Part shown: one piece after another, positions 1 through 64,000 of the stretch
Layout of the letters: each line of letters begins with the position of its first letter
Numbering within the stretch: the first letter of the stretch is position 1
Notes under the pieces: generated by a model
Database searches by the model: none
The model's input: only the letters and a program-made list of their open reading frames with translations
Told to the model about the DNA's origin: nothing
Program-made: the position numbers and the translations under genes
NCBI RefSeq assembly: GCF_018614195.1
Contig: NZ_JAGGOT010000091.1
Location: 1-64,000, forward strand
Direction: 5' to 3'
Source: Streptomyces sp. ISL-43
Lineage (GTDB): Bacteria > Actinomycetota > Actinomycetes > Streptomycetales > Streptomycetaceae
DNA length: 64,000 nucleotides

Positions 1-61
1 CCGCTCCCCCTCCGCTACGTGTCCCCCCGCGCGCCCCGTTCCCCACTTTCCCCCGCTGCGC

Positions 62-505
62 GTGGGGCGGGGCGGGGACCGCCTGCGCAGGGCCGTGCGG
101 CGCCGGCGGCGCGGCGCCGCGGCCGGGCTGGCCGTCGCGGCGGCCGTACTGGCGGTGGGCGGGACCGAGGCACAGGCCTCGCGGGGCTCCGCGCCGCCCG
201 AGACGCGGGACTCGCGGGGAGCGGCGCCCCCGGCGGCGGTGCGGCTGGTGTCGGCGCCGGTGCGCATTGCGGACGCGGCGACGGTGCGCCTGCTGCGGCC
301 CGGCGACCGGGTGGACGTGGTCGCGGCGGAGCGCGGCGGGCCGCCCCGGGTGGTGGCGGCGGGGGCCCTGGTTGCCGAAGTGCCGGAGCCGGAGAAGGGT
401 GTCGGGGACGGCGGGGCCCTGGTGGTCCTGTCCGTGCCCCGGGAAACCGCGCGGTCTCTCGTGGGGGCGGGCACGGTATCCCGACTGGCGGTGACGTTGT
501 GTTGA
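62..505 (+). CDS. SAF-domain (CpaB/RcpC-like) protein
   Basis: A short protein with an Arg-rich N-terminus, one hydrophobic segment (about residues 19-34, rich in Ala and Val) and a C-terminal domain of the SAF type found in Flp-pilus assembly proteins CpaB/RcpC. The recognisable pattern is PVRIADAATVRLLRPGDRVD followed by a second strand pair ending SRLAVTLC. The frame is open to the left edge of the window, and no ribosome-binding site precedes the GTG at 62, so the true start may lie outside the window. It sits just upstream of mscL in the same direction. A role in pilus assembly is not shown here; SAF proteins of this length in Streptomyces are uncharacterised. Confidence 0.7.
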   Translation: MGRGGDRLRRAVRRRRRGAAAGLAVAAAVLAVGGTEAQASRGSAPPETRDSRGAAPPAAVRLVSAPVRIADAATVRLLRPGDRVDVVAAERGGPPRVVAAGALVAEVPEPEKGVGDGGALVVLSVPRETARSLVGAGTVSRLAVTLC

Positions 506-628
506 ATCGCAGAGACGCGCAGTCAAGTCACCGCGAGGTGGGGGGCGATTGGACACTCCTGGCCCGGACTGCCGTAGCTTTCGGAACCGTTGGCTCCATG
601 TTCGGTAGATACGAAGAAAGGCTCGGTA

Positions 629-1129
629 GTGAGCAAGCAGAAGAAGGAGAGCGTTCTGGCGGGCTTCAAGGCCTTCCTGATGCGCGGCAACGTGGTCGAC
701 CTGGCGGTCGCCGTGGTGATCGGTGCCGCGTTCACGAACATCGTGAACTCCGTGGTGAAGGGCATCATCGGCCCGCTGGTCGGCGCCATCGGGACGAAGA
801 ACCTGGACGTCTACTCCTCGTGCCTGAAGGACCCTTGCGGCATCGACGCGAAGGGCGAGCCCACCGGCGTCAACATCATGTGGGGCTCGGTGTTGAACGC
901 GACGCTCAGCTTCCTGATCACCGCCGCGGTCGTCTACTTCCTGATGGTCCTGCCGATGGCCAAGTACCTGGCCAAGATGGAGCAGCGCCGCAGGGCGAAG
1001 GAAGGCGTCCAGGAGACCATGGAGATCACCGAGCTGGTAGTCCTCAAGGAGATCCGCGACGAGCTGATCGCCCAGCGCGGCGCGGGAGGCAACGGCGTGA
1101 ACTCCGGCGCCTCAGGGCCCCGGCTCTAG
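629..1129 (+). CDS. mscL: large-conductance mechanosensitive channel MscL
   Basis: MscL forms a homopentameric stretch-gated pore that releases solutes on hypo-osmotic shock. The 166-residue product carries the family signature: an amphipathic N-terminus (GFKAFLMRGNVVDLAVAVVI) leading into TM1, an external loop, TM2 around residues 78-105 and a charged C-terminal helix (ITELVVLKEIRDELIAQ). The GTG at 629 is chosen over the TTG at 590 because an AGAAAGG ribosome-binding site lies 8-14 bases upstream and the protein then begins MSKQKKESVLAGF, the usual family start. The periplasmic loop carries two Cys (SSCLKDPC), which is uncommon in MscL and could form a disulfide (inference). Confidence 0.95.
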   Translation: MSKQKKESVLAGFKAFLMRGNVVDLAVAVVIGAAFTNIVNSVVKGIIGPLVGAIGTKNLDVYSSCLKDPCGIDAKGEPTGVNIMWGSVLNATLSFLITAAVVYFLMVLPMAKYLAKMEQRRRAKEGVQETMEITELVVLKEIRDELIAQRGAGGNGVNSGASGPRL

Positions 1130-1142
1130 CCGGTCCCCCGGC

Positions 1143-1382
1143 TCAGACGTGGTGCGGCGGCTTCTCGTCGAGGAAGCGGGCCAGGTCGGCCGCGCTTCCG
1201 CCGGCGGGCGGCCGTTCGCCCCAGCCCCGGTCGGTGTCGTCCGAGGACTGCTGGTCCAGCGGGTCGTCGAAGACCAGCCGCGGCTTCGGCCTGGGCCGCG
1301 CGGCGGGCTTCGCGGCCTGCGGACCCCGCGGGTCCTGTGCGTCCTTCGGGTCCTGCGGATCGGTGGCGGGGGCGTCGCTCAT
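1143..1382 (-). CDS. small conserved hypothetical protein
   Basis: A 79-residue, Pro/Asp/Arg-rich protein without membrane segments. It has a disordered N-terminal half (repeated DPQDPKDAQDPRGPQ-type residues) and a more conserved C-terminal half (RLVFDDPLDQQSSDDTDRGWGERPP then SAADLARFLDEKPPHHV, given here as two separate stretches). ATG at 1382 follows a GGAGG. It lies 37 bases downstream of the narK stop in the same direction, so it may be co-transcribed with the nitrate operon. It converges with mscL, the two stops being only 13 bases apart. Function unknown; the WGERPP/ARFLDEKPPHH pattern resembles small proteins annotated as hypothetical across Streptomyces. Confidence 0.7.
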   Translation of the reverse strand: MSDAPATDPQDPKDAQDPRGPQAAKPAARPRPKPRLVFDDPLDQQSSDDTDRGWGERPPAGGSAADLARFLDEKPPHHV

Positions 1383-1419
1383 GCCTCCAGGGTACGGCCG
1401 CCCCCGCCACCGGCCCCGA

Positions 1420-2853
1420 TCAGCTGGGAGCCTCGGCGCCCTTGCGGGCGTAGAACCACCAGCACACCACCAGGCAGGTGGCGTAGAAGCCGATGAACAT
1501 CCACAGCGCGTTGGTGACGGCCATGGCCGCGAACATCGCGGGGATGAAGAAGAAGCCGTAGGCCGCGATGGCCGAGGAGAAGCCGGTGACGGCTCCCGCC
1601 TCCATCTCCGACTGCTTCAGCGCCGCGGCCTGCGCCTCGGGACCCCTGCCCTCGGCCTCCTTCATGTGCTGGTCCCGGAAGATCACCGGAATCTGCCGGA
1701 AGGTCGAGCCGTTGCCCAGGCCGGAGAAGGCGAAGGCGACCAGGAAGCCGATGAAGAAGGCCCAGAAGCTGCCGCTGTCGCCGCTGTGGGGCAGCGCGAA
1801 GATCACCACGACCAGGGCGGCGGCCATGCCGACGAAGGACAGCATCGTGACCCTGGCCCCGCCGATCTTGTCGGAGAGCCAGCCGCCTCCCCAGCGCATG
1901 ATCGCGCCGACGAAGGGGCCCATCCAGGCATAGGTGGTGGCCTGGTAGCCCTGCGCCTCGAAGTTGTTCTTGATCAGCAGCGGCAGGCCGGCGGCGAACC
2001 CGATGAAGGACCCGAAGGTGCCGACGTAGAGCCAGGTCATCAGCCAGTTGTGCTTGCGCTTGAAGATGATCTTCTGCTGACTGAAGGGGGCCGCGGCCAC
2101 CTTGAGGTCGTTCATCAAGAACCACGCGAGCAGGGCCATGATGACCAGCAGCGGCACCCACAGGAAGGCGCCGTTCTGCAGCCAGATGTCGGTGTTCTCC
2201 TTCGCGTCGTGCTGCGGGCCGCCCGCCGGAGCGCCCAGCACGGCCGCCGTGACGACCAGCGGGGCGATCAGCTGGACCACGCTCACGCCGAGGTTGCCGA
2301 GGCCGCCGTTGAGGCCGTTGGCACTGCCCTTCTCCCGCTTCGGGAAGAAGAAGCCGATGTTGGCCATGGAGGAGGCGAAGTTCGCGCCGCCGATGCCGCA
2401 GACGGCCGCGATCAGCGCCAGCTCCCAGTACGGGGTGCCGGTGTCCTGGAGCGCGAAGCCCAGCCACAGCATCGGCGCGATCAGGATGATCGTGCTGAAA
2501 GCGGTGAACTTCCGCTCGCCGAAGATCGGCCCGATGAAGGTGTACAGGATCCGGAAGGTGCCGCCGGTGATCCCAGGGATGGCGGTCAGCCAGAACAGCT
2601 GCGACTTCGAGAAGCCGAAGCCGACGTCGTTGAGCTTGACCACGGTCACCGACCAGACCTGCCAGACCACGAAGCCGAGCATCAGGGCGGGGATCGAGAC
2701 CCAGAGGTTGCGCTGGGCGACACGGCGGCCGGTGGCCTGCCAGAAACTCTCGTCCTCGGGCCGCCAGTCGGCGATGGTGGCGCCGGGCTTGTAGGTCTCC
2801 GCCCGGTGACTGCGGGGCACCGACGGAGTCGGCGTGGGTATCGACATGGTCAT
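1420..2853 (-). CDS. narK: NarK-family nitrate/nitrite transporter (copy 1)
   Basis: Major-facilitator protein of 477 residues with about 12 membrane segments. It shows the nitrate/nitrite porter signatures GxxGGxNF in the first half (GIGGANFASSMANIGFFFPK) and GGxGNLG (NGGLGNLGVSVVQL). NarK proteins bring nitrate in with protons or exchange it for nitrite. The start at 2853 overlaps the preceding stop (ATGA); a second ATG at 2847 has better spacing from AAGGA and is an equal alternative. It is the last large gene of the leftward nitrate reductase operon, which supports a role supplying nitrate to that enzyme. A closely related second copy lies at 11472-12893. Confidence 0.93.
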   Translation of the reverse strand: MTMSIPTPTPSVPRSHRAETYKPGATIADWRPEDESFWQATGRRVAQRNLWVSIPALMLGFVVWQVWSVTVVKLNDVGFGFSKSQLFWLTAIPGITGGTFRILYTFIGPIFGERKFTAFSTIILIAPMLWLGFALQDTGTPYWELALIAAVCGIGGANFASSMANIGFFFPKREKGSANGLNGGLGNLGVSVVQLIAPLVVTAAVLGAPAGGPQHDAKENTDIWLQNGAFLWVPLLVIMALLAWFLMNDLKVAAAPFSQQKIIFKRKHNWLMTWLYVGTFGSFIGFAAGLPLLIKNNFEAQGYQATTYAWMGPFVGAIMRWGGGWLSDKIGGARVTMLSFVGMAAALVVVIFALPHSGDSGSFWAFFIGFLVAFAFSGLGNGSTFRQIPVIFRDQHMKEAEGRGPEAQAAALKQSEMEAGAVTGFSSAIAAYGFFFIPAMFAAMAVTNALWMFIGFYATCLVVCWWFYARKGAEAPS

Positions 2854-3218
2854 CGGTCCTTCGGGTCGAGGAGCCACAGTCCGATCACGGCGAGGAAGGA
2901 GAGGATCAGGAATCCCGCTCCCCACCAGGCCGTGCCGGTGTTTCCCTTCATCCACTCGTTGACGGTCACGGTGAGCGCCCAGAGCTGGCCGATCACGACC
3001 GTGAGCGCCAGGGCCAGCCGCGCGTTGAGCCTCGAGGAGCGCTCGGGCTCCTGCTCGGTGCCGGCTCCGGGACCCGGGCCCGTGTGCCGGATCCGGGGGT
3101 CCCCGTACCCGCTGGTGGAGCGGATCTGGGGGTACCGCTCGCGCACCGGGCGGTTGAGCCGGGGCTCGGCACTGCCCGGGTGGTACTCCGGGCGGGGGGG
3201 CAGCGGCGTCTCACTCAC
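2850..3218 (-). CDS. small two-helix membrane protein of the nitrate operon
   Basis: A 122-residue protein with a polar, Pro/Arg-rich N-terminal 60 residues and two predicted membrane helices (about 68-88 and 97-116), ending in LDPKDR. GTG at 3218 overlaps the stop of the Rieske gene (GTGA), and its own stop overlaps the start of narK (ATGA), so it is translationally locked into the operon. No family motif is recognised. Its position between the Rieske subunit and the transporter suggests an accessory or assembly subunit of the membrane reductase, but this is inference from context only. Confidence 0.75.
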   Translation of the reverse strand: MSETPLPPRPEYHPGSAEPRLNRPVRERYPQIRSTSGYGDPRIRHTGPGPGAGTEQEPERSSRLNARLALALTVVIGQLWALTVTVNEWMKGNTGTAWWGAGFLILSFLAVIGLWLLDPKDR

Positions 3219-3886
3219 GTGGGCCTCCGTTCGGGGGCTGCGGGGCGGCCCGTACCGGGGCAGCCCACGCTGGCGGCCTCCTCCGGGTGGGTGTCGCTGA
3301 ACTGCCGGCAGAGCGCTTCCTTGGCCGGCTCTCCCGACCGGGCGGTGGCGACGGCCCAGACGCTGCCGTCGGCCTGCTCGGTCAGGAAGATCCTGGGCAG
3401 CGGGCGCGGCGGGGGGCCGGCCGTCACCTCGCCGGTGCGGGCGTCGAAGACCCCCTCGTGGCAGGGGCAGTACAGCTCGCCGTCGGCCCCCCGGTCCTCG
3501 CGCCACAGGACACCGCAGGCCAGGTGGGTGCAGACGGCGGAGTAGCCCACGAGGGAGCCGTCCGCGAGCCGCACGGCCAGGGCCCGGTCGTCCTCGCCGG
3601 GGAAGCGGAAGGCGACGGACCGGCCGGGTACGAGCTCGTCGGCGACCTTCTTGGGCGCCGGCAGGGCCTCGCTGTCGCCGTGCCGGTGCAGGATGCCGGC
3701 GGCGACTCCGACACCGCCGATGGCCAGGCCGCCGGAGACGGTGGCGACGATCCGGAGGTAGTCGCGCCGGGTGGTGAGGGAGTCGGCGCTGATCCGGTCG
3801 CGCAGCTGCTCGACGGCGGCGTCGTCGGCCGCGCCGTCGTCCGGGCCCGGGCCCGGGTGCGGAGGAGGCTGTTCGGTGACGCTCAT
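3215..3886 (-). CDS. Rieske [2Fe-2S] protein with Tat-like N-terminus
   Basis: A 223-residue Rieske iron-sulfur protein. Cluster ligands are Cys119/His121 (CTHLACG) and Cys140/His143 (CPCH), with Cys124 and Cys142 placed to form the stabilising disulfide. Residues 39-64 (TTRRDYLRIVATVSGG and a following Gly/Ala hydrophobic stretch) look like a twin-arginine signal-anchor, as in actinobacterial QcrA, so the cluster domain is predicted to be outside the membrane. The start overlaps the ferredoxin stop (ATGA) and the end overlaps the next start (GTGA). It presumably relays electrons within a quinol-linked complex. The external location is hard to reconcile with its signal-less ferredoxin and Mo partners, so either the topology guess or the electron path is unusual. 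Confidence 0.88.
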   Translation of the reverse strand: MSVTEQPPPHPGPGPDDGAADDAAVEQLRDRISADSLTTRRDYLRIVATVSGGLAIGGVGVAAGILHRHGDSEALPAPKKVADELVPGRSVAFRFPGEDDRALAVRLADGSLVGYSAVCTHLACGVLWREDRGADGELYCPCHEGVFDARTGEVTAGPPPRPLPRIFLTEQADGSVWAVATARSGEPAKEALCRQFSDTHPEEAASVGCPGTGRPAAPERRPT

Positions 3887-4482
3887 CGGACATCCACTCC
3901 GTTGATCTCGACGACGGGCAGGCCGCCCGGGACGGGCCACTGGACCTTGTCGGCGGGGACGACCATGGCCACGCCGGTCTGGACGACGACGTCGCCGAAG
4001 ACGAAGGAGTCGGCGACCTGAACTCCGGGGCGCTCCGCCTGGAGCTCTTCGAGGGTTCCGTAGAAGAGGGCGCCGGTCGGGCAGACGGTCGCGCACATGG
4101 GGGCGAGGCCATAGGCGGTGCGGTCGTAGCAGAGGTTGCACTTCATCTGCAGCTTCGCCTGGAGGTCGATCTTCGGGACGCCGAAGGGGCAGGCGTTGAC
4201 GCAGTTGGAACACCCGATGCAGCGGGTGGTGTCGGCCTGCTGGACCACTCCGTCGGCGGTCACCAGGATCGCGTCGGCGGGACAGACCTCGGCGCAGGGC
4301 GCGACCGGGTCCTCGCAGTGCATGCAGACGCTCGGCAGGGAGGCGACGGACATGCCGGGGTCGGTGTAGTCCAGGTGGATCATCGATTTGCCGCGGTGCG
4401 AGTCGCACTCGCGGCAGGCCGAGACACAGGCCTGGCAGCCGATGCAGCGACCCGGGTCGATGAAGATCGTGCGGCCCATCAT
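3883..4482 (-). CDS. 4Fe-4S ferredoxin subunit (NrfC/DmsB-like)
   Basis: A 199-residue electron-transfer subunit with four Cys clusters: CIGCQACVSAC (about residue 14), CMHCEDPVAPCAEVC (53), CIGCSNCVNAC (88) and CNLC...CATVC (115-134). This is the pattern of the four-[4Fe-4S] iron-sulfur subunits of DMSO-reductase-family enzymes. No Tat or Sec signal is visible, so it should be cytoplasmic. It starts 6 bases after the stop of the molybdopterin subunit and overlaps the Rieske start. It most likely wires the catalytic subunit to the membrane cytochrome b. ATG at 4482 is used; ATG at 4479 is an alternative. Confidence 0.92.
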   Translation of the reverse strand: MMGRTIFIDPGRCIGCQACVSACRECDSHRGKSMIHLDYTDPGMSVASLPSVCMHCEDPVAPCAEVCPADAILVTADGVVQQADTTRCIGCSNCVNACPFGVPKIDLQAKLQMKCNLCYDRTAYGLAPMCATVCPTGALFYGTLEELQAERPGVQVADSFVFGDVVVQTGVAMVVPADKVQWPVPGGLPVVEINGVDVR

Positions 4483-4488
4483 GGCGGG

Positions 4489-6819
4489 TCAGCTCCTCTC
4501 CGACGTGCCACGGCCCTGCGGGGACGTGGGGGGCAGGGGGTCGGTGCGGGAGACCTGGGTCTCCGGATAGGCCTCGCGGCCCGGTGCGGTGGGCGGCGCC
4601 GGGACCTCGTCGACCCGCTCGGCGGCCTCGATCCGGGCCGCGCAGACCTTGTACTCGGGGATCTTCGAGCGGGGGTCGAGCGCGTCGATGGTCAGGGCGT
4701 TCGCAGCCGTCGGGACGGGCCAGTGGTACGGGATGAAGACGGTGTCCGGGCGGATGGCCTCGGTGACCAACGCCGGGAACACCTCGCTGCCCCGGCGGGT
4801 GACCACCCGCACCGGATCACCGTTGCGGAAGCCGTGCGAGGGGTGGACCTCCACCCAGGGCCGGGGGGTCTGCTCGACGAGCGCGCCCAGACGGCGGGTC
4901 TGGTTGCCGGAGAGGAAGTGCGCGACGGTGCGGCCGGTGGTGAGGGAGAGGGGGTACTCCTCGGAGTACGGGTCCATCGGCGCGTGCCACTCGACGACCT
5001 GCATGTGGACCTTCCCGTCGGGGTGGAAGGTCCGGCCGCCCTCGAACAGGCGGGGTGTGCCCGGGTGGTCGGTGGAGGGGCACGGCCACATGATGCCGCC
5101 GGTCTCCTCCAGGCGTTCGTAGGTGATGCCGTAGTAGTCGTTGACCGTGCCGGCGGAGGCGACGCGCAGTTCCTCGAACACCTCCCGGGAGCCGGCGAAG
5201 TCGAACTTGTCGCCGACGCCGAGGCGGCGGGCGAGCTCGCACATCACCCAGGTGTCGGTGCGGACCCCGGCGGGCGGCTCCTGCGCCTTGTTGTGCTTGA
5301 CGACGCGGGCCTCCGTGTTGGCCATGACGCCCTCGTCCTCGGCCCAGACGGTGACGGGGAAGACCACGTGCGCGTTGTTCGCGGTCTCGGAGAGGAAGAA
5401 GTCGAACTGCGCGTGGAACTCTAGGGTGTCGTAGCCCTCTTTGACCGCCCCGTAGTTGGGGAGCGAGACGAAGGGGTTGTTGCAGATGCCGATCAGGCCG
5501 CGGATCTCACTGCGCTGCATCTGCCAGACCATCTCCATCATGGAGGTGCCGGCGGGCGGGAGTTCGGACTCCTCGATACCCCAGATCCGGCAGATCTGGC
5601 GGCGGTGCTCCTCGTTCATGATGGAGCGGCCACCGGGCAGGAGGTCGGCCTTCTGACCGTGCTCGCGGCCGCCCTGCCCGTTGCCCTGGCCGGTGATGGT
5701 GCCGTAGCCGGCGCCGGGCTTGCCGAGATTTCCGGTGGCCACGCACATGTTGATGATGGACAGGCAGTTCTCGACGCCCTGCGAGTGGTGCTCGACCCCG
5801 CGCGCGTGGAAGGCCATGGCCTTGTCCGCGCCGGCGAACATCCGGGCGACCTGGACGATCTGCGAGGCGGGGACGCCGCAGATCTCCGCGGACCGGGCGG
5901 GCGGATAGTCCTTGACGGTCTTCTTGACCTCGTCCCAGCCGGTGGTGTGGGCGGCGAGGTACGCCTCGTCGGTCAGGCCCTCGTCGACGATCACGTGGAG
6001 CACGGCGTTGAAGAAGGCGGAGTCGGTGCCCGGCTTGAGGGCGACGTGGACGTCGGCGGTGCGCGCGATGGCTGTCTCGCGCGGGTCGATCACGATCAGC
6101 GAGGCCCCCCGGTCCCGGGCGCCCCAGACGTACTGGGTCATCACGGGGAAGCACTCCCCCACGTTCGACCCGGCGATCAGCAGGCAGTCGGTGAGGAGGA
6201 TGTCGGAGAAGGGGTTGGCGGCCCGGTCGATGCCGAAGGCGAGCTTGTTGGCGCCGGCGGCGCTGACCATGCACAGGCGGCCGTTGTAGTCGACGTGCCG
6301 GGTCTTGAGGGCGACCCGGCCGAACTTGCCCACCAGGTAGGTCTTCTCGGAGTAGAGGCTGGCCCCGCCGAGCAGCCCGAAGGCGTCGTTGCCGTGGGCA
6401 TCCTGGATGCGGCGTACCTCGGCGACGGTGTGGTCGAGGGCCTCGTCCCAGGAGACCTCCTTGAACTCCTCGTCGCGCGAGCGCCGCATCAGCGGCGCGG
6501 TCAGCCGGTCGGGGTGGTTGACCTGCTGGTAGGCGTTGATGCCCTTGGGGCACAGCCGCATCCGGTTGATGTCGTGGTTGCGCGGCTCGACGCCGAAGAC
6601 CTTGCCGCCCTTGTCGACGCGCAGGTACATCCCGCACTGCACGCCGCAGAAGCAGCAGTGGGTGGGGACGAGGGTCTCGCCGTTCTGGTCGGCGTGCCAT
6701 TTGTCGGCGGGGATGCCGCCGGCGTCGCGGAAGTTGCGGGTGCCGGGCGGGGCGATGGAGGGGTCGATGGATACGGCTACGGGCCGCGACGCGGCCTTGG
6801 CGGGGTCCGTCGCGGTCAC
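4489..6819 (-). CDS. molybdopterin oxidoreductase, probable Nas-type nitrate reductase
   Basis: Catalytic subunit of 776 residues in the DMSO-reductase superfamily. An N-terminal [4Fe-4S] site is formed by Cys55, Cys58, Cys62 (CCFCGVQC) and Cys90 (RLCPKG). The Mo ligand is predicted to be Cys183 in GRLCMVSAAG; the Cys-Met context is that of NasA/NarB/NapA nitrate reductases, whereas formate dehydrogenases have Sec/Cys-His. A C-terminal molydop-binding domain follows (LTTGRTVAHFLSGNQTRR). There is no Tat signal, so it is cytoplasmic. GTG at 6819 overlaps the cytochrome b stop (GTGA). Nitrate as substrate is supported by two NarK genes and a nitrite reductase nearby. Formate, made by the adjacent PFL, is the main alternative. 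Confidence 0.85.
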   Translation of the reverse strand: MTATDPAKAASRPVAVSIDPSIAPPGTRNFRDAGGIPADKWHADQNGETLVPTHCCFCGVQCGMYLRVDKGGKVFGVEPRNHDINRMRLCPKGINAYQQVNHPDRLTAPLMRRSRDEEFKEVSWDEALDHTVAEVRRIQDAHGNDAFGLLGGASLYSEKTYLVGKFGRVALKTRHVDYNGRLCMVSAAGANKLAFGIDRAANPFSDILLTDCLLIAGSNVGECFPVMTQYVWGARDRGASLIVIDPRETAIARTADVHVALKPGTDSAFFNAVLHVIVDEGLTDEAYLAAHTTGWDEVKKTVKDYPPARSAEICGVPASQIVQVARMFAGADKAMAFHARGVEHHSQGVENCLSIINMCVATGNLGKPGAGYGTITGQGNGQGGREHGQKADLLPGGRSIMNEEHRRQICRIWGIEESELPPAGTSMMEMVWQMQRSEIRGLIGICNNPFVSLPNYGAVKEGYDTLEFHAQFDFFLSETANNAHVVFPVTVWAEDEGVMANTEARVVKHNKAQEPPAGVRTDTWVMCELARRLGVGDKFDFAGSREVFEELRVASAGTVNDYYGITYERLEETGGIMWPCPSTDHPGTPRLFEGGRTFHPDGKVHMQVVEWHAPMDPYSEEYPLSLTTGRTVAHFLSGNQTRRLGALVEQTPRPWVEVHPSHGFRNGDPVRVVTRRGSEVFPALVTEAIRPDTVFIPYHWPVPTAANALTIDALDPRSKIPEYKVCAARIEAAERVDEVPAPPTAPGREAYPETQVSRTDPLPPTSPQGRGTSERS

Positions 6820-7910
6820 TTGAAGCCCTTCTTGACGTGGGTCAGGTAGGCGCTGCCTCGCAGGACGCGCTTGCAGCGCGGGCAGTACTCGGCCCAGGCG
6901 TCGAAGTCGAGCTTCAGGTCCTTCATCGTGCCGCGCAGGTTCTCCACGTAGGGGGCGGTGTCGATGGGTTCGGCGCAGCGCTTGCAGACGAAGATCTGGT
7001 CGTCCTGGCGGGCCGTGTACTTGAAGAGCTGCATGCCGACGGCGGCCGGGCGCTGGACGATGTGGAAGAACTTCCCGAACGGGATGTAGATGAGGGTGAA
7101 CACCACCGACACCATGTGCAGGATCGCGAGGAACTCGTATCCGCCGCCGTGCAGGAAGATCGAGGAGAAGGTCAGCAGCAGACCGGTCACCGAGATCACG
7201 ATCAGGCAGATCAGCGGCAGCAGATCGTAGGCGAAGCGCTGGCCGGTCATGGCCCCGCGGTCCTTCATCCGCCGCCACAGGAAGTACGAGGCGCCTGGGA
7301 TGACGAGCACGGCGGCGATGTCCAGGCCGTGGAACATCAGCCAGCCCAGGATGTTGAGGGAGTCGAAGCCGAGGACCTTGATGCCCCAGATCCGCATCTC
7401 GTATCCGGGCCCGGTCGCACTGTCCCCGGTGAAGGTGAACCAGCCCCAGGTCAGCGGGAAGGTGATCGCCGCGGCGAGGATGCAGCCCCAGAAGATGAGC
7501 TGGTGGGCGATCCAGCGGGAGCGGGAGCGGGCGCCGAGGAACTTCTGGAAGCCGAGGTAGGTGGCGATCATCTTCGGCAGGGCGGTGGGTGCCTTGCGGA
7601 AGTTGTCGGCCGAGAAGAAGCTGCCGAAGCCCTTCTTGAAGAGGCGGCGCGCGCCGGGGGCCGAGACCCACACCGTGTAGCGGTAGGCCACGCCGAACGC
7701 CAGGAAGACGGTGGCGACGGCGTACGGCAGCAGGGCGGAGTCGAAGTCCCGCAGCAGCCGGCTGCCGAGCACGATCGCGATGATGAGGAGGAGCGAGACG
7801 ACGGTGCCGGCCAGGGTGGCCCGTGCGGTGACGGACCGCCCGGCCGGCGGCGAGGTCTCGGGCGCCGGTGGAGGCGGCGCGGCGTCGATGACATCTGAGG
7901 GCTCGGACAC
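6816..7910 (-). CDS. NarI/DsrM-like membrane cytochrome b subunit
   Basis: A 364-residue membrane protein with about five or six helices. Helix-associated histidines (WIAHQL, MFHGLD, SIFLHGGG, AILHMVSV, KFFHIVQRP) and the IYIPFGKFFHI ending resemble the di-heme b gamma subunits NarI/DsrM/HdrE that oxidise menaquinol. Unlike NarI, the tail carries two CxxC pairs (CKRC and CPRC) that could bind zinc or an Fe-S centre. It begins with GTG at 7910 and is the first gene of the leftward operon, so the promoter should lie in 7911-8049. It would anchor the signal-less Mo and ferredoxin subunits and feed them electrons. Transporter-like annotations for such proteins would be misleading. Confidence 0.8.
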   Translation of the reverse strand: MSEPSDVIDAAPPPPAPETSPPAGRSVTARATLAGTVVSLLLIIAIVLGSRLLRDFDSALLPYAVATVFLAFGVAYRYTVWVSAPGARRLFKKGFGSFFSADNFRKAPTALPKMIATYLGFQKFLGARSRSRWIAHQLIFWGCILAAAITFPLTWGWFTFTGDSATGPGYEMRIWGIKVLGFDSLNILGWLMFHGLDIAAVLVIPGASYFLWRRMKDRGAMTGQRFAYDLLPLICLIVISVTGLLLTFSSIFLHGGGYEFLAILHMVSVVFTLIYIPFGKFFHIVQRPAAVGMQLFKYTARQDDQIFVCKRCAEPIDTAPYVENLRGTMKDLKLDFDAWAEYCPRCKRVLRGSAYLTHVKKGFK

Positions 7911-7986
7911 AGCACCACGCTAGGTGGTCTGTACCGATTCGGCCCGTTACGCCTAGTTCATCGGTGCGCCGTACGGGTGACGGCCC

Positions 7987-8016
7987 GAGCGGCCCCGAGC
8001 GGCCCCGAGCGGCCCC
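7987..8016. repeat. three tandem copies of a 10-bp unit
   Basis: Three exact copies of gagcggcccc lie between the end of pflA (8050) and the start of the cytochrome b gene (7910). The stretch is G/C-only apart from one A per unit and has no obvious stem. It may be a slippage repeat in the pflA 3' region; no function is assigned. Confidence 0.7.
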
Positions 8017-8049
8017 GACGGCTCAACCGGCGCCGGCAGCCCCGGCGGC

Positions 8050-8877
8050 TCAGACCGCGTTCAGCCCCTGCGCGGCGAACACCGCCTTCGCCTCCTCGAC
8101 CTGCGCGGCGGTCGGCGACGGCGTGTCGTGGAGGGTGAACTTCATGTCGAGCGCCTCCCACTTGCTCTCACCCAGCTTGTGGAAGGGCAGTACGTCGACC
8201 CGCGAGACGTTGCCGAGGGTTCCCGCGAAGGCGGCGACGCCCTCGACGTTCTCCCTGGCGTCGGTCAGCCCGGGCACCAGCACGAAGCGCAGGTGCACCT
8301 CCTTGCCGAGGCCGGCGAGGCGGCGGGCGAAGTCCAGGGTCGGCTGGAGCGGGCGGCCGGTCACCTTCTTGTACGTATCGCGGTCCCAGGACTTGATGTC
8401 CAGCAGCACCAGGTCCACATCGCGCAGCAGCGCGTCGGTGGCGCGGGCCCCGAGGAAGCCGGAGGTGTCCAGGGCGGTGTGCAGCCCGAGGTCGTTCTTC
8501 ATCCGGTGCAGCAGCTCGCCCGCGAAGACGGGCTGGAGCAGCGGCTCGCCTCCGGAGATGGTGGCCCCGCCCCCGGAGGCGGAGATGAACTTGGTGTACT
8601 TGCGGGCCTCGGCGATGACGTCGTCCGCCGAGGTGCGCTTGCCGTTGCGCATCCGCATGGTGTCGGGGTTGTGGCAGTAGAGGCAGGTCAGCGGGCAGCC
8701 GGACAGGAAGGTGACGAACCGGGTCCCGGGGCCGTCGACCCCGGTGGACAGGTCCCAGGAATGCACCGTGCCCTCGCTCGGCCGCTGGGTCGCGGCGGCG
8801 GCGGGCGTCCGGCCGGCGCTGACGCTGATCGCGTTGGCGTGGCCGACGGGAAGGCTCGTACCGAAGAGGACGGTCAT
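8050..8877 (-). CDS. pflA: pyruvate formate-lyase activating enzyme
   Basis: Radical-SAM glycyl-radical activase of 275 residues. The [4Fe-4S]/SAM motif CxxxCxxC is Cys61, Cys65, Cys68 (CPLTCLYCHNP), followed by the SAM-binding ISGGEPLLQ stretch and the DTSGF, DLVLLDIKSWD and LVPGLTD signatures of PflA. It abstracts hydrogen from the essential glycine of PFL in the reduced cytoplasm. ATG at 8877 is chosen because the family-like body begins there (MTVLFGTSLPVG); it has a roughly 35-residue N-terminal extension before the usual start. It lies 110 bases downstream of pflB in the same direction, so they should form one operon. Confidence 0.95.
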   Translation of the reverse strand: MTVLFGTSLPVGHANAISVSAGRTPAAAATQRPSEGTVHSWDLSTGVDGPGTRFVTFLSGCPLTCLYCHNPDTMRMRNGKRTSADDVIAEARKYTKFISASGGGATISGGEPLLQPVFAGELLHRMKNDLGLHTALDTSGFLGARATDALLRDVDLVLLDIKSWDRDTYKKVTGRPLQPTLDFARRLAGLGKEVHLRFVLVPGLTDARENVEGVAAFAGTLGNVSRVDVLPFHKLGESKWEALDMKFTLHDTPSPTAAQVEEAKAVFAAQGLNAV

Positions 8878-8987
8878 GGCGGGCGCTCCAGCTTCCGGAT
8901 TCCGCGGGCTGATCTGGTGACGCGCGGTCCCGGGGCCGGGTGAGGGCCGGCCCCGGGCCGCGCGGTTCGTGGGTCTCTCCGAAGGGG

Positions 8988-11258
8988 TCAGAGAGAGCCG
9001 TGGAAGGTGCGGTTCAGCACGTCGAGCTGTTGGGCGCGCGTGAGGCGGACGAAGTTCACCGCGTAACCGCTGACGCGGATGGTCAGCTGCGGGTACTTCT
9101 CCGGGTGCTCCATGGCGTCCATGAGCGTGTCGCGGTTGAGCACGTTCACGTTCATGTGGAAGCCGTCGACCGCCATGTAGCCGTCGAGGACGCCCGCCAG
9201 GTTCTTGATCCGCTCCTCGGAGGTGCGGCCCAGGCCGTCGGGGGTGACGGTGTTGGTCAGCGAGATGCCGTCCTCGGCGTCCTCGTACGGGAGCTTCGCG
9301 ACCGACAGCGCCGAGGTGACGTAGCCGTGGGTGTCGCGGCCGTTCATCGGGTTGGCGCCCGGGGAGAACGGCTCGCCGGCGCGGCGGCCGTCCGGCGTGT
9401 TGCCGGTCTTCTTGCCGTAGACGACGTTGGAGGTGATGGTCAGCACCGACTGGGTGTGCTCGGCGTCGCGGTAGGTCGGGTGCTTGCGCACCTTCCTCAT
9501 GAACTCCTCGACGAGCCAGACGGCGATCGAGTCGACCCGGTCGTCGTTGTTGCCGAAGGCCGGGTAGTCGCCCTCGATGGTGTAGTCGGTGACGAGGCCG
9601 GTCTCGTCGCGCACGGCGGTGACCTTGGCGTACTTGATGGCGGACAGCGAGTCGGCTGCGACCGAGAGGCCGGCGATGCCGCAGGCCATGGTGCGGCGCA
9701 CGTCGCGGTCGTGGAGCGCCATCTCGATGCGCTCGTAGGCGTACTTGTCGTGCATGTAGTGGATGACGTTCAGGGCGTGGACGTAGGTGTCGGCGAGCCA
9801 CTCCATCTGCTCGTCGAACTTGGCCATGACCTCGTCGTAGTCGAGCACCTCGGAGGTGATCGCACCGGTGGACGGGCCGACCTGGGCGCCGGACTTCTCA
9901 TCACGGCCGCCGTTGATCCCGTAGAGCAGGGTCTTGGCGACGTTCACCCGGGCGCCGAAGTACTGCATCTGCTTGCCGACCGGCATCGCCGAGACGCAGC
10001 AGGCGATGGCGGTGTCGTCGCCGAAGCGCGGGCGCATCAGCTCGTCCGACTCGTACTGCACGGAGGAGGTGTCGATCGAGACCCGGGCACAGAACTCCTT
10101 GAAGCCCTGCGGCAGCTGCGGCGACCAGAAGACCGTCATGTTCGGCTCGGGGGCGGGGCCGAGGTTGTAGAGGGTGTGGAGGTAGCGGAAGGAGGTCTTG
10201 GTGACCAGCGGACGGCCGTCCTCGCCCATGCCCGCGATCGACTCGGTGACCCAGGTGGGGTCGCCCGAGAAGAGCTCGTCGTACTCCGGGGTGCGCAGGA
10301 AGCGGACGATGCGGAGCTTGATGATGAAGTCGTCGACCAGCTCCTGAGCCTGCTCCTCGGTGAGGAGGCCGGCCTCGATGTCGCGCTGGAGGTAGACGTC
10401 GATGAAGGTGGAGGTGCGGCCGAGCGACATGGCCGCGCCGTTCTGCTCCTTCACGGCGGCCAGGTACGCGAAGTACAGCCACTGGATGGCCTCCCGCCCA
10501 GTCTCGGCCGGGCCGGAGATGTCGTGCCCGTAGGAGGCGGCCATCGCCTTGAGCTCGGCGAGGGCGCGGATCTGCTCGGAGAGCTCCTCGCGCAGGCGGA
10601 TCGTCTCCTCCAGTGAACGCCTTCCCGCGGGCAGGGAGTTGATCTCCTCCTTCTCCTCCTTCTTGAAGGCGATGAGGCGGTCGACGCCGTAGAGAGCCAC
10701 GCGGCGGTAGTCGCCGATGATGCGGCCGCGGCCGTACGCGTCGGGCAGGCCGGTCACGATGCCGGCCTTGCGGGCGGCGCGGATGTCGGGGGTGTAGGCG
10801 TCGAAGACACCGGCGTTGTGGGTCTTGCGGTACTCCGTGAAGACCTTCTCCAGGTCGTCGGAGACCGGGTAGCCGTAGGTCTCCAGGGCGCCGGCGACCA
10901 TGCGCCAGCCGCCGTAGGGCATGATCGCGCGCTTGAGCGGGGCGTCCGTCTGGAGGCCGACGATCAGGTCCTTGTCGCGGTCGATGTAACCGGGGGCGTG
11001 GGCGGTGATCGACGACGGGATGTCGTACGCGACGTCGTAGACACCCTTCTCGCGCTCCTCGGGGAACTTGTCCGTGATCGCCTTCCACACGGCCGTGGTG
11101 CGCTCGGTGGGACCGGCGAGGAAGGCGTCGTCACCCTCGTACGGCGTGTAGTTCTGCTGGATGAAGTCGCGGACGTCGATGGCATCACGCCACAGACCGC
11201 CCTTGAAGCCCTTCCGGGCCTCGCCGTTCTTCGTGGTTTCCGCAGGGGTGGCAGTCAT
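8988..11258 (-). CDS. pflB: pyruvate formate-lyase (formate acetyltransferase)
   Basis: Glycyl-radical enzyme of 756 residues, close to the 760 of E. coli PflB. It converts pyruvate plus CoA to acetyl-CoA plus formate without oxygen. The catalytic cysteine pair is Cys420-Cys421 ([15 protein letters not shown]) and the radical glycine is Gly731 (RVSGYAV), both in the expected places, so the gene looks functional. ATG at 11258 is preferred (GGAAGG 8 bases upstream, normal codon use from there); ATG at 11297 also has an AAAAGG and would add 13 residues of untypical codons. PFL is destroyed by oxygen and is surprising in an aerobic mycelial genus. Rex-type and DevR-type sites lie upstream. Confidence 0.96.
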
Positions 11259-11343
11259 CGCCCGCACCTTCCGAGTCGCCTCATTGCTTGTATCCATTGC
11301 ACGCCTTTTGATCGATCATTTGGCGCCGCGTTGGTCCTGAGCT

Positions 11344-11359
11344 GGGGCCCGAAAGTCCC
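11344..11359 (-). promoter_or_regulatory. DevR/DosR-like hypoxia box upstream of pflB
   Basis: Read on the minus strand the site is GGGACTTTCGGGCCCC, 86 bases upstream of the pflB start. The left half matches the mycobacterial DosR/DevR dormancy box (GGGACTWWAGTCCC) exactly; the right half has three mismatches, as many natural boxes do. Streptomyces possesses DevR homologues (OsdR) with similar sites. Assignment is by eye and moderate. Confidence 0.45.
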
Positions 11360-11432
11360 ATGGCCGCCGGCCCCAAGGGTCACCCACCCCCACTGACTTG
11401 GTATTTCGAGCAGGTCAGAGGTCCATCGTGCG

Positions 11433-11452
11433 CTTGTGAAGACATTCACAAG
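11433..11452 (-). promoter_or_regulatory. Rex-type redox operator upstream of pflB
   Basis: The sequence CTTGTGAAGACATTCACAAG is a perfect dyad with 8-bp arms and a 4-base spacer. It matches the consensus TTGTGAA-N4-TTCACAA of the NADH-sensing repressor Rex at every fixed position. It lies about 175 bases upstream of the pflB start and just beyond the end of the second narK gene. Rex represses pfl and other fermentation or respiration genes when NADH/NAD is low. The same sequence also fits the TGTGA-N6-TCACA Crp/FNR pattern, so a Crp-family regulator is the alternative. Confidence 0.7.
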
Positions 11453-11471
11453 ATTCGCCCGGAGCTACCGG

Positions 11472-12893
11472 CTAGCTGGGCGCCTCGGCGCCGGGGCGGG
11501 CGTAGAACCACCAGGCCACGACGACGCAGCTGGCGTAGAAGGCGACGAAGCCCCACATCGCGCTGGTCACGGCGAAGTTGGCGAACATCGCCGGGATGAA
11601 GAAGAAGCCGTAGGCGGCGATGGCCGCGGTGAAGCCGGTCACCGCGCCCGACTCGATCTCGGCCTGCTTGAGCGCCTTCGCGTACTGCGGGGTGCCCTCC
11701 GTCAGGCCCGTGAGGTGCCGGCCGCGGAAGATGACCGGGATCTGGCGGAAGGTCGAGCCGTTGCCGATGCCCGAGAAGAAGAACGCCGACAGGAAGCAGA
11801 AGAAGAAGCCGTAGAAGGAGCCGGTGTCGGAGCCGGCCGGCAGGAAGGTGATCACGCCGATGATCGACGCGCCCATGCCCACGAAGGACAGGATCGTCAC
11901 CCGCGCACCGCCGAACTTGTCGGCGATCCAGCCGCCGGCCCAGCGGGCCAGCGCGCCGAGCGCCGGGCCCATCCAGGCGTAGGTGGCCACGGAGTACGCC
12001 GGAAAGGTGGTCTTGATCAGCAGCGGCAGCGCCGCGGCGAAGCCGATGAAGGAGCCGAAGGTGCCGACGTAGAGCCAGGTCATCACCCAGTTGTGCTTGC
12101 GCTTGAAGATGACCTTCTGCTGGCTGAAGGGGGTGGAGGCGACCTTCAGGTCGTTCTGGCCGAACCAGGCGACGGCCGCGAGCACGATCAGGACCGGGAC
12201 CCAGACGAAGGCGGCGTTCTGGAGGTAGATCTCCGAGCCGTTCGCCTTCTGCCGGCCCGCGCCGATCGCCAGGACCGAGGAGGTGATCAGGATCGGCGTG
12301 AGGAGCTGGACCACCGAGACGCCCAGGTTGCCCAGGCCGCCGTTGATGCCGGTCGCGGAGCCCTTCTCCTGCTTCGGGTAGAAGAAGCCGATGTTGGCCA
12401 GCGAGGAGGAGAAGTTCGCGCCGCCGATGCCACAGAGCGCGGCGATGGCGATCATCGTGCCGTAGGGGGTGTCCGGGTTCTGCACCGCGAAGCCCAGCCA
12501 CAGCAGCGGCACGATCAGCACGACGGTGGAGATCGCCGTGAAGCGGCGCTGGCCGATCATCGGGCCGATGAAGGTGTAGAGGATGCGGGCTGTGCCGCCC
12601 GTGATGCCGGGGACGGCCGTCAGCCAGAACAGCTGCGACTGGGAGAAGTCGAAACCGACGTCCTTGAGGTTGGTCGCCGTGATGCTCCAGACCTGCCAGA
12701 CCACGAAGGCCACCAGCAGGGCCGGCACCGCGATCCACAGGTTGCGGGTGGCGACCTTCTTGCCGGTGGACTGCCAGAAGGACGGGTCCTCCGGCGTCCA
12801 CTCCGTGATCGTGCGGCCCGGGCGGTATTGCGCCGGATCGGGCGCCTGTACGCGCCCGCTTGGCGGGCGCACGTCCTGCTTGGCGGAACTCAT
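11472..12893 (-). CDS. narK: NarK-family nitrate/nitrite transporter (copy 2)
   Basis: MFS nitrate/nitrite porter of 473 residues, strongly similar along its whole length to the copy at 1420-2853 (same TIxEWxPEDPSFWQ-type N-terminus, GIGGANFSSSLANIGFFYPK and NGGLGNLGVSVVQLLTP). The start at 12893 has AGGA six bases upstream; an in-frame ATG at 12983 would cross the hairpin terminator and is rejected. It lies between the nitrite reductase gene and pflB, all leftward. Having two paralogues 9 kb apart suggests one serves nitrate uptake and the other nitrite export or nitrate/nitrite exchange, but which is which cannot be read from sequence. Confidence 0.93.
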   Translation of the reverse strand: MSSAKQDVRPPSGRVQAPDPAQYRPGRTITEWTPEDPSFWQSTGKKVATRNLWIAVPALLVAFVVWQVWSITATNLKDVGFDFSQSQLFWLTAVPGITGGTARILYTFIGPMIGQRRFTAISTVVLIVPLLWLGFAVQNPDTPYGTMIAIAALCGIGGANFSSSLANIGFFYPKQEKGSATGINGGLGNLGVSVVQLLTPILITSSVLAIGAGRQKANGSEIYLQNAAFVWVPVLIVLAAVAWFGQNDLKVASTPFSQQKVIFKRKHNWVMTWLYVGTFGSFIGFAAALPLLIKTTFPAYSVATYAWMGPALGALARWAGGWIADKFGGARVTILSFVGMGASIIGVITFLPAGSDTGSFYGFFFCFLSAFFFSGIGNGSTFRQIPVIFRGRHLTGLTEGTPQYAKALKQAEIESGAVTGFTAAIAAYGFFFIPAMFANFAVTSAMWGFVAFYASCVVVAWWFYARPGAEAPS

Positions 12894-12974
12894 GGCGTGT
12901 CCTGAACGTTGGGATCTTCTGCTGATGCTCCTGACCTCTTCAGGTTCCGCTTCCGTCGCCCCGCAGGTCAGAGG

Positions 12975-13025
12975 CCAACGCACTGTGGGCGACGGGACAA
13001 GGTCCCGTCGCCCACAGTGCGTTGG
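12975..13025. terminator. strong hairpin between nirBD and narK copy 2
   Basis: A perfect 23-bp inverted repeat with a 5-base loop (arms 12975-12997 and 13003-13025) lies 18 bases beyond the nitrite reductase stop. It should terminate that transcript and separate it from narK. The arms begin ccaacgcactgtggg. Confidence 0.85.
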
Positions 13026-13043
13026 AAATGCGCCCGGAGGGCC

Positions 13044-14501
13044 CTACGGCCGGAGCTCCACCAGCGGCAGGGACACCTCGGGGTCGTCCAGGCAGACGCC
13101 GGTGCGCAGGTCGAACTCCTGCTTGTGCATCGGCGAGGCCACGACGGGCACCCCGGCGCGCGAGCCCATGATGCCGTTGGCGATGACGTCGGCGCCCGAG
13201 AAGGGATCCCGGTTGCCGACGGCGTAGACCTCGCCCGCGCGGTCCTTGAAGACCGCGGCCCGCGTGCCGTCCGCGAGCACCGCCGTACGCCCGCGGCCCG
13301 GCTCCAGCGCGTCCGCCGCCGCCCGCGACGCCGTCCCGAGGTCCACGGTGCCGAAGTCCACGGTCCCGAAGTCCACGGTCCCGAAGCGTTCCAGCGCCAC
13401 CGGGTCCTCCAGGACCGCGGCCCACTCGTCCTCGTAGGCGCTCACGTGGCGTTCCATCTGCGCCTCCAGCTCCGCGCAGATGCCGAGCGAGTCCTCGATC
13501 AGGACCTCCCTGAGGTGCTCCGGCCCGGCCGTGCTCCCGCCGAGCCGCTCCATCCAGGCCGACGTGCGCTCCAGGCGCTCACCGGTGCGGATGTAGTACA
13601 TGAGGAACCGGTCGGTCAGCGCGAAGAGTTCGGCCGTGCTCAGGTCCGAGGCCAGCAGGTCGGCGTGGCGCGGGGTCGCGCCGCCGTTGCCGCTGACGTA
13701 CAGAGTCCAGCCGTTGGCGGTGGCGATGACGCCGATGTCCTTGCCCCGCGCCTCCGCGCACTCGCGCAGGCACCCGGAGACCCCACCCTTGAACTTGTGC
13801 GGGGTGCGCAGACCCCGGTAGCGCAGCTCCAGGTCCATGGCGAGCTGGATCGAGTCGCCCTGGCCGAAGCGGCAGAAGCGGGCGCCCACACAGGACTTCA
13901 CCGCGCGCAGGGACTTCCCGTACGCCTGCCCGGACTCGAATCCGGCGCCGCCGAGCCGCCGCCAGATGTCGGGCAGCTGTTCCTTGCGGACGCCGAAGAG
14001 CCCGATCCGCTGCGCACCGGTGATCTTCGTGTAGAGGCCGTAGTCCCGGGCCGCCTCGCCGAGCGCGATGACCTGCTCGGCCGTGATCTCGCCGCCCGCG
14101 ACGCGCGGGACGACCGAATAGGTGCCGTCCTTCTGGAGGTTGGCGAGGAAGAGGTCGTTGGAGTCCTGCAGGGCCGCCTGCTCGCCGGCCAGGATGTGCC
14201 CGATGCCGAGGTCGGGGGCGAGGGTGCCGAGCACGTTCGCGACGACGGGCCTGCAGACGGCGCAGCCCTCGCCGCCCTCGCCGTAAGCCTCCAGCAGCTC
14301 GCTGAAGCCGCGGATGCGCTCGGTGCGGATCTTCTCGTAGATCTCCGCCCGGGTCAGGGCGAAGTGCTCGCACAGCCCGCGCGGCTTCTCGATGCCCGCC
14401 GCGGCCAGTTCGGCGTCGAGCACCGCGGCACGAAGGGGTTTCAACTGCTGGCCCTCGAAGTCGGGTCCCCCTGGGGACGGGGACGGCGACCTCTTCGCCA
14501 C
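13044..14501 (-). CDS. siroheme nitrite reductase: C-terminal NirB fused to NirD, no NAD(P)H/FAD domain
   Basis: The 485-residue protein matches the back half of NirB joined to NirD. Residues 42-95 are the second BFD-like domain of NirB (LCEHFALTRAEIYEKI...GCAVCRP; Cys44, 80, 83). Residues 100-340 are the nitrite/sulfite reductase ferredoxin-like and siroheme domains with all four [4Fe-4S]-siroheme ligands (Cys204, Cys210, Cys244, Cys248). Residues about 405-485 are a NirD-like domain lacking Rieske ligands, as in NirD. The roughly 450-residue FAD/NAD(P)H half of NirB is absent, so electrons must come from elsewhere, for example a ferredoxin. The linker holds a threefold FGTVD repeat (373-390). 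GTG at 14501 has GGAGG upstream. It should reduce nitrite to ammonium. Confidence 0.88.
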   Translation of the reverse strand: MAKRSPSPSPGGPDFEGQQLKPLRAAVLDAELAAAGIEKPRGLCEHFALTRAEIYEKIRTERIRGFSELLEAYGEGGEGCAVCRPVVANVLGTLAPDLGIGHILAGEQAALQDSNDLFLANLQKDGTYSVVPRVAGGEITAEQVIALGEAARDYGLYTKITGAQRIGLFGVRKEQLPDIWRRLGGAGFESGQAYGKSLRAVKSCVGARFCRFGQGDSIQLAMDLELRYRGLRTPHKFKGGVSGCLRECAEARGKDIGVIATANGWTLYVSGNGGATPRHADLLASDLSTAELFALTDRFLMYYIRTGERLERTSAWMERLGGSTAGPEHLREVLIEDSLGICAELEAQMERHVSAYEDEWAAVLEDPVALERFGTVDFGTVDFGTVDLGTASRAAADALEPGRGRTAVLADGTRAAVFKDRAGEVYAVGNRDPFSGADVIANGIMGSRAGVPVVASPMHKQEFDLRTGVCLDDPEVSLPLVELRP

Positions 14502-14604
14502 AGGACCTCCGACCTGCGGCGCAGGCCCTTGCCGGGGTCCGCGCGGCCACCGCCGCGCCTAGCGTGGGAGGGGGCACCCGGGTGGGATCAGGGAGGCAGG
14601 CCAC

Positions 14605-15324
14605 ATGCTCGTACTCGCCGTCCACGGAAGCGCCGCACCGGCCGCCGCCGCGACCACCGACCGCCTGACCGCCGCGATCGAGGCCCTCAGCGGGGTGCAC
14701 GCGCTCGTCGGCCACCTCGACGTGCAGCGCCCCTCGCTGGCCGAGGCCGTACGGGAACACCCTCGTTCGGTGGTCGTCCCGCTGCTCCTGGGCGACGGCT
14801 ACCACCGCCGCGTCGACATCCCCGCCGTCCTGGAGGGCACCGGCTGCGTGCTCACCGAAGGCCTCAGCGGCGAGCGCGACGTCGCGCTCGCCCTGCTCGG
14901 CCGCCTGCGCGAGGCCGAGCGCAGCCGCGGCCCCCACACCCGGGCCGACGCGGTGATCGTGGCCGGCGCGGGCTCCTCCCGCCCCGGCGGGAACGCCGGC
15001 ACCCGGGCCTGCGCCTCCCAGCTGGCCGCCCTGCTGGAGTACGACGGCCCCGACCCCGTCCCGGTGGTCCCCGCCTACCTCACCTCGGCCGGTCCGACCG
15101 TCCCCGAGGCGCTGGCCTCCCTCCGGGCCGCCGGGTACCGCCGGATCGCGGTGGCCGCGCACCTGCTGGCCCCGGGACGCTTCACGCACGCCCTGAACGG
15201 TTCGGCCGCCTGGACGGTCTCGGAGCCGCTGGCCGACCATCCGCTCCTGGCCCGGCTCGTCCTTCGGCGGTACGAGTCCGCCCGGGGCACACGGGCACTG
15301 AGGGCCGCGCGCCTCGCCTGTTGA
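14605..15324 (+). CDS. sirohydrochlorin chelatase (CbiX/SirB-like)
   Basis: A 239-residue protein with two repeated chelatase half-domains. It begins LVLAVHGSAAP (the active-site H-G-S/T of CbiX-type chelatases) and contains VVVPLLLGDGYHRRVDIP and, in the second half, IAVAAHLLAPGRFTHAL. It inserts Fe2+ into sirohydrochlorin to give siroheme, the cofactor of the divergently transcribed nitrite reductase; the two genes share a 103-base intergenic promoter region. ATG at 14605 has a GGGAGG ten bases upstream. Cobalt chelation for B12 is the alternative activity, but the neighbour argues for siroheme. Confidence 0.88.
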   Translation: MLVLAVHGSAAPAAAATTDRLTAAIEALSGVHALVGHLDVQRPSLAEAVREHPRSVVVPLLLGDGYHRRVDIPAVLEGTGCVLTEGLSGERDVALALLGRLREAERSRGPHTRADAVIVAGAGSSRPGGNAGTRACASQLAALLEYDGPDPVPVVPAYLTSAGPTVPEALASLRAAGYRRIAVAAHLLAPGRFTHALNGSAAWTVSEPLADHPLLARLVLRRYESARGTRALRAARLAC

Positions 15325-15352
15325 AGCCCGTAGGACTGCTGTCCTGGACGGC

Positions 15353-16513
15353 ATGGCTCTGGCTTACGTACCCATGTCCGCCCGCAGCCGGGACGAGGGC
15401 CACCGCGCCGCGACCCCGCTGGAGCTCTTCTTCGACCTCTGCTTCGTCGTCGCGGTGGCGCAGGCCGGGGCGCGCCTCGTGCACGCGCTCGCCGAGGGCC
15501 ATCCCCTCACGGGTGTGATCGGCTACTTCTTCGTCTTCTTCGGCGTGTGGTGGGCGTGGATGAACTTCACGTGGTTCGCCTCCGCCTACGACGTCGACGA
15601 CGTGCCGTACCGGATCGCCACGCTCATCCAGATCTCCGGCGTACTCGTCTACGCGGCGGGCGTGAGCCAGGCCTTCGACGAGAACGACTGGACGGTGGCC
15701 GTCATCGGCTACCTGATCATGCGCGTGGCGCTCACCGCCCAGTGGCTGCGGGCGGCCGCCGGCGAGAGCGGTGAGGCCCGCGCAGCGGCGCTGAAGTACG
15801 CGGTGGGACTGGTCCTGTGCCAGGCCGGCTGGGTGGCGCTGCTGTTCGCGCCGGACGGCTCCAAGCGCTGGCTGTTCCTGCTCGTGGCCATGGCGGAACT
15901 GCTGGTCCCGGTGCTGGCCGAGCGCGGGCACCAGACGCCGTGGCACGCCCACCACATCGTGGAGCGGTACGGCCTGTTCACGATCATCGTGCTGGGCGAG
16001 ACGATCGCGGCTAGCACGGTGGCCGTGAAGTCGGCGATCGACGAGCACGAGGCCCTGGGCGAGCTGCTGCCCATCGCCGCCGGCGGGCTGCTGATCGTCT
16101 TCGCCGCGTGGTGGATCTACTTCGCGGCGCCGATGCACGAGCGGCTGACCTCCAACCGGGAGGCGATCCCCTGGGGTTACGGGCACCTGCTGATCTTCGC
16201 CTCGGGGGCGGCGATCGGCGCGGGCATCGAGGTCTCGGTCGAGCACGCGGTCGGCAAGGCACACATCTCACAGGTCGCCGCGAACGCCGCCGTCACCGTC
16301 CCGGCCGCGCTCTTCCTGCTGATGGTCTGGCTGCTGCACTCCCGCCACTTCAAGCGGGGTCTCGCCCAGCAGCTGACCCTGCCGGTCTCCGCCCTCGCGG
16401 TGCTCGCCTGCACCTGGGCGGGCCCGTACGCCGTCCTGTACGCGGGCCTGCTCGCGGCGGCGACCGTCGCGGTCGGCATCACCCTGTCGGTACGCGGCCG
16501 CCCCGCCGAATGA
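15353..16513 (+). CDS. low temperature requirement protein A (LtrA) family membrane protein
   Basis: A 386-residue integral membrane protein with about ten helices. It carries the LtrA signatures TPLELFFDLCFVVAVAQ near the N-terminus, YxFVFFGVWWAWMNFTWFAS, and HIVERYGLFTIIVLGETI in the middle. The family was named from a Listeria mutant unable to grow in the cold; its biochemical role is unknown. It starts 29 bases after the chelatase stop. No functional link with the nitrite genes is evident. ATG at 15374 is a possible alternative start. Confidence 0.93.
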   Translation: MALAYVPMSARSRDEGHRAATPLELFFDLCFVVAVAQAGARLVHALAEGHPLTGVIGYFFVFFGVWWAWMNFTWFASAYDVDDVPYRIATLIQISGVLVYAAGVSQAFDENDWTVAVIGYLIMRVALTAQWLRAAAGESGEARAAALKYAVGLVLCQAGWVALLFAPDGSKRWLFLLVAMAELLVPVLAERGHQTPWHAHHIVERYGLFTIIVLGETIAASTVAVKSAIDEHEALGELLPIAAGGLLIVFAAWWIYFAAPMHERLTSNREAIPWGYGHLLIFASGAAIGAGIEVSVEHAVGKAHISQVAANAAVTVPAALFLLMVWLLHSRHFKRGLAQQLTLPVSALAVLACTWAGPYAVLYAGLLAAATVAVGITLSVRGRPAE

Positions 16514-16531
16514 CCCGGCCCGCCGCACATT

Positions 16532-16595
16532 CCGACCCCGCCGGCGTTTGAGGCGCGGGGTCCGGGGCGGAGCCCCGGCAACGGCGCCGCGCCGA
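16532..16595 (+). repeat. dispersed Streptomyces intergenic repeat
   Basis: A GC-rich element of the type scattered between Streptomyces genes (gccggcgtttgaggcgcggg, then a dyad gtccggggcggagccccgg, then aacggcgccgc). It sits between the LtrA and P450 genes and can form a hairpin, so it may act as a terminator. A related copy occurs at 29461-29505 inside a coding frame. Confidence 0.7.
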
Positions 16596-16663
16596 ACCGT
16601 CACTCCCGCGCCGCCCCCACCGTTCTCCAACACAGGACGACGCGTCGCAACTGGAGGCAGGCC

Positions 16664-17920
16664 ATGACACTCCCGGCACAACGGCACGGCACGGGCGCCG
16701 ACCCCGGCAAGGAACTCGCCGACCCGGCCTTCTGGCAAGCGCCCCCCGCCCACCGCCTGGCCGCGTTCGCCCGCCTGCGGGCCCTCGACTCCCCCGTGTT
16801 CGTCCCCGAAGGGACCGGGCACTGGGCCCTCGTACGGCACGCGGACGTGCAGGAGGCGAGCCGGCTCCCCAAGGTGTTCGCCAGCGCGCCCGGGGTGACC
16901 ACGCCCGAGCCGGCCGGGTGGGTGCGGGCGCTGTTCGGGGACTCGATGGTCAACCTGGACGGGGCGGACCACGCCCAGCTGCGCAAGATCGTGCAGCGGG
17001 CCTTCACGCCCCGCCTGCTGGCGGCGGCGGAGGCGGACATCCACGCGGTGGCGGCCCGCATCGTGGACGACGTACTGGCGGAGCGGCCGGACGAGTTCGT
17101 CTCGGCGGTTGCCTCCCGGCTGCCCCTGGAGGTCATCTGCAACATGATGGGGATCCCGGAGCGCTACCGCGCCGAGATCGCCGACCGCGTCAACCACGCC
17201 TCCGAGAACATCGGCGTGGAGCGGCGCCTGACGGCCCGGCTGCGGATGCCCGGGCGCGGACTGCGGGCCCTGGCCCGGATGCAGCGGATGGTGGCGGGCA
17301 TCGGACGGGAGCGGCGCAAGAACCCCACCGACGACCTGATCTCGGCGCTGGTCTGCGCGAACGTGGACGGCCAGGCGCTCGGAGCCAGACAACTCGGCGC
17401 CTTCTTCTCCCTGTTGATGGTGGCGGGGGTGGAGACGACCCGCAACGCCATCACGCACGGCCTGACCCTGCTCACCGACAACCCCGACCAACGCGACCTG
17501 CTGCTCGGGGACTTCGAGGCGCACGCGGACGGGGCGGTCGACGAGATGATCCGCCACTCCACGCCGATCATCCAGTTCCGCCGGACGGTCGTCGCCGAAC
17601 ACACCTTGGGCGGGCACCTGTTCACCCCCGGCGACAAGGTGGTGCTGTACTACGCCTCCGCCAACCGCGACGAGGCGCTCTTCCCCGACCCGGACGCCTT
17701 CGACATCACCCGCTCCCCCAATCCCCACCTAGGGTTCGGCGGCGGCGGACCGCACTTCTGCCTGGGCGCGCACCTGGCCCGGGTGGAGATGAAGGCGCTC
17801 TTCCGCGAGCTGCTGACCCGCCCGGTCGGCCTGCGCGCGGTCGGCCTGCCCGATCTCGCGGGGTCCAGCTTCGACAACCGGGTCCGCTCGCTGCGCTTCG
17901 CCTTCGAACGGCCCGCGTAG
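16664..17920 (+). CDS. cytochrome P450
   Basis: Bacterial P450 of 418 residues. The heme-binding loop is FGGGGPHFCLGAHLAR with thiolate ligand Cys366. The I-helix oxygen-activation motif is MVAGVETTRN, and the K-helix ExxR is EMIRHS. The GGGGPHFCLGAHLAR form is typical of the CYP125/CYP124/CYP142 group that hydroxylates sterol side chains or lipids, but substrate cannot be assigned. ATG at 16664 follows GGAGGCAGGCC. No ferredoxin or biosynthetic genes adjoin it, so its redox partner lies elsewhere. Confidence 0.95.
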   Translation: MTLPAQRHGTGADPGKELADPAFWQAPPAHRLAAFARLRALDSPVFVPEGTGHWALVRHADVQEASRLPKVFASAPGVTTPEPAGWVRALFGDSMVNLDGADHAQLRKIVQRAFTPRLLAAAEADIHAVAARIVDDVLAERPDEFVSAVASRLPLEVICNMMGIPERYRAEIADRVNHASENIGVERRLTARLRMPGRGLRALARMQRMVAGIGRERRKNPTDDLISALVCANVDGQALGARQLGAFFSLLMVAGVETTRNAITHGLTLLTDNPDQRDLLLGDFEAHADGAVDEMIRHSTPIIQFRRTVVAEHTLGGHLFTPGDKVVLYYASANRDEALFPDPDAFDITRSPNPHLGFGGGGPHFCLGAHLARVEMKALFRELLTRPVGLRAVGLPDLAGSSFDNRVRSLRFAFERPA

Positions 17921-18080
17921 CCCGCCCGCAGGACGGCGCCGCGGAACGGCTCGCAGGCGCGGTCTTCCGGCACGGTCCCGAAAGACCGCGCCGGAAGGCG
18001 GACCGGCCACCGGGCAGGCTGGGAGCCCGGCGGCCGGCGCGGGGCCCCCTGTACGCGGACGGGGGGCGCGGACGCGGGCG

Positions 18081-18575
18081 CTACTTCTGCAGGCGCCGCA
18101 CCGCGAGGACGGCGTGGGCGCTGCCGGTGAGCACCGACTCGTCGCCCGCGAACGCCTGCAGCGTCTCCGGCGCGACGGGCAGGCCGGGGGCCGCCTCGGG
18201 CCAGGCGCGCGTGGCGAAGAGGAAGTACGCCTGGCCGCTGTCGTCCGCCGCCTTGACCCACTCCGGCGGGGCGATGCACTTCGCGTTCATGCCCGGCAGG
18301 GTCAGCGCGATCTGGTTGCCCTCCAGGAGGATCTGCACCGGGAAGGCGGCCGGGTTGCGAACGCCGTCCATCACCACGTCGCCGATGGGCAGCCCGATCT
18401 CCTCCAGCAGCCCGCGGGCCGCCGCCTCGCTCGCCGCCGGTCCGTCGGGGCCGTCCCCGAGGATGTAGGCGAGGAGGTAGGGAATGTCGTGCGCCTCTTC
18501 GGGGTCGCCGATCCACGCGAGCACCGAAAGGGTACCGAGCTTGGAGCGGTCGATTTCGGCTTGGGTAGAAGTCAT
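18081..18575 (-). CDS. conserved hypothetical protein (probable DUF5949)
   Basis: A 164-residue soluble protein with the conserved opening GTLSVLAWIGDPEEAHDIPY and a C-terminal half ending VLTGSAHAVLAVRRLQK. It resembles Streptomyces proteins filed under DUF5949; that name is from memory. ATG at 18575 has AAGGTG upstream and removes a 16-residue poor extension. No catalytic motif is recognised. It is followed, in the same direction, by nothing closer than the convergent P450, and preceded by a lipoprotein gene. Confidence 0.8.
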   Translation of the reverse strand: MTSTQAEIDRSKLGTLSVLAWIGDPEEAHDIPYLLAYILGDGPDGPAASEAAARGLLEEIGLPIGDVVMDGVRNPAAFPVQILLEGNQIALTLPGMNAKCIAPPEWVKAADDSGQAYFLFATRAWPEAAPGLPVAPETLQAFAGDESVLTGSAHAVLAVRRLQK

Positions 18576-18632
18576 GCGCCGCACCTTAGTGGTCCGACCC
18601 CCGGCTCCTTGACGGCGTTTCACCCAGCTGGG

Positions 18633-19250
18633 CTAGACCGCCCAGAATCCACCTCCGGAATTCGCCTGCATGTTCGCGTCCTGGTACTGGAGCCGCACGA
18701 TGCGGGTGTTTTCCGGAATTTCGAACACCACCCATCCTTCGGCCCGCTCACCGACCGCGAGCGAATCGAAGACGAGCGGTTTGCCGGTCGTGAGCTCACC
18801 GGTGGGCACCACCGCGTGGCGCTGCCCCGCGCCGTCGAGCGCCCACATGCGCCCGAGGGCCCCGTACGAGGCCCCGCCGACGTTGACGAACGACATCGAG
18901 GCGGCCACCCAGCGCTTGCCGGCCGCCGGGGCGAAGTTCTTCTCCACGGAGACCGCGGGGTCGACGTAGGCATTGAGGACCACCTGGAGGTGGCGGCCGA
19001 ACTCCCGGCCCTTGACCCGTACGGAGTCACCCACATGGGCATCCTTCGACGCCGTCCGCCCCACCCCCTCCCGCTCCGGCCCTGGATCGTCCCCAGCGCC
19101 CGGCGCGCCGTCGTCCACCGGTACGGCGGGCACCGCGGCGGGGGCGAGCGCGGCCCCCTCAGGGGCGCCGGAACAGGCCGTGGCACCGAACAGCAGGAGC
19201 GGGAGGACGACGGCGGCGGCGAGTGCGGAAGCGGGTGCGGAGCGACGCAT
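18633..19250 (-). CDS. secreted lipoprotein with DUF4352-like domain
   Basis: A 205-residue protein with a lipoprotein signal peptide (lipobox GATAC at about residues 20-24) and a C-terminal immunoglobulin-like domain from about residue 70. The pattern GDSVRVKG...AAGKRWVAASMSFVNVGG...FDSLAVGERAEGWVVFEIPE is characteristic of DUF4352/MPT63-like telokin folds. ATG at 19250 has GAAGGGATC upstream; longer frames to the right lack signal-peptide logic. It is transcribed divergently from the gene at 19414, with 163 bases between. Extracellular, function unknown. Confidence 0.82.
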   Translation of the reverse strand: MRRSAPASALAAAVVLPLLLFGATACSGAPEGAALAPAAVPAVPVDDGAPGAGDDPGPEREGVGRTASKDAHVGDSVRVKGREFGRHLQVVLNAYVDPAVSVEKNFAPAAGKRWVAASMSFVNVGGASYGALGRMWALDGAGQRHAVVPTGELTTGKPLVFDSLAVGERAEGWVVFEIPENTRIVRLQYQDANMQANSGGGFWAV

Positions 19251-19413
19251 GCGGGATCCCTTCGGGGATCTTCGGGGACGTATTCCGGCCAGTCTCACGC
19301 GCCCGAGCGGGCAATTGCACACACCGACACGAGCGCACGGAACGCATTGCCCCCCATATGCCAGCACAATGCGTTCCGGCGGTTCCCGCCAACCGGATCC
19401 ATCTGGAGGAAGA

Positions 19414-19857
19414 ATGCGCACGCCCGCCCGCCGAATGGCACTGGCAATCCTCTCCGCACTGGCCGCCACCGCGGTATTCACCGTCCCGGCCGGGGCCACC
19501 GTTTTCGACCAAGGCATTTCCGTGAATGAAGACGCTCACATCGCCGAGGACGGCGCCGTCACCCTCTCCGGCACCTACCACTGCGAGCAGGCGTCACCCA
19601 TGGGGGCGATGCAGATCAAGGCGACCGTCGTACAGGACGGCACCCACCTCAGCATCGGCGCGGAGGAGGTCGTCTGCGACGGCACGGAGCGCCGGTGGGT
19701 GGCCCACGCGCCGGGCTTCCTCGCGGGCGTGCACCCGGGCCGCGCGACGGTCACCGGGGAGCTCCAGGAGATTCACCTCTCGGGGAACCTGATGCCGCGG
19801 TCGGTGGACACCGTCGCCCAGGACACGCAGGACGTCGAGGTCCACGGGGAGCGCTGA
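19414..19857 (+). CDS. secreted DUF6299-like protein
   Basis: A 147-residue exported protein with a clear signal peptide (MRTPARRMALAILSALAATA, cleavage near AGA-TVF) and a mature all-beta domain with one conserved cysteine pair (Cys in TYHCEQ and VVCDGTERRW). The pattern AEDGAVTLSGTYHC...VCDGTERRWVA resembles small secreted Streptomyces proteins listed as DUF6299 (name from memory). ATG at 19414 is preceded by GGAGGA. A hairpin terminator follows. Function unknown. Confidence 0.82.
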   Translation: MRTPARRMALAILSALAATAVFTVPAGATVFDQGISVNEDAHIAEDGAVTLSGTYHCEQASPMGAMQIKATVVQDGTHLSIGAEEVVCDGTERRWVAHAPGFLAGVHPGRATVTGELQEIHLSGNLMPRSVDTVAQDTQDVEVHGER

Positions 19858-19890
19858 GCGACAACGGTCCCGTGTCACGCGCCCGCCCGT

Positions 19891-19910
19891 CCGGTAGCCG
19901 CCGCTACCGG
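19891..19910 (+). terminator. hairpin after the DUF6299-like gene
   Basis: ccggtagc and its exact complement gctaccgg flank a 4-base loop, 34 bases past the stop of the secreted protein gene. No T-run follows, as is usual in Streptomyces. Confidence 0.6.
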
Positions 19911-19998
19911 GACCGGGCGCTCGGGGCCGGCCACCGCCCGGGCCTCGGCGCCGGACAGCACGCCGGCACCCGCACCCGCACCCGCACCCGGAGCACGG

Positions 19999-20166
19999 TC
20001 AGCGGCACTCGGGTGCCACGGCCGTCATCGACATGAAGGCCACCGTCCGGCACCCCGGGTCCGAGTGGGGGCGCCCGGTCGTCCAGTCCACCGCCTTGGG
20101 CACCCCGGCGGCGAACAGCAGCAGCGCCAGGACACCCGTCACCGCACGCTTGCTCAGGCGGCGCAC
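19999..20166 (-). CDS. possible small secreted or membrane peptide
   Basis: A 55-codon frame starting GTG at 20166 encodes a basic start, one hydrophobic stretch (AVTGVLALLLFAAGVPKAVD) and a tail with two cysteines that ends MTAVAPECR. Codon use is coding-like (strong third-position GC), and the arrangement resembles small exported peptides. No clear ribosome-binding site is seen. It lies 80 bases downstream of the phosphatase stop, same strand. Tentative. Confidence 0.4.
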   Translation of the reverse strand: MRRLSKRAVTGVLALLLFAAGVPKAVDWTTGRPHSDPGCRTVAFMSMTAVAPECR

Positions 20167-20245
20167 GGCGAAATCCGCGAAGTCCGTTTCATGGCCGCAT
20201 CATCGCCCCGTGCCGGGAGTCCCACAACTCGACGTGACGCACCGG

Positions 20246-22348
20246 TCACGGTGCGTTCCGTGCCGCGCTGCCCGCCGCGTCGAACTCGCACCACACCGCC
20301 TTGCCGTCGCCCCGGGACTCCACCCCCCAGTGCGTGGCCAGCGCGTCCACCAGCAGCAGGCCGCGCCCGGTCGTCGCCGACTCCCCCGGGGTGCGCCTGC
20401 GCGGCCACACGCTGGAGCGGTCCTTGACCCAGAGCCGGATCCGCCGGACCGGCTCCGGCAGCACCTCCATCGTCAGCACCGCCCCGCCGTCCGTGTGCAG
20501 CAGGGCGTTGACCAGCAGTTCTCCCGCCGCCAGCTCCACGTCGTCGGCGAGCTCCGGCATGCCCCAGTCGCGCAGCGCCTGCCGCAGGGCGTAGCGGGCC
20601 TCCGAGAGCCCCTCGGGGTCCGCCTGGTGGACGTACTGGTGGATGCGCGGGGCCCGGTGGGTGCCCGGGTCGGGGGCCCGGCGCAGGACCAGCAGGGCCA
20701 CGTCGTCGCCGGAGCCCCAGCGCTCCCACAGCCGGTCGGAGAGGTGGTCGGCGAGCGCCCCGGCCTCCTGCGGGCCGCTGCGGACCGCGTGGGCGAGGGC
20801 CTCCATGCCCTGGGTGATGGCGGTGCCGGGCTCCTCCACCAGGCCGTCGGTGCACAGCACGAGCGTCTCCCCGGGGACCAGGTCGAGGCGGGTCTCGGGG
20901 AACTCCTCCCGCTCGAAGAGCGTGGCCAGCCCGAGCGGCAGGCCGCCGCGCACGTTGGGCCAGCCCGTTCGCCCGTCCGTGTGCCGGATCAGCGGGCCGA
21001 GGTGGCCCGCGCGGACCGCCCGTACCCCGCCGGTCTCCAGGTCCACTTGCGCGTACATGCAGGTCGCGAACCGTTCGGTGTCCAGCTCGGCGAGGAAGCG
21101 CGAGGCGCGCGCCAGGACGGTCGACGGCGAATGTCCCTCGCCCGCGTACGCCCGCAGCGCGATGCGGAGCTGGCCCATGATGGCGGCCGCGTGCGTGTCG
21201 TGGCCCTGTACGTCGCCCACCACGATGCCGACGCGGTCGCGGGGCAGCGCGATCACGTCGTACCAGTCGCCGCCGACCTCGCGCCCGCTCCAGGCGGAGT
21301 GGTAGCGCACGGCGATCTCCCCGCCGGTGATCTCGGGGATGCGGCGCGGCAGCATCATCGCCTGCAGGCCGGTGGCGAACTCCCGCTCCTGGTCGAAGAG
21401 GAGCGCCCGCTGCAGCGACTGGGCGACGATGCCGGCCAGGCCGAGGCACAGGTTCTGCTCCTCGGGGCTGAACTCGGTGCGCCGCCGGTAGAACAGCACG
21501 AGCCCGCCGATGGCCTTGGCCTGCGCGATCAGCGGCAGGTAGGCGGCCGCGTCATAGCGGATGTGGTTCAGGTAGTCGGAGAGGAGCGGGAACTCCTCCG
21601 AGAGCTCGGCGAGCGAGGTGACGAAACGTGCCTTCCTGGTGATCACCGCACGCGACAGCGGCAGCGAGCCGTCCAGCCGGGTGAACTTGCGCTCGCTGAG
21701 TATCTCCAGGGACTCCCCGCTCAGCGCGATGATCTTGATGGTGCCGCCCTCGACCAGGCCGAGGGCCAGGCCCTCCGCGCCGAGCCGCTCCAGCGCGCCC
21801 GCGCCCGTCAGGGCGGCCGTCACGTCGTCGACCGTCACCGCCCGCGACAGGGCCTCGGTGGTCCGCTGGACGATGGTGGCCTGCTGGGCGCGCGCCGACT
21901 CCAGCTTCCGCAGCACCGTGAGGTGGGCGAGCTCGGCCGTCGCGTCCCGGACGATGCCGAGGATCCGTACGGGCTGCCCCTCCCCGTCCCGGACCACCCG
22001 GCCCTGGGTGTGCGTCCACTGGTCGCGGCCGTCGCGCCGCCGCACCGTGAAGTACTGGCCGTACGTCTCCTGCCCGCCCTCCAGCGCCGCCAGGACGGCG
22101 TCCGCGAGCCGCGCGCTGTCGTCGGCCGGGATCCGCAGCCCCAGCCCCTCGGGGGTCTGGTCGAATCCTTCCGGATCCAGGTCGAATACCGTCATCCCGG
22201 CCTCGTCCAGCACCAGCGTCCCGGCGGTGAGGTCCCACTCGAAGCTGCCCATGCCGTTGAGCGCGAGCCGCTCACCGGGTCCGGTGAGAGGGCTCGCGGG
22301 GCTCTCCGGCCTCTTGTCGCGTCGCTCCGCCGCTGCCACGAGACTCAC
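20246..22348 (-). CDS. PAS-GAF-SpoIIE phosphatase with C-terminal HATPase domain
   Basis: A 700-residue signalling protein. From the N-terminus: a PAS domain (about 30-140, SFEWDLTAGTLVLDEAGM), a GAF domain (160-320), a PP2C/SpoIIE serine phosphatase domain (350-560; metal-binding GGDWYDV and GDVQGHD motifs, LCTDGLVEEPG, GDDVALLVL) and a histidine-kinase-like ATPase domain (580-700; ELLVNALLHT N-box and TTGRGLLLVD G-box) like anti-sigma kinases. It may both dephosphorylate and phosphorylate anti-sigma antagonists. GTG at 22348 is chosen because it leaves 5 bases after the upstream stop and has AGGTGGT nearby. It is likely co-translated with the repeat protein upstream. Confidence 0.9.
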   Translation of the reverse strand: MSLVAAAERRDKRPESPASPLTGPGERLALNGMGSFEWDLTAGTLVLDEAGMTVFDLDPEGFDQTPEGLGLRIPADDSARLADAVLAALEGGQETYGQYFTVRRRDGRDQWTHTQGRVVRDGEGQPVRILGIVRDATAELAHLTVLRKLESARAQQATIVQRTTEALSRAVTVDDVTAALTGAGALERLGAEGLALGLVEGGTIKIIALSGESLEILSERKFTRLDGSLPLSRAVITRKARFVTSLAELSEEFPLLSDYLNHIRYDAAAYLPLIAQAKAIGGLVLFYRRRTEFSPEEQNLCLGLAGIVAQSLQRALLFDQEREFATGLQAMMLPRRIPEITGGEIAVRYHSAWSGREVGGDWYDVIALPRDRVGIVVGDVQGHDTHAAAIMGQLRIALRAYAGEGHSPSTVLARASRFLAELDTERFATCMYAQVDLETGGVRAVRAGHLGPLIRHTDGRTGWPNVRGGLPLGLATLFEREEFPETRLDLVPGETLVLCTDGLVEEPGTAITQGMEALAHAVRSGPQEAGALADHLSDRLWERWGSGDDVALLVLRRAPDPGTHRAPRIHQYVHQADPEGLSEARYALRQALRDWGMPELADDVELAAGELLVNALLHTDGGAVLTMEVLPEPVRRIRLWVKDRSSVWPRRRTPGESATTGRGLLLVDALATHWGVESRGDGKAVWCEFDAAGSAARNAP

Positions 22349-22353
22349 ACCAC

Positions 22354-22692
22354 CTAACGGCCGGGCCAGCACGGCTGGGAAATGAGCCGCTCCCACTCCT
22401 CGTCAGGATGCCCCGGAAGAGTGCGACCGGCCTCCCGCCAGCGTTTGACGAGCGAGAGGTAGATCGTCGAGGGGTCGTACGGGGCGTTCGGGTACGAGTC
22501 CTGCGGGTACGGAGCCTGCGGGTACGGAGCCTGCGGGAACGAGCCCTGCGGGAACGAGCCCTGCGGGAACGAGTCCTGCGGGTACGGGGCGCTCGGATGC
22601 GCGGGCGCCGCCCTCGCCGTGGCGGGCTGTTCCGCACGGCTGGCGGGAATCCTCACCCAGCCGCGCCCGCCCTGTGCTCGCTCAGCGCTCAT
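22354..22692 (-). CDS. small FPQGS/YPQ-repeat protein upstream of SpoIIE phosphatase
   Basis: A 112-residue soluble protein. Residues about 34-72 are a run of pentapeptide-like units (PYPQD, SFPQG, SFPQG, SFPQA, PYPQA, PYPQD, SYPNA). The C-terminal 40 residues are conserved-looking and aromatic (PSTIYLSLVKRWREAGRTLP, then EEWERLI). No signal peptide. ATG at 22692; stop 5 bases before the phosphatase start, so the two are coupled. The low-complexity repeat could mediate multimerisation or phase-separating contacts; that is speculation. Function unknown. Confidence 0.7.
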   Translation of the reverse strand: MSAERAQGGRGWVRIPASRAEQPATARAAPAHPSAPYPQDSFPQGSFPQGSFPQAPYPQAPYPQDSYPNAPYDPSTIYLSLVKRWREAGRTLPGHPDEEWERLISQPCWPGR

Positions 22693-22704
22693 CGCGGACC
22701 CCTC

Positions 22705-23979
22705 TCACGCTCTGTGCCCGGCCGCCGGAGCCCGGTCGGCCCGCGACGCACGGGGGGAACCCGACCGCGGGCCGGCGGCGCCCAGCCGCTTGCGGACGCC
22801 TGAGACCAGTCTCCCCGCCGTGAAGCCGGCGCCGTGTACGAATCGCATGGAAGGGCCGAATGAGGGAGCCGTCAACAGCCCCGCGAAGAACAGCCCGGGC
22901 CACGAGGACTCGAATCCGGAACTCAGCTCCGGCGTCGAGCCCTCTCCCACGGTGACCAGCGCGGCCCGCAGCCCCGCGTCGAGCAGCTCCAGCCGGGCCA
23001 GGTCCGGGGTGAACCCGGTCGCCGCGATCACGTGCGCGGTGTCCAGTACGACGGACTCCCCGGCGGCGGTGCTCAGCCCGAGCCGGGTCCGCTCACCGGC
23101 CGCGGCCGCCCGGTGCAGCCGGTGCCCGAGCAGGACCGGGACCCGCCGCTCGAAGCGCTCCCGCAGCCACCAGGCTCCGGCCGGGCCCAGCGCGGTCGCC
23201 GCGATCCGCTCCCGAGTCGGCGCGGGCAGCCGGCGCACCGCCCAGGGCAGCTCCGACCAGGCCCAGCTGCGCCAGCCGGTACCCAGGCCACTGTGCGGGT
23301 CGCGCAGGGCCCGCAGCGGGGGCCGCCGCAGCGGCTGCGGCACGCTGTTCCAGTTCAGCCGGGCGCGCCGGGCGACGAGGCAGGGCCGGGCCCCGTTCTC
23401 CGCGAGCAGGGCGGCGGTCTCCAGGGCCGCCTGCCCGGCGCCGAGCACGGCGACCTCGCGGCCGGCGAAGCGGGTCAGGTCGCGGTGGCCGCTGCTGTGC
23501 GAGTAGTGGGCCGCGGGCAGCTCCCGAAGCGCGTCGGGGTACCGGACGAACGGCATGACGCCCACGGCCAGCGCGACGGTCCGGGCGAGCAGGGGTGGCC
23601 CCTCGGCTGTGCGGATCCTGAATCCCTCGCCCTGCGGCGTGACTTCGGTGACGGTCGCCTCCTCCACGGGGGGTGCGGCGTGCCGGGCGAACCAGAGCCC
23701 GTAGGAGCTGAACGTCCCGATGGGCAGCGGAGTTCCGTGTTCGGCGGCGATGCCGCGGTCCGCGCAGTACTCGGCCAGCGTGTACCGCCCGCCGGGCGCG
23801 GACAGGTTGGAGGACCACGGCTCCGACTTCAGGTACATGCCGTCGGGCATGTGATCCCGCCACGAGGCCATGGGCCGCCCGAGCACCCGTACCCCGAGTC
23901 CCGCACCGGCCGCGTGGGCGGCGATCGAGAGCCCGTACGGCCCCGCTCCGACCACCACGAGATCGTCCATCCGCGTCAC
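22705..23979 (-). CDS. FAD-dependent oxidoreductase / lysine N6-monooxygenase-like
   Basis: A 424-residue flavoprotein. The FAD-binding Rossmann motif is VVVGAGPYGLSIAAHAAG at the N-terminus and an NAD(P)H-binding GAGQAALETAALL lies near residue 200; the ATGF motif (VIAATGFTPDL) is near 355. This is the layout of class B flavin monooxygenases and ornithine/lysine N-hydroxylases. GTG at 23979 is chosen because AAGGA sits correctly spaced before it; TTG and GTG codons further upstream lack a site. Substrate unknown. It lies between the phosphatase unit and the polysaccharide locus, without obvious ties to either. Confidence 0.85.
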   Translation of the reverse strand: MTRMDDLVVVGAGPYGLSIAAHAAGAGLGVRVLGRPMASWRDHMPDGMYLKSEPWSSNLSAPGGRYTLAEYCADRGIAAEHGTPLPIGTFSSYGLWFARHAAPPVEEATVTEVTPQGEGFRIRTAEGPPLLARTVALAVGVMPFVRYPDALRELPAAHYSHSSGHRDLTRFAGREVAVLGAGQAALETAALLAENGARPCLVARRARLNWNSVPQPLRRPPLRALRDPHSGLGTGWRSWAWSELPWAVRRLPAPTRERIAATALGPAGAWWLRERFERRVPVLLGHRLHRAAAAGERTRLGLSTAAGESVVLDTAHVIAATGFTPDLARLELLDAGLRAALVTVGEGSTPELSSGFESSWPGLFFAGLLTAPSFGPSMRFVHGAGFTAGRLVSGVRKRLGAAGPRSGSPRASRADRAPAAGHRA

Positions 23980-24047
23980 GCTGTCCTTCCAGTCCCATGG
24001 TTCGTCCACCAACGCCCGCGTCCCGGGCCCGTCACCGGGTCAGGAGC

Positions 24048-25652
24048 TCACCGGGTCACCAATTCGTCCGGCTCGGCCGGCGCCTCCGGCGGGGCGGGCC
24101 GGGAGGCGGGCGCCGCGGGCAGGTCGCGGCTGCGCTGGCGCGGGGCGCGGACCACCGCGCGCGCCCTGCGGCGGCCGTGTTCGGGGACACCGCGCAGCAT
24201 CCGCCCGGCCTTCCCCGCTCCCCGGACCAGGAACGCGGCGAGCATCGCCAGGAAGGGCAGCGGGTCGTCGGCGGCGAACCAGGCCGCCTCCACGCGACCC
24301 CGCTCCACCCGCGGTGCCACCCGTACGGGCCCCGGGACCTCGGCGCGCACCGGCCCGGGCCCGGCTTCCGCCTTGCGTCCCCCGGGTACGACCGGCCGCG
24401 CGGCCCCGGCGGGGCCGCCGCGTCCGGCCGGCAGCACCGGCCGGCCTGCAGCCGCCGGGCCGCCGACCTGCCGGCGGGCGGCCTCCCGAGGCGCCGGGGG
24501 CACGGTGGGGGCGGTGGGGGCGGTGGGCGCGGCCGGCGCGGTCTCGGCGGACCGCCGCCGAAGCCGCCATCCGCCGCGCAGCGCCGCGAGGAGGGCGTAG
24601 TTCTCCGCCACGAAGACCCGGCCCGGGCCGCCGGACGGCTCCGGGACCCGTTGGCCCGTCAGGTCCAGGTACATCGCCCGGACCACGTCCAGGCCGCCCG
24701 CGTCCGTGAAGAGCCGGAACTGCGCCCCCGGCCGGGGGTTGAAGTCCACCAGCCGGAAGACGCCCCGCTCGTCCCGGCGGAAGTCCAGGTCCAGGATCCC
24801 CTGGTAGCCGAGCCGTTCGGCGAGGCGCAGCCCGGCCTCCTCCACCGCCGGGTCCGGCAGCCACCGCCCGACCGCCGTCAGTCCCGTCCGGACCGGCCAG
24901 GACAGCTCCTTGCGCCCCGAACCGGTGATCAGCGGGTGACCGCCCCGGGCGAACGCTCCGTGGAAGAACCAGTCGGTGTCCGGCCCGGCCGGCAGGAACC
25001 GCTGGAGCAGCAGCCGGCTCCCCGCCTCCGCCGAGCGCTCGTACAGCCGCCGCGCTTCGGTGGCCGCGTGGACCAGAGTGGTGCTGCGCAGGCCCGAGCC
25101 GGAAGGCAGCAGCCACGGCCGGCTCCACTTGGCGATCACCGGCAGGCCCAGCCGCCAGGCGACCTCCGCCGCCTCGGCCCCGCTCGCCGGGATCACGGTC
25201 TCCGGATGCGGGACGTCCCACCGGGCGCACAGCCGGGACAGCTCGGCCTTGTCCGCGACCCGCGCGGGCAGGTTGTCGGGCTGATGGGGAATCCGGAAAC
25301 GGTCCGTCAGCATCGGCGCGACCCGCGACACCGCGATCGCGCTCAGATCGTCCATCGCGATGAGCACCGCCGGGCGCCCGATCCGCTCGGAGACCCCGGT
25401 CAGGCACTCCAGCAGCGCTTCGGGCGCCTCGGGGTCGAGCCCGCCGGACGGCCCGGGATGCACGGCACGCAAATAGCGCGAACGCCCCATGGGACCTCCC
25501 CCGGCCTCGACGACGGCATGGACCTCCACGCCCTCCCGCCCAAGGGATCTGACGGCGCCGAGGGTTCCGTGGTGGAACGGATTCCGATCGAGTCTGAGCA
25601 GAACTGCGGGCACTTGGCTGGGATGCGCGTACATGGAAGCGGTGTCTTTCAC
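24048..25652 (-). CDS. ATP-grasp carboxylate-amine ligase-like protein
   Basis: A 534-residue protein. Residues about 15-360 form an ATP-grasp fold: central-domain LPVIAKWSRPWLL, the Mg-binding ILDLDFRRDERGVFRLVDFN with NPRPGAQF (DxN/NPR motif). The remaining 170 residues are Ala/Pro/Arg-rich and low-complexity up to a short hydrophobic stretch (FLAMLAAFLVRGAGKAGRML). ATP-grasp enzymes join a carboxylate to an amine or similar nucleophile. It starts the leftward side of the polysaccharide locus and diverges from the mannanase-like gene (133 bases between). It could add amino-acid or acyl groups to the polymer (inference). GTG at 25652; no strong ribosome-binding site. Confidence 0.8.
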   Translation of the reverse strand: MKDTASMYAHPSQVPAVLLRLDRNPFHHGTLGAVRSLGREGVEVHAVVEAGGGPMGRSRYLRAVHPGPSGGLDPEAPEALLECLTGVSERIGRPAVLIAMDDLSAIAVSRVAPMLTDRFRIPHQPDNLPARVADKAELSRLCARWDVPHPETVIPASGAEAAEVAWRLGLPVIAKWSRPWLLPSGSGLRSTTLVHAATEARRLYERSAEAGSRLLLQRFLPAGPDTDWFFHGAFARGGHPLITGSGRKELSWPVRTGLTAVGRWLPDPAVEEAGLRLAERLGYQGILDLDFRRDERGVFRLVDFNPRPGAQFRLFTDAGGLDVVRAMYLDLTGQRVPEPSGGPGRVFVAENYALLAALRGGWRLRRRSAETAPAAPTAPTAPTVPPAPREAARRQVGGPAAAGRPVLPAGRGGPAGAARPVVPGGRKAEAGPGPVRAEVPGPVRVAPRVERGRVEAAWFAADDPLPFLAMLAAFLVRGAGKAGRMLRGVPEHGRRRARAVVRAPRQRSRDLPAAPASRPAPPEAPAEPDELVTR

Positions 25653-25784
25653 CTAGTCGGACCAAGCAAGGAGTGTGCGCACCTGCGAATGGCCTAGGAG
25701 GAGATCCCCGGACAGGCCATTCGTCAGATCTGATGTCTAACGTCTTTGGTAAGCACACCGATTCAGGAAAGCTCGGGAGACGCC

Positions 25785-27368
25785 ATGCCCAGACCACGCC
25801 GCCGACTGGCGAGCACCTGCATCGGCACGGTGACGGCCGGACTGCTCGCCACCGGCGCCGCCCTCGCGGCCCCTGAGGAGGAGGCCGCCGACATCGCCGT
25901 GGGCGCCTATCTCGACTACGGGCCGCGGGGAGTGGCCCGGATCCCGTTCCTGTCGCGCTGGCTGGGCGGCAAGGAGATCCGGGTCGGGCACACCTATCTG
26001 CCGGGTGACCAGTGGGCCGGCATCGAGGGCAAGGTCGACTTCCTGCAGGACTGGGCCGAATGGCGCCAGGAGCGGGACGACCGGCTGTTCGTCCTCAACG
26101 TGCCCATGCAGGAGCGCAACGAGGCCCGCGTCCCCGACTACCAGGTGGCCCGGCTCATCCGGGCGGGCGCGGACGGCGAGTACGACGGGCACTTCAAGAA
26201 GCTCGCCGAGCGACTCGTGGCACTGGGCGTCCCGGACACGGTGATCGTGCTCGGCTGGGAGATGAACGGCGTCACGTACACCCACCGCTGCGGGCCCGAC
26301 CCGGAGAACTGGAAGGTGTACTGGAGGCGCGTCGTCAACACGATGCGCTCCGTCCCCGGCCAGGAGTTCAAGTTCGATTTCACGCCGAACCGCGGCACGG
26401 ACGCGATCGGCTGGACCAAGTGCTACCCGGGCGACGACGTGGTCGACATCGTCGGGATGGATTCGTACGACCAGGCTCCCGGCCGGACCTTCGACGACCA
26501 GATCTCCCAGCCGTACGGGCTCCAGCAGCACGTCGACTTCGCGAAGGCACACGGCAAGGAGATCTCGTACCCGGAGTGGGGCCTGTTCCGCAACGGGGAC
26601 AACCCGGAGTACGTGCGGCGCATGCTGAAGTGGATCGAGCAGCAGAAGCCGCTCTACCACACCATCACCGACTACTGCCCGCACGGCGTGTGGCAGTGCA
26701 AGCAGAACCCGGAGTCGGCGAGGGTCTTCCGCGACGCGCTGACGCCGCAGAAGCCCGGCCCGGTGATCCCGACTCCGGTGATCCCGACTCCGGTGATCCC
26801 GACGCCCGTGGTGCCCACGCCGGTGGTGCCCACGCCGGTGGTCCCGACCCCGCAGATCCCCACACCGGAGATCCCGACGCCGGTCGTCACGCCGCCGCCG
26901 GTCGTCACACCGAGCCCGCTGGTCCCGAGCCCGGAAGTCCCGAGCCCGGAAGTCCCGAGCCCCGACGTCCCGACACCCTCCGTCCCCAGCCCGGAGGCCC
27001 CGGACCCGGACCCGGTCGTCCCGAGCCCCAGCCCGCTGGTGCCGAGCCCCGAGGCCCCGCTCCCCGTCGAGCCGAGCCCGCTGGTCCCGGCCCCCGAGGT
27101 CAGCCCGGTCGTCCCGGAGGTCCCGGCGAGCCCGAGCCCGAGTCCCCTGGTTCCCAAGCCCGACCCGGTGGTCCCGTCCCCGGAACCGTCGCCGGTCGTG
27201 CCGAAGCCCGAGCCGTCCCCGCCGCCCAAGCCGACCCCGGCGCCCGTCAACAGCATCGAGTGGTGCGTGCCGCTCAACTTCGGCGAGTGGCTCTCCACGC
27301 TGGTCGGCAAGCAGGCGGTCTGCATCAAGATCGACTGGGGCATGGACTCCGGCTTCTGGCCCTTCTAG
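25785..27368 (+). CDS. secreted GH26-like beta-mannanase with proline-rich stalk
   Basis: A 527-residue exported protein. A signal peptide (about 1-28) precedes a glycoside hydrolase family 26-like domain (30-320), with predicted acid/base Glu159 (VLGWEMNG) and nucleophile Glu264 (YPEWGLF) and the DSYDQ motif. Residues 325-485 are a Pro-rich stalk of PVIPTP, PVVPTP and PSPEVP repeats. The last 40 residues form a two-cysteine module (WCVPLNFGEWL...CIKIDW). Such enzymes cut or trim beta-mannan-type chains. It faces the polysaccharide genes and may edit the polymer they make. ATG at 25785 follows CGGGAGACGCC. The stalk probably spans the wall; no LPxTG is present. Confidence 0.85.
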   Translation: MPRPRRRLASTCIGTVTAGLLATGAALAAPEEEAADIAVGAYLDYGPRGVARIPFLSRWLGGKEIRVGHTYLPGDQWAGIEGKVDFLQDWAEWRQERDDRLFVLNVPMQERNEARVPDYQVARLIRAGADGEYDGHFKKLAERLVALGVPDTVIVLGWEMNGVTYTHRCGPDPENWKVYWRRVVNTMRSVPGQEFKFDFTPNRGTDAIGWTKCYPGDDVVDIVGMDSYDQAPGRTFDDQISQPYGLQQHVDFAKAHGKEISYPEWGLFRNGDNPEYVRRMLKWIEQQKPLYHTITDYCPHGVWQCKQNPESARVFRDALTPQKPGPVIPTPVIPTPVIPTPVVPTPVVPTPVVPTPQIPTPEIPTPVVTPPPVVTPSPLVPSPEVPSPEVPSPDVPTPSVPSPEAPDPDPVVPSPSPLVPSPEAPLPVEPSPLVPAPEVSPVVPEVPASPSPSPLVPKPDPVVPSPEPSPVVPKPEPSPPPKPTPAPVNSIEWCVPLNFGEWLSTLVGKQAVCIKIDWGMDSGFWPF

Positions 27369-27382
27369 ACGGGGCGGTCGGG

Positions 27383-28528
27383 TCATCGGACCCGCAGTTC
27401 GTTGAGCCGCGCCCGCCAGTCCCTGGCGGCCGGCAACGCCTCCCGCAGTACGTCCACCGCCCGCTCGCGCCCCGTCACCTGCGACTCGTGCAGTCGCAGC
27501 AGGGGCGCGAGCGCGCTCCTGGCCAGCAGGAACCGCTGGTTGACGACCGTCTCGGGCCGCCAGTGGTTCTTGTACGGTTCGTTGCCGCGCAGGAAGCTCA
27601 CCACCGGGCGGCCTTCGGCGAGCGCGCGGCTGGTCTCGTAGCGCAGCAGCAGTGTCGCCACGTCGACCTTGCGGTCGCGCAGGTCCGGGTCGGCCCCGTA
27701 GAGGTAGCCGCCGCTGAGCGCGCCCGACAGCAGCGTGAGGTTGGCGGCCACCACCTTCCCGTCGAGCCGGAACTCGGCCAGCCGCCCCTCCCCGGCCCGC
27801 ACCATCCGCCGGGTGGCCCGCGTCAGGTGCTCTGCGAAGCGCGGCTTGAGGTGCTCGGGGGTCACCCCGCGGCCGCGCCACTGCTTCTCGTGCAGCCGCA
27901 GCAGCGTCCGTACCGCCCGCGGCACTTCCTGCTCGGTGACCTCGTGCTCCTCGATCCCGGCCGCGTCGGTCTTGCGGAGCTTGGCCCGCACCCGCTGCCC
28001 GCCCGAGGCCGGCATCCGCTTGACCAGCTCGTCGAACGGCAGGACGGGCAGCTCCATGCAGGTGGAGTCGGTCAGCTTGCTGCCGATCCCGGGCCACGCC
28101 GCGTACACCGCCTCGGCGGCGGCGCCGGGCCGTACCTCGCGCAGGTCGACGACCGCGCCCCGGGCGGCCCGGTGCAGGCCGCGGGCCAGCGCCGGGACGA
28201 CCGCTGCGGCGTGGTCGGCCGCGACCAGGACGTCGAAGTAGTCGGTGATGCCCCCGCCGAGCGGTACGAGCAGCGGCAGCGGCCGGTGTACGAGCATCAG
28301 CGCGGCGGCGCCGACCAGTTCCTCCCCGCGCCGCACGAGGACGATCCGCAGCCGGCCTTCCTTGCCGTAGGACAGCCACCAGGAGTGCAGCCACGCGTGG
28401 CTCTGGAACGGGGTGGCGGTGGGACAGTCGCGGACGAGCCGGTTCCACGGCTCCTCCAGCGCGGCGAACTGCCGGGGGTCGCGGCACAGCGTGACCGACA
28501 GGGCAGCCCCGGCGGAGCCCGACGTCAT
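27383..28528 (-). CDS. GNAT/FemAB-like acyltransferase (CelD/BioF2 type)
   Basis: A 381-residue protein of the Acetyltransf_6 (CelD/BioF2-like) GNAT group: N-terminal FQSHAWLHSWWLSYGK, central GQRVRAKLRKTDAAGI, and a C-terminal acyl-CoA or aminoacyl-binding region with GGYLYGADPDLRDRKVDVA and VVSFLRGNEPYKNHW. Members in exopolysaccharide clusters acylate or aminoacylate the sugar polymer. Its ATG overlaps the stop of the Wzz-like gene (ATGA), so it is in the same operon. It converges with the mannanase-like gene, 14 bases apart. Confidence 0.85.
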   Translation of the reverse strand: MTSGSAGAALSVTLCRDPRQFAALEEPWNRLVRDCPTATPFQSHAWLHSWWLSYGKEGRLRIVLVRRGEELVGAAALMLVHRPLPLLVPLGGGITDYFDVLVAADHAAAVVPALARGLHRAARGAVVDLREVRPGAAAEAVYAAWPGIGSKLTDSTCMELPVLPFDELVKRMPASGGQRVRAKLRKTDAAGIEEHEVTEQEVPRAVRTLLRLHEKQWRGRGVTPEHLKPRFAEHLTRATRRMVRAGEGRLAEFRLDGKVVAANLTLLSGALSGGYLYGADPDLRDRKVDVATLLLRYETSRALAEGRPVVSFLRGNEPYKNHWRPETVVNQRFLLARSALAPLLRLHESQVTGRERAVDVLREALPAARDWRARLNELRVR

Positions 28529-29226
28529 CGCACGGACTCCTTCTCCTTGGTCTCGCTGTGGTCGCCCTGCGCGGGGAGCGAGGCGAACTCGCCGACGACG
28601 ACGGTGCCGGAGTCCTCGCCGCCGCCCTCGCCCTCGTTCTTGCGCCGCGCGGGCCGGGCCAGCATCCACAGCCCGCCCAGCAGCCCGCCGGCGCACAGGC
28701 CGACGGCCCCGCTGAGCTTGGGCGAGGCCGAGGCGGGGTCCGAGGGTGCGACGGCCTGGTTGAACAGGAGCAGCTGCACGCCGGTGTTCTTGGCGGCCTG
28801 GTTGCTGCTCAGCGACAGGGCGTCGGCGACCGCGTTCGCGATGTCGGCGGCCTCGCCCGCGCTCTTCGCGGTCCCGGTGATGGCGATCATCGGGGACTCG
28901 GGGGAGGTCTCGGCGCGGACCTGCGTGCGCAGCTGCTGTACGCCGACGCCCGCGCGGGGCTGGGCGTACGCGAGGGTGGAGCTGCTGGTGGCGATACGGG
29001 CGTAGGCCTGGGCGAAGCCCAGCGCGGTGGCCGGCTCGGTGGTGTCGTCGGGTACCGCGACGACGTAGCTGGTGGCGGCGTACTCGGGTGCCTTGAGCAC
29101 CCCGTACGCCCCGCCGGCGGCCAGCCCCAGCAGCGCGGCGGCGGGCAGCGGCCACCACACGGGGGGCGGCAGCAGCCGTACCCGGCGCCGGTGGGTGGAC
29201 TTCTTCTGATCGGCGGTGTCAGCCAT
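28525..29226 (-). CDS. Wzz-like polysaccharide chain-length/export regulator
   Basis: A 233-residue membrane protein with a short basic N-terminus, TM1 about 24-46 (WWPLPAAALLGLAAGGAYGV), an extracytoplasmic helical domain of about 120 residues, and TM2 about 172-190 (GAVGLCAGGLLGGLWMLARP), then an acidic tail. This is the two-helix layout of Wzz/CapA chain-length determinants, lacking the tyrosine-kinase half. ATG at 29226 follows GGAAAGAGGCAC. It should control polymer length with the O-antigen-ligase-like polymerase. Confidence 0.83.
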   Translation of the reverse strand: MADTADQKKSTHRRRVRLLPPPVWWPLPAAALLGLAAGGAYGVLKAPEYAATSYVVAVPDDTTEPATALGFAQAYARIATSSSTLAYAQPRAGVGVQQLRTQVRAETSPESPMIAITGTAKSAGEAADIANAVADALSLSSNQAAKNTGVQLLLFNQAVAPSDPASASPKLSGAVGLCAGGLLGGLWMLARPARRKNEGEGGGEDSGTVVVGEFASLPAQGDHSETKEKESVR

Positions 29227-29297
29227 GTGCGTGCCTCTTTCCTGGTGGAGGGGTGGTTGGTGCGGTCCCCGTACGAGGACCCCTGCAGGGGGACGGA

Positions 29298-30668
29298 TCA
29301 GCCGGTCTCGCCGTCCGGCGGGCCGTCGCCGGCCCGACCCGCGGCGCTCGTCGCCGGCGCGGCCCCTTCGGGCTCCCGTCCGGCGGCAGCCGGGAAGGCC
29401 TCGGGGCCCGCGTCCAGCCCCGCCCGGGGGCCCTTCCCGGCGGTGGCCGGGGGAGTCGGGGGCGCGGGTGTCCGGGGGCCGGCCCCCGGCAACGGCGCCG
29501 CGGCGTCCGGCACCGCCCCCGCCCTGCGGTCCCGGGCCGACGAAGTGGTCATCGCCAGGTCGTAGACGGCACGCAGCTGCGCCGCGCTCCGCGCGATGTC
29601 GTAGCGCCGCACCACCGAGGGCGGCGGCAGCCGGCGGGCGCCCGCCTCCATGTGCCCCCGCAGCGCGGCGACCAGTTCCTCCGTGCCCGTGCCGATCCGC
29701 CGCGCCCCCGGCGCCTGCGCCGCCGGCAGGTCGTCGATCGCCGGGCACGTCACGTGCAGCACCGGCAGCCCGGCGGCGAGGGCCTCGACCACCGCCAGCC
29801 CGAAGGCCTCCTCTCGCGACGGGGACACGAAGACGTCCATAGCGGCGAGCAGCGCCGGGATCCCGGGCGTCCGGCCGTCCGTGCTGTCGCCCAGCGAGTC
29901 CCGCTCGCCCAGCAGGTGGATCCGGCTCTGCGCCCCCAGCTCCGCGGCGAGCAGCCGCAGCGACGCCCGCTCGGGGCCGTCCCCGGCCAGCAGCAGGTGC
30001 GCCCCGGGCAGGGCCGCCACCGCCCGGACCAGCGCGTCGAACCGCTTGCCCGGTACGAGCCGCCCGACGCCGCCGACCACGAAGGCCCGCTCCGGCAGCC
30101 CGGTCCGGGCCCGCGTGACCCGCCGTACGCCTTCGTCGAAGCGGAACCGCACGGCTTCGATCCCGTTCGGCACCACGTGCACCCGCCCGGCCGGCACCCC
30201 CCAGGCCTCCAGCCGGGCCGCCACCGTGTCCGAGACCGCCACCGTCGCCGCGCCGAGCCGCTCGCTCGCCAGGTACAGCGCCCGTACTCCGCCGGACAGC
30301 GGCCGGCCCTCGATCTCGCCGTTTCCCAGGGAGTGTTCGGTGGCCACGCTCACGCCCACGCCCGCCATCCGGGCCGCGATGCGCCCGTACACGCAGGCCC
30401 GGTACAGGTGCGTGTGGACCAGGTCGTACCGGCCGCGCCGGATGAACTTGACCATCCTCGGCAGCGCACCCAGGTCCCGGTTGCCGCGCATCCCGAGGTG
30501 CACGACCCGGACCCCGTCCGCCCGCAGCCCCTCGGCCACCGGCCCGGGGTTGGTCAGCGTCAGCACGTCGCACCGCATCGGCATGTGCCGTAGCAGCAGT
30601 CGCAGTTGCTGCTCGGCGCCGCCGACGCCCAGGCCCGTGATGATGTGCAGCACCTTGTCCGCGCTCAC
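29298..30668 (-). CDS. GT4 glycosyltransferase with extended C-terminal tail
   Basis: A 456-residue glycosyltransferase with the GT4/GT-B pattern: N-terminal ITGLGVGGAEQQLRLLLRHM, HTHLYRACVYGRIAA, the donor-binding VGRLVPGKRFDALVRA, and the E-x7-E catalytic region PSREEAFGLAVVEALAAGLP. It adds a sugar from a nucleotide-sugar to a lipid-linked intermediate on the cytoplasmic side. GTG at 30668 overlaps the deacetylase stop. The last 75 residues are Ala/Pro/Gly-rich, and part of them is encoded by a dispersed repeat (29461-29505), so the functional protein may originally have ended near residue 385. Confidence 0.9.
   Translation of the reverse strand: MSADKVLHIITGLGVGGAEQQLRLLLRHMPMRCDVLTLTNPGPVAEGLRADGVRVVHLGMRGNRDLGALPRMVKFIRRGRYDLVHTHLYRACVYGRIAARMAGVGVSVATEHSLGNGEIEGRPLSGGVRALYLASERLGAATVAVSDTVAARLEAWGVPAGRVHVVPNGIEAVRFRFDEGVRRVTRARTGLPERAFVVGGVGRLVPGKRFDALVRAVAALPGAHLLLAGDGPERASLRLLAAELGAQSRIHLLGERDSLGDSTDGRTPGIPALLAAMDVFVSPSREEAFGLAVVEALAAGLPVLHVTCPAIDDLPAAQAPGARRIGTGTEELVAALRGHMEAGARRLPPPSVVRRYDIARSAAQLRAVYDLAMTTSSARDRRAGAVPDAAAPLPGAGPRTPAPPTPPATAGKGPRAGLDAGPEAFPAAAGREPEGAAPATSAAGRAGDGPPDGETG
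29461..29505 (+). repeat. dispersed repeat copy inside the glycosyltransferase 3' end
   Basis: The stretch ggcgcgggtgtccgggggcc, followed by the complementary ggcccccgg and aacggcgccgcggcg, closely matches the intergenic element at 16532-16595 (same order: GGCGCGGG, dyad, CGGCAACGGCGCCGC). Here it lies antisense within codons for the Ala/Pro-rich tail of the glycosyltransferase. Confidence 0.6.
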
Positions 30669-31441
30669 AAGTGCACCACCCGTCGCAGCTCCCGCACCTG
30701 GTGGCGCAGCTGCTTGATCCGCAGTCGCGGCCCGCCGTCGGCCTGGCTGATGTGCGTACGGGGCATCGCGTGCGGCCCGGCGAGGTGCCCGGGGTCGATG
30801 GCGCAGGCGTAGCCGTACCCGGCGTCCCGGGTCGCGGCGACGACCCGGGCGTCGAGGTGCCCGTACGGGTAGCAGAACCCGGCGGGCAGCGACCCGGTCA
30901 GCTCCCGGATCAGCTCGCGGCTGCCCCGCAGCTCCTGCTGCAGTACGTCGTCGGGGGCCGCGGTGAGGTCCTGGTGGAGCAGCCCGTGCGAGCCGATCTC
31001 CTGGCCGGCGGCGGCGACTTCGCGGATCCCCTCGGCGGTGAGCAGGGCCTTGCGGGGGCCGAGCGGGTCCCAGACGTTGTCGACGCCGAGCCGCCCGGGG
31101 AGCACGAAGAGCGTGGCGGTGCAGTCGTAGCGGCGCAGCAGCGGCAGGGCGCGGGTCAGGAAGTCGGCGTACCCGTCGTCGAAGGTCAGGCCGACCAGCC
31201 CGGCGCCCTGCCCGGCGGCGCGGGCCCGCAGCAGCTCGCCGACGGACACCCCGCGCAGGCGCCGGGAGCGCAGCCACAGCAGCTGGGCCTCCAGCGCGTT
31301 CGGGGTGACGGTGATGCCGTACGGGTCCTCGGCGGGATCGGTGAACTCGGCGACGGAGTGGTACATCAGGACCCACGGCGATGTGGTGCGGCGGGCGGGG
31401 AGCACCGCGGCGGGGGGAGCCGTGTCGGTGTCAGCGGGCAT
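30665..31441 (-). CDS. polysaccharide deacetylase (NodB domain)
   Basis: A 258-residue carbohydrate esterase family 4 protein. The NodB motifs are intact: LTFDDGYADF (catalytic base and metal Asp), SHGLLHQDLT (metal-binding SHxxxH) and FCYPYGHLD. It removes N- or O-acetyl groups from a sugar polymer using a divalent metal. No signal peptide is evident, which suggests action on a cytoplasmic lipid-linked intermediate or export by another route. Its start overlaps the MurJ-like stop by 11 bases and its end overlaps the glycosyltransferase start. Confidence 0.9.
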   Translation of the reverse strand: MPADTDTAPPAAVLPARRTTSPWVLMYHSVAEFTDPAEDPYGITVTPNALEAQLLWLRSRRLRGVSVGELLRARAAGQGAGLVGLTFDDGYADFLTRALPLLRRYDCTATLFVLPGRLGVDNVWDPLGPRKALLTAEGIREVAAAGQEIGSHGLLHQDLTAAPDDVLQQELRGSRELIRELTGSLPAGFCYPYGHLDARVVAATRDAGYGYACAIDPGHLAGPHAMPRTHISQADGGPRLRIKQLRHQVRELRRVVHL

Positions 31442-33278
31442 TGCGGAACCTCTGGGTGAGCTGGGAGGTGAGGTGAGCGGTGAGCTGGGCGATCTGGGCG
31501 GGCAGGGCGGTGATCTCCAGTGCCCGTATGGCCATGCCGGTTGCCCCGAACATGGCCGGGACGAGCAGGCAGCCGAGTGCGGCGCTGACCGTCGGGTCGG
31601 GGATCATCGGCCCGGCGATCCAGCCGGTGGCGCAGGCAGCGACGGCTGCGACCGAGAGCCGGCCGATGCTGACGGCGACCCGCCGGACCTGGATGGCGAT
31701 GATCCGCGAGCCGAGTCCGGTGAGCAGCAGCCCGGCGGTGGTGGAGATGCCGGCGGCGTTGGCCGCGGCGATCCCGTAGGTGCCCCACCAGCCGACGGCG
31801 AAGGCTCCGGCCACGATGTTGACGAGGAGCCCGGCGCCCATCGCGAGCGCCGGGAACCAGATGGGCCGGGCGGTCGAGAAGAAGGGCCGGGACAGCGCCC
31901 CGACGAGGCAGTGGCCGAGCAGGCCGAGGCCGTAGACCCGCATGACGGAGGCGGTGGCCTCGGTGTCCTGGTGGGTGAACGCCCCGCGTTCGAAGAGCAC
32001 TTGGATGATCTGGGGCGCGTACCCGATGACGAGTGCGGTGCCCATGAGGACGGCGAGGGAAGCGAGCGCGAGGTCCTGTTCGACGCGCCGCCGGGCCTTC
32101 TCCCGTTCGCCGCCGGCCATGGCCTGGGCGACGACGGGGAAGGTGACGGTGCAGATCATCAGGGACAGCACCATCGGCATCTGGGCGACTTTTTGCGCGT
32201 AGTTGAGGTGCGAGATGGCGCCGGGAGGCAGGGATGCGGCGAGGAACCGCTCGACCAGGACCTGCGACTGGCGGAAGACCGCGAAGAAGATGACCGGCGC
32301 GATGACCCCGAAGGCGATCAGCGTCGGCCGGTCCCGGTCCCGCTGGCTGCGCGGGGCGCCCTTGGCGCGGGTCGGGCCGAAGCCCACGTTGCGGATGAAG
32401 GCGGGCAGTTGGACCAGAGCCATCAGCACTCCGCCGATGGCGACCCCGGCGGCGGCGGCCCGCACCCCCCACAGGGCGTGCAGGGCCACCATGGTCCCGA
32501 TGATGCCCACGTTGTACGAGACGTAGATGGCGGCGGGCGGCACGAAGGAGCGGTGCGCTCTGAGCGCGGCGCTGAAGTAGCCGGCGATCCCGAAGGACAG
32601 CACGGTCAGTGCGGTCAGCCGGGTGCATTCGACGGCGAGTCCGGGGTCGGGCAGCCCGGGCGCGAGCACGCCCACGACGAGCGGCGCGGCGACGATGAGC
32701 ACGGACGCGACGGCGGCCAGGAACACCGCGAGCCGGGGCAGCGTCGCCCCCACCAGCAGCCGTACGGGATCCTGCGCGCGGGCCTCCTTGCGGGTGAGCC
32801 CGGCCCTGCTGGCGGCCCGGCGGGCCAGTGCGTGGCTGAACGCGGGCACCATCAGCAGCGCCATGGCGTCCTCGATCAGCAGCGTCGAGGCCATCTCGGG
32901 GACGGTCCAGGAGATGAGGAAGGCGTCGCTGTCGTGGCCCGCGCCGAAGAGGTGCGCGATGGTCTGGTCCCGGACCAGCCCGAAGACCGCCCCGGCGGCG
33001 GTCAGCCCGGCGGTCACGGCGGCGGCCTTGGCGAGGCCGCTCCCGGCGCTGCCGCTCGCCAGGCGGGCGCTCCCGTCCGACGGCGCTCGCGGGGGGCGCC
33101 GGCCCGGCGCCTTGCCCCTGCCGGGTCCGGCCGCCCGGCCGGCGGCGGAGCCGGACGTCGCGGCAGGCACGGCGGGGGCGGCGGCGGAGCCGTCGGCCGG
33201 GTGTGGCGGACGGCCCGCAGTCGCGGCGACCTCGGTCGCCGCGACTGCGGGCCGCCGCCAGGGCGTGGTATCCGTCAC
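31431..33278 (-). CDS. MurJ/MviN-family lipid-linked saccharide flippase
   Basis: A 615-residue membrane protein with about 14 helices after an 80-residue Ala/Pro/Gly-rich N-terminus. It has MATE/MOP-superfamily hallmarks of MurJ (GLVRDQTIAHLFGAG, SDAFLISWTVPEM, FSHALARR, VLFERGAFTHQDT). In this locus it most likely flips the undecaprenyl-linked repeat unit across the membrane (Wzx-like role) rather than being the housekeeping lipid II flippase. GTG at 33278 overlaps the upstream stop (GTGA). A 42-nt perfect palindrome covers codons 9-22, so either translation starts further in or expression is attenuated. Confidence 0.88.
   Translation of the reverse strand: MTDTTPWRRPAVAATEVAATAGRPPHPADGSAAAPAVPAATSGSAAGRAAGPGRGKAPGRRPPRAPSDGSARLASGSAGSGLAKAAAVTAGLTAAGAVFGLVRDQTIAHLFGAGHDSDAFLISWTVPEMASTLLIEDAMALLMVPAFSHALARRAASRAGLTRKEARAQDPVRLLVGATLPRLAVFLAAVASVLIVAAPLVVGVLAPGLPDPGLAVECTRLTALTVLSFGIAGYFSAALRAHRSFVPPAAIYVSYNVGIIGTMVALHALWGVRAAAAGVAIGGVLMALVQLPAFIRNVGFGPTRAKGAPRSQRDRDRPTLIAFGVIAPVIFFAVFRQSQVLVERFLAASLPPGAISHLNYAQKVAQMPMVLSLMICTVTFPVVAQAMAGGEREKARRRVEQDLALASLAVLMGTALVIGYAPQIIQVLFERGAFTHQDTEATASVMRVYGLGLLGHCLVGALSRPFFSTARPIWFPALAMGAGLLVNIVAGAFAVGWWGTYGIAAANAAGISTTAGLLLTGLGSRIIAIQVRRVAVSIGRLSVAAVAACATGWIAGPMIPDPTVSAALGCLLVPAMFGATGMAIRALEITALPAQIAQLTAHLTSQLTQRFRNAR
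33212..33253. repeat. 42-nt perfect palindrome at the start of the flippase gene
   Basis: Arms of 20 bases (33212-33231 and 33234-33253) are exact complements around a 2-base centre. It lies 22 bases beyond the stop of the polymerase gene, where a terminator would be expected, but falls inside the first codons of the overlapping flippase gene. It could be an attenuator or partial terminator. Confidence 0.75.
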
Positions 33279-34642
33279 CGGCCGGCCGCACCCTCAGGGG
33301 CCGCAGCCCCGGCCGCCGGCCCCGGCCGGCCGCCGGAGGGCAGCGCCCACCAGCCGGCCAGGCCGATGATCACCCCGGTCAGGACGGTGGAAGGGCCGCC
33401 GATGTCCGCGTAGAGGAAGTCGGTCAGCTGCCAGACGAGCAGCCCGATCGCGACCAGTCCGCAGTCGCGCAGCGCGGCGCCCCCGACGAGGCACCTGCGC
33501 AGGCCCGCCACCAGCAGCGCCAGCCAGCCGCCCGCCAGCGCGATCAGCCCGATCAGCCCCTGCTCGCTGAGCACCAGCAGGTACATGTTGTGCGGGGACA
33601 GCAACGGCTGGCGGATGTACGCCTGTCCCGCGCCGGCGGTGTCGCTGCCCGAGGACAGGGCCAGCCCGGAGTGCGAGTCCCGGTTGGCCGGGAAGCCCTT
33701 GAGCCCCACGCCCACCGCGGGCCGCTCGCGCCACATCGACCCGGCGGCGGCCCACATCGTGTAGCGGTCGGTCACCGACTGGTCGGGGGCGTCCGAGACC
33801 TGCGTGATCGAGGTCAGCCGCTCCGCCACCATCGCGGAGCCGACGCCGAACCCGCCCACGAGCACCACTCCCACGGCGGCCAGGGCGACCAGCACCTTCA
33901 GGGCCCGCCGGATCCCGGCCAGCGCCATCACCAGCCCGGCGGCGCCGAAGGTCGCGATCCACGCGCCCCGGCTGAAGGACAGCACCAGCGGGACCATCAG
34001 GACCAGCGCCGCCGCGCCCGAGGCCCGCCGGACCCGCGCCGGCAGTCCCGGCGCGAGCGCCGCGGCCGTCGCGACGACCAGCCCGTAGGCGACGACCGTG
34101 GCCATGCCCATGACGTCGCCGGGTCCGAAGGTGCCCACGGCGCGGATGTCCTCGCCCTGGTAGGAGGCCCCCGTGTGGGTGGCGAACTGCACCACGCCCA
34201 CCGCGCCTTGGACCAGCGCCAGCACCACGAAGCAGCCGGCGGCCAGCCGGAACTCCCCGGCGTCGCGCACCAGCAGCACGATCGCCGCCGGTACCAGCAC
34301 GAAGACCTGGAGGTAGCGCACGAAGCCGGGCAGGGCCGCGTACGGGTCCCCCGCGGTCACGGTCGAGACGGCGAGCCCGACGGCGGGCAGGCCGAGGACG
34401 AGCACCGCCAGCGGGGTCAGGGTCCGCACCCGGCCCCGAAGGGCCTGGATCCCGCAGACGAAGACGAGCAGCAGCGAGGCTGCGTCGGCGGGGCCGACCT
34501 TCCCGGAGGCGGTCGCGTCACCCGCCGGCAGCGGGGCGAGGAGGGCCAGTACGGTCGCGGCGAGCGGCAGCATCGGCCAGTGCCGGCGCAGCAGATCGGC
34601 GGTGTCCGGGCGGGCCCAGGACGTCGGTGCGGCAAGGCTCAT
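33275..34642 (-). CDS. O-antigen ligase/polymerase-like membrane protein
   Basis: A 455-residue protein with about 11 membrane helices and the Wzy/WaaL signatures: LSFSRGAWIATFGAAGLVMA in the middle, a large external loop with YTMWAAAGSMWRERPAVGVG and PLLSPHNMYLLVLSEQGLIG (the H-N of this motif is typical of O-antigen ligase domains). It polymerises or ligates lipid-linked repeat units outside the membrane. ATG at 34642 lies two bases after the sugar-transferase stop with a G-rich ribosome-binding site overlapping it. Confidence 0.88.
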   Translation of the reverse strand: MSLAAPTSWARPDTADLLRRHWPMLPLAATVLALLAPLPAGDATASGKVGPADAASLLLVFVCGIQALRGRVRTLTPLAVLVLGLPAVGLAVSTVTAGDPYAALPGFVRYLQVFVLVPAAIVLLVRDAGEFRLAAGCFVVLALVQGAVGVVQFATHTGASYQGEDIRAVGTFGPGDVMGMATVVAYGLVVATAAALAPGLPARVRRASGAAALVLMVPLVLSFSRGAWIATFGAAGLVMALAGIRRALKVLVALAAVGVVLVGGFGVGSAMVAERLTSITQVSDAPDQSVTDRYTMWAAAGSMWRERPAVGVGLKGFPANRDSHSGLALSSGSDTAGAGQAYIRQPLLSPHNMYLLVLSEQGLIGLIALAGGWLALLVAGLRRCLVGGAALRDCGLVAIGLLVWQLTDFLYADIGGPSTVLTGVIIGLAGWWALPSGGRPGPAAGAAAPEGAAGR

Positions 34643-34644
34643 GC

Positions 34645-36201
34645 TCAGCTGCCCCCCAGCCGGAAGCGGAAGAAGGAGGCCGCGGTGCGGGCCAGGATCC
34701 ACAGGTCCTGCCACAGCGACCAGGTGTCGATGTAGTGGTTGTCGAAGCGGGCCCGGTCCTCGATGGAGGTGTCCCCGCGCAGGCCGTTGATCTGTGCGAG
34801 GCCGGTGATGCCGACCGGCATCCGGTGGCGGGCCTCGTAGCCCGGGTGGACGCTGCTGAACTTGGCGACGAAGAAGGGCCGTTCGGGGCGCGGACCGACC
34901 AGGCTCATGTCACCCCGTACTACGTTCCACAGCTGCGGCAGCTCGTCCAGCGAGGACTTGCGCAGGAAGGAGCCGATCGGGCTCATCCGGCAGTCGCCGG
35001 CCACCGTCCACCGGGTGGCGGACTCGTGGGCGTCGGCGCGCAGGGTGCGGAACTTCAGCAGGGTGAAGGGGCGCCCGTACAGGCCGACCCGCTCCTGGCG
35101 GAAGATCACCCCCGGCCCGTCGGAGACGCGTACGGCGAGCGCGCAGGCGCCCATCACCGGCGCGGCCGCGAGCAGCGCGAGCGAGGCCAGCAGGGAGTCG
35201 ATGGCGCGCTTCGCGTACCGCTCCAGCGGGCGGGCCGGGCGCGGCAGCAGCGGCTGGACGGCGTAGCCCCACAGCTGGTCGGCGGGCTCGGCGACGCGCA
35301 TGCCGGTGACCTTGGCGGTGCCCGCCGGGTCTGCGAGCCACAGCCGGCAGCCGTGGTCGTGGAAGAGCCGCACCAGGGAGGCGGTGCGCTCGTCGGCCTC
35401 GGGCGGGCGGGTGAAGACCGCGTGCCGGACCGAGTTCTGGATGACGGCCCGCCGGATGTCCTCGTGGGTGGCGAGTACGGGTACCCCCGCGGACCCGTCC
35501 GCGCCGGACCCGGTGTCGGCGAGCCCGACGGGGCGCAGCCCGTACTCGGGACGCCCGTGCAGGGCGGCGGCGACCGCGCTCGCCCCGGCGCCGGGTCCGA
35601 CGACGAGGGCGGAGGCGGGCCGGCGGGCGCGGGTGCGGCGGCGGAGCTGGTTGACGAACCCGCGGCCCGCGCAGGCCAGTACGACCTGCAGGCAGACGGC
35701 GCTCAGCAGGACGCCCCAGCTCAGGGCCTCACGCGGGGCGACGGCGGCCGTGACGGCGGCGGTCCCGCACCACAGGACCGCGCCCCGCCCGGCCAGTGCG
35801 GGCAGTTCGAGGAGCGCGGAGGGGGCGAGCCGCGGCCGGTACAGCCCGGCCTGCGCGTGCAGCCCGGCCAGGAGTACGGCCAGGGGCGCGGCCACCTGGC
35901 CCGCCGGCTCCAGTCCGGGCAGGGCCGCGGTCGTCACCACGACGGCCAGGGCGTCCGCGGTCAGCAGCGGGGCGACCCCGTCCCGGCGGCGGACCCGGCG
36001 CGGCCGGGCGGCCGGGCGGGCCTGGGCCTTGGGCCCGCGCGGCGGGTGGATGGCGGTCACGGAACGGCGGACGGCGGTGGTGCCGGTAGTGGCGGTGCCG
36101 GTACTCGTGCCGGTACTCGTGCCGGTGGCGGCGGTACTGCCGCCGGCGGGCCCCGTGCCGCCCTGCCCGGTGTGCCGGGCGGGTGCGCTGTCCATCGTCA
36201 T
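34645..36201 (-). CDS. polyprenyl glycosylphosphotransferase (initiating sugar transferase)
   Basis: A 518-residue WbaP/exopolysaccharide-type initiating transferase. After a Thr/Gly-rich N-terminus and several membrane helices comes a soluble CoA-binding-like region (about 195-300), and then the catalytic bacterial sugar transferase domain: RQERVGLYGRPFTLLKFRTL, SSLDELPQLWNVVRGDMSLV followed by GPRPE, and PVGITGLAQINGLRGDTSIE. It moves a sugar-1-phosphate to undecaprenyl phosphate, starting each repeat unit. The ATG overlaps the upstream stop (ATGA). Confidence 0.93.
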   Translation of the reverse strand: MTMDSAPARHTGQGGTGPAGGSTAATGTSTGTSTGTATTGTTAVRRSVTAIHPPRGPKAQARPAARPRRVRRRDGVAPLLTADALAVVVTTAALPGLEPAGQVAAPLAVLLAGLHAQAGLYRPRLAPSALLELPALAGRGAVLWCGTAAVTAAVAPREALSWGVLLSAVCLQVVLACAGRGFVNQLRRRTRARRPASALVVGPGAGASAVAAALHGRPEYGLRPVGLADTGSGADGSAGVPVLATHEDIRRAVIQNSVRHAVFTRPPEADERTASLVRLFHDHGCRLWLADPAGTAKVTGMRVAEPADQLWGYAVQPLLPRPARPLERYAKRAIDSLLASLALLAAAPVMGACALAVRVSDGPGVIFRQERVGLYGRPFTLLKFRTLRADAHESATRWTVAGDCRMSPIGSFLRKSSLDELPQLWNVVRGDMSLVGPRPERPFFVAKFSSVHPGYEARHRMPVGITGLAQINGLRGDTSIEDRARFDNHYIDTWSLWQDLWILARTAASFFRFRLGGS

Positions 36202-37424
36202 CGGCTGATGCGCTCCTGGTTCAAGGGCCGGGGCCTGCCCAGCAGTTCGTGGTACAGACCGGTGACCGCGTCCGTGGTCCGCCGCACGTCGAAGTCCATC
36301 CGCGCGTGCCGCTGGGCCTGCTCACCGAGTTGGGCGAGCAGCCGCGGCTCGGCGAGCAGCCGTCCCAGGGCCTTGGCCAGCGCCCTCGGGTCCTCCGGCT
36401 CCACCAGGCACAGCCGTCCCTGGCCGGGCGGCAGGCTCTCCCTGGCACCGCTGACGTCGGAGACCAGGACCGGGCGGCCACAGGCCATGGCTTCGAGCGG
36501 GGCGAGCGCCATGCCTTCCCAACGCGACGGCAGTACAACGAGATCGGCGGCCCGAAGCCACGGTCGGATGTCGCGGGCGGCCCCGGCGAAGTGCACCGCG
36601 GCCGGGGCCGTACGACGCAGCCGTTCCGTGTCGGGGCCGTCGCCGACCAGCGCGAGGCGGGCGCCGGGGACGGCTCCGAGCAGCTCCGGCCAGGCCCGCA
36701 GCAGGATGTCCTGCCCCTTCTGCTGGCAGATCCGGCCTACGCAGACGGCGAGCGGCCCGTCGCCCAGGAAGGCGGCGGGCAGCGACAGTTCGGCGCGCGC
36801 CCGGGCCTTGTCCATGGCGGGGTCCGGGTCGCCGGGGCGGAAGTGGTCGAGGTCGACGCCGTTGCGGATGACCGACCAACGGGCGGCGATCCCCTCGGAC
36901 TCGCCGGTCCGGCGTTCGGCCTCGCTGACGCAGAGCACCCGGTCGGCCCAACGGGCCCCGAAGCGCTCCCAGCGCAGCGCGAGCGCGGCGGTGGCCCCGC
37001 CGACGGCGTCGAAGGACCAGGCGTGGGGCTGGAAGACGGTCGGGACGGCGCCGCGCACGGCGAGCCGCCCGGCCAGCCCCGCCTTGGCGCTGTGGGCGTG
37101 CAGGATGTCGGGCCGGACGCGGCCGATCAGGCGGCGCGCGCCCAGCACTTCGGCGGCGAGCCCCGGTCCGGGGGCCCGTCCGGCACGCCAGGTGAGCACC
37201 TCGGCCCCGGCGGCGCGGGCGGCTTCGGCGAGCTGTCCGCCGCGCGGGCAGCCGACGACGGTCCGCAGTCCGGCGGCGGATTGGGCCCGGACGAGGTCGA
37301 CGACGACGCGCGCGACACCGCCGTCGACGGGCTGCACGAGGTGGAGGACGGCCGGCGGCCGGCCGGGCGGGGAGGCGGACGGCGAGGAGGGCGAGGGCGT
37401 GGGGGAGGAAGGCTGTGTCGACAC
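36198..37424 (-). CDS. GT4 glycosyltransferase
   Basis: A 408-residue GT-B glycosyltransferase: DILHAHSAKAGLAGRLA, VCVGRICQQKGQDILLRAWP (donor phosphate-binding region), and PSRWEGMALAPLEAMACGRP (E-x7-E). The first 25 residues are Pro/Ser-rich (SSPTPSPSSPSASPPG). GTG at 37424 is used because GGAGACCGC precedes it; an in-frame ATG at 37478 runs into the 3' end of the DUF3344-like gene. It is the first gene of the leftward run of overlapping polysaccharide genes ending at 27383. Confidence 0.9.
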   Translation of the reverse strand: MSTQPSSPTPSPSSPSASPPGRPPAVLHLVQPVDGGVARVVVDLVRAQSAAGLRTVVGCPRGGQLAEAARAAGAEVLTWRAGRAPGPGLAAEVLGARRLIGRVRPDILHAHSAKAGLAGRLAVRGAVPTVFQPHAWSFDAVGGATAALALRWERFGARWADRVLCVSEAERRTGESEGIAARWSVIRNGVDLDHFRPGDPDPAMDKARARAELSLPAAFLGDGPLAVCVGRICQQKGQDILLRAWPELLGAVPGARLALVGDGPDTERLRRTAPAAVHFAGAARDIRPWLRAADLVVLPSRWEGMALAPLEAMACGRPVLVSDVSGARESLPPGQGRLCLVEPEDPRALAKALGRLLAEPRLLAQLGEQAQRHARMDFDVRRTTDAVTGLYHELLGRPRPLNQERISR

Positions 37425-37443
37425 GTGGAGCGGTCTCCTGCGT

Positions 37444-38544
37444 TCAGCGGCGCGCGTCTGTCTGAACGAAGAGCACACCGAGGAATTGACCCTGACTTTC
37501 GCCCGTGAACCCGAAGGTCAGGCTGCGGGCGCCACCGGACAGGGCGGGGCTCAGATCGAACACGTCCGCGTCATATCCGAGATTATTCAAATGTTCGGGC
37601 TGTCGCACGAACGAGTGATGCCCGAATTCCGTGATCGTGGAATTCATAACATCATTAAAAGGATTTTCTCCGTCACTGAGACTGATCCGGCGACCACTGT
37701 CGGCGGTCACCGTGAGTGAGTCCCCGAGCGTCCCGCGGTCCCCGTCGTAGGCGACGAACCCGGCCCGCCCCGACGCCCCCGGCCCCGCGTCCAGACCGGT
37801 GATCTCCACCGTCTCGCCCGCCGCCTCGCCGGCCCCCTCGGCCAGCCCTTCGAAGCCGTCCCAGATCGAGACCCGGCGCACCGGCTCCTGCGGGTGCTCG
37901 TAGGCCACCACCAGCGTCCAGCCGCCCCAGGCACCCATGTCCGAGTGCCCCATGGCGATGTTCAGCTGTGCCACCGTCCACATCCCGGCGCCGCCCTTGC
38001 GGACCAGCGGCGTCACGTCGGCGGAGGCCTGGTAGGCGTCACCGGCAGCGTCACTGCGATGCCCGATCACCGTGTCGGCCAGCACTTCCTTGTACGCGCC
38101 GCCCGGCTCGGCGACCAGCACCCGACCGTTGTCCTCCGGCGGCTTCTGCTCGCCGACCCGCAGGTTCCCGCCCCAGTACAGCCGGGCGTACGAGACCTTC
38201 GCCGCCTGCGGGACCTTGAGCTCGGCCCGGGTGGAGTTGTAGGTGTCCGGGTCCTTGTCGACCTCGTCGTAGAACATCTCGTAGTCGCTGTTGGCCCCTG
38301 CGGCGCCCTTGTTGACGGCGGCGCACGGCTCGGCCTGCGAGGACTCCTCCTTGCGGCAGCCGATCGAAGAGTTCGAGGCCCGGACCAGGCCGCCGTGCTG
38401 CACGGCCTGGTAACGCTGAGTGAAGGGAACTCGCGGCGCCTCCTTGCCGGCGGGGGGCGCGGCGCCCGCCACGGGCACGTTCGCCGAAAGTGCGAGGCAG
38501 GACAGCAGACCGAGCGTGCCGAGGATTCTGCGGGAGGAACCCAT
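37444..38544 (-). CDS. secreted DUF3344-like surface protein
   Basis: A 366-residue exported protein with a signal peptide (MGSSRRILGTLGLLSCLALS, cleavage near AGA-APP). The mature part is beta-rich and holds the pattern KVSYARLYWGGN...ADVTPLVRKGG...GWTLVVAYEHPQEPVRRVSI-WDGFEG, as in proteins with DUF3344. Two cysteines occur early (IGCRKEE...AEPCAAV). The 3' part (from about 37690) is markedly AT-richer than the surroundings, which may mark recent change or transfer. It lies 19 bases upstream of the glycosyltransferase start, so it may head the polysaccharide operon. It diverges from the first chaplin. Function unknown; surface location is predicted. Confidence 0.8.
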   Translation of the reverse strand: MGSSRRILGTLGLLSCLALSANVPVAGAAPPAGKEAPRVPFTQRYQAVQHGGLVRASNSSIGCRKEESSQAEPCAAVNKGAAGANSDYEMFYDEVDKDPDTYNSTRAELKVPQAAKVSYARLYWGGNLRVGEQKPPEDNGRVLVAEPGGAYKEVLADTVIGHRSDAAGDAYQASADVTPLVRKGGAGMWTVAQLNIAMGHSDMGAWGGWTLVVAYEHPQEPVRRVSIWDGFEGLAEGAGEAAGETVEITGLDAGPGASGRAGFVAYDGDRGTLGDSLTVTADSGRRISLSDGENPFNDVMNSTITEFGHHSFVRQPEHLNNLGYDADVFDLSPALSGGARSLTFGFTGESQGQFLGVLFVQTDARR

Positions 38545-38720
38545 GACCCTGTCTCCTAATTTCGATCAAGGGGATAAAACAGGAGTGAACTTTGTCAGAA
38601 CTCAGGCCGGAAATCACGCCGGACTCGCCCGTACGGCCTTTTGGGCGATAGCACGCACCCTCGGACCGGGCGGGTCGTTATGGGCTTGCGAGATCGTTCG
38701 AACCGAAAGGAAAAACGGAG

Positions 38721-38975
38721 ATGAAGAAGAGGCTGGTGCGCGGCACCACCATGGCGGTCGCGAGCGCCGCGATGCTGATGGGCGGCGCGGGCCTCGCCTC
38801 CGCGCACGGCGGCGACGGCGCGACGGCGAACGGCTTCACGGGCGAGTCCCCCGGCGTCCTGAGCGGCAACCTGCTCCAGGTCCCCGTCGACGTCCCGGTG
38901 AACGTCTGCGGCAACACCGTGAACGTGATCGCCCTGCTGAACCCGACATTCGGCAACACCTGCGTCAACGCCTGA
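38721..38975 (+). CDS. short chaplin
   Basis: An 84-residue secreted short chaplin: signal peptide (to LASA-HGG), then one chaplin domain, SPGVLSGNLLQVPVDVPVNV followed by CGNTVNVIALLNP and FGNTCVNA, with the two conserved cysteines. Chaplins assemble into the amphipathic amyloid film that lets aerial hyphae break the water surface. ATG at 38721 follows GAAAGGAAAAACGGAG. The product is most similar to the neighbouring short chaplin at 39733. Confidence 0.97.
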   Translation: MKKRLVRGTTMAVASAAMLMGGAGLASAHGGDGATANGFTGESPGVLSGNLLQVPVDVPVNVCGNTVNVIALLNPTFGNTCVNA

Positions 38976-39092
38976 CGTCAACCGTGCGGCCCGAAACTTC
39001 GGCATCCGAGTGAAGACTCGCAACCCAAACCGCGGTTGGGCCGTTGATCCGGGTGCTTGAGTACCGGGCAATCCTGCAAAAAAGGGACCATC

Positions 39093-39503
39093 ATGATCAA
39101 GAAGTTTGCGGCCGGCGCAGCGGTTGCCGCCTCGTTCGTCGGACTCGGTGCCGCCATGGCCCCGCAGGCCATGGCCATCGGCAACGACAACGGCATCAAC
39201 ACCGTGAACGGCAACGGGGCGTCGCAGATCTATGGCAACCAGGCCACCTACGGCAACATGAGCCCGCAGATGGCGCTCATCCAGGGCTCCTTCAACAAGC
39301 CCTGCATCGCCCTGCCGGCCAAGGCCAACGTCCAGTCCATCCTGGCCCTGGTCAACGTCGGCGTCCAGGACATCCCGGTCCTGTCCAGCCCGCAGAACCA
39401 GCAGTGCACCGAGAACTCCACCCAGGCCAAGGGCGACGAGGCTCTCTCGCACATCCTCAGCAACATCCCGGTCCTGTCGGGCAACGTCTCCTCCGGCAGC
39501 TGA
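39093..39503 (+). CDS. rodlin (copy 1)
   Basis: A 136-residue secreted rodlin (RdlA/RdlB family). Signal peptide ends near AMA-IGN; the mature part has the invariant start IGNDNGINTVNGNGASQIYG and the central NKPCIALPAKANVQS and SSPQNQQCTENSTQAKGD (two cysteines). Rodlins line up chaplin fibrils into the rodlet layer of spores. ATG at 39093 follows AAAGGGACCATC. It lies between two chaplin genes, as in the chpD-rdlA-rdlB locus of S. coelicolor (established knowledge). Confidence 0.97.
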   Translation: MIKKFAAGAAVAASFVGLGAAMAPQAMAIGNDNGINTVNGNGASQIYGNQATYGNMSPQMALIQGSFNKPCIALPAKANVQSILALVNVGVQDIPVLSSPQNQQCTENSTQAKGDEALSHILSNIPVLSGNVSSGS

Positions 39504-39526
39504 CAGCAGCCCGCACACCGCGCCAA

Positions 39527-39561
39527 CGAGGCCGCCGCACCTTCGGGTCGCGGCGGCCTCG
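39527..39561 (+). terminator. hairpin after rodlin copy 1
   Basis: A perfect 12-bp stem (cgaggccgccgc with gcggcggcctcg) and 11-base loop begins 24 bases after the rodlin stop. Confidence 0.8.
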
Positions 39562-39732
39562 CCGCATGTCGGGCCCCGGAAAAGACCCGGCGAAATCCGG
39601 CCGGAATTCAGGCGGCACGAGCATCTGAGTGAATTGGTGAGCGGCCCGGAAAAATCCCCGGTTTCTTTTCCCCGACCCGCTCGTTGTTATTTCTGCAGCG
39701 GATAGACCTCTGCGGGAAGGAATCGAAGAAAA

Positions 39733-39966
39733 ATGACGTACAAGAAGGCAGTGGTGCTGGCCGCCGGCATTCTGATGGCCGCCGGTGCCGCCTCCCCCGC
39801 CATGGCCGACTCTGTGGCCGAGGGCAAGGCCGTGGGCTCGCCCGGCGTCCTGTCCGGCAACGTGCTCCAGGTCCCGGTGCACATCCCGGTCAACGTCTGC
39901 GGCAACACCGTCAACGTGATCGCGCTGCTGAACCCCGCGTTCGGCAACACCTGCGTCAACGCCTGA
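39733..39966 (+). CDS. short chaplin
   Basis: A 77-residue short chaplin. Signal peptide (MTYKKAVVLAAGILMAAGAA) cleaved near AMA-DSV; chaplin domain SPGVLSGNVLQVPVHIPVNV then CGNTVNVIALLNPAFGNTCV, two cysteines, ending CVNA. ATG at 39733 has GGAAGGAATCGAAG upstream. The 229-base upstream gap holds its own promoter region after the rodlin terminator. A strong hairpin follows. Confidence 0.97.
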   Translation: MTYKKAVVLAAGILMAAGAASPAMADSVAEGKAVGSPGVLSGNVLQVPVHIPVNVCGNTVNVIALLNPAFGNTCVNA

Positions 39967-40002
39967 CGAAGCGCTCTTGCCCGCAAGGGCAGACCTCCTC
40001 GG

Positions 40003-40042
40003 GGTGGCCTCGGAGTGCACGGCGGTGCACTCCGAGGCCACC
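40003..40042 (+). terminator. hairpin after the second short chaplin
   Basis: An 18-bp perfect stem (arms 40003-40020 and 40025-40042) with a 4-base loop, 37 bases after the chaplin stop. Confidence 0.85.
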
Positions 40043-40087
40043 TTCGATTCAGCACCGGCCGCAGCGCCGGTAGACAGGGAAGGACCC

Positions 40088-41221
40088 ATGCGACAGGTAC
40101 TGAGCCGACAGGTACTGGGCAAGGGGGTGCTCACCGCGGCCGCGGCGTCGAGCCTGCTGTCGATCGCGGCGGGCGCGGCCTACGCGCACCCCGGGGCCAT
40201 GGCCGAGGCCTCGCATTCACCGGGTGTGCTGGCCGGCAACAGCGTCTCGGCACCGATCACCTTCGCCCCGAACGTGTGCGGCAACACCGCGGACGCCGGA
40301 GCGGCCCTCAACCCCGCGATGGGCAACAACTGCGCCACCACGACCGGCTCCCACGCCGACGCCGGGTACGACTACGAGCGCTACCTGAGCCCCGAGCACG
40401 CGGAGGAGTTCGAGCGCTACCTCAACGAGCACGCCGAACGTGAGGAGCGCGCCGGACGCGAGGAGCGGCACGAGGAGCACGGCGACGGCGGTTACGGGGA
40501 AGCCCCGCACCACGGCGGTTTCGGGGAGTCCGGCGACTCCGGCGAGGAGGAGTGCGACGACCACCCGGCTCCGGAGAAGCCCGAGCCGAGGCCGCAGCAC
40601 CAGCCCGAGCCGCACGCCGAGCATCCTCCGGCCCCGGCCCCGGCTCCGCACCACGCGCCCCCGGCCCCGGAGCCCGAGCCGCAGCCGCAGCCCGAGGCGG
40701 AGCACCCGGCGCCGGAGCCGCAGCCCGTACCCGTACACGAAGCCCCCGTACAGGAGGCGCCCGCGCCGGAGCCCCTCCCGGCACCGGTTCCGGCCCCGGA
40801 GCCCGTGCCGGCTCCGGTCGAGGAGGCACCCGAGCCGCTCCCGGCCCCGGGGCCCGCCCCCGTACCGGAGGAGGCGCCGCACACGCTCCCCGCCCCGGCG
40901 CCCGTGGTGGAAGAGGCTCCCGCTCCGATGCCGCCGCGCGGCAGCCAGTTCGTGGAGCACCCGGCGGCGCCCGCTCCCGCGCCGGCCGACCAGCCCCCGG
41001 CGGCCCCGGCCGGTGACCTTCCGGTCCACCTGACCCCGGCTCCGCCGTCCGCCCCGGCCCCGGCTCCCGCTCCCGTAGCGGCGCCGGTTCCGGCCCCCGC
41101 GCAGGCGACCGCGCCGCAGCTCGCGGCGACCGGCGCCGGATCGCCCGGCGCCGCGGCGGCTCTCGCCTCGGCCCTGGTCCTGGGCGGCGCAATTCTGTAC
41201 CGCAGGTCCCGTATCGCCTGA
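40088..41221 (+). CDS. sortase-anchored long chaplin with a single chaplin domain
   Basis: A 377-residue wall-anchored surface protein. Signal peptide to about residue 33 (AYA-HPG); one chaplin domain (about 39-80: SPGVLAGNSVSAPITFAPNV, CGNTADAGAALNPAMGNNC, two cysteines); a charged His/Glu-rich region (90-155); a long Pro/Glu/Ala-rich spacer (155-335); and a C-terminal sorting signal QLAATGAG, hydrophobic helix, RRSRIA. LAxTG is the class E sortase motif used by the long chaplins ChpA-C. Those have two chaplin domains and a short spacer; here one domain is carried on a very long stalk. ATG at 40088 follows GGGAAGGACCC. Confidence 0.92.
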   Translation: MRQVLSRQVLGKGVLTAAAASSLLSIAAGAAYAHPGAMAEASHSPGVLAGNSVSAPITFAPNVCGNTADAGAALNPAMGNNCATTTGSHADAGYDYERYLSPEHAEEFERYLNEHAEREERAGREERHEEHGDGGYGEAPHHGGFGESGDSGEEECDDHPAPEKPEPRPQHQPEPHAEHPPAPAPAPHHAPPAPEPEPQPQPEAEHPAPEPQPVPVHEAPVQEAPAPEPLPAPVPAPEPVPAPVEEAPEPLPAPGPAPVPEEAPHTLPAPAPVVEEAPAPMPPRGSQFVEHPAAPAPAPADQPPAAPAGDLPVHLTPAPPSAPAPAPAPVAAPVPAPAQATAPQLAATGAGSPGAAAALASALVLGGAILYRRSRIA

Positions 41222-41249
41222 CGGCAATACCGGTAATCGGAAGAAATAT

Positions 41250-41283
41250 CGGCCGGAGAATCCCTTGTCGGATTCTCCGGCCG
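41250..41283 (+). terminator. hairpin after the long chaplin
   Basis: A perfect 14-bp stem (cggccggagaatcc with ggattctccggccg) around a 6-base loop, 28 bases after the stop. Confidence 0.85.
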
Positions 41284-41387
41284 TTGCCGTGTTCGGTTCC
41301 GCGTTTCCGTAGCGGCGGGGAATCGTTAGCCAGGACGAAAGCGGCGCGACGGTCGCTGCTGGCCACCTCTTGGAAAAGGACTTGATA

Positions 41388-41729
41388 ATGAAGCTCTCGA
41401 AGGTCGCCGCTGTCGTCGTCGGCTCCGTCGCCGCCCTCGGCGCCGCCACTCCCGCGTTCGCCGCCGAGGCGCCGGCCGTCCCCATGAGCCTGACGAGCGG
41501 GCTCACCGAGACCCTGGGCGCCGTGAACCCCGTCTCGGAGGCGCTCCCGCAGACGGTGGGCAACGGACTGGCCGAGCAGGGCGAGAGCGTCCAGAAGGTC
41601 GTGACCACCGTCCGGAAGGTCAACGAGGTCCGCAACGATGCGCCGGGCGAGGTAATGAAGCTGGCGAACGGGGCCACGCAGGCGTCCCCGCTGCTCGGCG
41701 GAGTGAAGCTCAACGGCGGCGCCAACTGA
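41388..41729 (+). CDS. small secreted protein in the chaplin cluster
   Basis: A 113-residue exported protein with a signal peptide (MKLSKVAAVVVGSVAALGAA, cleavage near AFA-AEA) and no cysteine. The mature part is alanine/valine-rich and probably helical (SVQKVVTTVRKVNEVRNDAP). It does not match chaplins or rodlins. ATG at 41388 follows GGAAAAGGACTTGATA. It sits between the anchored chaplin and a convergent chaplin, with terminators on both sides, so it has its own transcription unit. Function unknown; location suggests the spore or aerial-hypha surface. Confidence 0.8.
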   Translation: MKLSKVAAVVVGSVAALGAATPAFAAEAPAVPMSLTSGLTETLGAVNPVSEALPQTVGNGLAEQGESVQKVVTTVRKVNEVRNDAPGEVMKLANGATQASPLLGGVKLNGGAN

Positions 41730-41757
41730 CGGGAACGCCCCGTACTCCTGCCGACAT

Positions 41758-41797
41758 GACTGTGGGCGCCACCGGCAAGGCCGGGGCGCCCACAGTC
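41758..41797. terminator. bidirectional hairpin between convergent genes
   Basis: A 13-bp perfect stem (gactgtgggcgcc with ggcgcccacagtc) and 14-base loop lies between the stops of the secreted protein (41729) and the minus-strand chaplin (41815). Confidence 0.85.
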
Positions 41798-41814
41798 GGT
41801 TGGTGCGTCCGACG

Positions 41815-42054
41815 TCAGTCGTTGACGCAGGTGTTGCCGAACGCCGGGTTCAGGGCGCCGATCACGTTGACGGAGTTGCCGCAGACGTTGATCGGGATGT
41901 GGACCGGGACCTGGGCCAGGTTGCCCGAGAGGACACCGGGGGAACCCACGGCCGCGCCCTCTGCCGTCGAGTCGGCGGCGGCGGAGCCGACGGCACCGGC
42001 CGCGGCGAGACCAGCGGTGGCCAGGACCAGGGCGGCCTTCTTGGCAGTGTTCAT
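41815..42054 (-). CDS. short chaplin (minus strand)
   Basis: A 79-residue short chaplin. Signal peptide (MNTAKKAALVLATAGLAAAG, cleavage near AAA-DST) and chaplin domain SPGVLSGNLAQVPVHIPINV, CGNSVNVIGALNPAFGNTCV, two cysteines, ending ND. ATG at 42054 has AGAAGG 12 bases upstream. It is the only chaplin of the cluster on this strand and differs from the other two at several domain positions (Gly-Ala for Ala-Leu before LNP). Confidence 0.96.
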   Translation of the reverse strand: MNTAKKAALVLATAGLAAAGAVGSAAADSTAEGAAVGSPGVLSGNLAQVPVHIPINVCGNSVNVIGALNPAFGNTCVND

Positions 42055-42199
42055 GGGAAGTGCACCTTCTCTTCGACGTTCTGCCCCGATTCCGAGGCTC
42101 ACATCGAGCGAAACGCTCCACCCTCCCAGACGACACGGTTCCGCACGCGATCAGACCTGTTCGGCCCAATGGTCGTCACCACGTGCGGATCCGGGTCCG

Positions 42200-42790
42200 C
42201 TACGGAAGGAGGTCCGGGATCTCGGGGACCATGTCCGCCGGCGGCAGGAGCGGGACCGCCGGCGCGGCCGGCACCGCCGGTACGCCCGGTACCGCTCCCG
42301 CGGGTGGGGCCGCAGGAACGGAGACGGGGAGCCCCGGGATCCCGACCGGGAGATCGGGGATCCCGACCGGGAGCCCCGGGATCCCGACCGGGAGATCGGG
42401 GATCTCGGGGATCTCGGGGATCTCGGGGATCTCGGGGATCTCCGGAATGCCCGGGAGCGGCAGTTTGGGGATCTCCGGGATCGCGGGCAGGGCCGGGAGC
42501 GTCGGCAGCTTGATCTCGGGGATCGTGACCCCCGGCAGCAGGGTGCCCAGGCTCTTGGTCAGGTCCGCCAGGATCTTGGAGACCTGCGCGAGGATGTCTT
42601 CGACGGGGCCCGCCGCCGCCACCCTCTCGTCGATCTGCTCCTGGGCGGCCGCCACGCGGGACGCGGCGCGGCCGGCACCTTCGGCGGCGCCTTCCGCGGC
42701 GCCCGCGGGGGCGACCGCGCCGGCGAATATGGCGACCGCCAGGGCCGACGGGACGAGGACGCGGACGCGGGAGGCCTTGGTGCGGTGCAT
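42200..42790 (-). CDS. secreted IPEIP/LPVGIP-repeat protein
   Basis: A 196-residue exported protein with a signal peptide (cleavage near AGA-AEG), a short helical region (about 40-85, RVAAAQEQIDERVAAAG then ILAQVSKILADLTKSLGTLL) and a C-terminal half that is almost wholly Pro-hydrophobic repeats. Units of IPE (five in a row near residue 117-131), then LPVGIPG / LPVGIPD alternating four times, end in VPAAPAVPLLPP. No cysteine and no sortase signal. ATG at 42790 follows AGAAGGAACACTC. The repeats should form an extended, possibly polyproline-II rod. It is inside the chaplin/rodlin cluster; no known family is recognised. Confidence 0.85.
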   Translation of the reverse strand: MHRTKASRVRVLVPSALAVAIFAGAVAPAGAAEGAAEGAGRAASRVAAAQEQIDERVAAAGPVEDILAQVSKILADLTKSLGTLLPGVTIPEIKLPTLPALPAIPEIPKLPLPGIPEIPEIPEIPEIPEIPDLPVGIPGLPVGIPDLPVGIPGLPVSVPAAPPAGAVPGVPAVPAAPAVPLLPPADMVPEIPDLLP

Positions 42791-43073
42791 GAGTGTTCCT
42801 TCTGGTGGTCGCGCACGAAAACGGACCCGAGCGATCCGCCTCCTTACCCACCGTGCGAACACGTTCTACGGAACGCAACAGGATCTTGGAGCCCCCCACC
42901 CCCGCTACGGGCTGCGTACGGGCTTCGCGCACGCGTCCGGGGGCGGCTCACCCCACCCGGGGAAAACCCGCCCGCCGGCAGGCCGTTTGAGTGAAGCAGC
43001 AGAACCAACCCTCCTTGCGGGCAGTTGATCAGGGCGCTCCACTAGCGGGCACTCGTGCGACAAAAGGATCACA

Positions 43074-43484
43074 ATGCTCAAGAAGATCATGACTGCTGCC
43101 GCGGTCACCGCCGCCGCCGTCGGCGCGGGCGCTGCTGTTGCGTCCCCGGCCATGGCCATCGGCAACGACAACGGGATCAACACCGTCAACGGAAACGGTG
43201 CCCAGCAGATCTACGGCAACCAGAAGACGACCGGTGCGATGAGCCCGCAGCTCAGCGTCGTCCAGGGCACCCTGAACAAGCCCTGCATCGGCCTGCCGGC
43301 CAAGGTCAACGCCCAGTCGCTGGTCGCGCTGCTCAACATCGGTGTCCAGGACATCAACGTCCTGTCCAACCCGCAGAACCAGCAGTGCACCGAGAACTCC
43401 ACCCAGGCCAAGGGCGACGAGCCGCTCTCGCACATCCTGGACAACATCCCGGTCCTGTCGGGCAACGGCTCCGTCGGCAGCTGA
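43074..43484 (+). CDS. rodlin (copy 2)
   Basis: A 136-residue secreted rodlin closely similar to the copy at 39093: mature start IGNDNGINTVNGNGAQQIYG, NKPCIGLPAKVNAQS, SNPQNQQCTENSTQAKGD, ending in VGS. ATG at 43074 follows AAAAGGATCACA. The two rodlins are separated by 3.6 kb containing three chaplin-type genes and two unknown secreted proteins, unlike the adjacent rdlA/rdlB pair of S. coelicolor. Confidence 0.97.
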   Translation: MLKKIMTAAAVTAAAVGAGAAVASPAMAIGNDNGINTVNGNGAQQIYGNQKTTGAMSPQLSVVQGTLNKPCIGLPAKVNAQSLVALLNIGVQDINVLSNPQNQQCTENSTQAKGDEPLSHILDNIPVLSGNGSVGS

Positions 43485-43535
43485 TCTCCGCCCCCCCCAT
43501 ACCGTCCGGGCACCTTGCGCCCGTGGAGCGACGAA

Positions 43536-43572
43536 CGAGGGCCCCGGCAGCTTCCAGCCGCCGGGGCCCTCG
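43536..43572. terminator. hairpin after rodlin copy 2
   Basis: A perfect 13-bp stem (cgagggccccggc with gccggggccctcg) and 11-base loop lies between the convergent rodlin and VKOR stops. Confidence 0.85.
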
Positions 43573-43589
43573 CGTGCCGTCCGGGACCC

Positions 43590-44240
43590 TCAGCCGGTCC
43601 AGAAGTCCCACCAGCGGGTCAGGATCAGCATCCCGATCACACCGGTGTGCAGGACGGGCGGGGCCCAGCCGAACTCGGCGAAGAAGCCCCGCACGGGTGC
43701 GGGCGCGGGGAGGACCCCCGTACGGACCGTGTACGCGGTGACCGCCCAGAACATCACGAGGGTGGCCACCCAGGTCAGGCAGCACCACAGGCAGAGCGCG
43801 TTGATCTCGTACAGCGACTGGGCCATGAGCCAGGAGCAGAATCCGACGCCGAAGACCATGCCGGCGTTCAGGCCGAGCCAGAACCAGCCGCGGTGGCGGG
43901 CGCCGGCCAGCAGGCCCGCGCCGACGCACACGACCGCCCCGTAGGCGACCAGCCCCAGCATCGGGTTCGGGAAGCCGAAGGCCGCCGCCTGCTCGCTCTG
44001 CATCACGCTGCCGCAGGAGACGACGGGGTTGAGACTGCAGGCGGGCTTGAAGTCCGGATCCTCCAGCAGCAGGAACTTGTCGAGGGTGATGACCCAGGCG
44101 GCCAGCACTCCCGCGGCCCCGGTGAGCACCAGCAGCCAGCCGAGCGCGCGGGGGGCGGCGGGCGGCCTTGCTTCGTCGTGGTTGCGCGCATGCCCTTGCT
44201 GGCGGGGCACGCCCACGGTATTCGTTGCCATACGGCTCAT
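43590..44240 (-). CDS. vitamin K epoxide reductase (VKOR) family protein
   Basis: A 216-residue membrane protein with about five helices. The VKOR cysteines are present: Cys68 and Cys76 in the loop (ACSLNPVVSCGSVM) and the active-site Cys150-x-x-Cys153 (CLWC). Bacterial VKOR passes electrons from DsbA-like thiol oxidases to menaquinone, so it drives disulfide formation in exported proteins. That fits a neighbourhood of cysteine-paired chaplins and rodlins, though no operon links them. ATG at 44240 follows AGGGGCGGGACG; ATG at 44231 is possible. Confidence 0.92.
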   Translation of the reverse strand: MSRMATNTVGVPRQQGHARNHDEARPPAAPRALGWLLVLTGAAGVLAAWVITLDKFLLLEDPDFKPACSLNPVVSCGSVMQSEQAAAFGFPNPMLGLVAYGAVVCVGAGLLAGARHRGWFWLGLNAGMVFGVGFCSWLMAQSLYEINALCLWCCLTWVATLVMFWAVTAYTVRTGVLPAPAPVRGFFAEFGWAPPVLHTGVIGMLILTRWWDFWTG

Positions 44241-44424
44241 CGTCCCGCCCCTGTGGCCGATACCCGATCCAACCATGCGCATGTGCAAGGAGGTTGACCT
44301 GAAGGGGTGGCGGGAACCCCCGATGGTTCCCGGACGTTTTACCGAACCCCGGACGTGATGTCAGACCCAGGGGCTACGTTGAGCTTCCGCGAAGTGACAA
44401 GCTGCGACGGCCTGGAGACCCACC

Positions 44425-45195
44425 TTGAGCGATCCGTACGAGACAACCGAGGCGCACCTCGAGCGACTCCTGGGCCGCGCCCTCAACTCCTTCGACCTGC
44501 CGGACCGTTTGGTCGAGCGCCTGGGTACGGCGCTCGCCCACAGTTCTTCGCTCTACACCACCCGCCACAATCCGGCGGCGGGAATGTGGCGGGAGACCCG
44601 CCGGCACACCTACCTGCTGGCCGACGGCGGCTCGGTGGCCCTGTGGGAGCTGGCGCACCGCCGGGAGGACGACCGCTCCATACGGTACGAGGTCTTCGCC
44701 GGCAGGGCGGAGATCTGCCTCGCGGTGGCCCGGCTGTCCGGTGAGACGCCCTCGGAAGTGGCGCGGGACCTGACGGAGGCGATGGCCGAGGAGGAGCCGG
44801 CGAGCGACATCGCGGTGCTGAGCGCGCTGTTCGCGAACCCGACCCCGGCCCAGCGGCACCGCGAGTACACGGTGGAGGAGTCCGCTGACCACGCCCGCCG
44901 GGTGCTGCGCCGCGCGGAGAACGAGGACCGGCCGGGCGAGGGGGTGGCGTTGCTGCTGCGCTCGGCGTACGCGCACCAGATCACGCAGGCGTTCGGCACC
45001 CGGCAGTGCCTGTCGGACGGGCGGGACGCCGGATTCAGCCTGTACGAGCACTCCTTCGTCCTGCTGGACGGGAGCGAGTACAGCCTGTGGGAGGTCGAGC
45101 ACACGGCCACGCCGGACGGGCGGCACATGTGCGAGGTGTACGAGACCGAAACAGCCGCGCGCGGAGCCATGGAGCTCCGCGCGCGGGTGAGGTGA
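44425..45195 (+). CDS. conserved protein (probable DUF6227)
   Basis: A 256-residue soluble, acidic protein. Recognisable conserved stretches are LERLLGRALNSFDLPDRLVE, HTYLLADGGSVALWELAHR and a later repeat of the same idea, SFVLLDGSEYSLWEVEHTAT, so it may consist of two related halves. It resembles Streptomyces proteins filed under DUF6227 (name from memory). The start is TTG at 44425 with GGAGA seven bases upstream. No membrane segment; function unknown. Confidence 0.83.
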   Translation: MSDPYETTEAHLERLLGRALNSFDLPDRLVERLGTALAHSSSLYTTRHNPAAGMWRETRRHTYLLADGGSVALWELAHRREDDRSIRYEVFAGRAEICLAVARLSGETPSEVARDLTEAMAEEEPASDIAVLSALFANPTPAQRHREYTVEESADHARRVLRRAENEDRPGEGVALLLRSAYAHQITQAFGTRQCLSDGRDAGFSLYEHSFVLLDGSEYSLWEVEHTATPDGRHMCEVYETETAARGAMELRARVR

Positions 45196-45204
45196 GCGGG
45201 CCGC

Positions 45205-45695
45205 TCAGGCGGCGACGGTGACCTTCGCGGGCGCGGCGTCGGCGGTCTCGGCCGTCGGCGCCTGCGCGGACCGCGGGGTCTCGTCCTGCTTGCGCATGCC
45301 CTTGAGGAGGACGACCAGAGCGGCGGTGGTGGCCGTACCGGCCGCGATGGCGATCAGGTAGAGCAGCGGATTGCCGATCAGCGGGATCACGAAGATGCCG
45401 CCGTGCGGGGCCCGCAGGGTGCACTCGAAGGCCATGGAGAGCGCCCCGGTGACCGCGCCGCCGGCCATGGAGGCCGGGATCACGCGAATGGGGTCTCCCC
45501 GCCGAAGGTAGGGGAAGGGTCGGCCGCGGCGAACGGGATGGCGCCCTCGCTGATGAAAGAGGCGCCGAGGGACGTGGTGGCCTTGCCCTTCAGGCTGCCC
45601 TCGTTGGGAGGGGCGAGACCGCCGATGGCGAAAGCGAACCCGCGATCTGGACTGAGCGGCGTCCAGCCGGCGACCTCAGTCCGGATGAAAGACAA
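45205..45695 (-). pseudogene. decayed 3' remnant of fructose PTS permease (fruA, EIIC end)
   Basis: Two overlapping frames together spell the end of a fructose-specific EIIC domain. The first (45480-45695) holds FAFAIGGLAPP and LGASFISEGAIPFAAADP; the second (45205-45483) continues VIPASMAGGAVTGALSMAFE, CTLRAPHGGIFVIPLIGNPL. Between them an insert of about 29 bases (tccccta...ggggaga, able to pair with itself) replaces a few bases and shifts the frame at the ADP-LRVIP junction; some 20 residues also seem missing after GGLAPP. Everything upstream (EIIA, EIIB and most of EIIC, roughly 550 residues) is gone. A serine recombinase gene lies immediately beyond the break and fruK beyond that. Confidence 0.85.
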
Positions 45696-45764
45696 CCAAG
45701 GAGACCATGTAGCTGAAAAACTATTGCCATCAAGACACTTGCCCTGTCCGAGAGGTTAGTAGTC

Positions 45765-47387
45765 GTGAAGGCATCGTCCAAGTGGTTCATTCATCCCGAC
45801 CTGCATCAGGCACTCGCCGACGGTCGGAACTTTGAGGAGTGGCTGAACGGCCGCACGCCGTGCTGTTCGTACGCGCGCATCACCAACGACAATCGCGATG
45901 CCGCAGGCGTCGCCCGGCAGCACCGCAACAACGACGAGTTCGCCGCCCAAATCGGATGCGTCATCGTCTACCGGTACACGGACAACCACATCACGGCGGC
46001 TGACCCTGACATCGAGCGACCAGCCTTTCTGCGTCTCGTCCGGGATCTCCGGGCCCGTCGCGTCGAGGAGGGGCACCCGATTCGAGGGGTGTTCGTCGTC
46101 GAAGAGGAGCGCGTGGTGCGTCTACCCGAGGACTATCTGAAGCTGCACCGGGCCCTCACTGTGGACAAGCATGGGCTTTACGCAGTCGCCGACACGAAGA
46201 CCGTTCTCAACGTGGACAGTGACGCCGAGACGCTTCGGGGCCTCCTCACCTCCGCCATGGGTGAGCGTGAGGTCGTCCGGGTCAAGCGGCGTGTGAAGCG
46301 CAACGTCCGGGACCTGGCATTGGAGGGCAGGCCGACAGGCCCGCGCCGGTTCGGGTGGCTCGGTGCCGACGTTCGTACGGGCCGCAAGGTCAACGAAAAG
46401 CTGGACCCCAAAGAGTGCAAGGTTCTTCGGGACGCTGTCGAGCTTGCACTCCTCGGGAAGCACTGGGCAACCATCGTCACGTTCCTGGACGACAGCGGAT
46501 ACCTGACCCTCAGAGGCAACAAGTGGGCAACCACTCCGGTTCAGTACATGCTCACGAACCCGGCTCTATGCGGGTACCGAATGATCCACGGCGAGTTGGT
46601 GACCGACCCGAACACCGGAGAGCCCGTCGTCGGGAAGTGGGAAACCGTCTGCACGCCCGAGGAGTGGCTCAAGCTCGTCAACCGCTGCAGCGTGTGGTTC
46701 AACCCTGGAGGAGAGACAGCTTCCAGCCGCTTCCGGGAGAAGGTCCAGCGCGAGGGCAAGAAGGACTTCCGGGAGATAGCTGAAGCCACCCGCCGGTTCT
46801 TCCTGGCCAACATCGCCCGATGCGGGCACGTGGATGAGGCAGGCAACATGTGCCTGGCCAAGATGAAAGGCAACGGCCCAAGCGGCTCGAACAAGCAGGA
46901 CCGGTACCGGTGCGGCGATCCCCGGTGCAACAAGGTCAGCCGCCGAGCCGACTTCACAGACAAGGCCATAGAGGCCCTTGTCGTGAAAGTACTCAAGGAC
47001 CAGTTCGCGGCCATACAGCCCGCCGAGAAGAAGTGGTATGGGGAGGAGACCTTGAAGGGGCTCCTGGCCAAGCGGGCGGAGATCAAACAGAACTACAAGT
47101 CCGGCGTGTTTGATCTCGCCGAGTACCTGGACTTCAAGGACGACAACGACCGGCAGATCACCGAGTCCCAGGAAGACCGGAACAACTTCTACGCCGAGCA
47201 GGTCTCCCTGAACTTCCTTGCCGGGTTCAGCGAGGAGAAGTGGGCCGGCTTCGACATGCGGCAGAGACGGAAGGCCGCAACCACGGTGCTGCGCACAGTG
47301 ATCGTGCATCCGATCCCGAAGGGCCGACCCCGGAGCGGGGAGTTCGATCCCGACCTTCTGGAGCCGGTGTTCCGGACGGCTCACTGA
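45765..47387 (+). CDS. large serine recombinase (integrase-type)
   Basis: A 540-residue serine recombinase. An N-terminal resolvase-like domain (SYARITNDNRDAAGVARQHR, VIVYRYTDNHITAAD) is followed by a recombinase domain (about 180-290, PRRFGWLGADV...PALCGYRMIHG), a zinc ribbon (Cys in IARCGHVDEAGNMC and YRCGDPRCNK) and a C-terminal coiled region. At the position of the catalytic serine (YxRxS) the protein has Thr40. Codon use is less GC-biased than the neighbours, as expected of a mobile-element gene. It faces fruK tail-to-tail and abuts the fruA remnant; no other phage or element genes accompany it. GTG at 45765 follows GAGAGGTTAGTAGTC. Confidence 0.9.
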   Translation: MKASSKWFIHPDLHQALADGRNFEEWLNGRTPCCSYARITNDNRDAAGVARQHRNNDEFAAQIGCVIVYRYTDNHITAADPDIERPAFLRLVRDLRARRVEEGHPIRGVFVVEEERVVRLPEDYLKLHRALTVDKHGLYAVADTKTVLNVDSDAETLRGLLTSAMGEREVVRVKRRVKRNVRDLALEGRPTGPRRFGWLGADVRTGRKVNEKLDPKECKVLRDAVELALLGKHWATIVTFLDDSGYLTLRGNKWATTPVQYMLTNPALCGYRMIHGELVTDPNTGEPVVGKWETVCTPEEWLKLVNRCSVWFNPGGETASSRFREKVQREGKKDFREIAEATRRFFLANIARCGHVDEAGNMCLAKMKGNGPSGSNKQDRYRCGDPRCNKVSRRADFTDKAIEALVVKVLKDQFAAIQPAEKKWYGEETLKGLLAKRAEIKQNYKSGVFDLAEYLDFKDDNDRQITESQEDRNNFYAEQVSLNFLAGFSEEKWAGFDMRQRRKAATTVLRTVIVHPIPKGRPRSGEFDPDLLEPVFRTAH

Positions 47388-47482
47388 AGAAGTCGTCGTG
47401 AATCAGACGTGAACCGCCTCGCAGAGAGGCCCCGACTGTGGGTGAAGACACCCCGCCCATCTCCCTCTCGAGTAAGCGCGCA

Positions 47483-48433
47483 TCAGACCGTGGCGGGTTC
47501 GGACAGGGGGAGGTCCAGGGGCAGGTCCTGGGTGATGTGGACCGCTTCGGGGCGCAGGTCGGAAGGTGCCGGCATGGCGCTGCCGGGGAGCTGGACCGCG
47601 GCCGCGCCGTGGGCCAGGGCCGAGGCGAGGGCCGCAGGCCCCGTACCGCCCGCGATCAGGAAGCCGGCGAGGGAGGCGTCGCCCGCGCCGACGTTGCTGC
47701 GGACCGTGGCGACGGGGGCCGTGCCGTAGTAGGTGCCCTCTTCGGAGACCAGGAGCTGGCCGTCCGCGCCGAGGGAGGCCAGGACCGCGCCCGCGCCCAG
47801 CGAGCGCAGTTCCTCGGCCGCCTTGACCACGTCGCCGAGGGTGGACAGCGGCCGGCCGACCGCCGCCGCGAGCTCCGAGGCGTTCGGCTTGATGACGTCC
47901 GGGCCGGCCGGGAGCGCGGCGAGCAGCGCCGGGCCGGAGGTGTCGAGGGCGATGCGGGCGCCCGCGTCGTGGGCGCGGGCGACGATCTCGGCGTACCACT
48001 CGGGCCGCAGGCCGCGCGGGAGGCTGCCGCAGCAGGCGATCCAGGTGGCGCCGCCCGAGCAGGTGCGGACCGTCTCCAGGAGGAGCGCCGATTCGCCGTC
48101 GGTCAGTTCGGGGCCGGACGCGTTGATCTTGGTGAGGGTGCCGTCCGGTTCCGCGAGGGAGATGTTGGAGCGGGTCTGGCCGGCGATGGACACCACCGTG
48201 ACGTCCACGCCCTGGGCGCCGAGGAGTTCGGCGATCAGCGTGCCCGGTGCGCCCCCGAGCGGAAGGACCGCGGTCGTACGGAAGCCCGCGGCGGCCACCG
48301 CGCGGGAGACGTTCACGCCCTTGCCCCCGGGGTCTACCCGGTCGCCGGTGGCGCGCAGTACCTCACCGCGGTCCAGCGAGGGGACTTCGTACGTCCGGTC
48401 GAGGGAGGGGTTGGGGGTGACCGTGAGGATCAT
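47483..48433 (-). CDS. fruK: 1-phosphofructokinase
   Basis: A 316-residue PfkB-family kinase: N-terminal MILTVTPNPSLDRTYEV, glycine motif DRVDPGGKGVNVSRAVAAAG, and the C-terminal PfkB signature VGAGDASLAGFLIAGG with the catalytic Asp. It phosphorylates fructose-1-phosphate, the product of the fructose PTS, to fructose-1,6-bisphosphate. ATG at 48433 overlaps the regulator stop (ATGA). Its normal partner permease is destroyed in this strain, so its substrate would have to be made another way. Confidence 0.95.
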   Translation of the reverse strand: MILTVTPNPSLDRTYEVPSLDRGEVLRATGDRVDPGGKGVNVSRAVAAAGFRTTAVLPLGGAPGTLIAELLGAQGVDVTVVSIAGQTRSNISLAEPDGTLTKINASGPELTDGESALLLETVRTCSGGATWIACCGSLPRGLRPEWYAEIVARAHDAGARIALDTSGPALLAALPAGPDVIKPNASELAAAVGRPLSTLGDVVKAAEELRSLGAGAVLASLGADGQLLVSEEGTYYGTAPVATVRSNVGAGDASLAGFLIAGGTGPAALASALAHGAAAVQLPGSAMPAPSDLRPEAVHITQDLPLDLPLSEPATV

Positions 48434-49191
48434 ACGAGTACAACTTCCGTACCGGCGGCCTCGATCGCCGCCTTGTGAGCGGGGTCGAGCCCCGAGTCCG
48501 TGATGAGCAGGTCGACGTCGGCGAAGGAGCCGAAGCACGCGAAGTGCTCCTGGCCCGCCTTCGCGGAGTCGGCGAGGAGGACGACGCGGCGGGCGGCGGC
48601 CATCGCGGCCCGTTTGACGGCGGCCTCGGCGAGGTCGGGGGTGGTCAGACCGCCGTCCGCGCTGAACCCGTTCGTCGCGACGAAGGCGACGTCGGCGCGG
48701 ATCTCGGCGTACGCGCGCAGCGCCCACGCGTCGACGGCGGCCCGGGTGCGGTGGCGGACCCGGCCGCCGACGAGGTGGAGGTCGATGCCGGTGTGGTCGG
48801 CGAGCCGGGCGGCGACGGGCAGCGCGTGGGTGACGACGGTGAGCGCGATGTCGAGGGGGACGGCGGCCGCGAGGCGGGCCACGGTGCTGCCGGCGTCGAG
48901 GACGATGCTGCCGCCGTCGGGGAGCTCGCCGAGGGCGGCGGCCGCGATGCGGTCCTTCTCGTCGGCGGCGGTGGCCTCGCGCTCGGTGAGGTCGGGCTCG
49001 AAGTCGAGGCGGCCGGCCGGTATGGCACCGCCGTGCACCCGGCGCAGGAGGCCGGCCCGGTCCAGGGCCTTGAGGTCGCGGCGCACGGTCTCGGCGGTGA
49101 CCTGGAACTGGTCGGCGAGGGACAGGACGTCGACCCGGCCCGCCTCGCGGGCGAGGCGGATGATCTCCTGCTGGCGCTCCGGTGCGTACAT
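48430..49191 (-). CDS. fruR: DeoR-family regulator of the fructose operon
   Basis: A 253-residue DeoR/GlpR-type repressor. Helix-turn-helix DVLSLADQFQVTAETVRRDL at residues 20-45, and a DeoRC sugar-phosphate sensor domain (ADEKDRIAAAALGEL, GSIVLDAGSTVARLA, VTHALPVAARL, GGRVRHRTRA). In Streptomyces such a gene heads the fruRKA operon and responds to fructose phosphates. ATG at 49191 gives the canonical MYAPERQQEIIRLARE start. With fruA lost, it now controls fruK alone. Confidence 0.9.
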   Translation of the reverse strand: MYAPERQQEIIRLAREAGRVDVLSLADQFQVTAETVRRDLKALDRAGLLRRVHGGAIPAGRLDFEPDLTEREATAADEKDRIAAAALGELPDGGSIVLDAGSTVARLAAAVPLDIALTVVTHALPVAARLADHTGIDLHLVGGRVRHRTRAAVDAWALRAYAEIRADVAFVATNGFSADGGLTTPDLAEAAVKRAAMAAARRVVLLADSAKAGQEHFACFGSFADVDLLITDSGLDPAHKAAIEAAGTEVVLV

Positions 49192-49291
49192 GGGTTCGGC
49201 ATGTCCGTTCAGGTCCGTTCGAGCCGGACTGATGCCCGACTCTGTGGGTTCTCTCCTACCGTACGCCCGTTCCAGTGGGAAACCAAAACAA

Positions 49292-49327
49292 ACGGGCATG
49301 CCCGCCAACAGAAGCGGACATGCCCGT
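49292..49327 (-). promoter_or_regulatory. inverted repeat upstream of fruR / downstream of MFS gene
   Basis: acgggcatg and catgcccgt form a 9-bp stem with an 18-base loop; a nested palindrome cgggcatgcccg also exists. It lies 19 bases past the MFS stop and 100 bases before fruR, next to an unusually A-rich stretch (aaaccaaaacaaac). It could terminate the MFS transcript or be part of the fruR operator region. Confidence 0.45.
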
Positions 49328-49346
49328 CAGAGGAGAGGACCCTGCG

Positions 49347-50936
49347 TTAGCCGGCCGGAACCTTCTCCGGGGCCGGCTCGCCGGTGTACTCCGAACCGCC
49401 TTCACGCTGCTCCATCGGGAGCGTCTTGCGCGGCAGCATGAACATCACGGCGAAGATCACGACCAGGACGGCCACGACCCACCACAGCGCGTGGTGGAAG
49501 GCGTCGACGTACGGCGCGCCGAAGACCAGGTCGTCGTCGATCACCCCGAAGAAGACCACGGAGGTCAGACCGAGACCGAGCGCGTTGCCCATCTGGCCGG
49601 TGGTGTTGATCAGGCCCGACGCCGAGCCGGCGTGCTCGCGCGGCACCTCGGACAGCACCACGTCGGTCAGCGGCGCGATGATCAGGCCCATGCCCAGGCC
49701 CATGACGATCAGCGGGGCGGCCATCTGCCAGGAGGCGATCTCCATGCCGTAGCGGTCCGACTCCCAGATGTAGAGGAGCAGGCCCGAGGCCATGACCAGG
49801 GCGCCGCCCTGGAGCACCTTGCGGCCGAAGCGCGGTACGAGCTTCTGTACGGACATGCCCGCGGCGGCCGAGACGGCCAGTGAGAACGGGATGCCGGTGG
49901 AACCGGCCTTCAGGGCGCTCCAGCCGAGGCCCATCTGCATGTAGAGCGTCCACACCAGGAAGAAGATGCCGGTCGCGATGCCGAAGGTCAGCTGGACGGC
50001 GATGCCGCCCGCGAAGCTCTTGACCTTGAAGAGGGAGAGCTCGACCAGCGGGGAGCCGTCCTTGCGGATCTTGTACTTCTCGTAGCCGATGAAGAGGCCG
50101 AAGACCACGGGCGAGGCGATCATGCAGACGGAGCCCCAGAGCGGCCAGTCGTTCTCACGCCCGTGGGTGAGCGGGAAGATCAGCATGACCAGGGCGAGGG
50201 TGGCGAGCACGACGCCGACCAGGTCCAGGCGCAGCGCGCGGGGGGCCTTGGACTCGGAGATGAACTTGCGGCCCATGAGCACGCCGGCGATGCCGACGGG
50301 CAAATTGATCAGGAAGATCGGGCGCCATTCGAGGCCGAGGATGTTCCACTCGGTGAGCAGCGCGCCCAGCATCGGACCGGAGACGGCGCCGAGGCCGACG
50401 ACCGCGCCGAACATGCCGAAGACCTTGCCGCGCTCGTGCGGCGGGAAGGTGACGTGGATGATCGCGAGCACCTGCGGGACCATCATGGCCGCCATGGCGC
50501 CCTGGAGGATGCGGGCGGCGACGAGCACGTCGGGGGTGGGCGCGATGCCGCAGAGCAGCGAGGCGGCGGTGAAGCCGGAGATGCCGATGAGGAAGAGGCG
50601 CTTGCGGCCGTAGATGTCACCGAGACGGCCGCCGGTGATCAGGCCGGCGGCGAAGGCGAGGGCGTAGCCGGCGGTGATCCACTGGATGGCGCTGGTGGAG
50701 GCGCCGAGGTCCTCGCGCATCCGGGGTATCGCGATGTTGACGATCGTGACGTCGACCAGGTCCATGAAGGCCGCGGTCATCACGATGGCGAGCGCCAGCC
50801 AACGGCGGCGGTCCACGTGGGCGCCGGCCGGATCGGCCGGGCTGGTCGAGCTGGTCTCTGCGGGGGTCTCGGTCCGCTCTTCTTGTACGGGCCCGTTCTT
50901 TCCTTCGGGCGATGACTGGGTCGTCTCGGTGCTCAT
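49347..50936 (-). CDS. MFS drug-efflux transporter, DHA2 (14-TM) family
   Basis: A 529-residue EmrB/QacA-type transporter with about 14 helices. Motif A is GRLGDIYGRKRLFLIG, the TM1 acidic signature is MDLVDVTIVNIAIP, and motif C is GAVVGLGAVSGPMLGALL. N- and C-termini are long and polar (Glu/Thr/Pro-rich, ending EPAPEKVPAG). It exports small hydrophobic or cationic compounds using the proton gradient. ATG at 50936. The WYL regulator diverges from it across 63 bases and is the likely controller. Confidence 0.93.
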   Translation of the reverse strand: MSTETTQSSPEGKNGPVQEERTETPAETSSTSPADPAGAHVDRRRWLALAIVMTAAFMDLVDVTIVNIAIPRMREDLGASTSAIQWITAGYALAFAAGLITGGRLGDIYGRKRLFLIGISGFTAASLLCGIAPTPDVLVAARILQGAMAAMMVPQVLAIIHVTFPPHERGKVFGMFGAVVGLGAVSGPMLGALLTEWNILGLEWRPIFLINLPVGIAGVLMGRKFISESKAPRALRLDLVGVVLATLALVMLIFPLTHGRENDWPLWGSVCMIASPVVFGLFIGYEKYKIRKDGSPLVELSLFKVKSFAGGIAVQLTFGIATGIFFLVWTLYMQMGLGWSALKAGSTGIPFSLAVSAAAGMSVQKLVPRFGRKVLQGGALVMASGLLLYIWESDRYGMEIASWQMAAPLIVMGLGMGLIIAPLTDVVLSEVPREHAGSASGLINTTGQMGNALGLGLTSVVFFGVIDDDLVFGAPYVDAFHHALWWVVAVLVVIFAVMFMLPRKTLPMEQREGGSEYTGEPAPEKVPAG

Positions 50937-50999
50937 GAGGAGAAACCTAGACGGCATGTAGGTCAGGCGGTGTCCTATTTGGCTGGCAATCTTGAAACC

Positions 51000-51989
51000 A
51001 TGACCGACACCCCGGCCCGGCTGCTCACCCTGCTCTCTTTGCTCCAGACCCCGCGCGAATGGCCGGGCAGCGAGCTGGCGGGTCGGCTGCGGGTGAGCGC
51101 CCGGACCATCCGGCGCGATATCGACCGGTTGCGGGAGCTGGGGTACCCGGTGGAGGCCACGCTCGGCGCGGAGGGCGGCTACCGGCTGGTGGCGGGCGCG
51201 GCCATGCCCCCGCTCGTTCTGGACGACGAGGAGGCCGTCGCGATCGCGGTGGGACTGCGGGCGGGGGCCGGGCACGCGATCGAGGGCGTCGAGGAGGCCT
51301 CCGTACGAGCCCTCGCGAAGCTGGAGCAGGTCCTGCCGGGGCGGCTGCGGCACCGGGTGAACGCGCTGCAGTCGGCGACGGTCGCGGTGACCCGGGGGGA
51401 CGGGGGGAGCGTGGACCCGCGGACGCTGACGGTGATCGCGTCGGCGGTGGCGGGCCCGGAGCGGCTGCGGTTCTCGTACCGCGCGCGGGACGGGGCGGCC
51501 TCGCGGCGGCTGGTGGAGCCGTACCGGCTGGTCAGCACCGTGAGCCGGTGGTACCTCGTGGCCTACGACATGGAGCGCGAGGACTGGCGGACCTTCAGGG
51601 TGGACCGGGTGAGCGAGCCGAGCGCGACGGGGGCGCGGTTCTCGGGGCGCGAACTGCCCATGGACGCGGTGGAGTTCGTGCGGCGGGGGCTGCGGGGCGG
51701 GGAGACGTACGCGGTGGACGTCACCTTCGCGGAGGCCTGCGGGGAGTTGCCGGGGTGGTTGCGGGAGCACGCGGAGCCTTCGCCGGGGGCGGGGCCCGGG
51801 TCCGGGGTCCGGGTGCGGTTCGAGTCCTCGGACGCACCGGAGTGGCTGGCGGCGCGGCTGGCGCTGACGGGGGTGGCGTTCACCGTGAACGGGCCGGTCT
51901 TCCTGGCGGACGCCGCGCGGGCGCTGGCCTCCCGGCTGACGGAGGCGGCGGGGCCGCAAGGGGGAGCCCCCGGCGCCTGGGGGGGATAG
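51000..51989 (+). CDS. HTH-WYL transcriptional regulator (YafY/DeoR-like)
   Basis: A 329-residue regulator with an N-terminal HTH_11 domain (RLLTLLSLLQTPREWPGSEL, RVSARTIRRDIDRLRELGYP) and a WYL domain (about 135-215, FSYRARDG...EPYRLVSTVSRWYLVAYDME) that binds ligands or nucleic acid, then a WCX-like C-terminal domain. ATG at 51000 has no ribosome-binding site and only a short possible leader, so it may be a leaderless transcript. Divergent orientation suggests it controls the MFS pump at 49347-50936. Confidence 0.9.
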   Translation: MTDTPARLLTLLSLLQTPREWPGSELAGRLRVSARTIRRDIDRLRELGYPVEATLGAEGGYRLVAGAAMPPLVLDDEEAVAIAVGLRAGAGHAIEGVEEASVRALAKLEQVLPGRLRHRVNALQSATVAVTRGDGGSVDPRTLTVIASAVAGPERLRFSYRARDGAASRRLVEPYRLVSTVSRWYLVAYDMEREDWRTFRVDRVSEPSATGARFSGRELPMDAVEFVRRGLRGGETYAVDVTFAEACGELPGWLREHAEPSPGAGPGSGVRVRFESSDAPEWLAARLALTGVAFTVNGPVFLADAARALASRLTEAAGPQGGAPGAWGG

Positions 51990-52002
51990 GCACCGGGGGC
52001 TC
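51964..52002. terminator. hairpin between convergent WYL and hrdD genes
   Basis: gagcccccgg and ccgggggctc pair in a 10-bp stem that includes the last codons of the WYL gene; the loop (about 19 bases) holds the stop. Only 36 bases separate the two convergent stops. Confidence 0.6.
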
Positions 52003-52025
52003 GTATGGGGGCTTCGCGGGGCCGG

Positions 52026-53003
52026 TCAGGCCACCGCGTCGAAGCCGGTGTCGCGCGCCATCCGCTTCAGTTCCAGCAGGGCGTGCTTCTCGATCTGGCG
52101 GATCCGCTCACGGGTCAGGCCGTGCTGCTTGCCCACCTCAGTCAGCGTACGCTCACGGCCGTCGTCGATGCCGTAGCGCATCTTGATGATCGAGGCCGTG
52201 CGCTGGTCCAGCTTGCCCAGCAGGTCATCCAGCTCCTCGCTGCGCAGCAGCGAGAGCACGGACTGCTCGGGAGAGATCGCCGAGGTGTCCTCCAGCAGGT
52301 CGCCGAACTGGGTGTCGCCGTCCTCGTCGACGCCCATGTTCAGGCTGACCGGGTCGCGCGCCCAGTCCAGGACGTCGCCGACGCGCTTCTCGGTCGTCTC
52401 CAGCTCGGCGGCGATCTCCGCGTGCTCCGGGTCGCGGCCCTTCTCCCGGTTGAACTCGCGCTGGACCCGGCGGATCCGGCCGAGCTCCTCCACGAGGTGG
52501 ACGGGGAGGCGGATGGTGCGGGACTGGTCGGCGATGGAACGGGTGATGGCCTGGCGGATCCACCACGTGGCGTACGTGGAGAACTTGAAGCCCTTGGCGT
52601 AGTCGAACTTCTCGACCGCGCGCACCAGGCCGGCATTGCCTTCCTGGATGAGGTCGAGGAGCGGCAGACCGCTGCGCGGGTAGCGGCGGGCGACGGCGAC
52701 GACCAGGCGGAGGTTGGAGCGGATGAAGACTTCCTTGGCCCGCTCGCCTTCGGCGGCCAGGGCCTCCAGCTCCTCCTGGGAGGGCGTCTCGCCCTTGCGC
52801 TCTATCGCACCGTCGAGGATCTGCTGGGCGTACACGCCCGCCTCGATGATCTGCGAGAGCTCCACTTCCTTGGCGGCGTCGAGCAGCGGGGTACGCGCGA
52901 TCTCGTCCAGGTACATGCCGACCAGGTCGCGGTCTGCGATCTCCCCGCTCCCAGCACGAGCGCTGCTCGTGGACTGACGACGGGCGACGGCGCGGGTTGC
53001 CAT
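52026..53003 (-). CDS. hrdD: HrdD-type group 2 sigma-70 factor
   Basis: A 325-residue primary-like sigma factor without the long acidic N-terminus of HrdB. Region 1.2 DLVGMYLDEIARTPLLDAAK, region 2.1-2.4 RLVVAVARRYPRSGLPLLDL, GNAGLVRAVEKFDYAKGFKF, STYATWWIRQAITRSIADQS, region 3 and region 4.2 TLTEVGKQHGLTRERIRQIE are all intact. Length and order fit HrdD of S. coelicolor (332 residues). Group 2 sigmas are dispensable and recognise housekeeping-like promoters. ATG at 53003 has AAGGGAGCACGC upstream; the frame extends further but without coding character. Confidence 0.93.
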   Translation of the reverse strand: MATRAVARRQSTSSARAGSGEIADRDLVGMYLDEIARTPLLDAAKEVELSQIIEAGVYAQQILDGAIERKGETPSQEELEALAAEGERAKEVFIRSNLRLVVAVARRYPRSGLPLLDLIQEGNAGLVRAVEKFDYAKGFKFSTYATWWIRQAITRSIADQSRTIRLPVHLVEELGRIRRVQREFNREKGRDPEHAEIAAELETTEKRVGDVLDWARDPVSLNMGVDEDGDTQFGDLLEDTSAISPEQSVLSLLRSEELDDLLGKLDQRTASIIKMRYGIDDGRERTLTEVGKQHGLTRERIRQIEKHALLELKRMARDTGFDAVA

Positions 53004-53179
53004 GCGTGCTCCCTTGCGATGATTCGGTCGCGGCGGTGCGGCTGCCTGGACACTCTCCCGAGTGCCCGCTTCCGAAGGAAACAACGACTGGAATCGGGAC
53101 AGAATTCCCACGCCGCTCCCTCTTTTTCGAGATCTTGCAGTATCCTGCCCCGCCATCCCCCGATCGGGGTGGATCAGCG

Positions 53180-53453
53180 ATGCCGTCAGAGCTCGAAGAG
53201 GTGCAGGTCAGGCCCGGGATGGAGGCCGATCCGGAGGCCTTCACGGATCCGCGTGACCACTACGCCCGTGAGACCGCCGTCACATTCGACATGGTCGTTT
53301 CCACTCCGGAACAGCGCCGCCCATGGCTGCACTCCCACCCCGACAGACGGTCCCCGGCGGCTTCTGGTTGCCTGGACTGGCGATCGAATCGCCGGATACC
53401 CCACAAGAAGTACGTTCCACCACAAAGCAGCGGAGGTCACCGGGGCGGAGCGG
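53180..53453 (+). pseudogene. frameshifted, truncated GNAT acetyltransferase
   Basis: ATG at 53180 opens a frame that reads as the beginning of a phosphinothricin-type GNAT N-acetyltransferase (RDHYARETAVTFDMVVSTPE, QRRPWLHSHP). After HSHP (about 53345) the homology jumps one base to the frame reading DGPRRLLVAWTGDRIAGYPT, RSTFHHKAAEVTGAE. It then stops near 53450, at the convergent gene, so the acetyl-CoA-binding core and the C-terminal half are missing. Both a frameshift and a 3' deletion are therefore visible. It diverges from hrdD. Confidence 0.75.
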
Positions 53454-53844
53454 GACGGGTGGCGACCGAGGGGCAGGCGCGGCAGGCCGGGGGGCCCGAC
53501 TGGGTCCACCACTTGCAGGACGGGCGCAGGTGGCAGCCGGGGAGGGGGGTCACGGCCGGTGGCGGCGGGGCGGCCGTCAGGCGGGTGGCCAGGGTGCAGG
53601 TGTCGCCCGCGCGGTTGAGGCAGTGCGGAACGCAGTGGGAGGCCAGGCGCAGCAGGCGGCGCGGCTCGGTGCCGGGCGGGAGCCCGGCCAGGGCTTCGGC
53701 CGCCGGGCGCGGGGCGGGGAGGTAGGCCGGGGGGCCGTCGGGCCCGTCGCGGACCGCCAGGACCACCGACTCCGCCGCGTACGCGGAGCCGCTGGGGCAC
53801 CAGAGGAGCCCCGGCCCGCCCGGGCCCTCGTCGTGGCTAGCCAA
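53437..53844 (-). CDS. cysteine-rich conserved hypothetical protein
   Basis: A 135-residue soluble protein with seven cysteines. Two groups stand out: SHCVPHCLNRAGDTCTLATR in the middle and LRPSCKWWTQSGPPACRACPS near the end, suggesting a zinc or Fe-S site. The N-terminus includes LLWCPSGSAYAAESVVLAV. The start is uncertain: TTG at 53844 overlaps the dioxygenase stop by 8 bases and no better codon is near. Its end overlaps the GNAT remnant. No family recognised; the pattern looks conserved, not random. Confidence 0.6.
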   Translation of the reverse strand: MASHDEGPGGPGLLWCPSGSAYAAESVVLAVRDGPDGPPAYLPAPRPAAEALAGLPPGTEPRRLLRLASHCVPHCLNRAGDTCTLATRLTAAPPPPAVTPLPGCHLRPSCKWWTQSGPPACRACPSVATRPAPPR

Positions 53845-54622
53845 ACTGCAGGGACCGCTTCGAGAGGCCCATCCAGAAGCCCGAGACGGGGGTGGAGGCC
53901 GTGGAGAGCTCGGATTCGGCGGCGCCCAGGGTGACGAACAGCGGTGCGAAGTGCTCCGTGCGCGGATGGGCCAGGCGGCCGGCCGGGGACTTGGCCTCGA
54001 AGTCCAGCAGGGAGTCGACGTCGCCGGCGGCCAGTGCCTCGTGACCCCACGCGTCGAACTCCGCGGACCAGCCGGGGACGCCCGGGCCGGTGTGCCGCAG
54101 GGCGGCGAGGTTGTGGGTGAAGAAGCCGCTGCCCACGATCAGGACGCCTTCGTCGCGCAGCGGGGCCAGCTTGCGGCCGATGTCCATCAGGCGGCGCGGG
54201 TCCAGGGTCGGCATGGATATCTGGAGCACCGGGATGTCCGCCTGCGGGTACATCTCCACGAGCGGGACGTAGGCGCCGTGGTCCAGGCCCCGGTCGGGGA
54301 TGTCCTGGACCGGGGTGCCCGGGGCCTTCAGGAGCTTTCGGACCGCCGCGGCCAGCTCGGGGGCGCCCGGAGCCTCGTAGCGGACCTGGTAGTAGTGCTC
54401 GGGGAAGCCCCAGAAGTCGTAGACGAGCGGGACGGGCTCCGTGGCGCCGAGGGCGAGCGGGGCCTCCTCCCAGTGGGCGGAGACCATCAGGATCGCCCGG
54501 GGGCGGGGCAGGTCCGCGGACCAGGCGGCCAGTTCGCCCGGCCAGAGCGGGTCGTCGGCCAGGGGCGGGGCTCCGTGGCTCAGGTACAGCGCCGGCATCC
54601 GCGTCGGGTCGGAGGTCGTCAT
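53837..54622 (-). CDS. LigB-family class III extradiol dioxygenase (DODA/YgiD-like)
   Basis: A 261-residue protein of the 4,5-DOPA-extradiol-dioxygenase group of LigB enzymes: MPALYLSHGAPPLADDPLWP (metal His), ILMVSAHWEE (second His), YDFWGFPEHYYQVRY, LDHGAYVPLVEMYPQADIPV (third His), and VGSGFFTHNL. These enzymes use a non-heme metal to open catechol rings; for this clade the natural substrate is usually unknown. ATG at 54622 has GGAG upstream; a 34-nt palindrome 45-78 bases before the start is a likely operator. Confidence 0.9.
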   Translation of the reverse strand: MTTSDPTRMPALYLSHGAPPLADDPLWPGELAAWSADLPRPRAILMVSAHWEEAPLALGATEPVPLVYDFWGFPEHYYQVRYEAPGAPELAAAVRKLLKAPGTPVQDIPDRGLDHGAYVPLVEMYPQADIPVLQISMPTLDPRRLMDIGRKLAPLRDEGVLIVGSGFFTHNLAALRHTGPGVPGWSAEFDAWGHEALAAGDVDSLLDFEAKSPAGRLAHPRTEHFAPLFVTLGAAESELSTASTPVSGFWMGLSKRSLQFG

Positions 54623-54666
54623 CGGGACTCCAGAGGTGTTCGGGCGGGCCGCTGAAGAAAAGACTA

Positions 54667-54700
54667 ACCCCGCATCGTTCAAATTTGAACGATGCGGGGT
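54667..54700. promoter_or_regulatory. 34-nt perfect palindrome with AT-rich core upstream of the dioxygenase gene
   Basis: Every base from 54667 to 54700 pairs about the centre 54683/54684; the core is TTCAAATTTGAA, flanked by ATCG/CGAT and GC outer arms. It lies between the dioxygenase start (54622) and the upstream MFS stop (54742). The TTCAAATTTGAA core looks like a MarR-family operator, while the GC-rich outer arms could make it also the MFS terminator. Confidence 0.7.
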
Positions 54701-54741
54701 CATCAGTCATTCCCGCACCCCGGAGCCGGGGCCCGGCCGGG

Positions 54742-56280
54742 TCAGTGGGCGATCACCGGGACCTTCATGCCGGCGTCGGCGTCCTCGCCCTCGGCGACCG
54801 GGCCGCCTGCGCCCGGACGGCCCGTGTTGATCAGGGTCAGGGCGATGAGCGAGCTGACGACCAGGATGCCGACCGCCCACCAGATCGCCGAGGAGTAGCC
54901 CTCCACCATGGCCTTGGCCTGCACGAGCTGCGCCACCGGGCCGCCCGCCGCGGCCTCGGCCGCATGGTCGGTCAGGTACGCGGTCGTCGCCGAGGCGGCG
55001 ATCGTGTTCAGCAGGGCGGTGCCGATCGCGCCGCCCACCTGCTGCGAGGTGTTGACCATGGCGGAGGCGACGCCGGCGTCGGCCGGGTTCACCCCGTACG
55101 TGGCCAGGGACATGGCGGGCATGAACGCCGTACCCATGCCGAGGCCCAGCAGCAGCTGCGCCGGCAGGATCAGCGCCGGGTAGGAGGAGTCGACCTCCAG
55201 CTGCGTCAGCAGCAGCATGCCGCTCGCGGCGACCATGAAGCCGGGGCCCATCAGCAGGCGCGGCGGGACCCGCGTCATCAGGCGGGCGCCGATCTGGGTG
55301 GAGCCGGCGATCATGCCGACGATCATCGGGAGGAAGGCGAAGCCGGTCTTGACGGGCGAGAAGCCCTTCACGACCTGCAGGTAGTAGGTGAGGAAGAGGA
55401 ACAGGCCGAACATCGAGATGACGGCGAGGCCCAGCGAGAGGTAGACACCGCCGCGGTTGCGCTCCAGCAGGACGCGCAGCGGCAGCAGCGGGGAGGCGGT
55501 GCGGGACTCGACCAGGACGAACGAGGCGAGCAGCACCACGGAGGCGACGAACATGCCCACGGTCAGGCTGTCCGACCAGCCGGCCGACTCGGCGCGGGTG
55601 AAGCCGTAGACCAGCGCGACCAGGCCGGTCGTGGACAGGAGCACGCCGGGGATGTCGAGCGGCGCGCGGTTACGGCTGCCGGCCGGCTCGCGGATGATCA
55701 TCCATGCGCCGACGGCGGCGACGATCGCGAACGGGATGTTGACGAAGAACGTCCAGCGCCAGTTGAGGTACTCGGTGAGGAAGCCGCCGAGGATCAGGCC
55801 GACGGCGCCACCGCCACCGGCGATCGCACCGTAGATGCCGAAGGCCTTGGCGCGCTCCTTGGCGTCGGTGAACATGACGGCCAGCAGCGAGAGCGCGGCG
55901 GGCGCGAGCAGTGCTCCGAAGGCACCCTGGAGGGCGCGGGCGCCCAGCATCATGGCCTCGCCCTGGGCGGCGCCGCCCAGCGCGGAGGCCAGGGCGAAGC
56001 CGGCGAGGCCGACGACGAAGGCGTTCTTGCGGCCCCATTTGTCGGCGATGCGGCCGCCGAAGAGGAGCAGTCCGCCGAAGGCCAGCGCGTACGCGGTGAT
56101 GACCCACTGGCGGTTGCCGTCCGAGATGCCGAGGTCGGTCTGGGCGGACGGCAGGGCGATGTTCACGATGGTGGCGTCGAGGACGACCATCAGCTGCGCC
56201 AGGGCTATGAAGACGAGCGCCTTCCAGCGACTGGGGTCGGCGGTGGCGGACAGCGGCGGATTCGCGGCTGTTTTTGACAT
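54742..56280 (-). CDS. MFS drug-efflux transporter, DHA2 (14-TM) family
   Basis: A 512-residue EmrB/QacA-like exporter. TM1 signature MVVLDATIVNIALPSAQTDL, motif A GGRIADKWGRKNAFVVG, motif C IAGGGGAVGLILGGFL. It has about 14 helices and ends AGMKVPVIAH. ATG at 56280 is preferred; a GTG at 56292 is possible. It lies 93 bases downstream of a TetR gene on the same strand, forming a regulator-pump pair, so the pump is probably induced by its own substrate through that TetR. Confidence 0.93.
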   Translation of the reverse strand: MSKTAANPPLSATADPSRWKALVFIALAQLMVVLDATIVNIALPSAQTDLGISDGNRQWVITAYALAFGGLLLFGGRIADKWGRKNAFVVGLAGFALASALGGAAQGEAMMLGARALQGAFGALLAPAALSLLAVMFTDAKERAKAFGIYGAIAGGGGAVGLILGGFLTEYLNWRWTFFVNIPFAIVAAVGAWMIIREPAGSRNRAPLDIPGVLLSTTGLVALVYGFTRAESAGWSDSLTVGMFVASVVLLASFVLVESRTASPLLPLRVLLERNRGGVYLSLGLAVISMFGLFLFLTYYLQVVKGFSPVKTGFAFLPMIVGMIAGSTQIGARLMTRVPPRLLMGPGFMVAASGMLLLTQLEVDSSYPALILPAQLLLGLGMGTAFMPAMSLATYGVNPADAGVASAMVNTSQQVGGAIGTALLNTIAASATTAYLTDHAAEAAAGGPVAQLVQAKAMVEGYSSAIWWAVGILVVSSLIALTLINTGRPGAGGPVAEGEDADAGMKVPVIAH

Positions 56281-56373
56281 GGGGGTACCCACTTCGCGGT
56301 GCGTGATGACTGAAATGAGACGAGAAAGAACGTTTAGGCGGTTTACGACGCTAACGGGTGCAAACCCGGGGCG

Positions 56374-57078
56374 TCACATGGTTTTCCGCCTCAGGTCCTC
56401 CAACGTGGTCGGCGCGCCCGGCAGTTCGGAGCGGGCCGGAGCCCTCAAACCGTCCAGGAACAGCTGGAGGTGGCGGTGGACGAAGACGTCCGCGTCGAAG
56501 CAGGCGCTGCCCGGGAGGGGGCGGCTCAGCTGGGACAGGGCGATCATCAGGTCACCGACCCCGATGTCCGGGCGCAGCAGCCCGCAGGCCTGGCCGGCGC
56601 CCAGCAGGGTCTCGACGGCCTCTTCCAAGGCCGTCCGGGCGGCGAGCAGTTCGGGGTGGTCCCGGTCGAAGTCGCCGGAGAGCATGGGACACAGGGCGCC
56701 GATCCGCTCGTCCGCCGCACCGTGCGTGAAGCGGCACAGGGCGGCGAAGGCGTCCGGCTCCTGGGCCAGGCCGTCCTCGGCGAGCGCCGTCACCCGGTCC
56801 ATCACGAAGAGCACGACGTGGTGGATGAGCGTGGGCCGGTCGGGGAAGTGCCGGTAGAGCGTGGCGTTGCCGACTCCCGCCCGGCGGGCGATCTCGTCGA
56901 GGGGGGCGGCGGGACCGAACTCCACCAGCACCTCGCGCGCCGCGGTCAGGATGCGCTCCCGGTTGCGGACGGCGTCGGCCCGCGGGCGCGGCACCTTGGC
57001 CGGCGCCGCGAGGTCGAGGGCGACGTCCGGGCCCGGGACGGGCAGGGCCGCCGGAGCCGTGGCGGTGGGGTGCTTCAT
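56374..57078 (-). CDS. TetR-family repressor
   Basis: A 234-residue TetR regulator. The DNA-binding domain spans about 42-90 (RERILTAAREVLVEFG, PLDEIARRAGVGNATLYRHF), preceded by a 35-residue Ala/Pro-rich leader, and followed by a variable ligand domain with SBP-type pattern (LCPMLSGDFDRDHPELLAAR). ATG at 57078 has GGAGGCCCCGGA upstream. It precedes the MFS pump at 54742-56280, which it probably represses. Two operator-like repeats lie upstream of its start. Confidence 0.92.
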   Translation of the reverse strand: MKHPTATAPAALPVPGPDVALDLAAPAKVPRPRADAVRNRERILTAAREVLVEFGPAAPLDEIARRAGVGNATLYRHFPDRPTLIHHVVLFVMDRVTALAEDGLAQEPDAFAALCRFTHGAADERIGALCPMLSGDFDRDHPELLAARTALEEAVETLLGAGQACGLLRPDIGVGDLMIALSQLSRPLPGSACFDADVFVHRHLQLFLDGLRAPARSELPGAPTTLEDLRRKTM

Positions 57079-57118
57079 TCCGGGGCCTCCCTGGCGCGGT
57101 GACACGTACGTCCGCTCG

Positions 57119-57182
57119 AAACGGGGAGCGGGCCCCCGGTTCTGCGGGGACTCTCCTTCAAACGGGGAGACGGTCCCCGGTT
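57119..57182. promoter_or_regulatory. paired operator-like repeats upstream of tetR
   Basis: Two 23-bp imperfect direct repeats, aaacggggagcgggcccccg+gtt (57119-57141) and aaacggggagacggtccccg+gtt (57160-57182), start 41 bases apart. Each is a quasi-palindrome (AACGGGG...CCCCGGTT). They lie 41-104 bases before the TetR start and are the best candidates for its operators. Confidence 0.55.
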
Positions 57183-57196
57183 ATTTCACCCTTCCG

Positions 57197-57212
57197 TGTG
57201 ACCTGGGTCACA
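57197..57212 (+). promoter_or_regulatory. Crp-type palindrome upstream of the M6 protease gene
   Basis: TGTGACCTGGGTCACA is a perfect 16-bp palindrome, 129 bases before the protease start. It fits both the TGTGA-N6-TCACA Crp pattern and the GTG-N6-GNCAC consensus reported for Streptomyces Crp (from memory). Confidence 0.5.
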
Positions 57213-57340
57213 TCACCGCAGTCCCTCTGATCCCGTTTGGCCTCTCCCGGCGCGCGAGTACGCCCGCACCGTCGGAGGGTGATCGCACAGAGCGCAGTCC
57301 GGACCCCGGCCGGCTGCCGCGGACCCGAAGGCCGATCTCC

Positions 57341-58621
57341 ATGCCGCAGACGCGCCACCGGATACGCACGCCACGCCGCACCAGCGCCTACATCGGCATC
57401 ACCGCGCTGGCCCTCGGCGTCACCGCGACCGCGAGCGCCGAGATATCCAGCCGCGGCCACTCTGCGGCCGGCCCCGTGGCCGCGACCACCGCCGAGTCGA
57501 TGCTCGCGCCCTGCCGGATCTCCGGAGCGATGGGCGTGCAGATGTCCGAGGGGCTGCCGACCTCGCCCGGGTACTCGCGCTCGACCGGCGAGGTCCGGGC
57601 ACTGAACCTGATGATCGACTTCCCCGACGCCAAGGGCGAGGGCGCGGCGACCGACCGTCTGGCGGAATTCTTCCCGCAGACCTCCGACTGGTTCCGCGTC
57701 AGCTCCTACGGACGGCTCAGCTACCGGGCCGAGGCGCCGATACGCAACTGGCTGCGGATGCCGATGCCGTTCGCGGCGTACGGGATCGAGCGGGGCTCCG
57801 CATACGAGCCCGGCTACCGCCAGCTCGTGGAACACATCGTCAAAGCCACCGACTCCGAGATCGATTTCTCCCGGTATGACCTGATCAACATTCTGGTCAC
57901 GCCGAACGCCGGCCCCTCCGCCCTCGACACCGTCCTGTCCGTCACCTTCTCCGGCAACAGCGAGGCCCCGATCGCCGACGGCGTCCCGCTCGCCAACACG
58001 TCCTTCGTCTACAGCCGGCAGGACGACGGCTCCGGCGCCTACCGGAAGACCGGCTACCGCGTGCTCCCCCACGAGAACGGACACGTCTTCGGCCTGCCCG
58101 ACCTCTACACCGCCGACGGCGGCGGCACGGTCGGACACTGGGACATCATGAGCGAGGACTGGGGCGCCAACAACGACCTGCTCGGCTGGCACAAGTGGAA
58201 GCTCGGCTGGCTCGACGGCTCCCAGATCAGCTGCGCCGGGAAGTCCGGGAGCAGCGATCACGTCCTGACCCCGCTCGCCGTCGAAGGCGGCACCAAGCTG
58301 GCCTTCGTCCCGGTGTCGGAGAGCGCCGGATACGCGGTGGAGGTGCGCACCCGGGCCGGGAACGACGAGGCCGTCTGCAAGCCCGGGGTCCTCATCTACA
58401 AGGTGGACTCCGAGGTGGACACCGGCCGCGGGCCCGTCACCGTCTCCGACAGCTCCAGCGCGAGCGGCGGCTGCACCCGGCGGCCCAACGTGCACGCGGA
58501 GCTCTCGGACGCGCCGTTCAAGCCGGGCGAGACCTTCACGGACGAGAAGGCGGGCATCAGCGTCTCGGTCGTGGGCGAACTGCGCAACGGCAGCTACCAG
58601 GTACGGGTCATCCGGCCGTGA
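57341..58621 (+). CDS. secreted M6-family metalloprotease
   Basis: A 426-residue exported protease. Signal-anchor-like N-terminus (about 18-38), then an immune-inhibitor-A-like (M6) catalytic domain with zinc motif HENGHVFGLPD (His244, Glu245, His248 plus downstream Asp) and the family marker GTVGHWDIMSEDWGANNDLL, GWHKWKLGWLD. The preceding LNLMIDFPDA and FFPQTSDWFRVSSYGRLSY are typical M6. M6 enzymes degrade extracellular proteins. ATG at 57341 follows GAAGGCCGATCTCC. A Crp-like palindrome lies in the 262-base upstream region, which otherwise holds only the tetR operator-like repeats. Confidence 0.92.
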   Translation: MPQTRHRIRTPRRTSAYIGITALALGVTATASAEISSRGHSAAGPVAATTAESMLAPCRISGAMGVQMSEGLPTSPGYSRSTGEVRALNLMIDFPDAKGEGAATDRLAEFFPQTSDWFRVSSYGRLSYRAEAPIRNWLRMPMPFAAYGIERGSAYEPGYRQLVEHIVKATDSEIDFSRYDLINILVTPNAGPSALDTVLSVTFSGNSEAPIADGVPLANTSFVYSRQDDGSGAYRKTGYRVLPHENGHVFGLPDLYTADGGGTVGHWDIMSEDWGANNDLLGWHKWKLGWLDGSQISCAGKSGSSDHVLTPLAVEGGTKLAFVPVSESAGYAVEVRTRAGNDEAVCKPGVLIYKVDSEVDTGRGPVTVSDSSSASGGCTRRPNVHAELSDAPFKPGETFTDEKAGISVSVVGELRNGSYQVRVIRP

Positions 58622-58895
58622 CCCGGCGACCGCGCCGGCCGTCCGGGCCGGCCGAAGGGACCTGGCCGGTGCGAGGGCCCCGTCCGGCGCAGGGGCCGGC
58701 TGAAGGGTCCCGTCCGACCGAAGGGCCCGGGCCGGGCAGGCCCTCGTGCCCGGCCGGGCGGTGCGACGGCCCGCCCGAAACGGCATCAGGTCGAGTCGCT
58801 CGGCCCGCCGGTTCGCGACCTCCGGCCCCCTGCCGGAGCGGATCCGGTCGCCGATGGTTGAGTGGACCAGCCGTGTCACACCGTAGGGAGACCCC

Positions 58896-59597
58896 TTGAA
58901 GGCCTTCGCGCTGCGCCGGACCGGCGAACCGCCCACCGTGGTGGACCGGCCCGCCCCCCGGCCCCGGGCGGGCGAAGTCCTCGTACGCACCACGGCCGCG
59001 CTCATCTGCGCCTGGGACGGGCACACCGCCGCCGGAGCACCCACCGGGCTCGGCCACGAGGCCGGCGGCGTCGTCGAGGCCGGGCCGCCGCCGGGCGGGA
59101 GCGTCGTGGTCTTCGGGCAGGGCGCCGTCGGCCTCGGCGCCACCATCGCGGCCGGCCGGCTGTGCGGCGCCCGCGTCATCGCCGTCGAGCCGGAGATGAA
59201 ACGGCAGCGCCTCGCCCTGCGGTTCGGGGCGGACGTGGTGATCGATCCGGCCTACGAGGACTCCGCCGAGCGGATCACGGAGCTGACCGGCGGCGCCGGC
59301 GCCGACCGCGCGATCATGGCGACGGCCGCGCCCGCCGCCGCGGCCGCGGCCCACGAGGGGCTCGCCGAGGGCGGCAGGATCACCTATGCCCGCTGTCGGC
59401 CGCCGCAGAGCAGCGGAGCGCGGCTCGCGCGCGCACTGCGGCTGATCGACGGGGGGCTGGTGGACCCGACGGTCATCACGACCCACGAATTCCCCTTCCA
59501 CCGTGTCGAGGAGGCCTTCGCCCGCCTCGTCGCCCGGGAGCCCGGCATGATCAAACCGGTCATCCTCTTCCCCCGCCCGACCCGGCCCGCGGCCTGA
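58896..59597 (+). CDS. internally shortened zinc alcohol dehydrogenase-like protein
   Basis: A 233-residue protein that matches a medium-chain, NAD-dependent Zn alcohol dehydrogenase (normally about 350) at both ends. It has RTTAALICAWDGHT (catalytic Zn Cys), GLGHEAGGVVEAG (Zn His-Glu), the Rossmann VVVFGQGAVGLGATIAA, LRFGADVVIDPAYEDSAERI, and a closing TTHEFPFHRVEEAF...GMIKPVILF. About 80 residues between GVVEAG and GGSVVVFG are absent, including the whole structural-zinc Cys cluster, as are about 25 residues after GGRITYA. The frame is intact. TTG at 58896 has GTAGGGAGA upstream. Activity is doubtful. The 274-base gap before it holds only degenerate GC-rich repeats. Confidence 0.75.
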   Translation: MKAFALRRTGEPPTVVDRPAPRPRAGEVLVRTTAALICAWDGHTAAGAPTGLGHEAGGVVEAGPPPGGSVVVFGQGAVGLGATIAAGRLCGARVIAVEPEMKRQRLALRFGADVVIDPAYEDSAERITELTGGAGADRAIMATAAPAAAAAAHEGLAEGGRITYARCRPPQSSGARLARALRLIDGGLVDPTVITTHEFPFHRVEEAFARLVAREPGMIKPVILFPRPTRPAA

Positions 59598-59623
59598 TCC
59601 GCGATCCGGTCCGCGACCCGATC

Positions 59624-59665
59624 CGACCTGCGACCTGCGACCTGCGACCCGTGACCCGTGACCCG
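59624..59665 (+). repeat. heptanucleotide tandem repeat upstream of ridA-like gene
   Basis: Six 7-bp units in a row: cgacctg three times, cgacccg once, tgacccg twice. It lies in the 107-base gap between the dehydrogenase-like gene and the RidA gene. Probably a slippage repeat. Confidence 0.75.
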
Positions 59666-59704
59666 ATCCGCCGACCGGAGCCCCGCTCCGCGAAGGGACC
59701 CGCC

Positions 59705-60184
59705 ATGCCCAGCACCCCCGAAGAGCGCCTCGCCGCCGCCGGCCTGAAGCTCCCGCCGACCCCCTTGCCCGTCGCCGTGTACGTACCCGCCGTCCAGAGC
59801 GGCCACTACGTCTACACCTCCGGCCAGCTCCCCATGGTCGACGGCGCCCTCCCGCTGACCGGCAAGGTCGGCGCCGAGGTCACCCCGGAGCAGGCCAAGG
59901 AGCTGGCACAGCAGTGCGCTCTGAACGCGCTGGCCGCCGTCGCCTCCGTCGCCGGGGACCTGTCCGCCGTCAAGCGCGTGGTCAAGGTGGTCGGCTTCGT
60001 CGCCAGCGATCCGCACTTCACCGGCCAGCCGGGCGTGGTCAACGGAGCCAGCGAGCTGCTGGGCACCGCCTTCGGCGACGCGGGCATCCACGCCCGCAGC
60101 GCTGTCGGCGTGTCCGTGCTGCCGCTGGACGCCCCCGTCGAGGTCGAGCTCACCGTGGAACTGCACGCTCCGATGGGCGTGTAG
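59705..60184 (+). CDS. RidA (YjgF/YER057c/UK114) family protein
   Basis: A 159-residue RidA-superfamily protein: PPTPLPVAVYVPAVQSGHYV, YTSGQLPMVDG, ALNALAAVASVAGDLSAVKR, VVGFVASDPHFTGQPGVVNG, ARSAVGVSVLPLDAPVEVEL. The usual catalytic arginine of true RidA enamine deaminases (C-R-[AS]...) is represented by HARSAVGV, so deaminase activity is plausible. Such proteins destroy reactive enamine intermediates of amino-acid metabolism. ATG at 59705 follows GAAGGGACCCGCC. It converges with the xanthine dehydrogenase operon. Confidence 0.92.
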   Translation: MPSTPEERLAAAGLKLPPTPLPVAVYVPAVQSGHYVYTSGQLPMVDGALPLTGKVGAEVTPEQAKELAQQCALNALAAVASVAGDLSAVKRVVKVVGFVASDPHFTGQPGVVNGASELLGTAFGDAGIHARSAVGVSVLPLDAPVEVELTVELHAPMGV

Positions 60185-60238
60185 GACGCACCTCCCGGCC
60201 GCCCGAAGGCCCGCGCCGCCCGCGCCGCCCCCGCCGGG

Positions 60239-62626
60239 TCAGGATCCCGTGATGTGCTCCGGCCGGACCGGGACCCGGCGCAGGGCCAGGCCGGTGGCGG
60301 CGCGGATCGCCGAGGCGATCGCCGGGGTCGGGGACAGCGTCGGCGCCTCGCCGATGCCGCGCAGCCCGTACGGGGCGTGCGTGTCGGCCAGTTCGAGGAC
60401 GTCGACCGGGATGCTCGGGGTGTCGAGGATCGTCGGGATCAGGTAGTCCGTGAAGGAGGGATTGCGCACCTTCGCGGTCACCGGGTCGACGATGATCTCC
60501 TCCATCACCGCGAGGCCGAGTCCCTGGGTGGTGCCGCCCTGGATCTGGCCGATGACGGAGAGCGGGTTCAGCGCCTTGCCCACGTCCTGGGCCACCGCCA
60601 GCTCGATCACCTTGACCAGGCCCAGCTCGGTGTCGACCTCGACCACGGCCCGGTGCGCGGCGAAGGAGTACTGGACGTGCCCGTCGCCCTGGCCGGTCTC
60701 CCGGTCGAAGGGGTGGGTGGGGCGGTGGCGCCATTGGAGTTCGAGGTCGATCGCGTCCTCGCCCTCCAGCAGCTCGGCCAGGTCCGTGAGGACCTCACCG
60801 CCGTCGGTGACCACCTTGCCGCCTTCCAGGAGGAGTTCGGCGGTGGCCCAGGCCGGGTGGTACGAGCCGAACTTGCGGCGGCCGATCGCCAGGGCCTTGT
60901 CCCGGACGGCCTCGCAGGCGTTCTTCACCGCGCCGCCGGTCACGTACGTCTGGCGGGAGGCGGAGGTGGAGCCGGCGTTGCCGACCCGGGTGTCGGCGGG
61001 CTGGATGGTGACCTGGGTGACGCCCAGCTCGGTACGGGCGATCTGCGCGTGCACGGTGACACCGCCCTGGCCGACCTCGGCCATCGCCGTGTGGACGGTG
61101 GCGACGGCCTCGCCGTTCACGGCCTCCAGCCGGACGCGGGCGGTGGAGTAGTCGTCGTAGCCCTCGGAGAAGCCGACGTTCTTGATGCCGACCGCGTAGC
61201 CGACGCCCCGGACGACGCCCTCGCCGTGGGTGGTGTTGGACAGGCCGCCCGGCAGGTGGCGTACGTCGGCGCCCTCGCCGGCGGTCTCCCACTGGAGCTC
61301 GGGCGGCAGCGGCATCGCCTTGACCCGGCGCAGCAGTTCGGCCACCGGGGCGGGCGAGTCGACCAGCTGGCCGGTGGGCATCCGGGTGCCCTGCTCCATC
61401 GCGTTGAGCTGGCGGAACTCGACGGGGTCCATGCCGATTTCGGCGGCGACCCGGTCCATCTGGGACTCGTAGGCGAAGCAGGCCTGGACGGCGCCGAAGC
61501 CGCGCATCGCACCGCAGGGCGGGTTGTTCGTGTAGAGCCCGACCGCCTCGATCTCGACGTTCTCCACGTCGTACGGGCCGAGGCCGAGGGAGGCCGCGTT
61601 GCCGACGACGGCCGGCGTGGAGGAGGCGTACGCGCCGCCGTCCAGCACGATGCGGGCCGTGACGTGGGTGAGCTTCCCGTCGAACGTCGCGCCGTGCTCG
61701 TAGGTCAGCTTGGCGGGGTGGCGGTGGACGTGCCCGAAGAAGGACTCGTACCGGTTGTAGACGATCTTCACGGGCTTGCCGGTGCGCTGCGCGAGCAGGC
61801 AGGCGTGGGCCTGCATCGACAGGTCCTCGCGGCCGCCGAAGGCCCCGCCGACGCCGGAGAGGGTGAGCCGCACCTTCTCCTCGGGCAGGCCGAGGACGGG
61901 GGCGATCTGCTTCTGGTCCACGTGCAGCCACTGGGTGGAGACGTAGAGGTCCACGCCGCCGTCCTCGGCGGGCACGGCGAGGCCGGACTCGGGCCCGAGG
62001 AAGGCCTGGTCCTGGATGCCGACCTCGTACTCCTCGCGCACGATGACGTCGGCGCGCTCACGGGCCCCGGCCACGTCGCCGCGGACGACCGGCTGGCGGT
62101 GGACGATGTTGGGGTGCGGGGTGTGGGGCGCGTGGTGGTCGTCGCGGTCCGGGTGCAGGACCGGCGCGCCGGGCGCCGTGGCGCTCGCCTCGTCCGTGAC
62201 GGGCGCCAGGACCTCGTACTCGACCAGGATCTTGGCGGCGGCCCGGCGGGCGGTCTCCGGATGGTCGGCGGCGACGAGGGCGACCGGCTCGCCGTGGAAG
62301 CGGACGCGTCCGTCGCACAGGACGGGCTGGTCGACGAACTCCAGGCCGTACTTCCTGGCCGCGGGAAGGTCCGCGTACGTCATGACCGCGTACACCCCGG
62401 GGAGTTTCAGCGCCTCGGAGACGTCGAGTCGGGTGATGAGCGCGTGGGCGTGCGGGGCGCGCAGGGTCTGGCCCCAGAGCATGTCCTCGTGCCAGAGGTC
62501 CGAGGCGTACGCGAACTCGCCGGTGACCTTGAGGGTGCCGTCGGGGCGCAGCGTGGACTCGCCGATGCCGCCGCTCGTCTGCGAGCGCTGCGTCAGGCCG
62601 GTGGGGATGCGGGATGCGCCGGTCAT
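60239..62626 (-). CDS. xanthine dehydrogenase, molybdenum-binding subunit
   Basis: A 795-residue large subunit of the xanthine oxidase family. N-terminal hammerhead domain (LRPDGTLKVTGEFAYASDLW), then Mo-pyranopterin domains with GVGGAFGGREDLSMQAHACL, GAMRGFGAVQACFAYE, AEVGQGGVTVHAQIARTELG, and the catalytic glutamate in YGLRGIGEAPTLSPTPAIAS. It oxidises hypoxanthine and xanthine to urate, with electrons leaving through the Fe-S and FAD subunits. The ATG lies two bases after the stop of the Fe-S subunit, so the three genes form an operon. A related aldehyde or nicotinate dehydrogenase is possible but less likely. Confidence 0.93.
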   Translation of the reverse strand: MTGASRIPTGLTQRSQTSGGIGESTLRPDGTLKVTGEFAYASDLWHEDMLWGQTLRAPHAHALITRLDVSEALKLPGVYAVMTYADLPAARKYGLEFVDQPVLCDGRVRFHGEPVALVAADHPETARRAAAKILVEYEVLAPVTDEASATAPGAPVLHPDRDDHHAPHTPHPNIVHRQPVVRGDVAGARERADVIVREEYEVGIQDQAFLGPESGLAVPAEDGGVDLYVSTQWLHVDQKQIAPVLGLPEEKVRLTLSGVGGAFGGREDLSMQAHACLLAQRTGKPVKIVYNRYESFFGHVHRHPAKLTYEHGATFDGKLTHVTARIVLDGGAYASSTPAVVGNAASLGLGPYDVENVEIEAVGLYTNNPPCGAMRGFGAVQACFAYESQMDRVAAEIGMDPVEFRQLNAMEQGTRMPTGQLVDSPAPVAELLRRVKAMPLPPELQWETAGEGADVRHLPGGLSNTTHGEGVVRGVGYAVGIKNVGFSEGYDDYSTARVRLEAVNGEAVATVHTAMAEVGQGGVTVHAQIARTELGVTQVTIQPADTRVGNAGSTSASRQTYVTGGAVKNACEAVRDKALAIGRRKFGSYHPAWATAELLLEGGKVVTDGGEVLTDLAELLEGEDAIDLELQWRHRPTHPFDRETGQGDGHVQYSFAAHRAVVEVDTELGLVKVIELAVAQDVGKALNPLSVIGQIQGGTTQGLGLAVMEEIIVDPVTAKVRNPSFTDYLIPTILDTPSIPVDVLELADTHAPYGLRGIGEAPTLSPTPAIASAIRAATGLALRRVPVRPEHITGS

Positions 62627-62628
62627 GG

Positions 62629-63291
62629 CTAGCGGGCCCCTTCCTGGCGGGCGGCCGCGAGGCGGACCGCGTCGAGGATCTTCTCGTAGCCCGTGCAGCG
62701 GCAGAGGTTGCCGGACAGGGCCTCACGGATGTCCTGGTCGGACGGGGAGGGGTTCTCCTCCAGCAGCGCGTCCGCCTGGACCAGCAGACCCGGGGTGCAG
62801 AAACCGCACTGGACCGCTCCGGCGTCGATGAAGGCCTGCTGGATGGTGGAGAGCGGGGCGCCTTCGCCGGTCTGCGAGTCGCCGGGCTTGGCCTGCCACT
62901 GCTTGGCCGCGTCCAGGGAGACGCCGCCCTTGCTGCCGCAGCCGCCGCCGGCTCCGGTGCCGGTGCCGGCTCCGGTGCCGGTGCCGGCTCCGGTGCCGGT
63001 GCCGGTGCCGCAGGGGCCGCCGTGGCCGTGCCGCTCGCGCTGGTTGGCGTACGCGGCCAGGCCCTCGACGGTCACGACCTCGCGGCCCTCGACCTGACCG
63101 GCCGCGACCAGACAGGAACAGACCGGCACGCCGTCGAGGCGGACGGTGCAGGAACCGCATTCGCCCTGCTCACAGGCGTTCTTGGAGCCCGGCAGGCCGA
63201 GGCGCTCGCGCAGGACGTAGAGGAGGGACTCGCCCTCCCAGACGTCGTCGGCTTCCTGCTGACGGCCGTTGACGGTGAAATTGACGCGCAT
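62629..63291 (-). CDS. xanthine dehydrogenase, [2Fe-2S] subunit with a Gly-Thr-rich insertion
   Basis: A 220-residue Fe-S subunit. The plant-type ferredoxin domain has Cys40, Cys45, Cys48, Cys60 (ACEQGECGSC), and the alpha-helical domain has the second cluster (QCGFCTPG and LCRCTGYEK). Between them (about 86-145) is an extra segment holding a GTGTGTGAGTGTGAG-type run, encoded by ggtgccggtgccggctcc repeats at 62935-63005, that typical 160-residue subunits lack. ATG at 63291 sits two bases after the FAD-subunit stop. It carries electrons from Mo to FAD. Confidence 0.92.
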   Translation of the reverse strand: MRVNFTVNGRQQEADDVWEGESLLYVLRERLGLPGSKNACEQGECGSCTVRLDGVPVCSCLVAAGQVEGREVVTVEGLAAYANQRERHGHGGPCGTGTGTGAGTGTGAGTGTGAGGGCGSKGGVSLDAAKQWQAKPGDSQTGEGAPLSTIQQAFIDAGAVQCGFCTPGLLVQADALLEENPSPSDQDIREALSGNLCRCTGYEKILDAVRLAAARQEGAR

Positions 63292-63293
63292 GA

Positions 63294-64000
63294 TCAGGCG
63301 GCCCCTTCGAGCGGGCGGCCGTTTCGGGGGCCGCGGTACTGCTCCCACGTCCAGACGAGCTGGCGGCGAGCCATGACTCCGACCGCGTGACGGCGGTACT
63401 TCGCCGTGCCGCGGACGTCGTCGATCGGGTTCGTCGCGCCGGAGGCGAGGTCACCGAACTGCTTGGCGATCGACGGGATGATGACCTTGCCGGACTCCCA
63501 GAAGCCGCCCTCTTCGAGCGCGGCGTTCAAGAACTCCTCGGCGGCCTTCGCCCGGATCGGGGTCGGCGCGGCCGAACCGATGCCGGTACGGACCGTGTGG
63601 GTCCCGGGGTGCAGTGCCAGACCGAACGCGCAGACCGCGATGACCATCGCGTTGCGGGTGCCGACCTTCGAGTACTGCTGGGGGCCGTCGGCCTTGGTGA
63701 CGTGGATGGCCCGGATCAGCTCGTCCGGAGCGAGCGCGTTGCGCTTGACGCCCGTGTAGAACTCGTCGATCGGGATCAGCCGGGAGCCCCGTACGGACTC
63801 GGCTTCCACCTGCGCGCCGGCCGCGAGGAGCGCGGGGTGCGCGTCACCGGCGGGCGAGGCACAGCCGAGGTTGCCGCCGACGCTGCCGCGGTTGCGGATC
63901 TGCGGGGAGGCGACGGTGTGCGAGGCGAGCGCGAGTCCCGGAAGCTCCGTGCGGAGGTTCTCCATGATCTGCGTGTACGGGACGGAGGCGCCCAGCCGGA
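63294..64000 (-). CDS. xanthine dehydrogenase, FAD-binding subunit (5' end beyond window)
   Basis: The C-terminal 234 residues of a CoxM-type FAD subunit: LASHTVASPQIRNRGSVGGN, LGCASPAGDAHPALLAAGA, IPIDEFYTGVKRNALAPDEL, YSKVGTRNAMVIAVCAFGLA, ending GRPLEGAA. The frame is open through the edge of the window (RLGASVPYTQIMENLRTELP), so the start and the FAD-phosphate motif lie outside. It is the first gene of the leftward xanthine dehydrogenase operon visible here. Confidence 0.93.
   Translation of the reverse strand, partial: RLGASVPYTQIMENLRTELPGLALASHTVASPQIRNRGSVGGNLGCASPAGDAHPALLAAGAQVEAESVRGSRLIPIDEFYTGVKRNALAPDELIRAIHVTKADGPQQYSKVGTRNAMVIAVCAFGLALHPGTHTVRTGIGSAAPTPIRAKAAEEFLNAALEEGGFWESGKVIIPSIAKQFGDLASGATNPIDDVRGTAKYRRHAVGVMARRQLVWTWEQYRGPRNGRPLEGAA

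Follow-up and report, generated by a model that had tools for sequence, protein, structure and literature searches.

Assimilatory nitrate reductases of the Nas type are soluble enzymes that receive their electrons from ferredoxin or NADH. In the respiratory nitrate reductase NarGHI, the molybdenum of the catalytic subunit NarG is ligated by an aspartate residue.

Rieske proteins have been reported next to nitrate reductases before. The nar operons of haloarchaea encode a Rieske protein (narB), a cytochrome b of 486 residues (narC) and narGH (PMC2483277), at least according to the portion of that report used here. The original prediction for the locus studied here had noted that respiratory NarGHI has no Rieske protein; the haloarchaeal operons are nevertheless a precedent for a Rieske gene next to that of a nitrate reductase. 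The haloarchaeal pNar system shares with our locus a nitrate reductase operon with Rieske and cytochrome b genes, but its catalytic subunit is of the NarG type and faces the outside, whereas the cytochrome found here resembles NarI. In Bacillus bataviensis, nasC is linked to a gene for a 2Fe-2S Rieske-type protein (PMC3475470); there, however, the enzyme is called assimilatory and occurs with a hybrid Fe-S protein, and a membrane cytochrome is not mentioned in the section of the paper on which we rely. NapA operons with the same types of partners appear in the methods of a screen of 251 sequences (PMC12769810), which, as far as that section goes, demanded NapA homology and a catalytic subunit carrying a twin-arginine motif. 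Nar1 of Streptomyces coelicolor is a respiratory nitrate reductase that needs the bcc-aa3 supercomplex (PMC7931247, part of the text); it is a precedent for nitrate reduction wired to bcc, but is of the NarGHI type.

Here, we analysed a window of 64,000 nt from Streptomyces sp. ISL-43, which contains a gene set that combines elements of these systems. A full-text literature search, in which several result lists were seen only at the top, yielded no paper describing this set by title or abstract, and the parts of the papers used here contained no description of it either.

Gene content, order and distribution

Open reading frames and family scans identified six tightly packed genes on the minus strand between positions 1420 and 7910, in the order CytB-Mo-Fd4-Rieske-DUF6755-NarK. 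CytB (6816..7910) encodes a NarI-like membrane cytochrome b of 364 aa and is followed by the gene for the Mo subunit (4489..6819), a NasC-type molybdopterin nitrate reductase of 776 aa. Fd4 (3883..4482; 199 aa) is a 4Fe-4S electron-transfer subunit resembling DmsB and FDH-beta in Pfam and NCBIfam. Next come a Rieske [2Fe-2S] protein (3215..3886; 223 aa; Pfam PF00355), a DUF6755 protein (2850..3218; 122 aa; PF20540 with 29.8 bits, passing the gathering cut-off of 27) and a NarK-family nitrate/nitrite transporter (1420..2853; 477 aa; TIGR00886 with 327.7 bits, above the cut-off of 311.7). The original prediction had named these six genes at this place and the family scans agree with it, including the NarK gene at the operon's end. 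Its description of the genes as overlapping holds for four of the five junctions, at which neighbours share 4 nt (GTGA or ATGA), but is slightly too strong for the Mo-Fd4 junction, where a gap of 6 nt was found. Scanning for sigma-70 promoters and terminators gave nothing informative.

The small subunits also match what had been predicted for them. Fd4 contains 17 cysteine residues, each of them invariant in an alignment of 22 rows and together sufficient for the four [4Fe-4S] clusters proposed. The Rieske protein has a twin-arginine signal-anchor (RRDYLR); the RR motif is present and the Rieske pattern CxHLxC...CPCH is kept in 26/26 homologues. A hydrophobic stretch follows the RR motif in the Rieske proteins, while the N-termini of the Mo subunits are without one. 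The expected two-helix protein is the product of the DUF6755 gene, which shows two hydrophobic segments in the hydropathy plot and is probably an assembly or anchor subunit.

The operon was detected in 52 of 200 Streptomyces genomes, four of these with partial or split matches, and in 23 of 396 Actinomycetota genomes, its own genome counted; the gene set extends to nine further family codes of the phylum. The order CytB-Mo-Fd4-Rieske recurred in 22 of the 23 actinobacterial loci, including one with broken Mo and Fd4 genes (L055), and in the remaining one the contig stops within Mo. Among 80 Streptomyces loci, two of which (L041 and L042) look like duplicates of the contigs of L079 and L083, this order was found in 79 and together with DUF6755 in 78, both misses being located on contigs of ~6 kb. 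One of the loci, L084, belongs to a strain of S. griseus. Three Deinococcus plasmids carry the same gene order, two of them with an annotated DUF6755 gene and the third with a hypothetical protein at that place; in these records the Mo subunit is annotated as 'molybdopterin oxidoreductase family protein' and the cytochrome as 'MFS transporter'. The search for this gene order in other actinobacteria, suggested as a check along with the prediction, therefore succeeded, and the order is not due to chance.

The operon and NarG occurred together in only 6 of the 200 Streptomyces genomes compared to 17.4 expected (Fisher p 6.6e-5, without correction for relatedness). The phylum sample gave a weak signal in the same direction (0 of 23 versus 2.7 expected). 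The operon's own genome has no NarG: TIGR01580 gave no match at E 1e-150, the best weak match being 1.1e-7.

Catalytic subunit and membrane cytochrome

The Mo subunit contains three molybdopterin domains according to the family scans, one N-terminal [4Fe-4S] motif, the dipeptide Cys183-Met184 and the motif TGQGNGQGGREHG. The Cys-Met context that had been noticed as typical of assimilatory Nas was present, together with TGQ[GA]NGQGGRE, in the alignment columns of 25/25 Mo subunits of this system, as in NasC-type Nas, while the NarG row reads YCD at the molybdenum-ligand position. Among the NCBIfam models, NasC (NF047855) scored best with 774.7 bits, under its cut-off of 1100. However, the separate soluble-type Nas encoded on contig 55 of the same genome reached only 802 bits and none of 149 Actinomycetota genomes had a hit above 1100, so this cut-off does not separate the two.

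In the phylogenetic tree, the Mo subunit falls into one clade (support 99/98) with homologues that share the gene order, 18 of them from other actinobacteria and 3 from Deinococcus. This clade groups with 11 NasC-type rows (100/100); the formate dehydrogenase (FDH) rows form their own clade (100/100) and the Nap rows lie in a different branch. The phylogenetic check that had been proposed hence places the subunit with NasC/NasA and outside FDH and Nap, with the limitation that cyanobacterial NarB was not in the tree. A NarG outgroup was also left out for its long branch and was used only in an earlier quick tree, and five loci were omitted: L048 (contig end), L055 (Mo gene in two frames) and the near copies L044, L047 and L053. 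The unnamed reference rows NASq and FDHq were labelled by model hits and in-frame TGA. A Paraburkholderia reference row labelled FDH is, by its residues, a Nas-type enzyme. The Mo subunit thus resembles NasC/NasA of the Bacillus/actinobacterial type in Cys-Met, TGQGNGQGGREHG, the N-terminal [4Fe-4S] motif and its neighbouring tree position, but differs in its separate clade and in its operon partners, which are a membrane cytochrome b, a ferredoxin with four clusters and an exported Rieske protein. This context argues against a soluble enzyme reduced by ferredoxin or NADH.

No Tat signal was recognised on the Mo subunit. An RR-x-hydrophobic pattern occurred in 6/23 Mo N-termini, and their hydropathy maximum over 15 residues was 1.35 versus 1.51-1.99 in the Rieske proteins. 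Membership in the periplasmic Nap group was rejected on the lack of a strongly hydrophobic N-terminal stretch and on the position of the Nap rows in the tree.

CytB has six predicted transmembrane helices and a C-terminal Cys4 domain (C309xxC312, C343PxC346). Its conserved histidines H136, H194, H265 and H283 and the cysteine columns were kept in 27/27 sequences, except H194, which was kept in 25/27 and is replaced by Arg in the other two. A Pfam scan assigned CytB to no family. Matches to the QmoC, TmcC and HmcE models were weak (39, 32 and 20 bits), far under the cut-offs, and the partner proteins of the QmoC/DsrM/TmcC/HmcE cytochromes differ from those found here. When an AF2 model of CytB (pLDDT 83.5) was compared by VIA-align, NarI chains from NarGHI structures filled rows 1-7 (Z 10.0-10.2), E. 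coli NarI being the best match, followed by EtfD (9.6) and then a drop to 6.7. According to the tool's own warning, helical bundles can reach a Z of ~10 by chance. Foldseek with the same model placed GPCR-like rows on top, none at E 0.001 or better, and returned no NarI. Alignment to E. coli NarI by hhalign covered 93 columns with a probability of 64.6% and placed H265 opposite residue 187 and H283 opposite residue 205 of NarI, which we take to be heme ligands. The anticipated NarI-like cytochrome is supported by the structural matches and the four histidines; on the basis of these comparisons CytB is a putative NarI-fold di-heme cytochrome b, heme binding being inferred.

The operon shares with NarGHI a NarI-like cytochrome b, NarK, a ferredoxin with four clusters and, by inference, a cytoplasmic catalytic site. 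In contrast to NarGHI, its catalytic subunit is not NarG, NarJ is missing among the six genes, Rieske and DUF6755 proteins are additional, and the cytochrome has one more helix and the Cys4 tail.

Pyruvate formate-lyase genes and a Rex operator upstream

Upstream of CytB, and separated from it by a gap of 139 nt, lies the gene for the pyruvate formate-lyase activating enzyme PflA (8050..8877, minus strand; TIGR02493 above cut-off), preceded by that for pyruvate formate-lyase itself (Pfl; 8988..11258, minus strand; TIGR01255 with 1193 bits, above cut-off; alternative in-frame start at 11297). A perfect Rex operator, TTGTGAANNNNTTCACAA, is located at 11434..11451, 175 nt upstream of the pfl start at 11258; it equals the published consensus (PMC5355995), Rex binding being inferred from the sequence. 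The start of CytB is 3.5 kb downstream of it. Shuffled sequence contained no perfect site. Two perfect operators exist in the genome, the second near an adhE-like frame, and the genome encodes a Rex-type DNA-binding domain.

A perfect Rex operator was found in 19/35 Streptomyces loci with pfl and none in 16/35. In loci without a usable pfl, the best site upstream of CytB had 5 or more mismatches in 42/44, and the other two had one site each, with 1 and 3 mismatches (L090, which starts at a contig end, was excluded). As a control, 3/2000 random 350-nt windows of the same loci contained a perfect site. With the operon behind pfl-pflA and the Rex site in the lineage studied here, its expression would be expected when NADH levels increase under low oxygen, shared transcription with pfl being inferred.

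This arrangement is not universal, as pflA was not found beside the operon in 41/80 Streptomyces loci, some of them on short contigs. Pfl was encoded within ≤10 kb of CytB in 17/20 genomes holding both, but genome-wide their co-occurrence showed no association (20 versus 16.4 expected, p 0.23). Either nitrate reductase, this one or NarG, was present in 48/63 genomes with pfl versus 65/137 others (p 1.3e-4), an association carried by NarG (33 versus 21.1 expected with pfl, p 1.9e-4). Ten reading frames adjoining distant loci included few nitrogen genes: one of the NirA family at L052 and, at L045, one for a double-GAF histidine kinase whose matches are NarX/NarQ-like among others.

Proposed function and alternatives

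The tree, the gene order and the NarI-like fold support the central idea of the original prediction, an assimilatory-type core that forms its own lineage with a membrane cytochrome. We consider it likely that the operon encodes a menaquinol-oxidising, membrane-linked nitrate reductase whose catalytic subunit comes from NasC/NasA stock. While genes and their order, homology, active-site residues, fold match, distribution and the Rex site are observations, activity and topology are inferred. Our best reading is a cytoplasmic enzyme for low-oxygen life that forms a lineage of its own, distinct from both Nar and Nap. A respiratory role fits the NarI-like cytochrome, the Tat-signal Rieske protein, the pfl/Rex context and the few genomes that also possess NarG.

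In such an enzyme, menaquinol would be oxidised at the outer side of CytB. Electrons would then pass from an outer heme (H194/H265) to an inner heme (H136/H283), the pairing being inferred, through the four clusters of Fd4 and on to the [4Fe-4S] and molybdenum centres of the Mo subunit, where nitrate would be reduced to nitrite in the cytoplasm. NarK would take nitrate in and nitrite out. With quinol oxidised outside and nitrate reduced inside, proton-motive force could be generated as in NarGHI. The Tat-exported Rieske protein may provide a second electron entry or act as a quinol-site partner, perhaps towards the cytochrome bcc complex, and DUF6755 may aid anchoring or assembly.

Rather less likely, though still possible, is a third respiratory type beside Nar and Nap. 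Here, the Rieske protein would be obligatory, either in bifurcated menaquinol oxidation with CytB or fed by bcc, and the Cys4 tail would carry electrons toward the molybdenum. Within that reading, nitrate respiration would gain Q-cycle protons, as the Rieske protein takes electrons from bcc or bifurcates menaquinol.

A membrane-tethered assimilatory enzyme, fed by menaquinol and delivering nitrite to the neighbouring NirB/NirD-like enzyme for nitrogen nutrition without any respiratory role, appears improbable. It would agree with the NasC clade of the catalytic subunit and with the genes beyond the Rex site: a second NarK-family gene (11472..12893, minus strand; TIGR00886 with 308.0 bits, just below 311.7) and a gene for the C-terminal siroheme half of NirB fused to a NirD-like Rieske domain (13044..14501, minus strand; Pfam NIR_SIR, NIR_SIR_ferr and Rieske_2; NirB match only at model positions 458-794). 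The product of the latter is a candidate for the next step, from nitrite to ammonium. The original prediction had named neither these two upstream genes nor pfl and pflA. At the distant locus L052, NirA-family and NarK-like genes likewise adjoin the operon. However, the NirB/NirD-like gene was found next to it in 14/80 Streptomyces loci, a soluble-type Nas already exists in the genome, and the position behind pfl and the Rex operator, the NarI-like cytochrome and the rarity together with NarG all speak against this function.

We regard a quinone-linked formate dehydrogenase, oxidising formate from the neighbouring pyruvate formate-lyase, as very unlikely, although pfl and pflA are adjacent in this lineage, Fdh-alpha was the second-best NCBIfam model (577.1 bits) and the three best PDB sequence matches of the Mo subunit were formate dehydrogenases, with NapA next. 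The ordinary Nas scores similarly against Fdh-alpha (541 bits) and the last gene of the operon is narK. The active site of formate dehydrogenases has Sec/Cys-His plus Arg. Among the seven FDH-labelled rows in frame, Arg was present in 7/7 and His after Cys in 6/7, but the Mo subunit has Thr and Met instead. On these residues and the separate tree clade, its identity as a formate dehydrogenase was rejected. Reverse operation as a nitrite oxidase, with electrons leaving through the Rieske protein to cytochrome c, is barely credible: an outside Rieske protein with CxHLxC...CPCH could by inference send electrons outward and NarK-type carriers are annotated for both nitrate and nitrite, but Nas-type subunits are known as reductases and the pfl/Rex context indicates low oxygen.

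If the preferred reading of a menaquinol-linked respiratory enzyme is true, an assimilatory catalytic core has been converted to a quinol-linked respiratory complex. A nitrate-respiring enzyme that NarG/NapA-based surveys would overlook would then be present in roughly one quarter of Streptomyces species (52 of the 200 sampled), as well as in some distant actinobacteria and on some Deinococcus plasmids. In a genus usually called aerobic, respiration with nitrate would be tied to pyruvate formate-lyase and to regulation by Rex, and this soil Streptomyces would have an unrecognised route of nitrate respiration for times when oxygen is exhausted.

Recurrence of the six-gene operon

Six consecutive genes are read on the minus strand from position 7910 to 1420; neighbours overlap by 4 nt at four junctions, and 6 nt separate them at the fifth. 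Family scans assigned molybdopterin domains to the 776-aa subunit Mo and a 4Fe-4S, DmsB/FDH-beta-like character to the four-cluster ferredoxin subunit Fd4, and recognized the remaining genes as Rieske, DUF6755 and NarK; for the cytochrome b subunit CytB they returned weak QmoC, TmcC and HmcE matches and no Pfam family. Directly upstream on the same strand, the scans found pflA, pfl, a second narK and a gene (13044–14501, minus strand) in which the C-terminal siroheme half of NirB, without its FAD/NAD(P)H part, is fused to a NirD-like Rieske domain. Between this gene and the second narK (12975–13025) lies a perfect palindrome whose 24-nt arms enclose a loop of 3 nt; it is suggested to be a terminator or a regulator site. 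A gene for an MscL mechanosensitive channel is located at 590–1129 (plus strand).

A search for the same gene order in other actinobacteria, proposed as a check in the original prediction, was successful. CytB is present in 23 of 396 Actinomycetota genomes, counting its own; 20 of these lie outside Streptomyces, under nine family codes. The 22 other genomes provided 23 loci (L041–L063), one genome contributing two. The order CytB-Mo-Fd4-Rieske occurs in 22 of them, and the contig of the remaining locus breaks off inside Mo. A DUF6755 gene could be identified at 14 of the 23 loci, twice kilobases away; L051 and six loci among the more distant ones (L058–L063) gave no DUF6755 match, and two further contigs stop before its place. 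A NarK-like gene accompanies 8/23 loci, several at only 24–29% identity. In one genome (L055) the Mo and Fd4 genes are each split between frames, due to sequencing error or decay.

When named genomes were scanned, 392 relatives emerged, of which the best 80 were retained; all are Streptomyces, including S. griseus and S. virginiae. The four-gene order was found in 79 of these 80 loci and extended to DUF6755 in 78, the misses being contigs of ~6 kb; pflA lies upstream in 39, NarK downstream in 14, and the NirB-C/NirD gene adjoins the operon in 14. Two loci of the first set (L041, L042) and two of the second (L079, L083) apparently represent identical contigs. The same order, followed by a NarK or MFS gene, exists on plasmids of Deinococcus psychrotolerans, D. 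wulumuqiensis and Deinococcus sp. D7000, whose annotation labels the cytochrome 'MFS transporter'. GAF or BTAD regulators are encoded downstream on these plasmids.

Affiliation of the catalytic subunit

The assimilatory-type catalytic core postulated originally was borne out by phylogeny. In a tree of 52 proteins, the 22 Mo rows of the system (the window, 18 other actinobacterial loci and three from Deinococcus) form one clade (bootstrap 99, SH-aLRT 98), which joins 11 NasC-type Nas rows from Actinomycetota, Paenibacillus and Deinococcus at 100/100. Formate dehydrogenases constitute a separate clade (100/100), and another (100/98) unites Nap with proteobacterial Nas and two further actinobacterial enzymes. 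The nearest outside neighbour is a long-branch reference protein that we labelled NASq_L171 (99/93). The motifs R-[LM]-C-M and TGQ[GA]NGQGGRE, the NasC-type pattern, also shown by the Nas of the same genome, were present in 25/25 system proteins; in the in-frame rows labelled FDH, Arg replaces the Thr of the system (7/7) and His follows the Cys (6/7). Mo scored 775 bits against NasC vs 577 bits against Fdh-alpha. This is below the NCBIfam NasC cut-off, which was not counted against NasC membership because no protein in any of 149 Actinomycetota genomes exceeded it.

Membrane part and proposed electron path

An AlphaFold2 model of CytB built from a 24-row alignment (pLDDT 83.5) contains six long hydrophobic helices. 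The seven best VIA-align rows were all NarI chains from NarGHI entries (Z 10.0–10.2; 170–184 residues aligned, rmsd 5.0–5.3), followed by mycobacterial EtfD (Z 9.6) and a next row at 6.7. Since helical bundles can reach such Z by chance, as VIA-align warns, and Foldseek alone gave no significant match for the model, the likeness to NarI was inferred from the drop in Z beyond the top rows, combined with the histidine pattern. H136, H265 and H283 are conserved in 27/27 proteins and H194 in 25/27. NarI residues 187 and 205, which we take to be heme ligands, are the counterparts of H265 and H283 in a profile alignment whose probability is modest. The near-invariant His194 is replaced by Arg in two proteins (L046, L056). 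From the positively charged loops, the C-terminus is placed inside; behind the last helix, beyond the NarI-aligned part, follows a tail with four invariant Cys (27/27).

All 26 Rieske proteins possess a twin-arginine motif and the CxHLxC...CPCH ligands. RR-x-hydrophobic was seen in 6/23 Mo N-termini, but all 23 lack a hydrophobic segment comparable to the one in the Rieske proteins; therefore, we infer that Rieske should reside outside and Mo inside. Menaquinol would be oxidized at the outer heme of CytB, and electrons would pass via the inner heme, the four Fd4 clusters and one Mo cluster to nitrate, reduced inside. The whole would form a redox loop similar to that of NarGHI, but with Nas-type catalysis. 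We consider this respiratory reading, proposed from sequence and context, probable. A nitrate reductase wired to bcc has precedent, because Nar1 of S. coelicolor depends on the bcc-aa3 supercomplex, components of which co-purify with it (PMC7931247). In haloarchaea, nar operons combine a nitrate reductase with Rieske and cytochrome b, and a Q-cycle has been proposed for them (PMC2483277; PMC4683180).

Each part is of a known kind; what is new is how they are combined, in a widely distributed system that forms a clade of its own. No description of the gene set was found in the open-access literature, subscription journals being largely outside this scope. A NapA-operon screen that lists the same kinds of partner (PMC12769810) required its catalytic subunits to bear a Tat motif, and none was recognized on Mo; some of its sequences may nevertheless belong to the present clade.

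Rex operators and co-occurrence with Pfl and NarG

The gaps from pfl to cytB along the strand measure 110 and 139 nt. Upstream of pfl, the putative regulatory motif GGGACTTTCGGGCCC (11345–11359, minus strand) shows partial conservation in the regions preceding 35 pfl genes and resembles the hypoxia DevR/OsdR box. A perfect 18-bp Rex operator (11434–11451; consensus from PMC5355995) is situated 175 nt upstream of the pfl start at 11258; none occurred in shuffled sequence. In Streptomyces, 35 loci allow the pfl start to be read; a perfect site is present at 19 of them, and at the other 16 every candidate has at least 6 mismatches. The genome (8.87 Mb, 127 contigs) encodes one Rex-type DNA-binding domain and contains two perfect sites. 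The other (contig 34, L199 1501–1518) lies near an adhE-like frame that scores 654 bits against the bifunctional AdhE model in the portion read; 271 nt separate the end of the site from the first matched codon, and an upstream ATG of the frame is not in phase with the matched region. On the other side of the site, a divergent hydrolase-like gene begins after 84 nt. This position suggests a fermentation programme in a Streptomyces. In Staphylococcus aureus, pfl and narG are recorded as being under Rex control (PMC5355995).

Among 200 Streptomyces genomes, CytB occurs in 52 (four as partial or split matches), NarG above cut-off in 67 and Pfl in 63. CytB and NarG coincide in only 6 vs 17.4 expected (Fisher p 6.6e-5, uncorrected for relatedness); in the 396 Actinomycetota, the 23 genomes with CytB and the 46 with NarG do not overlap (2.7 shared genomes expected, a weak result). 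Pfl and CytB share 20 genomes (16.4 expected, p 0.23), ~1 kb apart in 17, while Pfl and NarG share 33 (21.1 expected, p 1.9e-4), within 40 kb in 8. Either nitrate reductase is present in 48/63 genomes with pfl vs 65/137 without (p 1.3e-4), an association mostly due to NarG. As association and not proof, the pattern is that expected of two interchangeable nitrate reductases accompanying one fermentation enzyme.
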